A stretch of DNA of 64,000 bases from Onchidella celtica (taxonomy: Eukaryota > Mollusca > Gastropoda > Systellommatophora > Onchidiidae): the NCBI GenBank assembly GCA_963931925.1, contig OZ007582.1:22472224-22536223 (forward strand). The letters are read 5' to 3'. The notes under the pieces are model-generated. The model did not search any database. It was not told the DNA's origin and saw nothing but the letters and a program-made list of their open reading frames with translations. A program made the position numbers and the translations under genes. Below, one piece after another: positions 1-64,000 of the stretch (position 1 is its first letter; the number at the start of each line of letters is the position of its first letter).

Positions 1-2357
1 TTATACTCTCTAACTACCCAGCAGTGCTAGTCCGCTGGCCCAATTAGTTCAGCTATCTCATTGGCCGAAACCTCCCACCATTTTAATTGTAGTAATACGT
101 CTGCACTATTCTACCAGCCAGTTAACGTGCAAAAACTTGTCTAGTCATACTTAACAATGTCAACTATCCCCACCTTGTTTCACCCCTACTCCATTACTTA
201 TTAATCACGAACATTAAAACCGACAAGCGTGAATCTAACAGTTTAACTTTACATTTATTTACTCACCAACTATAATTCGCGAGGGCCGTTCAAGGCCACC
301 AGCCAATTTCTCATGGCCCTGGTAAAACAACAACAACTCACTCTCTGCGTGAGTTTTAACAACATCCGAATCATGACATTATATATACAAAAGACTTTAT
401 AAATACAACTAATATATTTTTAAATGGAGCGACGTTGAGTCGCATATACTATAGTGCAGTTGGGGAATCGTCTTATAGACGAACCAACTACAAAAGAAGA
501 AGAAGAAGGTATCAAATAAAAGCTGAGACTTTCATGCATAACCCGCACACATTACTTTGCCTCTATCCCCGCATATGTGAACTTAACAGCGTTCTTTCGC
601 ACTCACTGAAAATGTATTTGTGAATCAGTTTTTTTAATAAAAAGTGAAATTTTTAAAAGTGTGAACGATAAATTTGTTTTATTCTTCCTTCTTATGTTGC
701 AAGAACCAATTAGGAATGATTATGTGCAAAAATTAAGTTCATTCTACTCAAACGCTTGCGAATTAGAGACATTTTTGTTAGTAGTTTTTGTGTGTGCGCA
801 GTAATGTACTGCATTCTTGTGTCTGGTTTTACATTGGCTTCCAAGACGTAGCGCACAAATCCTTACTTCTTGTACAGTAGAACGTTTTGCTAGAAAATAA
901 AAATGGAACACTCATACAAACTGCATTTAGAGTGTCCCAATAAATTTTTCTGGACATGTGGGGAGAGAAGCCAACAAGCAAAGAAGCTACGTATTTCTCA
1001 GCAGACAGGTCGACTTGGCATATAAGTCGACTCCCCAATCTGCTGTACTAAACTTGCATTTTTAAAATTTCTGGCATATAAATCAATCCCCCTCCCCCCC
1101 ATTTTACAATATAAAATACTAAAATAACATACACAAAAAAAACGCAAAAGGAACGAGTACGAGTCATGAGATTTTCTGATTATTTTTTTCCTTAGAAGTG
1201 ACCCTGCCGTAGCGGTAAAACAAACAGCAGCATTGAATGGCTTAAACCTGGTTGTTCTGGTCAGCAAATTGTGACTGCAAGTATTGTGTGACGTCATCAA
1301 TCGATAAAGACATTCTCCCGTGCTTGATGTTCAAAATGTTATCCGTTAACGCTGATTCACTCCAGGTTAGCGAAGCTAGAGAGAAAGACAGTAGTTGAGA
1401 TTAAAGGAAAAAGGGAAACGCAGCTAAAAGCCACCCGCGAAGCACATCTACACTGAGGAAACTCTCTCCCGAGACAAGGAAGAGAAAGAAGATGAAGAAA
1501 TAGACAAATTATATAGATCTAGCCTGTAACTGGTCCATTAGATCCTATTTTGAGTATTTTTCATTGTGTGTGTGTATTGAGAACAACCATCTCACAGTCT
1601 AGTGTGATAGACTCACTAAACAGATATCGATAATTCAGCTATAAATGCTGTATTTCTGAATAGAATGAAAAAACGAAACTGTTCCTGAAAGCTTACAATG
1701 TTTTTGTTACATGGCACCAAACATTTCAAAGATCTGTCGTTCAGATTTTTAAATATCACTTTTTTAAAACTTTGTTTACACTTGAAAATCTGTCGGAAGA
1801 TACACTAAATCTTTGCCTTCTCTACCAGTGTTTGTATACTATTTATCTTATTAAAATTAGATTGTGTTAAAGTTCAAAGTTTGTTTTGTCTGTTGGGATC
1901 ATTTTTTACTTGCTTCTTTGTGTTAAATGTCGTTGTTGCCAGTGTTTCGTTGCATGAAAATAACTAACACACTGTCAGCGGCCTACTGAGCTACGGCCAA
2001 AGTGACTGCATAACTTAAATCATGCGTGACCAGGCTGACTGGGTCAGAGCTGGGTGGAAACTAAGTGCGCCGCTGTGGAACAGCCGTGCTTCCGCTGCCT
2101 TGGTAAATGCATTGCTGTACATCCATCAATTGTTTTTACAGATTTCTGTTCAGAATTTGGACAATCTGCACAAGTAGGCCTCTCTGGTAATAGTTGTTTC
2201 TCAATCATGGATGACACTCTAGAACCCCATTCTCTGTGGCAGGTAGGTACACAGTGGATAATCTGAACAAAAAATCTGCAAAATCATTCATTCAGAAAAA
2301 CGTGCCTCACACCTGTGCAACAATCACAGATGAAAGCTTCACAGTAAATAAACTCAC
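1..2357. other. No gene recognised; probable CDV3 intron 2 or downstream CDV3
   Basis: This stretch lies downstream of CDV3 exon 2, which is on the minus strand. I searched the minus strand for the later CDV3 exons, such as the conserved YRPPGA-type block, and did not find them, so they probably lie beyond the left edge. Positions 1-430 are C-rich and unlike the AT-rich neighbourhood, and may be the end of a repeat I cannot classify. No recognisable protein, RNA gene or terminal inverted repeat was seen. Confidence 0.4.
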
Positions 2358-3198
2358 GCTATCTGTAATGTCTGTATACGTAGTCCTGTGTAATCTGCTT
2401 GTTTTTCTTCTTCAAAATCTTTCCACTCTTCATCCTCCTGAAAACAAAGAAGAAAAGTCAATGGATTAAACACAGTCCAATAAATATTGTTATTTTCAGT
2501 TTTAAAACCTCTTTATTTAGGCCTAGTTGTGGGCAGGTCTGGTTTCTCATGAGGTAAAAAGGACACCAGGAATGAGGTCCAACTTCACCGTTTACCACCC
2601 TGAATTTATCAGTCAGCAAAGTGCTATATTGAATGCGACTATCGGCATTTGCCATGAATCATTCATAGAGTCAATAGAGTGCAAGTTAAAATAATGTTCA
2701 AACATTTACATTTTATGTAGGCCCTAGGCCTACTTATCTATATAATAGACCAATGACTACCGTTTCATGGAAAGAGAAAGCCTACTATAAATAGCTAGAT
2801 CTAGGCCTATATTAGTATTACTCATGAATTCCAGTAGAATTTGGTTTTTGGTCTTTGTATTCCAAATTGATCCAAATAAATCCAGATGTAGATCTAGATC
2901 TAGAGATCTAGGTTTCTTTCTGAATATTAAACGATTGTAGCAGAAGGAGAATACACATTCTGAAATATGTATTAAAAAAGATAGGTTAGCCAAAGCTCTT
3001 ACAGACCTTAGGGTCTGCCAAAACGTTTACTGTGCCGCCTGTTGAGGTCTGTTTGTCCTTGTCTTTCTTCTTTTTTTCCTTTTTGGCTAGTTTGGTAGAA
3101 CCATCATCCACGTCGCTTGCAGCTGTCGTCTTAGACTTAGTTTTCTTCTTACTTTTGTCCTTTTTAGCAAAAAAGTCGTCAAGGGTTGAATCTGCCAT
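2358..3198 (-). CDS. CDV3: CDV3 homologue, first two coding exons (partial)
   Basis: Exon 1 runs 3198 down to 3007 and opens MADSTLDDFFAKKDKSKKK, the hallmark CDV3 N-terminus: an acidic LD(D/N)FFAK motif followed by a lysine-rich run. The start has A at -3 and G at +4. Donor AAG|GTCTGT ends the exon in phase 0. Exon 2 runs 2437 down to 2358 after a TTTTCAG acceptor and encodes EDEEWKDFEEEKQADYTGLR and a few more residues, matching the family's DEDEWK...DYSGLR block; it ends at GC|GTGAGT in phase 2. CDV3 is a small, charged, largely disordered cytoplasmic protein of poorly defined function; vertebrate forms are about 210-260 residues. Later exons are not in view, so this is the 5' part only. 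It is divergent from SLC49A4 with a retrotransposon between them. A downstream stronger-looking donor (GTAAGAG at 3002-2996) would break the frame and was rejected. Confidence 0.85.
2885..2912. repeat. AGATCT/CTAGAT microsatellite
   Basis: Short run of overlapping AGATCT and CTAGAT units inside CDV3 intron 1. A second run is at 3751-3771. Isolated CTAGATCT motifs recur at about 24250 and 39290, so this is a genome-wide simple-sequence habit rather than a local element. Confidence 0.6.
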
Positions 3199-4421
3199 TA
3201 TATATGTCGAACAACTACAAAACTTCTGTATATATTTTGATGGTACAAATGGATGTGAGAAAGAATTTTACACAAAATCCACTCCATGCGCAATACCAAC
3301 CCAAGGGAAGTGACTCTGACACAGGAAGCCGGTGTAACTTTCAAAGTTCGTCTAGGAATTTTGCAACGAAAATATACTTTTAACAATATTCAGATTCAGT
3401 TTTCAATGGTTCTACTATTTCAGAATAAATCAGTGTGCAAGTCTGTGAAACTGAATAAGAGATTTGTTACTTTTAAATGTGTTTAACTATTACAGGATTA
3501 CCGCCAAAAACCTTAAGCTTCTTAAAATAAATCACTGGAACAGCGGGATGTGGGCGGTGGCCTCTCAGAGTCCACCATCAAGATTCGATGATTGCATTTT
3601 ACAGACTTTGACAGTCATAATGAAGAAGATGTGACTCAAGTGCGACACTACGCTGTACGATAGCAGAATAACATTTTTTTCGTAAATTTGAAAGTCCGAA
3701 ACTCAATACATTTCACATTTTGCCGTCATCTTTCTAATGAAATGGAACGCCTAGATCTAGATCTAGATCTAATTCTGCAACTGAAAACATGCAATTAGGC
3801 TAATGATTTCAAATCAAAGTGTGAGGCACAACATGCGAGACCAGCATACAAGCCAAGTACAGGACATGTACATATATTTATGCAAAGTTTACTGTATGCT
3901 AATAGTTAGGAATGGGAAGAGAGGTCAAACTGATTTCAATGATACCACAGTTTGTTAAACAATAGAAGAGCTTATTCGCCAACATCTGCGAATAAGATTC
4001 TGTTCTTGTTTGCAGATATGGGTTTCTTGGCTTTATGATGTTTATTTTACAAGAGTTCTTTCACCATTTTAACAGGGTCTGCAGTAGGAGAGTGAGTATC
4101 ATCTTTGCCTCAGTCAAGAGACAGGAGGTTCAATTCCACTGGCGCTGTGACATGAAAGAAATTCTTTTTCCCTAGCACCGCTCAATATTAGGGATCAGTC
4201 TGTTTTATTTTCAAGAATGTGCAAAATAGATGTCATTGCTAATTTGCTCCCGATTAATTCCGTTATTTAGTTCTGTTCATTGAACGGAATATTTGCTGCT
4301 GAGAAATTATAAAAAAATGTAAATCAAATTTTAATGATATAAATTTAATGATACTTACTGTGAACTGAAAATTTCATTTTTCTCATCGTAACTTAGATCT
4401 GTTGTGTATTTACTGAAATTT
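3199..4421. other. Divergent promoter-side intergenic DNA upstream of CDV3
   Basis: Sequence upstream of the CDV3 start and left of the retrotransposon. It presumably contains the CDV3 5' UTR and promoter, but no TATA box or CpG-rich block could be assigned. It includes an AGATCT run at 3751-3771. Nothing coding is convincing. Confidence 0.4.
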
Positions 4422-4433
4422 GTATACATATTT
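4422..4433 (+). repeat. Target-site duplication, 5' copy
   Basis: GTATACATATTT occurs here and again at 7751-7762, immediately flanking the retrotransposon on both sides. It is a perfect 12-bp direct repeat and fixes both ends of the insertion. Confidence 0.85.
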
Positions 4434-7400
4434 CTGCTCCAATTGTTCATGCCTTGACGTGGAGGAGTGGCTTGCGTGTCCCAGTGATCCCAGGAGCTAA
4501 GCCAGCGGAGGCCTCGTGCCCCTGATAGCTTTAGGCAAGCTGGACAGGTCATGGGGGAAGGACCAGACAAGATTGAACAGACCGGCCCTCCAGGTTCGGG
4601 GGTTGGGCGTGGGGTTAACACCCTACCCTGAAATCCTTGTTGGGGTGACCTTACTTGGAGAAACAAAAATCGTTACGGAAACAGCAACATGGAAAAACCA
4701 ACGTTCTGGATGTGATGGACCTTCTGAGTACCTCGCGACTCGTATGAATGCAAGTAGTGAAAGCCGAAAGGAAACTGCTAGCAGGATGAAGGAGGAACTG
4801 AACACCGCCAAAACCAAGACCAGGATTGGATACTGGAATGTTAGAACAATGTATGAATCGGGTAAGTTAGCACAAGTAACATCAGAGATGAGGCGCTACA
4901 ACCTACACATCCTGGGTGTAAGTGAGAGCAGATGGACTGGATCTGGAAGGATGAAAACATCCACTGGAGAAACCGTTCTCTACTCTGGAAGAGAGGATGA
5001 CCAACATCATGAAGGAGTAGCCATCATCCTAAAGAAAGGACTGGACAAATGCTTGTTGGAGTGGAAACCAGTCAATAGCAGACTGATGAGGATGAGGATG
5101 AAAGGACGACACACAAACATCACTGTCATCCAATGTTATGCACCAACCAACGAAAACGACAACACAGACAAAGACGACTTTTATGAACAACTCCAGGGGG
5201 AAATGGACATGACGCCACGGCATGATCTCATCATTGTCATGGGAGACCTCAATGCTAAGGTAGGTAAAGATGATATAAATTATGAAAGAGTAATGGGAAA
5301 ACATGGAACTGGAACAAGGAATGACAATGGAGAAAGGCTTGTGGATTTTTGTGCCTTGAACAACTTAGTCATCGGAGGGACCCTTTTCACACACAGAGAA
5401 ATTCACAAACTCACATGGAATTCTCCAAATGGAAGAGACAAGAACCAAATAGACCATTTGATGATCAACGGTATGTGGATACGGTCCCTTCTAGATGTGA
5501 AAGTGAAAAGAGGAGCTGACGTAGCCAGCGACCACCATCTAGTGGCAGCACTTATCAAAATTAAACTGAACAAGACCGGAATCAAGACATCAAAGCAAAG
5601 ACACCTTAATATCCAGAAACTGAGAGATGCAAGTGTTAGAAATGCCTTCAACATGCAAGTCAAGAACCGATTCCAGGCTCTACGAGAGTCTGATAAGAAC
5701 AACCCTAAAGAAAGATTCAGAGTGGAAAAGAGTAACTACAGTGTACACAGAGAGCAGTGTAGCCTGCCTTGGATTTAATGAGAAAGGGAAAAGCAAGGAG
5801 TGGATCCAACAAAGAACATGGGATGTGATCGAGGAGAGGAAAGTCATGAAAAAGAAACTCCTACAAGTGAAATCGGAAAGGCTGAAAGAGAGGTACCAAC
5901 ATAGCTACACAGAGTTAAATAAGAAAGTGAAGAGACTAGTAAAGAAAGATAAACGAGAAGCCATGGAACAGCTAGCGGCAGATGCGGAGGAGGCAGCAGC
6001 AAGAGGAGAACAGGGTAAGCTCCACAAGATCACTAAGCGCATTTGTGGCAAGTATGGTGGAAGACCAAGTGTTCCAATCAAAGACAAGAATGGGAAACTA
6101 CTGACTACAGAACGAGAACAGGATGCACGCTGGACAGAGCACTTTCAGGAATTACTAAACCGGCCACCACCTGAAGATAGAATAATAATACAAGATGCTG
6201 CTGAAGACCTTGACATCAACATAGATCCACCAAAGAAAGAAGAGATAGTGGCAGCAATAAAGAGCCTAAAAAACGGCAAAGCCCCAGGAAAAGACAACTT
6301 GACTGCAGAACTGTTCAAAGCAGATCCGGTTCAGTCAGCCACCATCCTTCAGCCACTGTTCACAACTATCTGGGAAGCAGGGGCAGTACCAAAGAGCTGG
6401 AATGAAGGCAGAATAGTGAAAATACCCAAGAAAGGAGCACTCAGCGATTGCAACAACTGGCGTGGTATCACTCTCCTTTCTATACCCAGCAAAATCCTTG
6501 CCAAGATCATTGTGAAACGTATGTCAGATGCTGTGGACAAGACACTGAGAAAGGAACAGGCCGGATTCCGAAAGGGGAAAGGATGCATTGACCAGATCTT
6601 CACACTCCGAAACATCATTAGAACAGTGTTCAGAATGGCAAAGGCAGCTCTATGTGAACTTCGTTGACTTCGAAAAGGCCTTCGACAGCATTCACAGAGA
6701 GAGTATATGGCGCATTCTTCGGCACTATGGGATTCCCAGCAAGCTTGTTGAACTCATCAAAAGCTTTTACAAGAACTTCAGTTGCAGTGTCGGAAACAGT
6801 GATGCATCCTTTGAAGTGAAAACTGGTGTACGGCAAGGATGTGTGATGTCAACAATTTTGTTTAACCTTGTAATCGACTGGATTATGTGGAAAACTACAG
6901 AGGATGCACCAAGAGGCATCAGATGGACACTCTTCGACAACCTAGAGGATTTGGACTTTGCAGATGACCTTGCGCTATTGTCACATAGTCACCAACACAT
7001 GCAAGATAAGATGCAGAGACTACATAATTTTGGATGCAAAGTAGGCCTTCGGATTAGCCAGAAGAAGACAGAGATTATGACCCTAAATGTAGACACTCCA
7101 GCACCAGTGCAAGTAGATGACAAGAACCTCACCACGACGGACAAATTTAAATACCTTGGTAGCATTATCAGACCAGAGGGTGGCACAAAGGAGGACATCC
7201 AAAGTAGGCTGGGAAATGCAAGGGCTGTCTTTCAAAGTAAGAGCAACATCTGGAAATCGACACAATACGGCATCAACACCAAGACCAGACTGTACCAAAG
7301 CTGTGTCCTATCCACACTCCTGTATGGATCAGAGTGTTGGCGAATGACAGAAGGTGACCTCGCCAAGTTGTCTTCCTTCCACACCACATGTCTTCGTAGG

Positions 7401-7750
7401 ATTCTCCGCATCTTTTGGCCAAACAAGATTTCTAATCAGGAACTACTGAGGCGATGCAAGCAAGAAGAAATAGCCAACATCATCACGAAGAGACGATGGA
7501 GATGGCTTGGACACGTGCTGCGAAAGGAAGCAAATTCTATAACCAAAACAGCACTTCGGTGGACACCGGAGGGACGGCGCAAGCGAGGCAGACCCAAGGC
7601 AACCTGGCGGAGAACAATCGAGGCAGAGATGAAATCCTTCAATCACTCATGGGGAACTCTCGCAAAGATGGCCCGGGACAGACAGGGCTGGAGATCCTTT
7701 GTTGCTGCCCTAAGCACCAGTGGGTGCAACAGGAAATAGTAGTAGTAGTA
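4434..7750 (+). mobile_element. Full-length RTE-like non-LTR retrotransposon
   Basis: A 3,317-bp insertion bounded by perfect 12-bp target duplications. It has a short leader, an APE endonuclease, a reverse transcriptase, a C-terminal domain and a 3' tail of (TAG)n at about 7737-7750. The single-ORF layout, the endonuclease-RT-RWLGHVLR order and the microsatellite tail fit the RTE-like group whose endonuclease part is often annotated as craniofacial development protein 2-like; the exact clade is my inference. It is inserted between the CDV3 and SLC49A4 starts, in the SLC49A4 direction. Intact duplications argue for a fairly recent insertion although the ORF is broken. Confidence 0.85.
4516..7739 (+). 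pseudogene. RTE-like endonuclease/reverse transcriptase ORF with two frameshifts
   Basis: Frame 1 (to 5778) carries the APE endonuclease with RIGYWNVRTM, the ESRWTGSG catalytic Glu block, MGDLNAKVG and SDHHLV. Frame 2 (about 5720-6620) carries the linker and the RT start, with KNGKAPGKDN, CNNWRGITLLS and RKEQAGFRKGKG. Frame 3 (6620-7739) carries VDFEKAFDSIH, VRQGCVMS and the catalytic FADDLALLSH box, then a C-terminal region with RRWRWLGHVLR and KRGRPKATWRR. The first shift is near 5700-5720. The second is explained by one extra base near 6619-6620. All catalytic motifs are visible, so this is a young but non-autonomous copy. The N-terminal start is uncertain because the leader stays open in frame. 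Confidence 0.85.
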
Positions 7751-7762
7751 GTATACATATTT

Positions 7763-8610
7763 AAATATTTGGGGAGTTTTCTGCTTCACTTATTTGCAGG
7801 CCTATGTTTTCTTTCATTACATTTTTGTTTTTGTTTGGAAGTTTTGTTCAATTTTATTTGCTTTATCAATAGGCCTATCATGTCCCTTTGTTTGTCTTTC
7901 TCTCTCTCATACTCTTTGTGTGTGTATGTACATTTGCATGTGTAAACATTCAGCATACATTCCTTCTACAGAATGACTTGTTGCACGGAATAAAAGTAAA
8001 GGATGCTAAAGAGGGAAGGGGGAGGGGAGGCATCATGTAAGCCTATTGGACTGTATTGTATTACTGTGCCTAAATCAGTTCTTTCCAAAGTGTGAGCTAT
8101 GTTAAACTTGTAATATGAAAGTGTTGGATGCCATTACATTTCTGTGAGAAAGAAAACAAAAGAGGAGTGGGGCATAATGGGATGTCTGTTAGACCCTGTT
8201 TTTTACATCTCTGAAACATTTCCGCTCTCCAGTGCGACTTGTTTTATAGCATGAATGTAAAAGATCATATTTTCATTTGATAAAAGAAAGAAGGAGGGGG
8301 GGGGGGGGGGTAGCACAGTATAATGCTGTGACATGTTATTACTAAGCTTGTCTGAATTAATTCTGGCTGCAGTATGGCCTAAAGAAGAGCATGAAAGTAA
8401 ATGGTGCCATTTTCATTTTTCCCATAAAAGAGGGAAAGAAGGAGGGGGAGGAGGCATTCAAAGTTAATCCCTATTTATCCCACCAGTTTCATTTGTCTAA
8501 AAATTTCTTTCTCTCTCAAGGTAAATCTGATCATCGAGATGCAATAATCAGTATATTTTGATGTCACATGCCAGACCGAGTTTGATTCAGCATTTTACAA
8601 ATTTTTCATC
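7763..8610. other. SLC49A4 upstream region with purine-rich tracts
   Basis: Non-coding DNA between the retrotransposon and the SLC49A4 start. It holds several GA/G-rich runs (about 8015-8030, 8290-8311 with a G homopolymer, 8425-8450) set in weakly similar blocks that look like an old imperfect tandem repeat. The promoter must lie here or further left; no TATA box could be assigned. Confidence 0.4.
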
Positions 8611-11600
8611 ATGACTGGAGATGAGCAAGGGAGTCAGGTGTTGCTGGATCACAACAGCAGCACACAATATACTGATGTCGGTCAGGGAGTTCAGTCTAAC
8701 CTGATTCCTTCCACTGCAATTTCAGCAATGTCACATAGCTCCACTGTCAGTACAGAAGGTAAACATGATTTTGACTTATACAATAATACACAGCCGGAAT
8801 TGCATCATTGAAGGAAGAGTCTTGATATGTCCAGAGAAAAAATGTGCTCATTTTGTTGGCAAGATACAAAAACCACAGAAAATCTGTGGGGTCGCAGCAA
8901 GGCTTGAAGCAAAGTCAAAATATGGCAAAAAGAAAAAGTTGTATGTAGCAAAGCTTCTTGTAAGAAATAATACAGTAACGATACAAAGAAGGCGAAAGAA
9001 AAGAGAAGACAAACCAAACTTTCAATGAATTGATCGTTTTATTAAATCGTTTGGGTATTATTTCTTACTCAAGGCTTTGCTACATTTTAGTTTCCGGTTG
9101 TTGGAACAACTTGGGATGGTACTAAAGGAACAAATTAACATCCCAAAAATAAGTTTCTAAAATTTATATTAGAATGGAGGGACAGATAAAACATGATATG
9201 GATATAAGACAGATGTGGAGAATTGATTGCCTGTAGACCTGAAGTTGATGATTACGTTCACTTTCTCAAACATGTACCATGTAAAATAATGTCATTTCAT
9301 TTTTTGCGCAGGGAAATATTAAATTATGGATGAATTACAGGGTTAAAATGCCTGAAAACCATGCACATGCTGGACTGGTTGTTAAAATATCCATTATCGT
9401 GGAGGAAATAATAATTTCTTTATCTTACTTGTTTTTTACTGTGCTTCTCTATCATATTCTCACACAGAAACATACCATCCGCCTGTTATTTGTACAGATC
9501 TGATTATTTATCCATATTTCAAAATTTGTCTCTCCATATTGGTCCGTTCCTGAGACTTTTCTCACAACCAGTCACTATTCTCTTTGGCCAGGCCGTGTTT
9601 TTTGTTTTTGAATTGTATTTTTGTAGGGGTGGAAGGGAGTAAGTTTTTCATGTCAAACTTCACTGTATTCTTATTCCTTATAGATGAAGACAAAGTTTTT
9701 GCTGAGAAACAAGACAAAGAAAATACAGTGAAGGTGTGTGGTGACTGGGCCTCATTTTGTTAGAAATTTTCTTTCCCAAATCATAACTTAAATCTGATCT
9801 TAATAGCTTTTCCTCCCATCAGAATTTACAAAATTTTGTTAATTAGAGGCATTCCATGAGGAAATATGGATATAATTGGAGACAACATATCATCAGTGTG
9901 CTAATACATTGTATATTGGCCTAACTCCAACTTAGGCCAGAATCCAGAATTGCAGTGACCTTTCACATTCCTCATGGAGTCCAGCCCATCACTGCTATTT
10001 AAAATAAAAAGAAAAGCACCAATCCATTCTCACAATAAATTGCGTCAGTGGTGAAATTTTAGAACAACACATTTAATGACCCCTAAACCAACAGCTTTTT
10101 TTTGCTTTTCTGAAAATTTTGAAAAAATCAGATAGGTCATTTTGTTAGCACACTGATGATATTTATCATTCTGATGCTTGTGCATGTGTTTCCCTTGGGT
10201 AGAGGAATTATGCTGTACAGTCTTTTGTTCGGACTAGCCGAGGCAAGCAGCGTTGCCCGGGATAAATCTGTTTATTGGTTTCAGTTCTGCTTGACTAACA
10301 GTGGATCTGCTTCGCCTTGCCCGTTCCTTTAGGTTTATTTTGTTGTTGTTCTTCATTTGTTTATTTGTTGGTTATAGGATAAACCTTATTCCCTTGCGCA
10401 TGAATGCTTTACACACCCTGGCAGCATTTGGGGCAAAGATTGTCACGGCATGACAATAATCTGCACAATGTGTATTTAATAATGAACTCATTGGCAGGAA
10501 CTGATAATGCTGTGGGGTCATGAATTCTTGGAAAAGAAAGGATCGGGGTGAAAATATACATGTAGTGACACAAAGCAATTTCAAAAGAAAAAATATACTT
10601 CCCCATCACTTCAAGTCTCCAAATAGCAAAAAGAACCATCTGCAGATCAAAATGAAGGCATCTTTAAAATTTCACACAAATCTGAACTATGAGCGGCAGT
10701 AGGTCTTGGTAAAAATGCAGTTTTTATAACGTGTATATGGCATAGTAAGCCAACTGAGAATGTTTGTTAAAAGCACCATCAATTATGAAGATAACAGTTA
10801 CCAACTCACAGTACTCCTCCCATATCCTAAGTGTGATCCGAAATATGTAGCTCATTTTCTCAAACTTCACATTAATAGTCAGAAGTCTGAAGAGGTGCAA
10901 AATTTTAAGTTCAAAAAATGTCATTCACTGTGATTTTGACTTTGCTAAATTTTAATGCTCTTTTTTTTGTGTGTTTTTGGCAGGTTTACAAGAGAAGATG
11001 GTATGTCTTGCTTGTTTTCAGCTCATATACATTCACACAGAGCATTGTATGCAACACTTGGGGACCAATTTCTACTTCTAGCAATGAAGCTTTTGGCTGG
11101 GACAATGCTATGATTGCATGGATCAATAACTGGGGTCCTATATCTTATGTCTTGGCAGGACTTTTTTATCCCTGGCTTCTTCAGGTCAAAGGTAAAAAAT
11201 ATCAGTGTTTCCTAGTTTTCTTTCTTTCTTTCTTTTTAAAAAAAATTATTCTTCAGTGTTTCTGTTAATTTATGTCACATCGGTAATTCGCCATTCATAC
11301 TTCATCACTCTCCATTTAACCATAAAAAAGTGAGCTCTTGCTAAGTAGTGACACAAGTCACATAATTGTATTTCATCTACCATGCAACCATGGAAAACCA
11401 GTGTGACTTCAGCTGGTACCTGACACTGTTTCAAAGAGCTCAAACTGTGCATGATGAATGATCCGTGTGACGCCTGGCTTAGACTTACAAATCACATTGT
11501 GTCATAGCCACGGAACCCACCCCTTAAGTTAGTTGATGACAAGCTTATCCTGTGCAGTTCCAAATACCTCATCTAGTAATATAGTTTACAAAAGGGAACC

Positions 11601-14600
11601 TTTTTATGCACAAAATTTCTCCACTTGATAGTTTTAGGAAGAGTCACAGAAAGTCAAAACTTTTATGGATAGAAAATGTCCGTTTCAAAATTATTAATGA
11701 AATGCAGGCTGTGAAATTACTGATCTGTGCACATTTTTCACTTGTAAAGTCATTCAGTTCATCATTAAATTTCAGTATTTTCTTTTAACATAGATAGAAT
11801 TGAGACAGAATTAACAGCAAAGACTTTTTGTTGTTTTCATCATCTAGACAGCTTTTTTTAGTACTTGTACAAACCTCAAGTAGGACATTGACATGTAAAA
11901 ATTACCACAGTTGAACACTTTTGTACTGCGGGTTTGATGGGATTTTTTTACACCTGAATGCAACGCTGCAGTATCTATTTTAAACTTTTCAAACTCTCAA
12001 AAAGTGAATAAATATCATCACAAGAGTTAAAAAAAACCAATGCAGGAAGTGGTCTCAAAAATTTATACACAAAACCAAACCCCTAAATACAAGAGTTTCA
12101 AAGGGATGCAAAGAGCCTTCATTCTTTGTTCTGGAAAAAGATTTTGCATCCGTGGTAATGAACAGTACAGGTACGAGTGATGCAATTTTATAACAGCAGC
12201 ATGGAAAGTGTAAGGGAAGAATCCATAGGCAAGTATGTCACATTTCAGGGTAAGAAAATAGGCATACTTAAGCTACACTATTGTGTAGATAGGTAGCTTC
12301 GTTTATAGCCTTTCATGTCTTTTCATTCTCTTTTCCACCCTCAGTTTTACTCTGTTTAACTTGCATTCTGCAGGTTTGAAATGGGCAACCTTGAGCAGTA
12401 TGTTCTTGGTGACTGCTGGAACTTGTTTTAGAGTAATCACATCTGACCCATTACCAGCCACCATGTAAGTGTAGGATCTAATTCAGTTGTAAAACCTATT
12501 GCTGCCACAGCAACATCATATGTTGCAGAAAACTGCTGCATGACTGATAAATCGGCCTTACAGTTTCATGCTAAAACTGCCGCGGGTCCGCTATATCAGC
12601 CAACATCCAGCATATTTTACACTCCTAATTTTACTATTTCCTGCTGTCTTTCTACCAGATAATCCATTAATTTGGTAGTCTAAAGGAAGGAAGAGTTTTA
12701 CTTTACAATCAATATGAAATGAACAATAACCCAGTCTAAGTTGTGCATGTTCAAATTCAGACTTATATCCCAACCTACAGCTGCAATCTTATTCGCTAGA
12801 CATCTCTTCTTTCTTCCACACGTAGAATTTTTATTTATCTTACAATACCTTGATTATGCCAAGGAGTTTCAGAACTGAAGTCGTCATCAGTGAAAAATAC
12901 AGGTTGAAGTTTTTCTCTGCCCAAGCATTACTAATGTACCGTGAGTAGCACAGCTGTTTTGCCCATCTGGCCTGTGTCCCCTTGTTACATTATGTTTTCA
13001 TTTGTTATTAGACTAATCCACTTTGGACACTTCCTGAATGGACTTGCTGGGCCAATAGCCATGAGTGGCATTCCAGCTTTATCAGCTGTTTGGTTTCCAC
13101 CAAGAGAAAGACTTACAGCAACAGCTATCAGTGCAAGTCTGTGTGAACTGGGCTCGGCTGTTGCATTTGTTATAGGTGCGTTACATTTAATATTCCAGGC
13201 CACATTAGTCGTGCAACAAACTTTTAAATAGCTCTAACTTTTGAACCTCTGGAGATAATTGAACGAAATAAAAAGCCCTGTCATCTTTAATCCTAGTTCT
13301 ATTGATCCCATAATGAATTAGATCTAAATGAGCATTTCGGACAAGACAGAATTGGTCAAAACACTTGGCTTTTCAGTACATGTATGTGCTCTACGACCTG
13401 GAACTGGAAATCAAATCTCTCGCTAAAACTAACATTATAGTAAATGGACGCTTTACATAGTAGAGGAGGGAGAAGGCAATGTCACGATACATGTGGTTAG
13501 TAAATTAAGCGAATGGCTTAAAAAATAATTTGTTCACCTGAATGGCCTGACTTAGGGATAGAAAAAGCCCAGAGGTCTTGGGAAAATGATAAAATGTGTG
13601 TTAACCCCTTCGCAACGACGCGTTTTGCATTCCTGTGTACGACAGGTTTTTTTAGCTACTTTGGTTACCCAGTATGACAGCGCGTGAGTAGTTGTTAAGA
13701 TTATGTTTTAAAACTGACTGTGATCAGTTTATTTGCACAGTTGACCCCCAAAAATATACATTTTCTGAAAGGAAACTGAATGTAGTTTCTAAATATGCCA
13801 TGTTTTTTCATCTCAAGCAATATACAAGGTCACAAAGTCATGATCAAATCGACAGTGATGAGAGGAACGCAACCTATCGAAGGTTATTTGCTCTGATGAA
13901 GCGCTAGCAGTAAAGAAATTTCCAAAAACTGGAATCGAGTATGCGTAAAATTCAATGCTGATTCAGAATTTCGCCCGTACTCGCCCATAGCTTTGAATAC
14001 AAAGCATTTGTAGAGCAGTTTTAGTATGCCGTACCTGGTACGTCTACATGGTATTGGGGAACCCAGAGTATCGCAACTTCCGTGACGTACTTGGTACGGC
14101 ACACCGGCAAAAATTGCACAATTTTGTGACGCACCAGGTGCGTCACTATGGGGTCGAAGGGGTTAAACGGCATGTAAATGCAGAAAATTCTTGATTTTGG
14201 GCTTTCCATTTAACAATACAACCTACTGCATATCATCACAATACTTTATCCAAATATCATAGGGTCACTTCCGATTTATCCACCACTATTGTTGTTATTG
14301 CGTCGTAAAGTAAACACGATACATGTGTTCAAAAGGACCCGATTGACCCGACTGCCGAGGTTATTGGCAACACGTGAATGATCGGCTGACTGGCCGCTGG
14401 CTATCCCTGCACGGGGCGTTACGTGAACGAGTTCACTCAGCGTGGGACGAGGGCTAATTAACCAAAGTCATTCACAAGTTACATCCGTTTAACGTATGTT
14501 GCAAAACTTATGCAGCTTAGTATACATGTCATTCTCATCTCACTTAAGAATTGGCCATGGCGTACAAAAGCTGGATACTTTAGTTGACCGCCAATAATAG

Positions 14601-17600
14601 CCTGGAAGCACCCGCAGTTGTTGGGCCGTGACGGTGACCTGGGTCACTCATCAGTCAGTGAGCACCGTAGAATGAGTGATGCAAAACGCCTTTAAAAAAA
14701 TTTTAATGGGGAGTTATTATGCTAACAGTGTTTGATTTTAGTGATTAATCGTTACTGGGCATGCAGTAGGCAAATGGTGTGAGTGTAAAATATTTAAATA
14801 TTGGTTGGTTTAGTTGTAATACGTAGTTAAAATTGCCCTTATTTTACTGCTGACACTGCTGTTAGATATGACGTAATAAAGATCCATAATTCGGTAACGG
14901 CCAGTGAGTTCCTGTTCAGATTTACAAAATATGAATTAGACACATATACAGGCTTCCTTGCCATGTGGCTTTTTCTCTGCGGTTTTTATAAACGATACAG
15001 GTCAATCTAAGCAGCTATGTGTTGTCACTTAGCATATTATGTTGCCCTTAGCTTGAACTTGCCTTCTCCTCGTAAGAATATTCGCACATTTCTTTAACTT
15101 TGAATAACTTATTTATGTACACTAAGTAGTTTCGAACTGCCTCTGGTTCATTGTTTTGTGGAGGGGCCGGCCTCTGAATTTTTATTTTGCCGCACTTTAG
15201 GGCAGACTTTTGACTGTGCAGGTCAGTGACGGATCTGCTTCCAACAGTTGGATTTTCATGATGAATTCTAGTTTACAAAAGTCATCATTGGTGCCACATG
15301 CTCTTTTTTTTCAAGTCTGGCGATAGCCTGGTGGCTATTCTCAATCCATTTCTCACCCAGCAGACTGAGCCCGAGTGTATATTGACTTGTATAATGTGGT
15401 ATGCAGTGGGGTTCTAAAATGTGCTGTTTTGGGATTGTTTTGTTGGGAAACTTCCTCCTGAATGTGACCATGTAATTGTCTATCGGAGTTTGAAATCCAG
15501 AGAGTGATTCTGTGTTGATGGATTTGGTGTGTGAGAGGCTCTGTGAACTTGACTGACAGAGTTGTTGAGATAGTCGAATGTCATTTGTAGTATACATGCC
15601 TCCTTGATGATGAATGGGTCGCTTGTGTGCGTTTTAAGCCCGAGTAACAATCTCTTCAGTGAGGCGTTTGTAAACTGCCTGCTGAGATACTTATGGCAGT
15701 GGCTACCAATAAATGACCCGCTGTCATAAGCCTGTGATGTGATTCTGTGTGTTTTGAGAATTCCATCAAAACAGGAAGTAAGAGAGCCAGAGTTTGGGGT
15801 AAGCTCAGAAAACATGATATCAGATTATGCTTCTTCTGCCTGTTTCAATTCTCGTGTGTGTTTTGCTTTGTTGGCATCCGTGTGGCTGAAAATTATGCGA
15901 GTTGCATTTACATAAGGTATGTCCTGGCTGGTTGTTTCAGTGTGAGGTATGTTTTGGTCAGTTATGTCTGTTTTAGAGAGATTTGTAAATTGTACTTGGA
16001 GAGTCAACAGTATTTTTTTCGGTTGCTGAGGTGAGATGACTGAGATGCAAACTGCTTCATTGAGACACAGCTATGAGACATTCCCTGCCTGTGTGAACAG
16101 ACAGTATATGCTGTTTTGGCACAGTTGGGGTTGTGTTTGTCACAAATCCCAGACTGGGAGATGTAATAAGTTATGACAGGACAACAATCACGAACGAACA
16201 AGTTTAACACTTAACAGAACAACCCATCAGACTCACACATTTATTAAACATAATTATACAGATAATAGCGCAATTACATACATTATATTATTGAATTTAA
16301 CTGCCGTACAACGGCCTTATTCCCACATGCACTCTTCCTCGGATCCACAACCCGGTAGTTACTTCCTAAAGACACTTCGGCCTCAGCCTCTCCCCTCAGG
16401 GTCTTAATAGCACATTAATAATTCACTGGCACCGCAGTCTCTCAATATCACCTTCCTATTGCCATAACACCTTAGCATTCCACTAGCACCTCAGCAGGGC
16501 AATAGCACATTATCATTTCAATAGCCCATCAACATGGCAATGGTACATTATCATTTCAATAGCCCCTCAACATGGCAATAGTACATTATCATTTCAATAG
16601 CCCATCAACATGGCAATAGTACATTATCATTTCAGTTAGCACATTCACGCTCATATCTACGTCCCTGTCCGTGGCCAGACTGCCACGACTTTATGTGCCT
16701 CTACTGTCCTGCACCGACAGCCTCACTCTTGGCCTATGTGTGGCCTCCGGCCCTATGCTGGCCTATCCCCTGTGCTCACCGAGGTGGCTCTTTGGCCCGT
16801 CCCTGACACCTACAAGAATAACATTACATTGGTATAATACCATACCATTTCTAATCACTTCACCCCTCATTACAACTCATGAAGCGTACACACAATAGTT
16901 CACATTTCACTCACCAAACCTCTTACGGTAACACACCTCCATCGTAGTACACAATACTCACTCGTGCTACAAATCCATGAACTCAACTTTCATCTATCGC
17001 TCATGGCGCACATTGCTATATCCAATATCAAGGACTTCCACATTCCTCACATATACTTATTTACATCATGGTAATAGACGAATATAATACATCAATCATA
17101 ATTATCAATCATCGTTTCACCTACCAGTCATCACTGGAAAAAACTCTCTCACTAGTCTTCCGACTGCTCCCCTTATGTTCGCCCACTGGGCTTTCTCTTG
17201 CGTCCGCTCTTTAGGACGTTCTAACTTGCAGTGATAGTAATACAGCGCCCTCGCCTCCTTCAGACCCCCACCACTCATAACATGCACGCTTTCCCTTACT
17301 TGTCTACGTGCGTTAATTTTACTCTCCTCCTTTCCCCCCGTAATTATTAACTATCGCTCACTCCACTCGTGACAGTGTTCACTCCAAATGTGTAAACTGT
17401 TTTCAATATGAGGTCGGCAGAATCAAGAGAAGCTGTTCTTTGTCAACGTTTAGCATCCTCAACTATCTTGTAGCATTCTGGACAGATATATTTGGAATGT
17501 TTGCTGATAAAGCCTTACCTGATATCTAGTCTAGACAGCAGACAAGATGAATGTCGCTAGCAAATGATGAACACAAAAATGTTTTTTGACAATCTTTCTT

Positions 17601-20600
17601 AGTTTTTGATGTTGAGTCTTCCAAATACACACAGACTGTCCAGAGCAAAAATATGTTTATCTTGTGTATGCTTCATGTTATTATTATTTTTAAGCAGTTT
17701 ATTACATCACAAGAAAGTCTTGTAGGTTGGCCAAGATAACAACAATAGGTGAGCACGTCACATATAAATTGATATAGCATTCCAACTAAAGCTGCGGCCT
17801 TGATAAAATTAGCGCAGACACAACAGAAATTATTCCTGATTACACAGATGAAAACTGCAAACTGTTTTCATTGGCCATTTTTATGTAATTATAGCATCTG
17901 CAAGCTACCCCTTGCATTTTCTTTGTTATACTGGTGACTGAGCATGTGTTCACTTCTTTTTTCTTTAATTGTTGACGTTCACCAGAGTGTACTCCGTGAC
18001 CTTACCCTCCCTTCCTAGTGAGTAGTTGTTGAGTGATCGTAAACATTAGTATGTTCCTGAACGTTCAATAACGTTGTGGATATAGAATTTTACGCCAGAT
18101 TTGGCCTTGAGTGATGTAACCTGGTGACGTATTGATACGTGATTGGTTAGTCTGTGTGTTCGGGCGAGGGCAGAGGTTACGTTTATTTCGGGAACTTTCT
18201 GTAGAAATGTCTATTTATAATGTTTGCCTCTGACTATAAAAAGACATTACTGCAAAGATGCATTTTCATTCATTACTTCAGTGTGTCTCTTGCCAGCAAT
18301 CACAAGCAAAGACTAAATGCTTCTCTTGGCTGTATCATTAATTTTGCAGAGTGAATGACCCTGAATTTCCATACAAATAATTATTTCTAATTTCTTACAC
18401 ACTAAAGCAATCTAGTGATGACATTCTGGTGTCTTTATTAACAAAGTTGTAACCCTAACTATTGCAGAGGACGAGTTGTTGTTGAAGCACAAATGAAGAA
18501 ATTTGACATTTAATATGGGGTCCAGAGCTGTAACTCACACTCACTGCGACCTTAGTTTTTGTTTGTTCCAAGTCCATTATTTGCACAACTGAGAAATTCT
18601 ACATTAAATGTTAACGGCTCTAGTATTATGATAAGAAGTTAGTCTAAATTGTTACTGTGAAAAAGCTTGACAAGTGCCATTATGCATTTTAAACAAGTGT
18701 CAAAGTGTGCATTTCTTATACCTCTCCTATACTAAAGATCTCCAGTTTTTCAGAAAATGGAGATAGAACAAATAAGGTCGCATTATGTAGGAGACAGTTG
18801 TTGAAGCACAACTCAAGAAATTTAACAATTAATTTGTGATCCAGAGTTGTAACTCAACCCATGTGAGTGGTTGGTCGGTGAGTAAGTGAGTTTTCCTTTC
18901 CGTGTGGCATAAGATATTTAGTTGTTCGCTGGTGCCTTCCTAGTATTTTATTGTTAAGATACAGTTACTAAACTTTAGTATTATTTAATCGATCGTCGGA
19001 TCTCGTCTTTTTTATTCTACAGCTGTAATAGTTCCGTTTTCTAAAGGGTTCTAGTTAGATCAACTAACTCCCCCCTACTATAACGTGCTAGAACAACCTC
19101 AGCTGTTACAGTAATTAACAATTGTTTATCTATGTTTGGAAATGGAAAAAGCACAAAGTATTGGCAATAAACACATACATGTGTAGAACAAAGACAAAAG
19201 CATGTTGAAAGCTGGGACGTCTGCAGACTGTAAGGGAAAGAGTGTTGCTAGAGTCTTCCTAGCAAGAAATCAGGATGGGCCCACTGGGTCCGTTGCAAAT
19301 TTGATATCAAAAGAGTCGAATTTTAACATGAAGTGTGTCTCCCGTTAATTGCTGCCTGCAAAGCGATCTGACCGCATTGGCCCCAGTCAGCATTCCATCG
19401 CCGGAGATGTATGACTGCCAGCCTGCGATTTCGCACATTGTTGTACACCATGTGGCATTTCTTTTTTTGCACTGATAACTTCTGATTTAATAAAAAATAT
19501 ATAACAGTATGAATTCAATGTATGCCATCACATTTTATTATGGCAACTTCAGTTGTTTTTATTAGGAAATTCAACGGATTTCTGGTACACTTTTTTTCTT
19601 TAGGTCCAGCGGTGGTATCAGATGCCCCTCCAGCTGAAGTAAATATGACAAATGTTAATCCACTTTCGTACAATCAGTAAGTTGGGATGTGTATAATATA
19701 TGTATATGTTGTTTTTTTTTATGTTATCAGTGCAAGGTATAAGATTCTGTTCTGTAGCTTCATATCAGAACTTATTGCAAAAACCTTGGGCTTAACTTAA
19801 AATGTTATACACAATTTAAAAATAAAATTTTGTTTAAACCTTCAAACTTGAGAGTTGTTAACTGAAACACCCTTATAAACTAATTAGCTATGACGGGGTG
19901 AGCGTTTACATGTGTTTCAGGCTTGAGCGTTAACATATGTTTTGGGCTTGACTGGCAAAAACCCAGGGGGGTGGGGGAGGTTGAATTAATCAGAATGTAA
20001 ATGTAGATTACTAAATTGCATAATCTCACTATTTCTAATTAAGCTACTTGAGAGTAGAAAAGTTCAGCTCCAGTTATGAGTAAAATAAGATAGTTGGTGT
20101 TTAATCAATAAATCACTTTAAATGTAAAGGATTATATAGGTGCTATTGCAGGATTCAGTATAAAAAGAACAATTCTAACAGAACTACGAGCTTGCATATC
20201 AAAAAATGTTTCTCTTTTCAGGAGTATTGTGTTTGAGAGTTCACCAAACACTTCTTCATGGTCCAATGAGACAGGTAGGCCATGACATTGGAAATAACGA
20301 GTGAACTGATTACAACAGTTCTTTATGAATGACAACCACAAATTTATGTAATTGTTAACTTTCTTGGAAGTGCTACAGTAACTGTCCCCTACAATAGTTT
20401 GAGTTACAACTCTGGATCACAAATTAATTGTTAAATTTCTTGAGTTGTGCTTCAACAACTGTCTCCTACATAATGCGACCTTATTTGTTCTATCTCCATT
20501 TTCTGAAAAACTGGAGATCTTTAGTATAGGAGAGGTATAAGAAATGCACACTTTGACACTTGTTTAAAATGCATAATGGCACTTGTCAAGCTTTTTCACA

Positions 20601-23600
20601 GTAACAATTTAGACTAACTTCTTATCATAATACTAGAGCCGTTAACATTTAATGTAGAATTTCTCAGTTGTGCAAATAATGGACTTGGAACAAACAAAAA
20701 CTAAGGTCGCAGTGAGTGTGAGTTACAGCTCTGGACCCCATATTAAATGTCAAATTTCTTCATTTGTGCTTCAACAACAACTCGTCCTCTGCAATAGTTA
20801 GGGTTACAACTTTGTTAATAAAGACACCAGAATGTCATCACTAGATTGCTTTAGTGTGTAAGAAATTAGAAATAATTATTTGTATGGAAATTCAGGGTCA
20901 TTCACTCTGCAAAATTAATGATACAGCCAAGAGAAGCATTTAGTCTTTGCTTGTGATTGCTGGCAAGAGACACACTGAAGTAATGAATGAAAATGCATCT
21001 TTGCAGTAATGTCTTTTTATAGTCAGAGGCAAACATTATAAAGAAGGAGAGTACATGTTTTGGTCTGTTCTTATACCTTTGCAGAGGCCAGAATTGAAAA
21101 GGAGAGACATGAAATAATGTTGTACATGTATTATGGTAAGTTTTTTTTCATATACTACATAATTATATTGTTAGATTTTCAATTCCTGTTATTAATCAGT
21201 TGTTTTTTTCTCAATGTGGCTTTGGCCAAGAGATTTGAAACTAACTTCTGTGACAAATAGAAACTGAAATTTCTAACAGGAATTTTTTTAATAGACGGAT
21301 TTGTACCTAATCCATATTATAGAAGAACTTGATCTATTTTTAAGGCATACTATTGTTTCACTAAATAAAACTAAAACTACAGACCGTTAAATCCAAGGCA
21401 GATAGTGATAATACTAATATCACATTTTTTGGTGAGTAAGACATTTCAGCATTTGGCAGCCACATAGTTACATTGTGAATCACAGTTCAATGGAGCCATT
21501 TTACTCTTAGTATACTGCTGTTCACTACAAGTTCTGCACACATGCACACCACAGGAGAGTGAATCAGATCTGTTGCTAGATCATAGTAGTGGTCTGTTGA
21601 CCAGGAGATTATTAAAGAAAAAATGCAAAGAGCGTGGAAAGGCGAGGAAGGAAGAGGGGGAAGAAAAGGGGGGAGCAGGTTATTTTATATATATGTTACA
21701 TCTACTTTGTACAAAGTGGATGATCTCATTCACAACAAACTTCAGTCTTCACAAGGACCACTTGCTCTGTAAAGCTGAACCTAGCACGCCAGCAACTTGC
21801 TTTTTAGTGATCTGGATATTTGGATCATCCACTTCAAAATATCTGGATATCCAGATTATGATCCAAATTTTAGATCAGTTCAGAAAAATGGGGGGGGGGG
21901 AGGGGGGGGGGATTAGATGACATCTTTTTTTTAATCGTTAAGGCAGAGACAGGGGAGAAAGTCAATATGTATTATTACTGAACGAGCTTCTGATCCAGAT
22001 TTCTATCAGCAAGTTGGAAGTGGGTCGTATATGGGTCATCCACCTGTATCCGGATAACTGGATTGATCTATTTAACTGGCTATCCAAATCTGAATCTGGA
22101 CTCTCGCCCAGCACTAGCTGGACCCTGCTTGATGGTCAGATTATGCTAAGAGAAGTCTTGGTCCTCAGGTAACGTTCAGTTTTTCCATTTCTATTCATGC
22201 CCCAAATGTGAAATGACACAAAGGCATTTTTTTTTTCTTTTTCCCCTCAGTATTACCCTAAATCTCATTTAAAGTTTGTTATACCATAATTCCTGGCGAA
22301 GTTAGGATCAAAATCCCCGGATACTGGGAGATAGACATGAAATTTTGAAGTGATGTGAAAGATCCCTGCACATGGAAGATCCTACGAAAGACAGAAAAAC
22401 TCAATGACACAAGAAAAATGGGCAAAAATTAATTACCACCATTATGGAAGAAACCTGTTACTAATATCAAAATATGCTCGCCTCTCATGCCAAGGGTCCC
22501 GGGTTCTAAACCCGGGCAGTGCAGGCATGTTGGAAAGTGGATTTTTCTCGTATTTTCAAGTCCCAGGTCCTATTGGGGGGTAGGATCGAGTAGTTCTTGG
22601 AAATTGGATTTTTCTCATATTTTCAAGTCCCTGGTCCTATTGGGGGGTAGGATCGAGTACCTAGTCTTCTCGGATAAGGACGAAAAAATTCGGAGGGCCC
22701 GTGTGCACGTTGCGCACGTTAAAGATACCTTGGCAGTTGGAAATCGTAAAGAGCAGGCCGAAAGGCCGCTGCCCGGGCAAAATTGAAATTAATAGATTAA
22801 AATTTATCCATATCATCTCTTCCCCCCCCCCCCCCCCCCCCGCCAGAACAAGAAATAATAAAAAAAACAAGTAAAGTGAGGTGTAAATGCCAAGGGCAGC
22901 GAACCTCCTAAAATAAAGACCTCAAATCATCAATCAATATCAAAATTAGCCTACTTTTGGAGTCATGACATTGCTGTCGAGATGAACCATTCGTTCTCTC
23001 AGAATAGGTCTGCATACCGTGCATGTATTCATTCTGTTACGGACTGATGGAGCGTGCACTGATGACATCATTGCTGGGCACACAGCGCAGTGGATGGAAT
23101 TTGGCAAGTTGATTTGTTTGGGTGTCCTGTATTTCTATTAGCTACCAGCGAGGCAAAAGTCCTAAAAGGTAGCTGTGATGCAAATCAAAGTTCATCGAAA
23201 CTGCAGAGTTCTGAGAGCAAGGATTTTGTTTATAAAATGTCTTTCAGTTTTTTAATATCTGACCCAGTTAGCAAGAGTTATGTTTCTGTTTTTGTATCAT
23301 ATTTTGAATGTTTTCCTCAGTATGTGGCTGGTCTGCTCTGGTGTTTGTAGTGATGGTCTGTTACTTTCCAGCAAAACCTCCTCAGCCCCCTTGTGTGTCA
23401 GCCATGCAGGAGAGAGACAGATATTGGTTAGGGATGTGGTCACTGAGACGGTGAGAATCACTTCCAAAAGAACAAACATGAATGAACAAACTATTAATAA
23501 ACGTTGAAAATTAAAGTAGGTGAAAAAGGTCTTAATTTAATATGTCACGTTATTTCATAATTATATAAATTAATGTAACCATACCCTGATACCCACAAAT

Positions 23601-26600
23601 TTATCATTGTTTCTAAGACCGACATTTAAGACAGAGGAAAGATGCACAAAGATAGAGGGATAAGTTGTAGATTAAATTCCAAGCCTAAGTCTTGTAATTT
23701 TGTTTTGCCTTTGAACTCTTTACATTTTCTCTGTGCATTTTTGGGTGACATGCAACAAATTGCTGACTCAGAATTCTGTTTCCCAAATATGCCCACTTAT
23801 GTATCATCACCATTTCCTAAGACTGCAGTAACTCAAAAATTAGAAAAATCGATTTTCATAAACATTTAACTACATTCAAAGCTACATCGAATGGTCTTGG
23901 TTCTAGACCCCTAAGCTGAAAGAATAATTTGAAGAGCAAACTCTCAAAAAGTCATGGTCACCAGACCAGTTGTGCTAAAATAAAACAGTTTTTTGCTTCT
24001 TCTGAAAAGTAGTCAAAGCCAATTACTACCGTTTTAGGGAACGGCCACGACATTTGGTGGGCAGATTCTACAAATGCTATATTAATGAAATCATTTGCAT
24101 TATCTTCACCCTTGATTTCTTTGTACTCTTTACACATTAAAGCTAATAATTATAAGTTTCAAGTGTATTTCATGTGTTATCAACCAGAATTCCATTTTTC
24201 CAATTCTCTGGGGTCTGCCAATATCTAGTTGGATAGCCGAAAAGATAAACCTAGATCTAGCAAGCGCTGACAAGTATGAGTAGGTCCATTAAATTTGTGA
24301 AATTCTACCCTTCCCATTATGTCTGTTCACTATTTTGTTTAATCATGTCATCAAACTCTCTGCTAAAAAAAAACTTGGAACTGGATATATGCACCTCAGG
24401 TTGCTAATGGGAAACCTTTGAACTTGATTCTACAATTTAACTATGAAAGAATGTCATTTTGATCCCAAATTTATGAGAGTATAATTTCTGGACAATTTTT
24501 ATTGCTATTTACAGTAAGGGCCATTTCCTGCTCTTGACCTTGACCTACAGTATCTCCATTGGGGTGTTGGTGTGCTGGAACAGTGTGCTGAATATGAATC
24601 TTAGTCCGACTGGCATCAGTGAGGTGAGGCAACACTGAAACTAGTGGTGTACCTACATGAACAGTTGACCTTATGTGAAAAGTAAGGGCAGGCTGTTACA
24701 TAGTAGACATTTTCATAGAAATCTGCGCCATCTTGGATAGGGAGAATGCCCATTACTAAGGTGCAGTGTTGTTTATAGCCCATGAGTACAAAACAATTGC
24801 TGTTTATTGTCCTATAATGTTTCTATTGCCCTACTGTAGTCCTAACCTTTCATTTACTCTGTGGATGCATTTCATCTTGAACTCTTGTAACTTTGCATTT
24901 GATTCTTTGTGAGATTAGATCTAAGCTAAGATTAGTAAGCTTTAACTTTAACAAAATTTTAACATTTGACTGCATTGAGATCTTGATATTGAGAAAGTGG
25001 ATCCACAATATGAAGATTTCTTGTCAGATGTCTAACAAAATCTAATAGAGTGCCTAACTGCTCATGGAGTGTTTACAAGAGGGGAGAAACAAGCTCTGGT
25101 GGCAAGAGCTTTTGTCAGTTGGGAAAACAAAACATCCATGAAAAGTTCAACAGATTGATTTTTGGAAAGACTTGAAAAAGGACTACAACAGTACACGTAT
25201 ATTGAAAGATTATGACATTTTTGATCCTGTCAAACTGTCATCTAGTGAATGGTCAACAGATGTCAGCAAGTGGCCTCTTGTTGACATGGGGAAAATTATC
25301 AAGTTTCTTCAGAATTCCAAGGAATATAATACAGATTATATAGGCAAATGCAAGACTCAGTAGGTTTATTCATATTCTGCCACTATGTTTTTTGGTCCAG
25401 TTCTATGGGCAGCAGAGCCAGGTCAGCCTGGCTACTGTCTTGTAACAGCAGGTGTTAGTTCATCTCAGAGTGTTCATGGTGAGCCATCAAACCATGGCCT
25501 CTAATAAAGAATAGTGGAGACATCATGACAACATGGTGCACCTATTCAGCTGGTTTTAATAAAATCTGCACTCATGTGATAGCTATGTTCTATGAAATAG
25601 AATACATGAACAGTTTATAATATCCCCCTACCAAAGGAAGGTAGCAAGTCCCTCTATCCAAGATGGTTTAGGTTTCTGTGAGGGGCTTTATTATAATGAT
25701 TATTTTTTTGTACAATTCACCATGATATATAGAGCAATCAGTGAAATACAAAATGGTTTTTAATATGACCATAAATAAAATATTGAATAAAGAAGCTGAC
25801 AGGCATGCTTTGAAGCTGCACTGGTGTGTCATATTCATGAAAGTGAATGCTCAAAATTATTGTGTTTTTGAAATAATTGCCAAGACAGTTGCAAGATGGA
25901 ATATTATTGTGTATCTATGTCATGTTCTTGAAAGTGAATGCACAGATTTGTTCATGTTCTTGAATGAATTGTCAAGATACCATTAAATCTTCTCTCAAAT
26001 AGTCCTTATCAACATTGTAATGAAACCATTTTGGCTATATGTAGGTAACGGCTGGCTGGATTGGATTTTATTCCACAATTTCAGGATGTACAGGATCTTT
26101 GCTTGTTGGCAGGTAAGGAAGAACTGGTGACAAGTAGACCAAAAAAAAATTTCCCATTTCATCCCTTGAAAGTTTGATTGACTGAATGTCTTACCTTTTC
26201 ATATAATCTCGTGCAATGCTGAGCGACCCCCTTTACAGAATCAACATGCTGAGCACCACAGTTGAGTGAGTCTCCTCCCAGCCTTTCACACCGTGACACT
26301 CAGACCCTGAGTTTGTGGGTTATGCGTTACACACTATGCAGTGTATGTTTGCATACAAAACATTATATTGTTGTCTTCTCCTCTTAGTAACCTACACATT
26401 GATGTTACGGCCATATTGTAGTTTGTTAAATTCTTGTCTGTGAATTTTTTTTGCCTTTTGTTTTGTATACTTCTTTGATCCCATTTGGGAAATTTGCTGT
26501 CGTTATAATTGGCGCAGACACGTGGTCACCACAGTGCAAACTGACCTCAAAATCATGCGTCTGCATGGAAGAATAAAATTACTATAAACTAAAAGCGTAC

Positions 26601-29600
26601 AGAAAGAAGGTGACACGCATGGGCCAGGGATATGAAAAGTTACTTTGCTAAATTTAGGGGCAATGAGCTAACACAGAGCTGAAAGCCTTGGATTTTCAGA
26701 ATAAAAAGATCAATTTTGTCTATCCTCATGATGGAGGAATAGGCCAAGATTGCCATCAATGGCATCTTATCTTATGTGACTTATGTGCCAAAAAATCATA
26801 TTAATTCAAAATTAAAACCAAAAAAAAGAAAAAAGAAAGGAAGAAAAAAACACTTCTCAAAACTTCTTTCCTGTACAAAGTGCAAAAAAGAAAATCAAAA
26901 ACAGGTTACAGTTCAACAAGTAAGAAATAAGTTCCATTGGGTTTAATGTGAAATATGAGCCTATGCAAGACTTCAAATGAATCTAACAGTAGTAACAGGC
27001 AGTTTTCCAGAGAATTGGTGCTGATCCTGCTCATTCTAAAAAACAGGCACTGTAAGAGGGATGAAGGGAACTGGTGCCAGGTCTTCAGGGCACACCAAAT
27101 GGTCAGTCAGGTCTTGGGATAAAGAGGAAGTAGTAGAAGAAGATGAAGTACTATTTACTCCATTTCCAAATGCATGTATGGATGAAAATATGTGCATGTA
27201 TCAAACATAAGTTATAAATCTACAGTTCAGTCATGTATTTTTCAAAGATATACAATTTTATGTTTTCCACAGATTTGCTGATCACTTTGTTCGTCATTTA
27301 AAACTGTTTATCTTCATTTTGTACATCCTGGCAACTTGCTGCTTTATTGTCCTTGCTCTGGTGCTGATAAAGGTCATACCTTTCTCAGAGGGTAAGTTCT
27401 GATAGTACATACAGTGAGGACAAGACAATAATCCATGGGTATGTTGCGAGCTACAGTTGAGTGACACTGACTACAGTGGACATTGCTTAAGATGATGTCC
27501 AGGGGACATAAAATTTAACATCTTACTATCCGTTAAATCATCTTAAGCATTATTAAGTTATCTACCTTAGATAAACTATGTTGATAAATGATGGAAGCAG
27601 TATTGTTATGTAGGTGACCTTTGGTTGTTTTTTTCTAAGGAGGGGATATTTTTTGTGTGTAGGCCAATGTGTATTAGGGTGTGTGAGGGGATATTGTTTA
27701 GAAAGAAAAAAATATTCACCCAAAGCGATGGTGTCTGAACATTTCTAAACAAAATTTTTAATGTTCTGTTTCCATTATAACCAAAGGGCAAAAATTAGCA
27801 CACAGTAATACCTGTCAGTCAACTTAACATTATGTTGTTATATGACTGTCAGCATGCAAGATACGCCAACCAAACAAACATAGCTTGCATTTTCCTGTAC
27901 TATTAAATTTATTTAATTGTGAATATCATACAAGACCCTCCCGCTGGTCACACTCGCATCATGAAGCACTGAGTCTAAACTAACACATAAACATCGCCCA
28001 TCCACGGTGACCGAGTGAGCAAGGTATTTGACACCTTCGTGGATTTGCTGGCGCCGACTGTCTTTGCTCCGTATCCCGTGAAAACGATAGAATCTCTACT
28101 GCGTAGTTAAAAAAAAAAAAAAGTTAAACAATTGTGGCCACTTGTGTCACAGTACGTTCACACCAAACTGGTGACAACGGACGTGCAATCACGGCCCAGC
28201 GACAACGGTACAAAGTTTCTCTAAATCATATTATTATCGGATTCAGACCAACCTACTCAAATCAGATGAGTCATTTTCTCTCGCCCGTGCGACTTTTCAC
28301 TTTTACCGCTGCAGTAAAAGTTCAACGACACTCAGCCGTGGGATTGTTTTTCTTTAATTTCGCGTACTCCAAGCCGCCAGGCCCATGGCATCTTAAAATA
28401 GCACGGGCGGGATGCTTGAAGAAAAATTTAAAATACAATTTTTTCATCAAATGTTATTTTTTAGCGCAGATTTGAATTCAGCGACCCAAAATTAGGTACA
28501 GGCGGGAAGGCTTGGCGCTTTATCGCTTTATAAAGAATTTTTTGGGGTAAATATTCATGTTTAGTCATTTCAAAACGGGCGCTCGGCCGTGTTCACATGA
28601 CCGTTTGGTGAGAACGAACCATTACAGTACATCCACGTGGGTAACCCTTTGCTTTTTCTCTCTATCGTAACCTCCGCTCTCAATGCCCGACCTGAGTAAA
28701 ATCAGTGGCCCTGTGAATTTTACGATATCAGATGCACCGTTTACTATTATACTGCATTATCGATCCACCTGATGAATAATACATGGCAACATATTTGAGC
28801 TCGCATGAGTGCGAGGGATCAGTGATGCCAGCAGAATAAAATTAAATTCCTATACTCATGGACAAAGTGACCGCATCCAGTCGTACGCATGGCACCTCGG
28901 GCGCACGCTGGGTAGGTGACATAACAGGTGTAAACAAGGCGAGGCAGACAAAGAGCAATGGCAGGTATGAGCTGTAGCGAAACGACGATTACGAAAGATG
29001 ACGCCGTGTATTTTGACCATGACACGGTTTAGGAAAATCATACTAAGCATTTTTTTTCTTCTTTGGGACTTCAAAATGAGGTCACACAAAGAGTAAAAAC
29101 GGATAGAAAGATGTCATACTATGCGTTTTTTTTTCCACGGAAATGAGGCATTGGGGAAGGGATAAAAGAAAAACATCATACTAAAAGAAGATCATTTTAA
29201 GCGACTTCATTTTAAGTGGAGTCGACTGTATATGTACTCGCCCAGCCTTTTCATGCAGTGCTAATCAAACCCTGAGATTGGGAAGTTTCACATTGTACAA
29301 AAGTATGTTTGTGTACAAAACATTGTTATGTTCCTTTCTTCTCAGTTTTTACAAGCTGTACACAGCTGCTGCCATATTGTGGGTTTATTAGGGGATTTTT
29401 TGAGTTTTTTTTTGTGGATTTTAAAACTAAACCCAAAATCGTGTGTTTACAGGGAAAATTACCTTGAAATAAGAGCATTCAGAGGAAATCTGGAACATGT
29501 GAGCCACGCAGTGTGAAAGGTTAACCTTAAGACATCTATTTTGAAAGCCAATTTGAATCAAATGTACGCTTCAGTATGGCGTACCACAAGGCTCAGTGCT

Positions 29601-32600
29601 TGGTCCTATTTTGTTTACTATCTATACTATTCCACTTGTACATGAAATAAAGAAATTTAATTTACAATATCATCTCTATGCTGATGATACCCAGCTCTAC
29701 AGTTCTGCCTTGCCATGCGATGTTGACAGCCTTCTGCAGCAGGCTGGAAACTGTATAACAGAAATTAAAAGCTGGATGAACCAAAACAAACTGGCACTAA
29801 ATGAGGATAAAACTGAGGTTATTTTATTAGGCCGTGTAACGGGTTCTGCAAGAAGTGGACAGAACTGAGATGATAATTGGCACTAATTCAATAGAAATTT
29901 CAAAAAAAGTAAAAAACCTAGGGGTTTACATTGATTCAAATCTTTCTATGTCATCTCAGGTTAGTCACCTCATTCGTATTCTATACATGGAAATCTGGAA
30001 AATTGGTAAAATCAGACATCTTATTTCAACTGAAACTGCGGCTGTTTTAGTAAATTCTTTTGTACTTTCAAAGCTTGACTATTGCAACTCCCTTTTGGCT
30101 GGAATTTCACAAAAAAATATTAGAAAACTCCAAATTGCTCAAAACAATGCAGCGAGACTTGTTTTGAAGAAAAAGAAAAGAGATTCAGCACTGCCACTTC
30201 TGCAGAGTTTGCACTGGCTGCCAGTCGAGAAAAGAATAATGTACAAATTGTCATCCATTTGTCACAAATGTGTCAATAATACTGCTCCATCGTACCTAGT
30301 TGATTTAACTGATTACTATGTTCCATCTCGTCAACTAAGATCATCATCTGACACTACAAAATTGAAAGTACCTAAAATGAATCTGTCCACTGTGGGAGAA
30401 AAGTCCTTTTCATTTCTTGGCCCTACCATCTGGAACACTCTTCCAAAGACAACCAGGGAAATTAATGACATTGGTTCTTTCAAACGCCATCTGAAGACCC
30501 ATTTCTTTCAGACAAACTAGGCTAGGTGTTTTTCGGCAGCAACAATAGTAAATATTTTTGAATTTCTTTTGTGTATGCGTGTGTGTGTGTGTGTGTAAGA
30601 GTTTGTTAAAGCGCCCAGAGCTTGTCATCGACGGGGTTGGGCGCTATATAAATGCAATATATTATTATTATTATTATTAGGTTACATCTTTGAGGAGATG
30701 AGATTAAATTTGCAAACAAACGAATTTTCAAGATTTGTGCGTCAAGTTAAATATGGCATAGGAAAATGTTCATGAGAATGGCAGTTCATCAGACGGAATC
30801 ATAATTAGGTTAAATCTGAAGATTATTTTCTTCTTTGCAGTGAATGATGAGCTGAACATTTGTGGAGCACTGGTGGATTAATTCACTCCATGTCAGGTTG
30901 ATTACATTTAACCCTTTTGCTGCTAAGCCCAAACACCCTTCCTTCCTTTAGGACTACCAAAATAATTTATTATCTTGTAGAAAGCCAGCAGGAAGTAATA
31001 AAATTAAGAAGTGCAAAACATGCCAGAATAATGTCAGCTAATAAATTGGCCTGGTGGCAGTTTTAGCATGGAGCAGTCTTCCGCAACATAAGATGGGCTG
31101 ATATACCGGCCTGGTGGGAGCAAGAGGGTTAAAGTTTTTGAGATAACTCTAGCATTTAAAATTTGTACTCTGTCCTGAGAGTTGTTTTGCTTTTGCCCTT
31201 AGCTCTCCTATATGTCAGTGTCATCGGAGGCTCAACATTGCTAAATGCAGCTGTTCCACTAATCTACGAGTTTGCATGTGAGCTGGCCTACCCTACCAGT
31301 GAGGTCGCTGCCAACGGAGTCCTGACCTTTTTTAATAATTTATGTGGGCTGATTTTTCTGGCCTTATTTTCTATACCCAAGATAGGTGAGCATACCAAAA
31401 TACGAAGTTTGTTTTAATCTCTGCTGGCCCAGTCAGGGCTGGGTGGCCCGGCCTCAGATCATCCTTTAACTATTTGTAAAAACGTGTTTTTCACCCTCAC
31501 GCACTGTGCGACCTTTGTTCTTGTTTTTTCAAACTCCACCCTTTTCACAAGTGAGAAGTTTGACGTTAAACATTTGTGGCTTGGGTGTTATGGTAAGGAA
31601 TTACAATAAATCATGGCTGTGAAACAATGGATAAGTGCCACAATGCATTTTAAACAAGCGTCAGCGTATGCATTTGTCATACCCCTTCTTCATACTAAAA
31701 GATCTCCAGTTTTTCAGGGAATGGAGAAAAAACAAACAAGAACTAAGGTCTCAGTTGTTATTCCTTGACTTAGTATATTTTCCATTTTTCCTAAATTTTT
31801 AACATTTTCCTGCTGACTTGGGGCTCAATTGAATCGATGGTCAATTTTTCATAGAATTTTACTTATTTTATATTGAACCTGTGACCTATATTGTCAACAT
31901 AAGGTTATCAGGGTTTTCTGTGGAAGGTACTTTTGTACGGATAGTTCTTTTTACTCTATATTTCAGTTAAAAAAATATGAAAGGAATAGGGCGTTCAGAC
32001 TGCAGGTAAAAATTATTTCAATCAGAGATAGAAGAAAAGGTACTGGAACCTATCAATAGCATTTTCATTTCTATGAAACAGTAATCAAGGCTGCCCAGCT
32101 CTGAACAGGCTGTCTTGGTGTTCAAAATGCTCTTGCCTGCCTGGGTTAATTATCCATCTCTTGAAAAAATGACATTTTATGTTTAAACCAGTCATTTCAG
32201 TGAGAGCAATGGCTAGTACATCCATTTGTTAAATCATGCTAAATGGTAATGAAGAAGTACTATTGACTTGAAGACTCACCTTGATCCAGTGTGTTTTTGT
32301 TTAGTGACTGGTTCACCTTCTGTCAGTTTTCTGTACACATGCATTATCTCATTCTGCCTACTCAAAAAGTCGATGATCAACTTGATACAAATGTGAGGAA
32401 GCATAAAATAAATAAGGCATAAAATATCACACTGTCACAAAAAAAAGACTGAAAATTGAATAAAAAAGCATTTCTCTGTGTGATTTTTCGCTGTACTTCG
32501 AGTTAAGTGTTTTTCTTAACCTGTTCAATGCTGCATGGTTTTCCCGTCGCACGCTGGGCAGTTCACTCTCACGGTAAAGTTTAGGGACATATAGTGCAGG

Positions 32601-32914
32601 TCCACGGCACACACGCACTGTCAATTTTAGGACGTCCGTCGGCCCATGGTGCAGTGAAGGTGTTAAGAACCGCTTAAGACAGATTGTAGGATTAAATGAA
32701 GTAAAGAACAAAAGATGATCCCAGCATTATCTAATTTTCAGGGACCATGTGGATGAACTGGACAATGATTGGTTCTGCAGCTGTTTGTTTACCTCTGATT
32801 GGTCTGATTAAAGGGCAGTTCAATAGACTGGAAGTGGATGAAGGTGGAACCAGGAAAGCGCTTGTCGAGAAGGAGGTGACTGTTTCTGTGGGACACAGTG
32901 TTCAGGCTACTTAA
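8611..32914 (+). CDS. SLC49A4: SLC49A4 (DIRC2) lysosomal MFS transporter, 14 coding exons
   Basis: Coding exons: 8611-8758, 9684-9733, 10984-11191, 12374-12464, 13012-13175, 19604-19676, 20222-20274, 21085-21135, 23321-23450, 24515-24623, 26045-26112, 27273-27391, 31203-31385, 32742-32914. All junctions are GT-AG and the phases chain without a stop to give 539 residues. Family marks include [17 protein letters not shown] (TM1), [53 protein letters not shown] and the final [12 protein letters not shown] block. SLC49A4 is a lysosomal-membrane 12-TM protein of the major facilitator superfamily, reported in mammals to move pyridoxine with protons and to be cleaved by cathepsin L in a luminal loop. 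Here that loop (about residues 221-280) has sequons at N234, N254 and N260. The N-terminus is longer than the roughly 478-residue human form. A VLL near residue 11 may be a lysosomal dileucine signal, but its acidic residue is not in the usual place. Confidence 0.93.
9684..9733 (+). CDS. SLC49A4: SLC49A4 exon 2, 50-nt microexon
   Basis: Preceded by TTATTCCTTATAG and followed by GTGTGTGG. It encodes a highly charged stretch ([17 protein letters not shown]) just before TM1. It was chosen because exon 1 ends in phase 1 and exon 3 starts in phase 0, and this 50-nt exon is the one that reconciles them. It is not conserved in sequence with vertebrates, so it rests on splice sites and phase. Confidence 0.75.
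9887..10162. mobile_element. MITE with 18-bp perfect terminal inverted repeats
   Basis: ATATCATCAGTGTGCTAA at 9887-9904 recurs as its exact reverse complement at 10145-10162, giving a 276-bp non-coding unit in SLC49A4 intron 2. A similar terminus bounds the element at 54357-54715, so a family is likely. The target duplication is not clear; it could be AT or ATAT absorbed in the repeat ends. Confidence 0.7.
12495..12695 (-). mobile_element. Degenerate copy of the 217-bp TTAA MITE
   Basis: On the minus strand this matches the intact element at 30912-31128 over nearly its whole length, sharing for example GGCAGTTTTAGCATG, TTTCCTGCTG and CTAAAGGAAGGAAG. Its termini are eroded and no TTAA pair survives. 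It lies in SLC49A4 intron 4, just after exon 4. Confidence 0.7.
13605..14162. mobile_element. piggyBac-type MITE (TTAA flanks)
   Basis: A 558-bp unit with CCCCTTCG at the left end and CGAAGGGG at the right, flanked on both sides by TTAA (13601-13604 and 14163-14166). Subterminal palindromes are present, for example GACGCACCAGGTGCGTC at about 14129-14145 and related GTACCTGGTAC and GTACTTGGTAC forms. There is no transposase. TTAA target duplication with short CCC-starting ends is characteristic of piggyBac elements; assignment to that superfamily is inference. It lies in SLC49A4 intron 5. Confidence 0.75.
14167..16171. other. SLC49A4 intron 5, unclassified intronic DNA
   Basis: No coding match or terminal repeats were recognised. 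15240-16160 has several open frames on both strands, but none resembles a known domain or has credible splice sites. It may contain old repeat remnants. Confidence 0.35.
16172..17382 (-). mobile_element. Possible solo LTR or other C-rich repeat
   Basis: The plus strand changes abruptly to a C/A-rich, G-poor composition between about 16172 and 17382. On the minus strand the block would begin TGTCACGAGTGGAG and end CTGTCA, as an LTR does, with an AATAAA signal about 60 bp before its end. No matching target duplication was found, so the call is tentative. Confidence 0.3.
16489..16632. repeat. 38-bp-period tandem repeat, about four copies
   Basis: Units of the form CAACATGGCAATRGTACATT followed by ATCATTTCAATAGCCC repeat almost exactly, with a slightly different first unit. 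The array lies inside the C-rich block of SLC49A4 intron 5. Confidence 0.8.
17383..18213. other. SLC49A4 intron 5, nothing recognised
   Basis: AT-rich intronic DNA between the C-rich block and the left arm of the inverted repeat. No coding or structural signal was found. Confidence 0.4.
18214..18857 (+). repeat. Left arm of a 644-bp inverted repeat
   Basis: Read by eye from end to end, this segment equals the reverse complement of 20399-21042 with no mismatch or gap. The arms begin TTTATAATGTTTGCC and end GTTGTAACTCAA. Two internal stretches (about 18460-18540 and 18784-18857) resemble each other, and a diverged relative lies at 31490-31760, so the arm derives from a dispersed, unclassified repeat. 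Confidence 0.9.
20399..21042 (-). repeat. Right arm of the 644-bp inverted repeat
   Basis: Exact reverse complement of 18214-18857. It ends only 42 bp before SLC49A4 exon 8 (21085). Exons 6 and 7 lie in the 1,541-bp spacer between the arms. The related repeat sequence continues to the left of this arm to about 20355 but is not shared with the other arm. Confidence 0.9.
21640..22090. other. Intron 8 segment with G homopolymers and GGAT/ATCC-rich palindromic stretch
   Basis: 21790-21870 and 22010-22090 contain repeated GGATCATCCAC, CTGGATATCCAG and ATCCGGAT-like words with local self-complementarity, separated by a long G run near 21890-21911. It could be an eroded TIR element; ends could not be fixed. 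Confidence 0.3.
22478..22850 (+). mobile_element. tRNA-derived SINE, copy with internal duplication
   Basis: Contains the tRNA-like B-box region (GTCCCGGGTTCTAAACCCGGG), the core ending GCAGGCCGAAAGGCCGC and a C-homopolymer tract, matching the copy at 35259-35675. A block of about 67 bp (TTGGAAAGTGGATTTTTCTC and onward) is present twice in tandem, starting at 22530 and 22597. The A box is damaged and the 3' tail is lost. It lies in SLC49A4 intron 8, same strand as the gene. Confidence 0.75.
23885..24065 (-). repeat. Unclassified dispersed repeat, copy 1
   Basis: On the minus strand this is clearly homologous to 40110-40300 on the plus strand, sharing CGTTCCCTAAAA, GTAGTAATT, TTAGCACAACTGGTCT, TCAGCTTAGG and AACCAAGA. 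Neither copy has recognisable ends or coding content. It lies in SLC49A4 intron 9. Confidence 0.65.
26450..26545 (-). mobile_element. SINE 3' fragment
   Basis: TTTGATCCCATTTGGGAAATT and the following GGCGCAGACACGTGGTCACC match the 3' end of the SINE family in reverse orientation (compare 35275-35365). It is heavily 5'-truncated and lies in SLC49A4 intron 11. Confidence 0.6.
27474..29228 (+). mobile_element. pogo/Tigger-like non-autonomous element, copy A
   Basis: A 1,755-bp unit flanked by TA on both sides (27472-27473 and 29229-29230). The termini are CAGTGGACATTGCTTAAGAT on the left and, inverted on the right, CAGTCGACTCCACTTAAAAT. The shared CAGT(S)GAC start with TA duplication is typical of pogo/Tigger members of the Tc1-mariner superfamily. 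There is no transposase. It is homologous along its length to 47032-52297 and 35116-37779, both in the opposite orientation. It lies in SLC49A4 intron 12. An open frame on its minus strand (28856-29089) is shared with the other copies but resembles no protein. Confidence 0.8.
29540..30680 (+). mobile_element. L2/CR1-like non-LTR retrotransposon, 5'-truncated
   Basis: The 3' part of a non-LTR element in SLC49A4 intron 12, beginning near the RT motif [12 protein letters not shown], so the endonuclease and early RT are missing. It ends with GGCGCTATATAAATGC and a (ATT)n tail, the usual 3' end of L2/CR1-type elements in invertebrates. A (GT)n run occurs at about 30575-30597. It sits directly after the Tigger-like copy. 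Confidence 0.85.
29572..30520 (+). pseudogene. L2/CR1-like reverse transcriptase C-terminal part, frameshifted
   Basis: Frame 1 (29572-29868) holds [14 protein letters not shown] and the catalytic YADDTQLY. Frame 2 (29855-30520) holds the thumb and C-terminal region with [45 protein letters not shown] and the terminal [10 protein letters not shown]. One frameshift lies between about 29840 and 29875. It encodes only the latter half of an RT and cannot be active. Confidence 0.85.
30912..31128 (+). mobile_element. 217-bp TTAA MITE, intact copy
   Basis: Flanked by TTAA at 30908-30911 and 31129-31132. Ends CCCTTTTGCTGC and (inverted) CCCTCTTGCTCC match at most positions. It is non-coding. A degenerate inverted copy is at 12495-12695. 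It lies in SLC49A4 intron 12, 74 bp before exon 13. Confidence 0.8.
31490..31760 (+). repeat. Diverged relative of the inverted-repeat arm
   Basis: AAGTGCCACAATGCATTTTA, AAGATCTCCAGTTTTTCAG and surrounding words match 18540-18770 in order and orientation with many substitutions. This shows that the 644-bp arm contains a dispersed repeat family. Confidence 0.65.
32520..32662. mobile_element. 143-bp TTAA MITE
   Basis: Flanked by TTAA at 32516-32519 and 32663-32666. Terminal repeats CCTGTTCAATGCTGCATGG and (inverted) CACCTTCACTGCACCATGG agree at 14 of 19 positions. It is non-coding and lies in SLC49A4 intron 13, 79 bp before the last exon. Confidence 0.65.
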
Positions 32915-33800
32915 CCAGAACCTGTTGCCATTTTGGTAGTTGATTGCAGAGTTGCTGGTGCTAACATCAGGGCTTTTATTTCATTAGATGTGAAAATAAT
33001 TCTTTTGCTCTTAAACTTTTCTGTTCTATATTATCGATAAATGAAATCCACTCATGAGTGTGTCAGCAAATAGAATGAAGGTTGTTACTAAGAAGAAAAT
33101 ATAAAACGGATGTAAAATACTTTGTCTCATATAGGTAGAATGTGCATGACGTCACATGCACAGAGCGTTTTTCTTTTGATCTTCCTACACTAAAGATGGC
33201 CAGTGGATCAGCTGATTAGTGTAACTTCGAGATATGTCTAAGCAGTTAAAAGGCCTGCTGGTTGCATTGTAGTTGATTGTTATGACAAGGGTGGAAAGGA
33301 TGGATCCAAGTTGGTCAGATTCCCTACCATCCTTGTAAACAAGGGAAAGGAAGTGAAAGAACTGACCATTTGTCTCCCACTGAACTTCTACACACGTGCC
33401 ATTGTTTACTGTAGCGAACTACTTTTAGCTCGCCGCAAGTTGGTTCGCGACGGTCCACGTGCTCACAGTACAAATCAGCTAACGAATCAAAACCAATGCC
33501 ACAATCGTCATGGTGATGCGTGGGTCCTTATGCTAAAGATGTGGATGTGCGCATTCTACCTATACCACAAAAACCTATAACACCATGTTGTTGTCTTTTT
33601 TTGTGTGAAAAGTATCAGATTCAATTTTGACACATGTATGGGTGGACTCCAGAAAAGGTTGAACATTTCAGGAACAATATCATTTGTCCTGTCATTAAAC
33701 CACTACAAGTGTGAAGACTAATCTTATCAGTGAGGAAAACAACTGGTTTCATCAAAATGTATTTCTTATCTTAAATACACTTCCTAGTAAAATCAATAAA
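32915..33800 (+). other. SLC49A4 3' untranslated region (inferred)
   Basis: Follows the TAA stop at 32912-32914. The first convincing AATAAA is at 33795-33800, so the UTR could be about 0.9 kb and would then carry the TIR element 33130-33564. No transcript evidence is available. Confidence 0.4.
33130..33564 (+). mobile_element. TIR element carrying a THAP-like coding relic
   Basis: TATAGGTAGAATGTGCA at 33130-33146 is mirrored by TGCGCATTCTACCTATA at 33548-33564, a 17-bp terminal repeat with one mismatch, spanning 435 bp. Inside, starting about 33252, the plus strand reads PAGCIVVDCYDKGGKDGSK then LVRFPTILVNKGKEVKELT, which has the C-x4-C plus RFP layout of the start of a THAP zinc finger. 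THAP domains occur in P, Kolobok and ISL2EU transposon proteins. The remaining domain is missing. Superfamily is not assigned. Confidence 0.55.
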
Positions 33801-34297
33801 CATTTGAAATACTGCATGCCTCTTTAATATGTAGAAAATTAAATTCTTTCAACGAGTTCATACTATATTTGGCAAAAAAAAAAAAAAGAGTTGTCATCTG
33901 TACTTGCACAAATACAACTGTGCGATTTCATGATCTGGCTAGCGATATGTTGTTGCCCTGTTGGTGTATTTTTTTGTTCTTCCTTTTCAAAGACAATGTT
34001 TATTTTACAATCTTATTTTACACACTGATTTATATGCTTCTCTCAACATCATGACCTCTAGTGAAGAGAGCCAAGCATGACTCACTGAAGACGGCAGGCA
34101 CACATTTAGAATATATACAAGAGTATATTTATATATATTATTATATTTATAATGCACATATACTTGTTGACCTGTGTTGCACCTAGCCCATTTTAATTCT
34201 CGATCATGATTTGGAAACCTTTGTGATTTTTTATAATATTCTTGTACATGTACATGTTTTTTACAATACATGTGTACATTTTAAGTTTCTGTAACTA

Positions 34298-35082
34298 CAG
34301 TGCAATCCTAATATCTCGACATCAGTGGGATCATTGGAATTGCGTTGAGTAAAGAGAAAGTCGAAATAACAGATTAGTGGTGGAAGAGAACAAAAAACAT
34401 ATGCAGGGGGGATCAAACATCACCATTATATGGGAAATGTGTCCAATAAATAACGCAGTTATGTCCCTTTTTTCCTCTAATTATCGGCATACATTCACCC
34501 GTTCTTCCAATATCATTGTGTGAAGCAGTTGCATGGCAAACGTTTGCCGATATTGGTGACGTGCTGTAGCTATACATCAAATGTGAGCGTGTTTTTCCTT
34601 TTTCCTTCTAACCTTCTTCAGAAGAAGTGATGATACCAATAGACACAGTATGGCAGTGAACTGAGAGATCTAGGACAAGGCCTAGTATCAACGGCGCACG
34701 ATTGCTTTTGCGAAAAAAAAGAGATTAGGTCGTACAGTCTGTACTTTTATTGCCGTGAACTTATGCATAGCGCTCAACACTCGCATTATCGAAACCAAGA
34801 GTCATCCTCTTTGTCCACCCACCTCCTCTCTCATCCCTCCCTGCCGGCACTGCAAAAAGAAATAAAGAGGTCATATATGCAGGGCGTTGTGTGGACATTT
34901 TGGGCAGCACAGTACAAGGTAGTAGATCAGTGGACTCGGTGTGCTCTGATCGCGGAGAAATGTGTCGATATAAGAGGAAAGAGTAGCATCAAAGAAGGAA
35001 TAGGTCGGGACTTGGCTTAAAAATTGTGGCGAGTTACCCAGAATGTCAACAAAAGCCATGTCGAGATAAGTGGATTGGACTG
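34298..35082. mobile_element. Second pogo/Tigger-type non-autonomous element
   Basis: A 785-bp unit with TA on each side (34296-34297 and 35083-35084). Termini CAGTGCAATCCTAATATCTC and (inverted) CAGTCCAATCCACTTATCTC both run into GACAT. A truncated relative is at 55444-55866. It has no credible transposase. It lies in the intergenic region 31 bp from the next Tigger-like element. Confidence 0.75.
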
Positions 35083-35258
35083 TATGTGAAATTGCTTGTA
35101 ACTGTTTTCCTAATACAGTCGACGCCACATAGCATGAAATCGCTGTACGTGATCTTCTTTTTGTGCAATGTTTTTCTTTTATCCCTTTGCCAAATGCCTC
35201 AATTCCACGGGGGAAAAACGTTTAGCATGACATCTAGGAATCCGTCTTTACTCTTTGT

Positions 35259-35675
35259 ATTTGTATTTGTATTTGTATAACTCTTTAATCCCATTTGGGA
35301 AATTTGCCTTTGTGCCATGGCAGCCCAGTTATAACTGGAGCAGGCACGTCGTCGCCACAGTGCAGCGCCGGTCGGCGGTTTGTTTTTTTTGTGGGGGAGA
35401 TGAGGAGGGAGGGGGAGGGACTGGTAGAGATGAATTTTAATTTAATTTTGCCCGGGCAGCGGCCTGTTCGGCCTGCTCTTTACGATTTCCAACTGCCAAG
35501 GTATCTTTAACGTGCGCAACGTTATCCGAGAAGACTAGGTACTCGATCCTACCCCCCAATAGGATCAGGGACACGAAAATATGAGAAAAATCCCAATTTC
35601 CAACATGCCTGCACGGCCCGGGTTTCGAACCCGGGACCCTTGGCACGAGAGGCGAGCACCTTGCCTCTGGACCAC
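35259..35675 (-). mobile_element. Full-length tRNA-derived SINE
   Basis: A 417-bp insertion into copy C, flanked by CTTTGT at 35253-35258 and 35676-35681. Read on the minus strand it starts with a tRNA-like head bearing an A box (TGGTCCAGAGG) and a perfect B box (GGTTCGAAACC), followed by a unique body and a (TACAAA)n tail. RNA polymerase III transcription is therefore expected from this promoter type. Related copies are at 22478-22850, 26450-26545 and 40308-40610. Confidence 0.85.
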
Positions 35676-36073
35676 CTTTGTGCGATCTCATTTTGAAGAC
35701 TGGTAGAGGAAAAAACATGTTTAGCATGATTTTCCTAATCCATGTCAAATGCATGCCATCATCTTTCGTAATTGCTGTTTCGCTACAGCTCGTACCTGCC
35801 ATTGTTCTGTGTCTGCCTCGCCTTGACAACTGTTATGTCATATATTCACTTTGCACCCGTGCCACTATGTGTATGACTGCAGTGGTCGCTTTGTCCATGA
35901 GTGTAGGACTTTACAAATTTTATTCTGCCGGCATCACCGATTCCCAACACTCAGGCGAGCTCATTACCATTGCATGTATTATTCACCATGTGGACTGATA
36001 ATGCAGTATAATAGTAAATGATTCATCAGATGTTATAAAATGCGCATGGCCACTGATTTTACTCAGGTCAGGC

Positions 36074-36752
36074 ATTAGGGAACTGGTGCACGAGAACAGC
36101 AGGACAGGAGATGCGGTAGTGTATACAGATGGATCAGTCACTAGAGGAGAAAGATCTGGATGGGGTTACACGGTCAGCGTTGATGGCAGGACAGTGGCAG
36201 AAGATGGAGCTGCATATCAAGTCACAACATCTAGTATGAAAATGGAGGAGGTAGCCGCTGAATACGCACTTGCATGGTTACAGAGGAGCACCCACACATG
36301 TGCCGTCATTGTGACAGATTCCCAGAACTCAGGAAAATAGAGACAGGATACCTCAAACCTGAAGGGGTACAGTATCTGCACGACAGTAAACTGAAAAGGC
36401 TGACTTGGATTTTCTCCCCCGGACACGCTGGAGTATCTGGAAATGAGAGAGCGGATAAGCTTGCTGGTGAGGCCCCAATGCAAGGCTCTCTTAGTCTCGG
36501 GGAAAATGAAATTCTCGCAGCTTTGAGAGAAACAGCACCACAAGAAGACGGGGACACCATCGAACGTATAAAACTGTTTGGGCATCAGAGGCTGTGGAGT
36601 CAAGAGCCGGTTGTGTGGTACTGCAAGACGACTGTTCAATCAACATCTTACTGGAGTTGTTAGTGAGAAGACCTTGTCCGACATGATGGCGCGGAGAGCT
36701 GAGCACGTATGGGTGTGTCCCGAGTGCGAGGAGGCTGGTTCTACACCAAAGT
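36074..36752 (+). mobile_element. RNase H-containing non-LTR retrotransposon 3' fragment
   Basis: Inserted in Tigger-like copy C; the element resumes at AGGTTACGATAGG near 36757. It encodes only an RNase H domain and the C-terminus of a retroelement polyprotein, so it is strongly 5'-truncated. The 3' end shows a short ACCAAAGTA duplication. The group (I, Ingi or Nimb-type) is inferred from the terminal RNase H. Confidence 0.7.
36086..36752 (+). pseudogene. Retroelement RNase H domain with terminal zinc-knuckle-like end, broken
   Basis: Frame 2 (36086-36340) holds the RNase H start AVVYTDGSVTRGERSGWGY and the catalytic Glu in MEEVAAEYALAW, then VTDSQN. Frame 1 (from about 36320) continues ETGYLKPEGVQYLHD, the WIFSPGHAGVSGNERADKLA block with the conserved His and final Asp, and GHQRLW. 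A further shift leads to MARRAEHVWVCPECEEAG and a stop at about 36750-36752. At least two frameshifts are present. All RNase H catalytic residues can be seen across the frames. Confidence 0.75.
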
Positions 36753-38521
36753 AACCAAAGTAAGGTTACGATAGGGAGAAAGAGCAGATGGGTTACCCAC
36801 ATGGAGGTAACATGCATGGGCATAATTTTTTCTTTTTTTTTTAGAGCTATGCAATAGAGATTCAATCGTTTTCACGGGACACGGCGTAAAGACAGTCAGC
36901 GCGAGCAAGTCCACGAAGGTGTCAAATACCATACTCACTCAGTCATCGCAGACGGACGATGTTTATTGTCTTAGTTTAGGCTCAGCGCCACATGATGCCA
37001 GTGTGACCAGTGGGAGGGTGAAGAAGGGTGGGAGACACGTCTGTGGTGTCAGGTGTCCATTTACATAACTTTCTGATTATGACATTGAAATGCCAGATTG
37101 GGCTGACCAGACTGCTTAAGAATTAGCGTGAAAATTATCTAAGGGTTTTCTTCAGCTCTTTCGAAAATGTTTTACATAATACACCTTCCCAGATCTTACA
37201 AAGTCAGGATCACATTATATTATTCACGAGAGTAGCATTTTTATGCCCATTTTCAGCACTAAATGGGGCAGGAAGGGGGGTATATTATTGATGTGGTTCA
37301 TGTTGTTTTTTTTCCCACATGGTTATGGCATTTTTGTGTGTGCACTTATCTGTTGAGTTTCTAAATGTTGCAGTAATTTTATAAATCTCCCCATATCCTG
37401 TTGGTACTACATGTAGTTGGTAGGTCTGGATCCAACAATTCATGTACATGTATATTATTTTGTCTCTTTGGGTTTGGTATATCTTTATGTTGACTTTCAA
37501 TTTTCATTTAGATGGATCTAGGAATGTATCTTTGCCAGTATAGGTTATAACTGAAACAGAGCCTTCTTTAAAATGTTTCATATACCATCACTTTGAACGA
37601 ATATACATATTTTTTAAACAGTGACCCCTCGCACACTAATACAGGTAGCCCTCACACACACAATACCTCCTCCCCTCCCCCTAAAAAAATCATAGTTTAC
37701 CTATGCTTAGCATGATTTGATGGATTGCGCAGTGTTATTCATTATGTCCCCCGGACATCATGCTAAGCAATGACAGCTGTATTTGTACCAGTATGCATCA
37801 CTACTTTGATAAATTGGTAGGGTGCGTGTAATTATTCTTAATTGGAAAATTCACCTTGACACAGAAAAAATGAAACATAAATTTTTTTTTGCTAACGTGA
37901 TTTTTCTTTCTTAAATCATAGCCTGAAATTATGAAATGACTGTAATTCCAATCTTAAAATCCATTTATTTTGCTCAGAAGTCATGATCTCAGTAAGATTG
38001 TGATCACAAAGATACAAAAAGGTCATGACGTCATGCTATGTAATAGAAAAAACTTTTTGGGAAGGCAATATATACATGTAGAACTTAAAGGCGATGGGTT
38101 TTGAGACACAGTATGAAACATCACAACATAGGATAGATGTAAGGATGAGTTAACTTATTTGGTCTTCATTCCATTTGGAGAGCTCGAGGCAAATTTGATT
38201 TAAATTTATATAAAAAAAAAGAAAAGGATGCAGCTTTGTGTCATCTGATTGAAAGTAGCTAATACTAAATATGAAAATAACATTTACATGTGTCATGAAA
38301 TAATGTTACGTCATGTGAGGTTATTGATCATTGTTAGATCATTTGCCTTTCATCTGCTTATCCATTTCCAATAATAAGATTTCCACAACATGTTTAAACT
38401 GCAGCATTGGCCCAGACATAATTAGGATATTGGCAGAACTTTTGTCCAAAATGAATATGTCCTTAGGCCATGTACACAGTTTCACAATTTTTGGTCATGT
38501 TGTCACAGAGACTTAAATTAA

Positions 38522-39192
38522 ACCTTTCATGTTTCTGTTCTGGCTACTTGTGAAGCGCTCTAATGGCGGACTTCCTGGCTACGCCGCCGCCCTGATTTGT
38601 TTACGTTTTTCAGCCCTGTGGCCGCCACTGCTGCGTGCCTTCACTAAATTGGAAATTGTAGCCCCCATGTCGCATCTATGATATTGATAATGAATTTTGA
38701 CATACTTACTGAGAAGTGAATGAACTAAAAGATGAACCTATTTACATCGGAATGCCAGAATCTGCTTGTTGGTTTTGTGAATGTGAAATGCTGAACGGGG
38801 ATGTTGACACTACCTCTGAGACAGACGGACAATACACGTATTACACACTATCGCATCCCATCCAGTTTGTTATCCAGGCATATAACACTACCCACACAAA
38901 GGCACCACGCTAGTACATGCATGTACTATATACTACAAGCGTGTGCTGACCAATTATGATGTAGGCTTAGAGGGAGGAACAGGCCTGTTGGATGACCATG
39001 TGTAATACAATACATTAATTACTTGTAGGCCTAACCCACGCTTTACAGTTCAAATTGGTCAGTGGGCACCTGAAGATTACCTGGTGATATCATTTACTAT
39101 TTATAGCTATTCATGCACTGTTCTTCCTCTCAAAATTATACAAAACTGGGGGACAAGTCACGCGCCATTCGGCCGGGTTAAACACGAAAGGG
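38522..39192. mobile_element. Possible TTAA MITE
   Basis: TTAA occurs at 38518-38521 and 39193-39196. The ends ACCTTTCATGTTT and (inverted) CCCTTTCGTGTTT match at 11 of 13 positions. The interior is non-coding; an open frame at 38716-38913 resembles nothing. The short TIR makes a chance match possible. Confidence 0.45.
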
Positions 39193-39196
39193 TTAA

Positions 39197-40107
39197 TCCT
39201 TACATGCGTATCTTAAATTCTGTCTCCATTATAAATACTAGCTGAGTGACCCGGCCCTACCCGGGAGAAATATCTTTATTACTTATAATGATCTAGATCT
39301 AGGACACAAAGTAAAGTTTCTTCCACAGACAAAGAAATACAATGACAGAATCAGTATCGACTCGGATTCTGCGCCAACTCTGGAGCTTGTTTATCCTTTT
39401 TCGCTAAAGTTTACAGGCGATCCATGTTTTCGTTAATCCACAATTTGCTTCCTTCACCAAATGAACGATGAGGGAAACTGCGTCACGGTCCTGAAAATAT
39501 ATCATAATAGCGTGTCCCTGTTCTAAAAGCATGGAGTCGGAAGTGTTTGTTGCAAATTTTACATGTGAATTATGCAAAATGAACGAACAAATTACCCAGA
39601 GTTTGCAGCATTTTCATATTATCCCCCTACATTACAATAAGTCAAGGTATAGGTGATAAGAATACTTCCAGAGTTTTGGAAACCTCCCAAAAAGGGCCTT
39701 TGAGGGCAGAACTTTCACCCTGTCTCCATTATGAATATACCACAGCTGTGGCATGCTATAACAATCTAAGTGAAAGAACAAATGATTTTACTAATCCTAG
39801 GGTTGTTGTTAGTGTTAGGGGACTGTACGTCTTAATTACAAAGCGGAATAGAGAAAATACTAGTTAGTTTTCACTGGTCAACTGTATTTTACTGTAAAAA
39901 ATACAACGGTCCCCCCAAAAAAGAGATTTTGGGTCCAAATGTTGTAATAAACTGTTTTGATTGATCAATCAAGTACATACTGCTGGAATTGTCATTGTTG
40001 TTTATCTGTCTGCAGCCCCTATGTCTGTGTGCATGTGTGATTACTAGTACTTGCGAAAAGTATCCACTTTTCAGAGCAAACTTTTTAATATAACTCCATG
40101 TGCTTAA
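39197..40107. other. Intergenic DNA, nothing recognised
   Basis: Low-complexity AT-rich sequence between a possible MITE and a dispersed repeat, in the gap between the 3' ends of SLC49A4 and RPE. Confidence 0.4.
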
Positions 40108-40305
40108 AATTCAATTAGCATGTCGTCACCGTTCCCTAAAAGTGTAGTAATTAGTTTTTGGCTGCTATTCAGAAGGAAAAAACCCATTTAGTTTAGCACA
40201 ACTGGTCTAATTACGATAATTTTTGAAAGTTTGGTATGCGATTATTTTCAGCTTAGGAGTTTATAACCAAGATCATCCGATGCCATTTTGAATATAGTTG
40301 AATAT
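40108..40305 (+). repeat. Unclassified dispersed repeat, copy 2
   Basis: Homologous to the minus strand of 23885-24065. It runs directly into a truncated SINE at about 40308, so the SINE may have inserted in it. Confidence 0.65.
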
Positions 40306-40307
40306 AT

Positions 40308-40610
40308 AGGATCGAGTACCTAGTCTTGTTGGATAAGGACGAAAAAATTCGGAGGGCCCATGTGCATGTTAAAGATACCTTGGCAGTTGGAAATCAAAAA
40401 GAGCAGGCCGAACAGGCCGCTGCCCGGGCAAAATGAAATAAAATTTATCCCACTCCCTCCCCCTCATCTCCCCCCCCCCCTCCCCAAAAAAAACCCGCCA
40501 ACCAGCACTGCACTGTGGCGACGACGTGCCTGCTCCAGTTGTAACTGGGTGCAATGACACAAAGCCAAATTTCCCAAATGGGATTAAAGTAGTATACAAA
40601 TACAAATACA
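40308..40610 (+). mobile_element. 5'-truncated SINE copy
   Basis: Starts at the GGATCGAGTACCTAGTC position of the SINE body and ends with the (TACAAA)n-type tail at 40594-40610. It shares the CTTGGCAGTTGGAAATC, GCAGGCCGAACAGGCCGC and CACTGTGGCGACGACGTGCC blocks with the full-length copy. The tRNA head is missing. Confidence 0.8.
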
Positions 40611-40844
40611 AAATATATAAAAATATACATATATAAAAATTGATTTTTCAAGTTTTTGAATTACTACAGTGTCAGGAAATGGTGGCGATAATTGTGCTCC
40701 TCGAAATTTATTCATTTTTGAAAATTTACATTTACTTTTCATAAAAGTAAAAGTCAACAAACTGCACAGCAGCTTCAGTTATAGTTTTAATGCTGATCTG
40801 AATGCCCCGACAACACCATGGGACATGATGTGAGTCAATGAAGC

Positions 40845-41260
40845 AGAACATTTCAGTTTTACTTTTACTCTGTTCCATTTTAGTTTTCTTTAATCTTTAT
40901 TCCTTTCTCTGCATAAAAGTTAGTTTTTTTATGGGATTAAGTGAATTTATAAAGTATTTCGTAGGGGTAGAGACATTTTAGTTTTACTTTTACTGTACCA
41001 TTTTAGTTTTCTTTAATATTTATTCATTTCTCTGCACAAAATTTAGTTTTTTGTAGGATTAAGTTAATTTACATATAAAGTATTTCATAAGAGGAAAGAC
41101 ATTTTAGTTTTACTTTTACTCTGTACAATTTTAGTTTTACTTTTACTGTTCCATTTTAGTTTTCTTTAATCTTTATTCATTTCTTTCACAAAAGTTAGAT
41201 TTTTCATAGGAATAGGTGAATTTGGATATGAAGTATTTCATAAGAGGAAAGAAACGAATG
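40845..41260. repeat. Tandem repeat, about 120-bp period, three diverged units
   Basis: Units contain CATTTTAGTTTTACTTTTAC, TTTTCTTTAATCTTTATTC, TTTCTCTGCA and AGTATTTC in the same order, at about 40852, 40975 and 41098. Spacing varies slightly by small indels. Confidence 0.7.
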
Positions 41261-41553
41261 CTCCTTTACTTTTCATAGCAGTCAAAAATTAATGTGGGTA
41301 ATGTGAATTGCATGTATAAATGCAGGCCTGAATAGATTTACGTGGTCAAGAGCCAACAGCCTTAGACCCCTGAGAAACAAATATCTTCATCTGAAATCTG
41401 TGCAGTCTTCATCATTCACTGTACAGAAGTGTTGGAGAGGCATTTCAACAATTTTCTCACTTCACAGGAGTGCATTTATAAGTTTTGATCACTTTTGTTA
41501 TTCTTGGATGTGGCAAAAAAGTTTCTACTTGTATGTACTTCAAAACTATTAAT

Positions 41554-41771
41554 AGGGATGCCAAATGATTTTTGCAAAAAAAACCTGAAAAATGAACGTG
41601 TCATCGTGTTTGCACCAAAACAAACATTTTTTTAAACAGTTTTTAAATAAACGGGTCTTAGTTCTGATTTTTCCGTTTTTTCTGTGCCTACTGCGAGAGA
41701 CTCTCGTAACTGATAACGGGAAAAAACGGAAAAATCAGGACTGACGGAAAAACTGGACTTTTGGCATCCCT
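41554..41771. mobile_element. hAT-like MITE with internal cruciform
   Basis: Ends AGGGATGCCAAA and its complement TTTGGCATCCCT, with 8-bp flanks CTATTAAT and GTATTAAA that agree at six positions, as for a worn hAT target duplication. Inside, 41664-41682 and 41720-41738 are perfect 19-bp inverted repeats (CTGATTTTTCCGTTTTTTC), with a smaller palindrome (GAGAGACTCTC) between them. It is non-coding. Confidence 0.6.
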
Positions 41772-44700
41772 GTATTAAAGATAACAATACATCATTTTGT
41801 TAGAATATAGGTCTCCCTATGAGCATTTATAAGGTTGACATAATTCAAAACCACCAGAATTATCGATACACCAGTACTTGAAATGGATAACAAATTCTAA
41901 AGTGCATTTTATTTTAATTTTTTATTATTTGTATTTCAGTCAGGTATGGCTAATTCATAAACAGACAAGTTAACCAATTTGAAGAGTCAAAATGGGACAA
42001 CACACACTTGGTTCAAAAAAAAAAAAAAAAAAAGAACAACAAATGCTGCAGTCCTTTTAGCATTGAATGAGTAAAGCAGCATAACAGAACAGAGTGAACA
42101 TAGAACAGCACTTGGCTGACAGGACACACCTATAACAGCACATGAGATAAAAATGCAGGAAATGACAGTTTGTTTTGTATGTGAGTCATATGCTCTATAG
42201 ATGTGTTCCGGTTTCACTTAAGATATGACAAGTACAGAGTTGGGGAAGAAAATCCAGAAGGAATTTGAACAGATTTGTGTGAAACCTTTTTGATTCATGC
42301 TATAAAGTACACCATACTATTTCTGAATAAATATCTACCACCTACGTACAGTGACTTAAGACATGTATGGCAAATCTAATAGCATCTGTTATAACTTTTA
42401 CTTTTGATTTCTAGCAGCCTTCTGACTGTTAAATTGGTAAAAAAGTTCATATGGCTTTAATTTAAAAAACAAAAAATGGATTATCAAAAACTGGGTCTGG
42501 GTTAACAATGGGAAAAATTTTGTAGGAACAAAAAATACCCAGCAGCAACAGGCCTATGTCCAGATATGTCTTCCAATGTGAAGTCTTCACTGAATGTAAT
42601 GCAGTATAAATGTGTGCAGAAATTTTGAAGTCACAAAATTAACTAAAGATAATGTAATTTTATAAAATCCACTTGCATGAAGATAACAAGAAAACATTGA
42701 GAGACAAGAGCACTTCTATTGACAGGCACTTCCGTACTTCAGTACTTTACTATTAATGTGCAATATGTATTTATTTTAAATATCTGCTGTAAATTCAATA
42801 CAAATCAACACATTTGACTGCAGCTTTCATACCAAAGATGAAACAGTTGGCTTAAATTCCCCAGGTGCACCATGGTAGAGATTTCTCAGCTCACAAAAAT
42901 TAACAGTAACATCATAATAACCTTGTACAAACATGAATGTGTCACAGCCAGGGTACGGCTGCATAAAAGAAAACAACAAATAAAAACTGACATTGCACTC
43001 ATCATGCAACATGATGTTAAACACTTTGCTGGAAGGACAGAAAGATAAGTCTTTTGGAAAAACAAACAGCAACATTACTGCTCTAAAGAACAACATAATA
43101 TAGTTCTGTAATATTGAGCTAACAGATAAATCAGTAAATGTACATCAAATTAATGGACCTGCTCACATTCCTGGCTAAAGAAAATATTTCAAAAACAACA
43201 AAATGCTTTTTTAAATAATTCTTCAAATGATCAAACTCATGCCTGTGCAAACTTTTATGTATCATTAACTGCAGAACCCCATGGTGAAAGAAAACAAACC
43301 TCTCTGGTAGTTCACTGGCATATTGCACCGACAAACAAACAAAATGATCTGAATTTTAAAAAATTAAAAAAGCCACTTTGAAATTCCAGGGCAAAAGATT
43401 TTTGTTTAAGCTATTCTGCTGTTGGCAAGGGATTAAAGATATTTAACCCTCTGAATCCTGACCTCCTGGGTAACAAATTTGAGGGCACCACATCACAAGT
43501 GACCAGATTTATAGATCTGTGTAGTATGTCACTGGTCTACCAGTGAAGAGGGTCTAACAAGTTGATAATAAAGCAGTACTTAATTAATACTGTGAAATCA
43601 GAAAGATTTAAGTTTTCCCAAAATTGTAAAACTTTCAAAAATACATAACCGGTGAGTTGATTCTAATGAGACAGGCTTTGATAGGTAAACAACAACAACA
43701 ACAAAAAAGTACAAGGATTATGACAAACAAATATTTGCATAATAACAGACAAACTAAAAAACTGAAGTCTGAGTTTTCATCCCAAAAAATGTCCTCAGTC
43801 TGAGATACTGTATATCCTGATGAGTTACGAAAGATTATTTTTTGTGTCTGTGTCTTTGACGATCATTCTGAAATGGCAACATACTTGTGCTCACATCAAA
43901 TCTAGCCAGTCTTACTGGCCCTTTCCTAGCTTTCTCAGTACCACAACAAATACTTGTATTATGTACATAGTGGATCTTCTTGGAAAATTGGACAGGAAAG
44001 TTGTTGCCCTCACAACTCGCCTCAACAAGACATTTTAGGCAGCTGTGTACCATATTTTACTCAGGTTCCATACCATATTACTTCATGTAATAAGCCTGTT
44101 ATTGAGTTACGGTATGATGCGCTAGATGTGTGTACCACGTATGTGCTCTTGAACGCTCTGTTAAGGTGAATTACCCTCATGGAATAATAAAGTGATTCTT
44201 ATCTTATCTTAAACTGTGGCCTTTGATTATTCACATGATCTTATGTTACAAAATCATTCCCTTTGAGTAACAATTTCAGTTCAAGACTGCAGATCAAAGG
44301 TCAAAATATTGCCAAAAAATATTAAAGTGTATTTCCTGAGCATTTCACTGCCCCCACCGTCAACTATTCTGAGGAGAAAACTGCAAATTCTGACCAAAAT
44401 GAGAGAAAAGTAATAGTAATCCACTGATCTCATTTCAGCACTAAAAGAGTCTTCAATTTCAGTTACTCAAATGGGCATGTCATTAGGACTGTTCAACAAA
44501 ACAAAAATGTCTGTTTGAACTTTGTATAAGTTCCACAGGTGACAGTGCCTTTATTTCATAGCTAGGAACTGGCGAAAACAAGTAGTATTCACTGGTCTTT
44601 CATCACAGCTTTATTCTGAACTTTCATTATTGACCTGGCCTGTTTTGTGATAAAACAGTGGGATGGCAAGACACATTCTGAATCTGACTATTGGGAAGAA

Positions 44701-45032
44701 AATCTGAATATCAAATGGAATAAATAAATAAAATGCCTATCTATAAGCAAAATTAAAAAATTATGCCTGTGAGTGTGTGTGTGAGGAGTAGAATTTTGGT
44801 ACTTTCTGTTATGTAGAATGCTGTAGAAATTTTGCCGAAAAATTGGTTCTGAATTAAAATATTGGTTTAACATGACATAAAAGTATGGAAAATTCAGGTG
44901 AAAGAAGCAGACTTTCTGTGCTTGGAACTGCAACCTGCCGATTGTTGGCTTATAGTGTGAGGTACAATTTTTTTTTTCCTTCATTGATCTGGGGAGATAA
45001 TTCTTCAATTTTGACCGAAAATGACACAATTT
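41772..45032. other. Intergenic or RPE downstream region
   Basis: A long AT-rich segment downstream of the RPE stop on the minus strand. It probably includes the RPE 3' UTR, but the poly(A) site is not evident. A homopolymer A run is at 42016-42033. About 43960-44212 ends in TTATCTTATCTTA, like the 3' tail of the retroelement at 55905, and could be a short retroelement remnant. No coding region is credible. Confidence 0.35.
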
Positions 45033-45310
45033 AATGAAGGAGTTGATGACATACTTTCACAAGAAGAGGTGCTTTCACGAGGAAGGAGTTGATGACATAA
45101 TTTAACTATGAAAGAGTTGATGACATAGTTTAACTATGACGGAGTTGATGTCATAATGAAGAAGTTGAGGACAACTTAACTATGAAGAGTAGATGACATA
45201 ATTTAACAATGAAAAAGCAGATGACATAATTTAACTATGAAAAAAGCTAATGACATAATTTAACTGTGAAGGAGTTGATGACATAATTTAACTATGAAGC
45301 TGTTGATTAT
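45033..45310. repeat. Minisatellite, about 28-30-bp units
   Basis: About eight imperfect units of the form GAAGGAGTTGATGACATAAT followed by TTAACTAT. It begins about 160 bp past the RPE stop codon, so it probably lies in the RPE 3' UTR. Confidence 0.8.
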
Positions 45311-45467
45311 ATGAAAATTGAAAAAAAAAGAACAACAACCAATAATTCTGAATAAATGCACTGCCAAAAGCTTTCCTCTTTAACAAATACAGGGATCTAC
45401 AATAATAAATATATAGTTATGTAATATATTTTAAAAAAAATTAATGCAAAAGAAGCAGTTCTTGTTG

Positions 45468-48400
45468 TTATCTTTCCAGATGGATCTTTTGCAGGGCTGA
45501 ATCCACAATGGATCTCATCTGCTGGATGCATTCTGATGGTTTTTCATGACTGACCAAAGCACTGCCAGATACAATCAGGTTTGCTCCAGCCTTTACAAAG
45601 AGAGGAAACACATGTGTGTAAAATGTTCACACAGTGTAAAAAAAGTGATTAAAAAAATGGTGGGGGTACATGCAGCCATCTGGCCAAATTTGGATTCACA
45701 ATAGAATTTTTGTTCCCAATTTTTGAACAGTTCATTAGTTTTATCCAATATATCCCCAATACTAGTTCAGTCCGAGGGTCATGAAATAATATTTAATCTT
45801 AAATGGAAACTGCCTGTGCCCCTTGAAGTAGAAAGGAGACCTTAGCCAACAGATAGGCTACCCTGAGTTTCACCGTGTTCTATTTAATTCCATTCAAAGC
45901 ATGAAAGAAAGAAAGAAAGAAATAGAAAGAAAGAAAGACAGAGAGAGAAAAAAAGAAAGACAGACAGAAACAGAAAGAAAGAAATAAAGAAACAGAGAAG
46001 AAAGAAACAGAAAGAAAGACAGAAATAGAAAGAAAGATAGAAAGAGAAAAAAAGAAAGACAGACAGAAACAGAAAAAAAGAAAGAAAGAAACAGAGAAGA
46101 AAGCAACAGAAAGAAAGAACATCTTTACAAACTTCAAACTGACTACCAATACTCACATCAGCACACTGCTGAATTGTCTTGGGTCCAACACCACCATCTA
46201 CTCCAATGTCTAAATTCTTGAATTTGGTCCTGAGATATTCAATCTAAGGGGAAAAAAAGTTAATCTTATACAATTTCCAGAATTTTCTTAACTCTCTTAC
46301 AACAATCCTGCTATAATGTATAACTGCTGCCACAATATTTCCAAGCACCAATCTGCTGAGTCCCATATGTTAGTCATTTTGAATAAATACGCATTCCATC
46401 AAGTATGAATCTTGTCTACATTTCACATTCACATGTCAGTCCTTCATACTGATCTGCACTTGAAGAAAAAAAATCCACAATATTTGAATACACATGGTAG
46501 GATGAAAGTTACTTTATCAAGATATGCAGTTAATTGCCATACTTTTTTATCATCTGGAAATAAGTAAATACAAATCAATCCACATCCTGTGTGCTATGCC
46601 TTAAGCCAGTTGTCCGGTCAGTGACCTTACTCATGGGGAATTTTATCTGGGTCACACTGAGCCTTGCCAATGTGCGATGACCACACTACCGCTTTCCACG
46701 TGGTTTGGTTCGTATTTGATCAATATGAAGACATTCACTGTTTTGCCACATCACGCTCGATAATGAATTAACCAGCAAAACCTTAGTCTGTCAGTCTCTA
46801 ACCAATGATCTGACTTATGATACCAAACTGACAGCTGTAATTTTCATGAGAACAAAGCATGATAACTAGCCAACCCCCCCAAGCCCTAAACAAATGGTTT
46901 CATCCTGATTGACACATACTAATGAACCAATGTGGGTATTTGGGGCAAAGGTCATTTCAGAGCTTGTTTCTGATTGGTTCTTAGATACAGACAACTCTAC
47001 ATGATATTCAGCTTGGGAGAAAATGAAAATACAGTCGACTCCACTTTAAATGAAGTCGCTTAAAATGATCTTCTTTTAGTATGATGTTTTTCTTTTATCC
47101 CTTCCCCAATGCCTCATTTCCGTGGGAAAAAAACGCATAGTATGACATCTTTCTATCCGTTTTTACTCTTTGTGTGATCTCATTTTGAAGTCCCAAAGAG
47201 GAAAAAAAATGCTTAGTATGATTTTCCTAAACCGTGTCATGGTCAAAATACACGCCATCTTTCGTAATCGTCGTTTCGCTACAGCTCATACCTGCCATTG
47301 CTCTTTGTCTGCCTCGCCTTGTTTACACCTGTTATGTCACCTACCCAACGTGCGCCCGAGGCACCATGCGTACGACTGGATGTGGTCGCTTTGTCCATGA
47401 GTATAGGATTTTAATTTTATTCTGCTGGCATCACTGATCCCTCGCACTCATGCGAGCTCAAATATGTTGCCATGTATTATTCATCAGGTGGATCGATAAT
47501 GCAGTATAATAGTAAACGGTGCATCTGATATCGTAAAATTCACAGGGCCACTGATTTTACTCAGGTCGGGCATTGAGAGCGGAGGTTATGATAGAGAGAA
47601 AAAGCAAAGGGTTACACACGTGGATGTACTGTAATGGTTCGTTCTCACCAAACGGTCATGTGAACACGGCCGAGCGCCCGTTTTGAAATGACTAAACATG
47701 AATATTTACCCAAAAAAATTCTTTATAAAGCGATAAAACGCCTATACCTAATTTTGGGTCGCTGAATTCAAATTTGTGCTAAAAAATAACACTTGATGAA
47801 AAAATTGTATTTTTGTATTCACTGTTACGTCAACCACAAGTAAAGACAGCCCCAGGATCCACCGAGAGGGGGGAGTTGAGGATGGATCCACAAGGATTGA
47901 CCCTATGGATAACGACCCAAGCATGAAATGGACAATGACCCATGATCAACGAGAAAACAGCTCCATTTGCGGGCAGTGCGGCAGGAGTTTTGGCACTTGG
48001 CGGGGAATGAGAGTGCATCAAGGGAGAGCCTGTTTGAGGGGGAGAAGACAGTGCGGATCGACAGATCGTAAGACGCGAAGCAAATCATCCCAGGATGAAA
48101 ACCACAGCGGAGAGATTAGTGCTTCGGTCAACTCTTCTTCTGCCTAGGTCCAGGTTGGTGCAGATCCGACAACCCAGGAACCAGGGTCAAGAAAGCCGAG
48201 AATTCTGTGGCCTGCTGCCAACAAGAAGGACAAATACAAAATACTGGAAAAGAAAGTCAAAGAGAAACTGAGAGAATCCAAGAAGAAGGCTAGCATAGGA
48301 GATGCCAAAGAGATGTTGGGTCTGTTCGCAAACATCATCTACGAGACAGCAATGGAAGAGTTTGACAGCTGCGAGAGTAAGAAGAAAACACCGGCGAAGA

Positions 48401-51400
48401 CGGGAGGGCTGAGTAGAGCTCTGGCGCAAATCAGAAAACAGAAAAGGGACCTGCAGAAGCAGAGAAAAAGTGCACCACCAGACCAGGAAGAAGGCCTGAA
48501 AATCTTGTATGAAGACCTAAAAAAGAGGAGCAGAGACCTGCAGAGGCAAGAAAGAAGGTGCAGCAGGCGAAAGGAACGCAAAAGAGCACGGGAGCAGTTT
48601 TTGAAAAATCCGTATGAGGCAGCCAAGAAGTTGTTCACAGAAGCACGAAGCGGGAAGCTGACTTGCACAAAAGAAGAGCTGGATGCTCAGGTCAGGCAGA
48701 CATACAGCGATCCCAAAAGTAATGAGCCGCTACCAGACATGCCTGAAGCGACCGACCGCCCCTCGCGTGAGCTTCCGACTGGGGCCGTTCACTGAGAGGG
48801 AAGTGGACGATTTTGTCAAAAAAGCAAGAGCCAAAAGCGCACCCGGGGGCGATGGAGTGTCCTACAAGGTTTTTAAGTATTGCGACGAACTAAGACACAT
48901 TCTGTACGTATTGCTGAGGGACCTGTGGGATGATAAGGAGCTTGTCAACGACTGGTGCAAAGCGGAAGGTGTATACCTACCGAAGGAACAGGATGCAGAA
49001 AGCATCGGACAATTTCGCCCTATCTCCATCATCAATGTGACGTGCAAGATCTTCATGGGTATACTGCGAGGAGGGTTGTTGCTTATTTGCAGGGCAATGG
49101 CTACGTGGACGAAAGCGTCCAGAAAGCAGGAGTACCAGGGATGCCGGGCTGCATTGAGCATGCTTTCACGATTTGGGAGGCAATTCAGGATGCCAAGAAA
49201 ACCAAAAGTAACCTGAACGTGGTCTGGTTGGATCTGGCGAATGCCTATGGGTCAGTACCCCACGAACTGCTGATGAAAGCAATGGAATTCTTCTACATCC
49301 CGCGCAAGGTGCAAGACATCATGAACGAGTACTACAGCAAATTCCAGATGCGATTCTCAACAGAAGAATTCACAACTGAGTGGCACCGTTTGGAGATCGG
49401 TATAGCAGCTGGCTGCACGATTTCGGTCATCTGGTTCATCCTAGTGATGGAGATGCTCTTGAGGTCAGCAGGCTTAAGTGAAGAAGAGGCAGAAGTAAGA
49501 GCACCGAAGAAGGCATTCATGGATGATGTGACTCTGCTGACAAAAGATGCGGACATAATGCAGACGGTCTTGGCGCGGCTGGATGAGCTGGTAACTTGGT
49601 CGAGGATGAAATTCAAAGCCAAGAAGTCCAGGAGCCTGACCTTGCACAAAGGAAAGCAGAAGCAACAGAAATTCACGATCGCGGGGGAGAAGATACCCAC
49701 AGTGAAAGATGAGCCTGTTAAGAGTTTAGGACGATGGTATGCGGGAGCACTGAATGACAAGAGCCGTGGCGTGGCTATCATGAAACAAGCAGAGGATGGC
49801 CTGAAAGCCATTGACAAGAGTAGGCTGCCAGGAAAGTACAAGATATGGTGTCTTCAGTTCGCCCTATACCCACGGCTTGCATGGCCACTGACAATGTACG
49901 AAGTCGCCTTGTCAAGAGTTGAAATGATAGAGAGAGCGTGTAACAACTTCATCAGAAAGTGGCTAGGCCTACCACGAACAATTAACACATCAGCCCTGTA
50001 CAGGCAGAAAGGCGCGCTCCAGGTGCCAATCACTTCAATCGTGGAGATCTACAAGGCAGGAAAGATCAGGACAGTGATGATGCTGAGGGAGTCGAAGGAC
50101 CACAAGATCAGCGACAACCCACCGGATGTCAGAACGGCAAGAAAGTGGAGGGTGGAGGACGCGGCTGATGAGGTCATCTCTGTGCTGAAGCATGGCGTCA
50201 TTGTTGGCCCTGCACAGGCAGACAGGCTGGGACTGGGTAGTGGTGACTTCAAGCCCTTTGGGAAAATGTCACAGAAGGAGAGAAGATCAGCTGCAACAGG
50301 GCAGGTGCGAAAGATGGAGGCGGAGAGGCGGGAAGTTCATCTAGTGCAGTGTGCTCAGCAAGGACAGGTGACGAGTTGGGAAGAGCATGTAGTGGAAAGA
50401 AAGACTGGGTGGAGTGAGGTATGGGAGTGGAATACTTCAAGGCTGAGCTTCCTTCTTCGGGCTACCTACGACGTTCTGCCTTCACCGGTGAACCTGGTCA
50501 GATGGAAGGCCCAGGAAGATGACAAGTGCAGGTGCGGAAAGCTAGGAACCATGAAACATATCCTCTCAAACTGCCACTTATCGCTGAACAGATACACGTG
50601 GAGGCACAATGAGGTGCTCAAGATTCTCACAAAGACAGCAAAGGAGCAGGTGAATGAGGGAAAGTACGCTCCTAAATCGCAGGACCACGGACTGAGAAAG
50701 ATCACGTTCGTGCCGCAAGGAAGTAGGGTGCCTGAAAGAGAGAAGACAAGCAAAGCCCCTGCTGACGAAAGTGATAGCCAATGGGAAGTGTCTGCAGATC
50801 TAGAAGGCAGCAAGAAATTTTTTCCCATTCCAACGACAAAGAAGCCTGACTTGGTGTTATGGAGCGAAGAGGAGAAAGAGGTACATCTGGTAGAGCTGAC
50901 GGTGCCTTATGAAGACAATATCAAGGCAGCACACGAGAGGAAGGAGAGCCGCTACGAAGCCCTTGTCGAAGAGTGCGCGGAGGCGGGATGGAAGGTATCG
51001 CATTTCCCAATCGAGGTCGGGTGTAGAGGCTTCATTGCAGACAGCGTCAGCAGGTGGATGAGAGTGGCTGGACTTGGCCCAAAGAAAGGAAATGCCGTGA
51101 GAAAAGATCTACAAAAGACCGTAGAAAGAGCAAGCCATTGGATCTGGTTGAAGAGAGAGGATACCACCTGGAATGAGTCCTGACGGTTGACAGTAGAGGC
51201 ACACAGTCGAACTGGCAAGGAGACCTCACATCAGTGAGGGGGCTCGGTGCGTCATTAAAATAGCTGTAGAGAGGTAGAGCCCGAAACAGCGACGCATTCT
51301 CTCCTGATGATCTCCACGCCAGAATCCGGTCTGCGGAGCATTCGGCTGTCAGCGGCTCAGGGGGCTGTTTTCAAACTACTTAAATTTTTCTTCAAGCATC

Positions 51401-54400
51401 CCGCCCGTGCTTTTTTAAGACGCCATGGGTCTGGCGGCTTGGAGTACGTGAAATTAAAGAAAAACAATCCCACGGCTGAGTGTCACTGAAATTTTACTGC
51501 AGTGGTAAAAGTGAAAAGTCGCACGGGCGAGAGAAAATGACTCGTCTGTTGTGAGTAGGTTGGTCTGAATCCGATAATAATATGATTTAGAGAGACTTTG
51601 TACCGTTGTCGCTCGGCCGTGATTGCACGTCCGTTGTGGCCAGTTTGGTGTGAACGTACCGCGACACGCGTGGCCACAATTGTTTAAACTTTTTTTTTTT
51701 TAAACTACACAGTAGAGATTCTATCGTTTTCACGGGACACGGAGCAAAGACAGTTGGCGCCAACAAATCCACGAAGGTGTCAAATACCTTGCTCACTCGG
51801 TCACCGCGGATGGGCGATGTTTATGTGTTAGTTTAGGCTCAGTGCTACATGATGCGAGTGTGACCAGCGGGAGGGTCTTGTATGATATTCACAATTAAAT
51901 AAATTTAATAATACAGGAAAATGCAAGTCATGTCATATATCAACATAATGTTAAGTTGACTGACAGGTAATATTGTGTGCTAATTTTTGCCCTTTGGTTA
52001 TAATGGAAACAGAACATTTTGCTTAGAAATGTTCAGACACCATCGCTTTGGGTGAATATTTTTTTCTTTCTAAACAATATCCCCTCACACACCCTAATAC
52101 ACATTGGCCTACACACAAAAAATACCCCCTCCTTAGAAAAAAACAACCAAAGGTCACCTACATAACAATACTGCTTCCATCATTTATCAACATAGTTTAT
52201 ATAAGGTAGATAACTTAATAATACTTAAGATGATTTAACGGATAGTAAGATGTTAAATTTTATGTCCCCTGGACATCATCTTAAGCAATGTCCACTGTAT
52301 TGCAAATTTGTTGAGAAACAGTTAGCCGGTCGATGTTATACCTTTTGATAGTATGGGGAGAGCCTTTGAAAGGTTAGTCTTTATGATTCCGACCAGTGGT
52401 TCACTGGTTAATGTGTCCTTGTCACATTGCCTTTGATTTAGAAGAGATACAGTGAGCAATAAGATGGGTATTACGTCTCAGAGAGGACAGTGACCTGACG
52501 CGTGAAAATACAGCTTGCGCGCTGAGCTTGACCTTGCCATATTGGTATGCCCATGCAAAGTGAATGTCTGGAAAGTCCATGCCGTATTTCGACGCCTCGA
52601 TGCCTCTTGCAGGGTGAGGGGTTAAAAATACAAAAACACATTCAAATGAAATTTAAAAAAGCAAAAATTATGCTTAAATGCAGCTGAAATATAACTGTTT
52701 TAGTTGTTACTCAATTGTGTTAATAAAATAATATCATGGAAAGGTAACTTCTGGCCCACCGGGCATAGAATGATATGTATGTGTGCATTATGGGCCGTGA
52801 GTTTCTGATCTCTTTCACTCTTTCCACCCACCTTCGGGATACAATCTGTAATGAACTTCTGACCTCCAAAGCCTGGATGCACCGTCATTATGAGGACACA
52901 GTCCAGCTGATCAATGTATGGCACCAGAACCTCCACATCTGTTGGTGGATTGATCCCCATTCCAACCTGGTGAACAATTACAAAATATGTTGATTAATGT
53001 GCATATAGTAAAATCCTTTGGAGAACCTATTTACAAAGTATAATGACAATTTTCTCAACAGTTTGGGAACATTTGCTAAATTTAAGCCCCTAAAAAGGAT
53101 CATTGTTTCATGATTCTAAGGATGAACTATGATAAATAAGTAATACTGAATTCATTATTATGCTCGATGTCTGAGATTTATATCGGGAAGTTTTATCACA
53201 ATAAAAAAAAATTTAAATGGTACACTACATTGACAATGCATGAATATTATTGCCACGGTCCAATAATGCACCTGACATTCCCAGGAGCATATATATCATG
53301 CGCTGGCATGACCTTGCTCTGCTTACCAAAATAATAATGAGCAATATAGAGTCAACAAAAAGATGAATTAATCATTAACCTAAATTAATAAATGGCAAAC
53401 TAATTAGTAATCTTATTTAAACAAACTGGGAATAACTCAGCCACTGATAGGCATTTAGGTATTATTTACACTGTGAATTGTACAGCTCACATGTAGTGCA
53501 TAGTGAAAATGTATGTAAATAACAAAATAGGTTACCAAGCAAAAACATAGACTACTCTACGTTGAGGTGATGAAAATATGGTCGAAGACAGATAAATCAA
53601 TTTAAGCTTTTAAGAGGAAGTGCTGCAGTGAAAACTGAAATCTACATCCCACCTTTTCTAATGCATTTTGCGACCTGTCTTTGTGTTTAACAAAGTTGAG
53701 AGAAAGAACCCAGGGATTCAATTAGGCTGTGACTCCAACCATTGGTGGTAACTGATTATAATTATATTCAGCGATATTGGATTTGATACAAACTTTCAAA
53801 TATATCAGGTGATAAAAAAAAAAAAGTCCCAACATTGACACCAAATATCTCGCAATCCTTTTGATGAATCTTTGAGAAATTTTGGTAGAGTTATGTTAAT
53901 TATATGTGTAATACCATATTAAAATTTCATCAAGATTTAATCATTACTTTTAAAGATATTTTAGATTAAGTGAGTGTCTGTCAAAAATTAATAAAACAAG
54001 ACAGCCGATCAAGGACGAGGAAGATTTTAACGCAAATTCAGCTTTCCAGCGCACAACAGTTGAGTATTTTTTCTCCAATTTTTTTAATCAAATTCAGCCC
54101 ACCTTTCCAATCCAACCTTATTTTGTAGATCTAAGTTTAGCAGACGACACTCAACCAAGCCTTTTGCATCCTATGGTGATACATTGATTACCTCCAAGTT
54201 GAGTGTATTCCAACTAATGTGAAATCCAGTGGCATTTCAACTTAAAATGTCCCTTATCGAGTTTTGCTGTCAAACCCTTTACATGTACTTCTAATTTCTT
54301 AATGAAATGATGATTTTCACTGACACACATCTTCTCAAAATAAAAGTTTATTTATAATATCGTCATGGTGCTGACCTTTTGGTCTAAGTCATTTTTTGCA

Positions 54401-57400
54401 CTTCTGAGAAAATCGCAAAAAACTTATAAAAATTCTTTTGCAATGCAGTCAGACTTAGACCAACCAAAATGACTCTAGGTAAAAGTGGCCATCATCCACG
54501 TTGGCTGAAGCAACCCCAGAACCAAAATGATCTACGTCTATGAATGACTTAGGCTTAGGCCATTACAGAAAGTTTTATTTCCAGGATAATGGCTTGGCAC
54601 TTTTGAATGATTTTTACATTAATAGATGCACCATGGATAGGGCAATGACGTAACAGGTACATTCTGTTTTGGCCTAAGTCTGACTTACGCCAAAAGGTTA
54701 GCACCATGATGATATGTAGATCCGAGTCTTCCCAATCACTGATATTTGGATCATCAATTTTTCATAAGAAGCTTTATTTGTGGGGTCTCTTATTTTAATG
54801 TGAAGTTGTTTTGGATTCTGTCAAAGCACCAACAGGACCCATACCTTTTAAACTGATGCAAAGATGATCACTGAAAAAATTATTTAACTAATCTGTGAAA
54901 GGCTATGGGTTCTGTACTATAAACTATCAATCCCAAGAAGTTTCAGTTAACGCTGATGAAAACGTAAAATGGCACCCAAACCATATTGGAACAGAAGTGA
55001 ACATAAAATATAAATAAAAGACACCCAAATCTATTCAACTAATGTGGTAGGTGAGTGAGTCAAATTTCAATCAACTCCAGATGTAATGAGTGGTATACAA
55101 TCATTCTAGTAAGATGACAATTTTCAATATAATGTACATGTTATAGCCAAACAAGCGCCACCTTCATTCCTGCCTCTCTAATTTTGCGAATGCACCGAAC
55201 GGGATCTTCTGAGGCTTCATAATGGAAAGTGTACATTGTGGCCCCTGCTTCAGCCATGCTTTCAATCCACTACAAGAAGAAAAACAAGCAAAATAACATT
55301 TATAATGATACTTCATCATTGCAGATTGTAAAAAAGGAAACGAAAAAAAATGAAGAAGGCAATTTCAGGTAACATAAAATAATAGCATCAGTGAAGAATA
55401 TTTGCTGAAAAATTATGCTTTTTTATGTAGATTAAAATCTATACTGTAATCGTAGTATCTCGACAGAAAGGTCAATCAGAATTGGGTCGAGTAAAGAGAA
55501 AGCTGAAACAACAAGAATACTGTTGGTAGAGAGAAAATATAAGCAGGGGAGATCCGATATCACCATCATGGGAATAGTGTCTAATAAAAGTAATACAATT
55601 ATGTCACTTGCTTCTTCTAATCGGCAGCATGCCGTCATATTTCCTCTAATTTCCTATTGTGCGGAGCAGTTGCATGGCAAACTTTTTTGCTGACAATAGT
55701 GACATCAGTAACATGAAATGCTCATCGTTTTTAGTTGTTTTTTTTTAACCGTGATGTCGCTCTTTCTTTAGAACAAATAAATGTTGATACATCATACTGA
55801 TACATGAGCATGGCATATAAGCAAGAGATGTAGGTCAAGGTCTAACTAGTAGTAGTACCAACAGCCCAAGAATTCCCAGTGAAAGAGAAAGTACATGACT
55901 CACATAAGATAAGATAAGATAAGATAAATTTTATTCGTCCTTGTACAAGGAAATTTGTTTTGATCATTGAATACATAACAATACAGTTACAGAAGCAGAA
56001 AGTATGATACATAGCGCACACACACACATATATACACACACACTGATAAATTAACTAAATTAACAAAATTAACAGTGCACACAATATGCTTCCCTAACTA
56101 AAACACATTGACCTGACACGCAGGACATAATTCAACTGTGCACAGATTACGATCAAGATGACGACATTATTGTAACATCCTAGTTGATGATGGAATAAAC
56201 GATTTAAAGCAGCGCTCAGTTTTAGTTTTCTTTGACAACAGCCTTAAACTTCTTACAGATCTTATATATATATTCCTTGTTCAGGGGATGTTGGGGGTCA
56301 TTTATAATAATATTAGCTTTTTTAATACAAGCACCAGTGTACAGCTCATCAAAATATGGCAGATCACAGAGATACAAATTTTGGATGCTTTTTTAATTAA
56401 ATTATTGATCTTATTTTTATCTTTTTGTAAGATGTTTCCTCCCCAACAGACAACTCCATACATCAAAACGCTCTGAATAGCCATGGTGTAAAATATTTTC
56501 AGAATGCTTTTGCTAACTTTTAAAAAGCGGAGCTTTCTGAACATTTTCAGCCTTGCGCTTATGCATTGTGCTCCACATGTATCTAAACCACAGGATCTGA
56601 CTGATCTCTTCTGTGTACTCTTTTTGATTCAGATTCAGACACTTCCTTTTATTCTGACACAATACAGGGCCCCAATACAGCATCCCCACTGGCAAAATTT
56701 GCATTCAGAAATGTACCCATCACTCAAAACTCCCACTGTAAAGGATTCTAGCTAAGGCAATCAATAACAAAATAGAGGAATGTGCCAGAATTACATTCCA
56801 TTTTCAGTACATGGAACTGTTTAGCCCTTTAAAACTATAAACCAAAAATAGCAGCTGACTAACTAAAGAAATAATATCACAACAAAATGAACAAAATAGG
56901 GTCACTCCGACTTGTTTTTCGGAAAATGCAAAATCGGGACAATTCTGATAAAATCTGCATTGATTTTATCAGGATACTTGTCACGTCTGCGTTCAGTAAA
57001 TAGGCCTAACATCAACTGATCACATCATTAAGCAACTAACCTTTACCCCCGACTTAAAATTAAATCTATCAATGTCTAAATGTGAATTTCAGCTGTCTTG
57101 ACGGTGTAAGAAACTGCCTGTAAATTTTTTGCCAAGTCCTGTCTTCAGAAAAGTGGATGGTAAGTCTTGTATTCCACTCACCTTTTCCGGTTCGGCAACC
57201 ATCATGTGCATTTCGAATAATACATCTGGCAATTTGGGGCGCAAACATTTAACAACAGGGTGTCCAAACGTTAGATTCGGTACAAAATGGCCATCCATTA
57301 CATCCAGATGTAAGTAATCCGACCCTGCATCCATCAAACGTTGACATTCAGCGGCCAGATTTGATAAATCTGCGTTCAGAATTGAAGGTGCGATTTTGCC

Positions 57401-57424
57401 CGAAGTACCACAAGGAAGCGCCAT
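45468..57424 (-). CDS. RPE: Ribulose-phosphate 3-epimerase, 5 coding exons
   Basis: Exons on the minus strand: 57424-57182, 55269-55162, 52966-52832, 46243-46157 and 45590-45468. All junctions are GT-AG and all introns are phase 0. The product is 231 residues; the human enzyme is about 228. RPE interconverts ribulose 5-phosphate and xylulose 5-phosphate in the cytosolic pentose phosphate pathway. It is a TIM barrel that binds a divalent metal. Visible motifs: IAPSIL (Ser14), [14 protein letters not shown] (His39 and Asp41, metal ligands), FEMHMMV (His73), [20 protein letters not shown] (Asp178, catalytic) and NLIVSGSAL phosphate-binding loop. The start is in a strong context, AACAAAATGG. Intron 3 is swollen to 6.6 kb by a Tigger-like element plus a HERO-like retrotransposon. 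Confidence 0.96.
45897..46118. repeat. GAAA/GACA-rich microsatellite
   Basis: An interrupted (GAAA)n array with GACA and GAGA variants in RPE intron 4, only 38 bp from exon 4. On the RPE sense strand it is a long pyrimidine (TTTC)n tract lying just downstream of the exon 4 donor. Long open frames through it are an artefact of the repeat. Confidence 0.9.
46250..47029. other. RPE intron 3, nothing recognised
   Basis: Ordinary intronic sequence between exon 4 and the Tigger-like copy B. No repeat boundary or coding signal was found. Confidence 0.4.
47827..51183 (+). pseudogene. HERO-like polyprotein ORF with a stop and two frameshifts
   Basis: Frame 1 is open from about 47827; the first Met is 47905. 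Residues [19 protein letters not shown] then GRAC form a C-x2-C-x12-H-x4-C finger. A stop codon interrupts at 48145-48147, then the same frame continues through a lysine/arginine-rich coiled region to about 48760. Frame 2 carries the RT start ([32 protein letters not shown]) to about 49065. Frame 1 resumes with [18 protein letters not shown], the catalytic FMDDVTLLT box and VKSLGRWY, then [16 protein letters not shown] and the endonuclease KKPDLVLW with [12 protein letters not shown]. It is non-functional, with only three lesions. Confidence 0.85.
51184..51380 (+). other. HERO-like element 3' UTR
   Basis: From the TGA stop at 51181-51183 to the resumption of the Tigger-like sequence at TAAATTTTTCTTC. 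It is relatively GC-rich compared with its surroundings. In R2-type elements the 3' UTR RNA is what the reverse transcriptase recognises; that role here is inferred. Confidence 0.55.
52300..52831. other. RPE intron 3 next to exon 3, nothing recognised
   Basis: Intronic sequence between the end of copy B and exon 3. No coding or structural signal was found. Confidence 0.4.
52967..54356. other. RPE intron 2, nothing recognised
   Basis: AT-rich intronic DNA without coding content or clear repeat ends. Confidence 0.4.
54357..54715. mobile_element. MITE with about 35-bp terminal inverted repeats
   Basis: The left end ATATCGTCATGGTGCTGACC continues CTTTTGGTCTAAGTCA; the inverted right end differs at only about four of 35 positions. 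Its length is 359 bp and it is non-coding. The first bases match those of the 9887-10162 element. It lies in RPE intron 2. Confidence 0.75.
55444..55866 (+). mobile_element. Truncated Tigger-type element (34298 family)
   Basis: Starts after TA (55442-55443) and follows the left part of 34298-35082: TATCTCGACA, GGTCGAGTAAAGAGAAAG, GAGCAGTTGCATGGCAAAC and others in order. The right half and right TIR are missing. It lies in RPE intron 1 beside a retroelement tail. Confidence 0.7.
55905..56760 (-). mobile_element. Non-LTR retrotransposon 3' end, minus strand
   Basis: A 5'-truncated copy in RPE intron 1, in the same orientation as RPE. It ends in an (ATCTT)n tail at 55905-55928 preceded by CCTTGTACAAGGACGAATAA. 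The coding part resembles the C-terminal end of CR1/Rex-type reverse transcriptases. Confidence 0.7.
56230..56704 (-). pseudogene. Reverse transcriptase C-terminal fragment
   Basis: Minus-strand frames include [20 protein letters not shown] with [20 protein letters not shown], the region after the RT palm common to several non-LTR groups, then [20 protein letters not shown] in another frame. At least one frameshift and a stop are present. There is no catalytic domain. Confidence 0.65.
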
Positions 57425-57640
57425 TTTGTTTCTTCCTTTCTTCCGTCATACTTTTTGGAGCGACTAAGCCTCTTAAAATGTGTTAGGTCGCTCTACAAAA
57501 CAAAATTTTCGTGTTCGATTTCACCGTCCTTTGATTTAAGAGGGGAAAAAAAATCGAAAAATCTAGCTTTACCGTACAACGTACATAGTGGAAGTTGCAC
57601 GAGAATATCAAAATCCCCCTCTTCTCCTGTCCGCCTAAAA
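57425..57640 (-). promoter_or_regulatory. RPE: RPE 5' UTR and proximal promoter (inferred) with hairpin
   Basis: Immediately upstream of the RPE start on the minus strand. GAGCGACTAA at 57458-57467 and TTAGGTCGCTC at 57483-57493 form an imperfect stem about 35 bp from the start codon. If transcribed, it would sit in the 5' UTR. No TATA box was found. The mobile-element stack begins right behind this stretch. Confidence 0.4.
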
Positions 57641-58309
57641 CAGTAATTTTCAACCTTTTTCAGATAATCGGCCCCTTGAGCCCCAAATTTTCTTTCATCG
57701 CCCCCCTCCCCCATCCCATCTTAACATGCAACCGAAGATGCACAGACTAGACATAAATTATGTTAAGGCTTTCAAAGCTTTTTTTTAAATGATGCTTGAC
57801 TTACTGATTATTCGGACACTATTAACAAAAATGGAAAATGATATCCTTCATCAAAGGCATCTACAATTGGCTGCTCCTATTCAGAGGACCCATGTATAAT
57901 GTACAGGTGTAGCAGGCCAGATTATACCCCCGCCAGACTATACCCGGGGTTAAACTGGCCTAGCCCAGAATATCCCCCGGGGTATATTCTGGGCTAGGCC
58001 AGTTTATACCCCGGGGTTTACTTTGGGCTAGGCCAGACTATACCCCCCCAGTCCAGATTATACCCCCAACTTTTTTTTAAAAACAAGTCAAGACCGCAGT
58101 TTATTTCAACTTTAGTTTGAATTGTCCACTATCACTGTCATCAGATATCATACTGAAGCATACATGTTTTACTCTTGTAAATTATGATACATTTAAAAGG
58201 ATATAAACATGCTTAAAAAGCATTGATATACAAAAGGATTGAAAATTAATTGAAACTGATATGATTATACTTTAACACTAATTTTACTTGTGTCCGTTGG
58301 TATTATTAT

Positions 58310-59360
58310 TGTTTTGGTTTTTTTGCAATTAGTTGTCCATGAGTTAAACATGCATTGTGATTTTTTTGTTTGGCCCCACTAACATATACTTAGTGGCAAG
58401 GTATGAACTAATTATAAGACTCATAAGTGTAAAGTTATCTGAATTTTATTTTAATTTTTGAAAATCAGAAATGTGCTTGATAATTATGTCGGAACAATTA
58501 GATCTACATACAAAGTTACACTGATGCAGAGAGAAAGGCCAGGAAAGAATACATAGAGAAAAAAACAGCAACAACATTTTAACAACTGAACTGGCAGATG
58601 GAGCAATTCCATCATCCAGCAGACATTAAATACTTCACACAAAACTAAATACATACTAAAATTGTTTCACATAATGAATTTAACCTGTCCAGATCCACTT
58701 GAAACGTTACAGAAAGCAAACCAGTAATATACAATAATAACAATAAGAACACCAAATCATCTTATTTACTCTTGAAAATAAAGAGAATATAATCAATATC
58801 AGAATCACCATCATCTTGGAATAATATAAAGATAAGAGGGAATATAAAAATGACCTACACATCATTCTAGAATCTATAAGCAGCAATAATATATCTGTGT
58901 ATATACCAAGTACATGTAAAGAAAAATATTTTAAATCTTTTCAACTATTCAAGTAGAACTGGACTGAAAGCTTTAGCGAAGTAGCTTTGATAGTCATGTA
59001 AAATGACAGATTAAATCCACTGAGACAACAGTGCATTGCAGAAAGTAATGACAGTATGTTTTGGCAAAAATTCAATGGATCATGTTGCATGAACATGTCT
59101 TGTTAGTAAATTCTTTGATAGCGTATTTGTAGAAATGTATACATTTTATGTAGCTCATGGTTTAAGGCACTGGACTACTTTCACTCACATTCGTTGGCAT
59201 GTTGTAGAACTTTGTTTTTGTCGTTGGTTGCCATTGAGTAAAATTTGCACGGTACTGTTTGTTTGGCACTGACATACACTTAGTCCCAATGGATGAAATA
59301 ATTAACGGACTCATAAAAATGAAGTCATTTTAAATATTTTTTTGTGTACAAATACACAGT
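58310..59360. repeat. Direct repeat inside the foldback left arm and loop
   Basis: About 58310-58470 and 59215-59345 are diverged direct repeats, both running through GTTTGGC, ACATA(T/C)ACTTAGT and GACTCATAA in order. So the loop side was partly built from arm material. Confidence 0.5.
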
Positions 59361-60212
59361 TGTTAAATCCCTTGGCAAGGGACGTGTTAAGCTTAGGAAG
59401 GTAAAGATAGACAATGTCTTTTTTTTATTATTATTATTATTTCATTCGCGAGTGACATACCCTTATTTACTATAATATAGGTTCAATCTTTCAAAAGCCT
59501 TGCAAACTAATCCAGTGTCTTAAACCGTAATGTACGTGAAATGTATTATCTTTCTACAAATAACCTATCAAAGAATGATACTCACTAACAAGAAATACTG
59601 TTAATGTTAACATGATCCATTGAATTTTGCCTCAACATGCTATAGATCTAATTACATTTTACAATGCACTACTTTTGTCTCTGTGGACTTACTCTGTCGG
59701 CCTACACAACTGTCAAGGCTATTTCACTAAAGCTTTCTGTCCAGTTTTACTTGAATATTTGAAAAGATTTAACACATTTTTTATATATAGTTGATACACA
59801 TACATTGCTGCTTATAAATTCTAGAATGATTTGTAGGCATACGCTGCCATTTTTACACTCCCTCTCATATCTTTGCAATTTCCAAGATGATGATGATGAT
59901 TCTGATATTGATATTTCTCTATATTTTCAAGAGTAAATAACATGATTTTGTGTTCTTATTGTTATCATTATTACTGGTTAGCATTCTGTAACGTTTCAAG
60001 TGGATCTGGACAGGTGGAGTTTATCAGTCGCAAACATTTAGTATCTATTTAGTTTTATGTCTGCTGGATGATGGAATTGCACTATCTGTCAGTTGGATTA
60101 TCATTATGTTTTTATTATTTTTTTCTGTGTGTTTTTTTCTGGCCTTTTCTCCCTACATCATTGTAACAAAAAATACAAATGCATGTTTTACTCATGGCCA
60201 ACCAACTATCAA

Positions 60213-60237
60213 ATAATAATAATAATAATAATAATAT
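60213..60237. repeat. (AAT)n microsatellite
   Basis: A short AATAATAAT run in the right arm of the foldback element. Confidence 0.85.
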
Positions 60238-60678
60238 CATCAACACACACGAGTGAAATTAATGCTGAAGTCTAATCATGTCAGTTTGAATGGATACTCA
60301 ACTCTTTTGTATATCAATGCATTTTAATGCATGTTTGTTCCTTCTAAAATGTATCATGATTTACAGGAGTCGAGAATGTATGTATGTACACCAAAGTAAA
60401 CTAAGGCTGAAATAAACTGTTATTATTATTTTCTCTAAATTGCATTATGACTTGTTGGTGTCAAGAATGTGTTCGTGTATGTATTAATATGATATCTGAT
60501 GACAGTGATGAAGAACAGGCTGAAATAAACTGTGGTCTTGACTTGTTTTTAAAGTGAAAAAGCAGGGGGTATAATCTGGACTGGGGGGGGGGGGTATAGT
60601 CTGGCCTAGCCCAAAGTAACCCCGGGGTATAAACTGGCCTAGCGGGTATATTCTGGGCTAGGCCAGTTTAACCCCGGG

Positions 60679-61922
60679 TGTCAAGAACAGGTTTAATTCA
60701 TAAATGTTTCCACTGACTAAATTTTTGTGAGAGAGCAGTGAGTAATTTTTACAAACGTAATTATTGTGCGAGCCAGCATAACTTGGTCTCGTAAACAATT
60801 TGTTTTGAACAGTTTTTTTCCTAAAAGATAGACAGAAGGTGTGGGGAAGGATAGACGGACAGCGTAGGTGTGCATGACTGAGCACTTTTTATATCTCGTG
60901 TTTTGAACTAGGTTTAGTAGAGAGGGAAGGGGTGAGTAGGAATTAAATGTTATTGAGACGTCTGTTGGCGTACAGAAAATCCGTGATCCAGAGTAAAAGC
61001 TCGGGGTTTTGAACATGTTAAGAATTTATTACTATAAAATTACATTTTATTGTCTTGAGTGATTCGACCTTTGATGTCGACCCAAGGTCGTTGCATAGGG
61101 CTGTTACTTAAAATAACTCGGTTCGGCAGCTGAGCTAGAGGTGGTTGCACCAATCAAATGTATGAATCTGGACGGAAGGTCGAGACATAGCTTTAGTATT
61201 TAAACCCGTGCAGAGCTTAGATAGATGCCACATGTAGACAATCCATTTACGAGGTGGACGGCGAGCTCTCAGCCAGATGAGAAGTCATAGAGACGCAGCG
61301 ATTGAGCTATGTACAGTGATGGAGCATTGTCAGAAATCTACGCTCCTGAGCCCAAGCCTACTTGTTTGAGCATTAAACCCACAGCGCTAATATCAACAGC
61401 CCTCACATTGTGAGGGCCGAATGGTGAGCTAAGATTTTAATTCCATGCTGAATTTACAGCCACCTACACATGTAGACTGTTGACCGGTACTGCCAGACCA
61501 CATGCATTTCCCGCGACCACGTGTGAACTACACCAGAGCGCGCCTGGCAGAGACGCTATATAAATATGTTTTAGTATGAAGAGAGATAGAACTTTAAACC
61601 TTACAGGATCCGTCGCCCTCGGGCGCGGATTCTTTTGAATGTAAATTTATTGTGACTTAGATAACTTCATGTTACATTGCCTTAAGTACTTCATAGTTGC
61701 TCCTCAGCTTAGTTGAGCATTTTCAGTTGCTATTGTATTCGCTATCTATTGTATATTTTATCTTTGAATTTGTTAGATATATAAACTTTGCAGTCTGTTA
61801 CTCAAATTGATTTATTTAGTTTTTAGAGTGAAAGTTGTTTAATTGTTTTTTTTTTTTTTGTGCTCGTGTGATTGGGAAGCGGACCTCTTGATCTATATTC
61901 CCCAAAATCCCGATCCGCGACA
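60679..61922 (+). mobile_element. Solo LTR of an LTR retrotransposon, 1,244 bp
   Basis: Starts TGTCAAGAACAGG and ends GATCCGCGACA (TG...CA), flanked by the 5-bp duplication CCGGG at 60674-60678 and 61923-61927. A TATA-like TATATAAATA lies at 61557-61566 and a GC-rich stretch (CGCCCTCGGGCGCGG) follows, compatible with promoter and leader. Removing it restores the continuity of the foldback arm. The orientation (plus) is inferred from the TATA position. There is no internal region, so the family is not assignable. Confidence 0.8.
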
Positions 61923-62350
61923 CCGGGTATATTCTGGGCGGGGGGTATATTTTGGCCTGTTACACCGGTACTGTTACCCAAGTCGGTGGCTTTCCCTTGG
62001 TTGGAGTGCCGTGGTCAGCTGAGTCGGAGTTTGTGAGAAGCAAAGGCAGATCACCCTCTCACACCTCGGAAACCTGTTTCTCTGTTTTTGGATCTTTTTA
62101 CACTGCACTCGATCCTTTTCCTACAAAACAGAAAAACGTGGGGGAAAAGACCACTCGAGGAGAATGAATGTCTCTCCAGAGGAAAGAATAGATGTTTTGG
62201 TATTGTATCCAGAAAACTTTGTACCCCTTTGTACGCCCCCTTACGTTTCGTTCCCCCCCCCCCTTCACCACCTTTTGGCCTTGTCGCCCCCTGGTGCCAC
62301 TTGTGTCGTTTTTGCTCCTGAGGCGAAATTGCCTCTGTTGAGAACCACTG

Positions 62351-62797
62351 CTCTGTGGCGTGAATTGCCTTTTATGTTTCCTTCTTTATTTTTTTCCTCT
62401 AATCTCTCTTTTACCATAGCCTGTCTTCGTCCATCTACCATTTTTTCCCCCCCAATCTTTTGTTCTGGCCCGTTTTACTTCGTTGTTTCCTTTTTTTAAA
62501 CTTTAGAATCACAATTCTTCCCGTTAATAGCAATAATAAATATTTTGAATCGAGAGTTCATCTTTTTTATTTTTTTCTTTGTTACTTGTCTTTCCCTTGA
62601 CAATGTCCTCTTTCTCCTTCACTTTATTAAATATATCTTTGAATTCTTTCTTTCTTACGCGCCTCACCAACACGCTGTCTTTGTTATGCATGTATTACAA
62701 ACTATACTTGTTATTAATTTACACGATGACTGTTTATTGGGTACGCTCGCATCTCGCCCCGGCGGTGATGTCGAGCGATGTTTTGCCATAATAGTAC
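62351..62797. other. Intergenic, pyrimidine-rich, nothing recognised
   Basis: T/C-rich sequence between the nested stack and the mariner remnant. Open frames here reflect low complexity. Confidence 0.4.
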
Positions 62798-63290
62798 GAG
62801 GGGTGTCTGAAAAGTTTTAAGCATAACCTATAAGGAGGATTGCTAGATGGCTAAAACTATGTCTTTTGGAAAGTGCAATCTCTTGTAACTATTCCTGCCC
62901 ATTTTCGAGATTCTAACATGTTCTTTTCTTTTTTCTGCAAATTTTTTAATAAGCAGAGGTCAAGGTTTAAAGGAAAAATGGAGTAAATTGAATATCGCGC
63001 AGTTATTAAGTACCTTATATGAAAGGCATGACATGTTCAGAAATTCATGAGGATATGGTGAAAACATTAGCAGAGAGTGCCCCTTCATATGCAACAGTCA
63101 CACACTGGGTCAGAGAATTCAAGCGTGGCAGGGAGAGTGTTGAAGATGACCCAAGATAACCTTGACCTTGCTCTGCAGATGGTTATGCAAGATCGCCGAT
63201 TATCATGTTGTCAGATAGCTGAGCAACTTGTGATCTCCACTGAGCGAGGAGAAAACATTTTGACAAAAAAGCTATGTAATGTGTATATGC
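62798..63290 (+). mobile_element. Mariner remnant (5' TIR and N-terminal transposase part)
   Basis: CGAGGGGTGTCTGAAAAGTT after TA (62796-62797) is a classic mariner left TIR. The right half and right TIR are absent, so this is a truncated copy. Confidence 0.8.
62980..63270 (+). pseudogene. Mariner transposase N-terminal fragment
   Basis: Begins MEQ-like but with a stop in place of Gln, then IEYRAVIKYL. It continues after further stops as SEIHEDMVKTLAESAPSYAT then VTHWVREFKRGRESVEDDPR, the two helix-turn-helix region, and, after a shift, QMVMQDRRLSCCQIAEQL. The DDD catalytic domain is missing. Confidence 0.8.
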
Positions 63291-63299
63291 TTAAAACAA

Positions 63300-64000
63300 T
63301 GGCTAATTAAACACATTTCCCCACTTTTTACATTAACAAAATTTCCATAAATTGTGAAAGCTGGTGTTCCACTTTATCTGAGATAAAGATCTTTTTGGGA
63401 GCCCCAAGACAAGGGGGTTACAAGAGCTTACATGTTTGACATCAAACTCCAGTCCCTCCAAAAGGTAATTGATAGTAGAAGAATGGCCAAGGTTGTAAGG
63501 CTTTTCGAAGTATAAATCTGCAGGGACCCTCCAGTAAATCATATAAGAGTCAAGTTACTCAGTGGAATACATAAATCCTTGAATGAGGAGAACGTATATT
63601 AATTACATGTCTCTGGGACTCTGACTGAGTGAAGTCACAACACTGTGGAATGTTCACGGTAGTCGATGATGGTAACTTCAGAGCCTGGTTGATTTCTATT
63701 TTGTAACCCCCCCCCCCCCCAAAGCACATTATATACACATTCCAACACATGCTAGCAGGTAGAACTCTATCTCAGTTTGGTTTCAGCCAAGGAGCTTATA
63801 ATACTATAAGCTCCTTGGTTTCAGCTTGCTTTTTCTTTGTCTCTTTGCAACAGTGGGTATCAAACTGTGAAGAGCAGGGGATACTTGCGATAGATGTGAT
63901 AGCATGATTACTTTCAGCTGGTCTTCTGGCCGCCTCATCCCTCCTGCTTGATTTTCAAGTTTTTTAACTGATGAATGCACCAGCTCACCTCCTTGCTCGC
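63300..64000. other. Right edge, no gene recognised
   Basis: AT-rich DNA with a C homopolymer at 63707-63720 and a perfect palindrome at 63787-63818. No coding match was found. Confidence 0.4.
63787..63818. repeat. Perfect 14-bp-arm palindrome flanked by an 11-bp duplication
   Basis: CCAAGGAGCTTATA, loop ATAC, TATAAGCTCCTTGG. The word TTGGTTTCAGC occurs on both sides, overlapping the arms, as if a tiny foldback or template-switch event duplicated the target. Confidence 0.75.

Follow-up and report, generated by a model that had tools for sequence, protein, structure and literature searches.

A 644-bp inverted repeat around two exons of an SLC49-type transporter gene in Onchidella celtica, probably formed by a recent local inverted templated insertion

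The stretch of Onchidella celtica DNA analysed here, called the window, comprises 64,000 nucleotides (assembly GCA_963931925.1, contig OZ007582.1, positions 22,472,224 to 22,536,223 of the forward strand), and all coordinates below count from its first base. It contains a gene whose translation, taken from position 10984 onward, gave a Pfam match to MFS_1 (1.4e-12) and, as the best PDB matches, FLVCR2 (8.2e-10) and FLVCR1 (5.4e-7). Judged by its translation, the gene is an SLC49-type transporter. An earlier note on this DNA had named it SLC49A4. The membership in SLC49 was borne out by the matches to FLVCR2, FLVCR1 and MFS_1; the putative subtype A4 is consistent with them. Mammalian SLC49A4 (DIRC2) has been described as a lysosomal pyridoxine exporter that is mostly present as a cleaved form (PMC9719028).

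Three exons of this gene are relevant here, and their numbers are provisional, kept as in the earlier note. Exon 6 (19604-19676, forward strand, 73 bp) has an open frame continuous with its neighbours and AG/GT borders. Exon 7 (20222-20274, forward strand, 53 bp) also has AG/GT borders, and exon 8 lies at 21085-21135 on the same strand. Upstream of exon 6 there were four candidate coding exons (at 8611, 10984, 12374 and 13012). A small exon may have been missed among them, because the join from the exon at 8611 to that at 10984 was out of frame. In the translation, an open frame at about 31200-31400 looked by eye like one of the transporter's later exons.

Exons 6 and 7 together measure 126 bp and have matching phase, and exon 5 joined exon 8 in frame when both were omitted. 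Skipping or flipping the pair would therefore remove 42 codons in frame. These codons contain four N-glycosylation sequons (NMT, NQS, NTS and NET), as expected from the earlier description of this segment as glycosylatable.

The two exons are enclosed by an inverted repeat. The left arm (18214-18857, forward strand) and the right arm (20399-21042, reverse strand) are each 644 bp long, and direct comparison showed them to be reverse complements with no mismatch. The base beyond each end was mismatched, so the repeat is maximal, and the BLAST coordinates of both arms agreed with these borders. A repeat finder gave 649 bp in place of the exact 644, by ungapped extension through a few mismatches. 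The spacer (18858-20398) is 1,541 bp long and holds exons 6 and 7 with their splice borders, and 42 bp separate the end of the right arm from the start of exon 8. The equal arms without divergence, the exon-bearing spacer and the 42-bp distance had all been read from the letters before, and each came out the same when computed.

The copy number of the arm was determined in the same assembly (1,140,862,475 bases in 43 contigs). Among 40 scored matches of 4054 candidates, only the two arms were full-length. Arm positions 1-267 gave just two candidates, and both were the arms themselves. The other 38 scored matches spanned only about 230 bp (arm positions about 333-563) at 81-86% identity. This part represents a dispersed repeat inside the arms (20480-20710 on the reverse strand in the right arm, mirrored at about 18546-18776 in the left).

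For comparison, inverted repeats with a length of 100 bp or more and an identity of 90% or more were sought in 150,000 bases of this genome, sampled at random as 15 stretches of 10 kb and including 5,000 N. Two were found, with lengths of 168 bp (97.0% identity, spacer 69) and 265 bp (98.5% identity, spacer 164), and none in these stretches reached 300 bp. An inverted repeat of 644 bp is far beyond chance. As few stretches were sampled and the window had been preselected, the comparison shows only that such repeats are not everywhere.

Other repeats were present in the window. Longer inverted pairs, with 94-98% identity and spacers of about 18-24 kb, were formed by 27472-29231 with 47029-47813 and 51380-52299; these are probably copies of one mobile element. 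By eye, the translated open frames at about 29557-30520 looked like a LINE-type reverse transcriptase. Dispersed repeats related to one another lay in both orientations at 22530-22834, 35260-35598 and 40307-40612, and a 38-bp unit formed a tandem array at 16500-16645.

The sequence around the left arm revealed where it lies. Many genomic copies matched the first 253 bp or so of the spacer at 93-98%, and the sequence to the left of the left arm matched the same loci. The left arm thus splits a dispersed element (17890-19110, forward strand) into a left half at 17890-18213, with 90-92% identity to two sister copies (L012 and L014) over the matched stretch, and a right half at 18858-19110, with about 98% identity to the best sister copies. 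The element is flanked by an identical target-site duplication, GTAAT, at 17885-17889 and 19111-19115.

Of 1923 candidate sister loci 40 were scored, and 29 of these were examined. The two halves were adjacent in all 29, and the 644-bp insert was absent from every one of them. In 22 a paired measurement placed the halves -2 to 16 bp apart, and in the other seven the reported half-matches were 15-23 bases apart. One sister (L041) had a short match to the dispersed repeat of about 230 bp elsewhere in its flank.

The sister elements were mostly near 600 bp long and ended in TG...CA, the first TG reading TA in the window copy, and 18 of 24 full-ended sisters had a perfect 5-bp target-site duplication. 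Such TG...CA ends, a target duplication of 4-6 bp and the lack of an internal region are those of a solo LTR. Judged by these features the host element looks like one, and it is called LTR-like here.

In the sisters the halves join at a TATA tract. Its commonest form, TATATATGGA, occurred in eight of the 22 paired sisters, and its length ranged from absent (L042) to 16 bp. The apparent loss at the insertion was about 10 bp relative to this commonest form only, and the size of the deletion is uncertain because the tract varies in length among sisters. The site in L012 was a perfect 16-bp palindrome, and the commonest form was self-complementary at 14 of 16 positions. A palindromic TATA tract of this kind, as represented by the sisters' sites and not by the pre-insertion state of this copy, may have acted as a fragile site.

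The polarity of the copying was read from diverged units of one repeat at the inner edge of the right arm (20349-20414, reverse strand), by comparing the source and derived loci. With the source read in the copy direction, arm positions 229-269 matched 629-668, which spans the arm end at 644 (E 1.4e-5), and positions 573-618 matched 650-694, which lies entirely in the source flank (E 6.5e-8). At the left arm, this comparison produced solely the arm-internal match, with no unit across or beyond its edge. Since the units span only the right inner edge, this edge is ancestral, and the edges of the left arm are the junctions. The right arm, in the intron before exon 8, is the source, and the left arm is the derived inverted copy.

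As read from the interrupted element, the insertion is later than its host. To place the two on a relative scale, 14 of the 29 sisters, with both ends found and a length of 560-650 bp, were compared with the window element. Over 570 columns with good agreement, the latter had 14 private substitutions (2.46%), at the high end of the 4 to 14 private changes counted in the sisters. A copy of the element's age would be expected to show about 31.6 differences between the arms, and none was observed in 644 bp. From these two counts the copy would be roughly 10% or less of the element's age, with a 95% upper bound of about 9.5%. This estimate is subject to the choice of sisters by their similarity to the right half of the window copy, to possible inheritance of some 'private' changes within a subfamily, and to gene conversion, which could give an older copy a young appearance. 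Very recent duplication, one of the causes of arm identity proposed before, thus has good support, and the analysis adds in which direction the copy was made and where it was inserted.

Comparison of the junctions with three sister versions of the site showed a microhomology of 1 bp on each side, and a search for longer microhomology at both junctions found only this 1 bp. It is at chance level and singles out no mechanism. Neither a target duplication of the inserted piece nor a poly(A) was present in the flanks and sister sites read. The absence of both, together with the 1-bp microhomology, fits break repair or template switching, not transposition.

We therefore consider it very probable that the inverted repeat goes back to one recent event, a local inverted templated insertion through break repair or template switching. 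In this event the 644 bp whose end lies 42 bp short of exon 8 would have been copied and pasted in reverse orientation into a TATA tract of the older LTR-like element, which itself lies in the intron preceding exon 6. The route, with next to no junction homology, would have been the patching of a break with copied sequence, or a replication template switch of the there-and-back type. The data are compatible with either.

The strongest competitor is an older inverted duplication whose arms were homogenised by gene conversion. Close inverted arms are good substrates for gene conversion, and template switching has been described as homogenising the arms of short inverted repeats (PMC8604942). On the other hand, the arms remain identical right up to their terminal bases, without any decay towards the edges; conversion tracts do not necessarily produce this, and one recent event accounts for everything. 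We consider this explanation improbable. Gene conversion, which the earlier note had listed among the possible causes of the identity, is unnecessary as an explanation and retains a place as a possible homogeniser.

A chimeric molecule or misjoin, arising in the library or the assembly, would likewise yield perfect identity, and the structure is known from one assembly. Against it, there are two separate junctions, each with just 1 bp in common with the empty site in place of the shared words at which assemblers misjoin, and the insert lies within a recognisable element whose target duplication is intact. Nothing comparable was seen in the 15 random stretches, a small sample. For these reasons an artefact, which had also been raised before, appears very unlikely as assessed from the assembled sequence.

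Staggered-break inversion creates inverted duplications at both ends of the inverted segment, so that the arms would be filled-in end overhangs and the spacer would have been flipped. This was contradicted on three counts: both spacer exons follow the gene's direction and keep the reading frame of the adjacent exons, the inner edge of the right arm is ancestral and no breakpoint, and the element halves flank the left arm in the same orientation. It can be set aside with hardly any reservation.

The dispersed repeat of about 230 bp inside the arm could suggest that the arm is a mobile element in its own right, or owes its movement to LINE machinery. This was rejected as next to impossible on the lack of any further full-length copy among the scored matches, on the two arms being the sole candidates for arm positions 1-267, and on an insertion with neither target duplication nor poly(A). 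The absence of these two features also ruled out a LINE-type insertion as such.

RNAfold gave -1537.6 kcal/mol for 18214-21042, with 642 of the 644 arm pairs in register, a figure that describes the whole piece at equilibrium, not the transcript during splicing. Folded separately, the arms gave -134.9 and -146.3 and the spacer -381.8. A 644-bp RNA stem would be expected to loop out exons 6 and 7, and an inversion between the arms would be possible in the DNA. Either the stem or the inversion would favour an in-frame product without the 42 codons of the luminal loop.

The geometry, as laid out in the assembled sequence, allows flipping, skipping, circularisation and editing. Intronic inverted repeats have been reported to promote circular RNAs, which ADAR can counter (PMC11766002), A-to-I editing of viral RNA has been reported in molluscs (PMC6651903), and in humans inversions are known to recur between inverted repeats (PMC3961182).

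In a more speculative reading, the young copy made exons 6 and 7 a switch, whose in-frame removal gives a second form of the transporter, and both orientations may segregate; we hold this to be doubtful. Equally doubtful is its further detail, that the removal proceeds by stem-driven skipping, circularisation or inversion and that the second form lacks the glycosylated luminal loop. As part of the same reading, the template of the inserted patch may have been nascent pre-mRNA of the gene itself.

The source, the empty site and the rough relative age of this inverted intronic duplication are all readable from one assembly. The locus is a natural experiment, in which a perfect 644-bp intron stem is set against splicing, circular RNA formation and editing. 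The looped exons are jointly in frame; any effects could therefore be tolerated, and may be visible in living animals instead of being selected out. The kind of mutation is already known, and the interest lies in the enclosed in-frame exon pair and in consequences that are directly testable.

Several known systems resemble parts of this locus. In the class 2 templated sequence insertion polymorphisms (TSIPs) described in humans (PMC5110952), a copied segment is inserted with no target duplication or poly(A) and with junctions of the end-joining type, which are marked by a microdeletion, microhomology or added bases. The insert here is similarly a copy of sequence still present elsewhere in the genome, with neither a target duplication nor a poly(A). 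The class 2 insertions described there come from distant regions, whereas here the copy is inverted and its source is 1,541 bp away within the same gene. Because of the nearby source, the event is classed here among local inverted templated insertions and not among TSIPs.

Two systems share the intron or flipping geometry. The inverted repeats that promote circularisation, in the account of PMC11766002, flank exons with complementary stretches of intron; here this arrangement is read from genomic sequence alone. The inversions recurring between inverted repeats (PMC3961182) have the flipping geometry in common with this locus, where it is seen in one assembly.

Three further systems concern the copying itself. 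The small inverted triplications of PMC13334657 involve replication-linked inverted copying, with DUP/INV/DUP segments of about 148/160/148 bp and a 30-bp spacer in the case described, compared with two copies and a 1,541-bp spacer here. The insertions linked to MMBIR (PMC8421209) are, like this one, reverse-complement copies of a nearby template. Those described were germline variants, most with junction microhomology of at least 1 bp, compared with just 1 bp at each junction here, and the search reported there was confined to templates no more than 100 bp away and to insertions no longer than a read, compared with 644 bp copied from about 1.5 kb away. In the perfect hairpins attributed to template switching (PMC8794818), one event produces a perfect reverse-complement stem, as proposed for this locus; the stems described there are short and lie in RNA genes, whereas this one is intronic, 644 bp long and placed around two exons.
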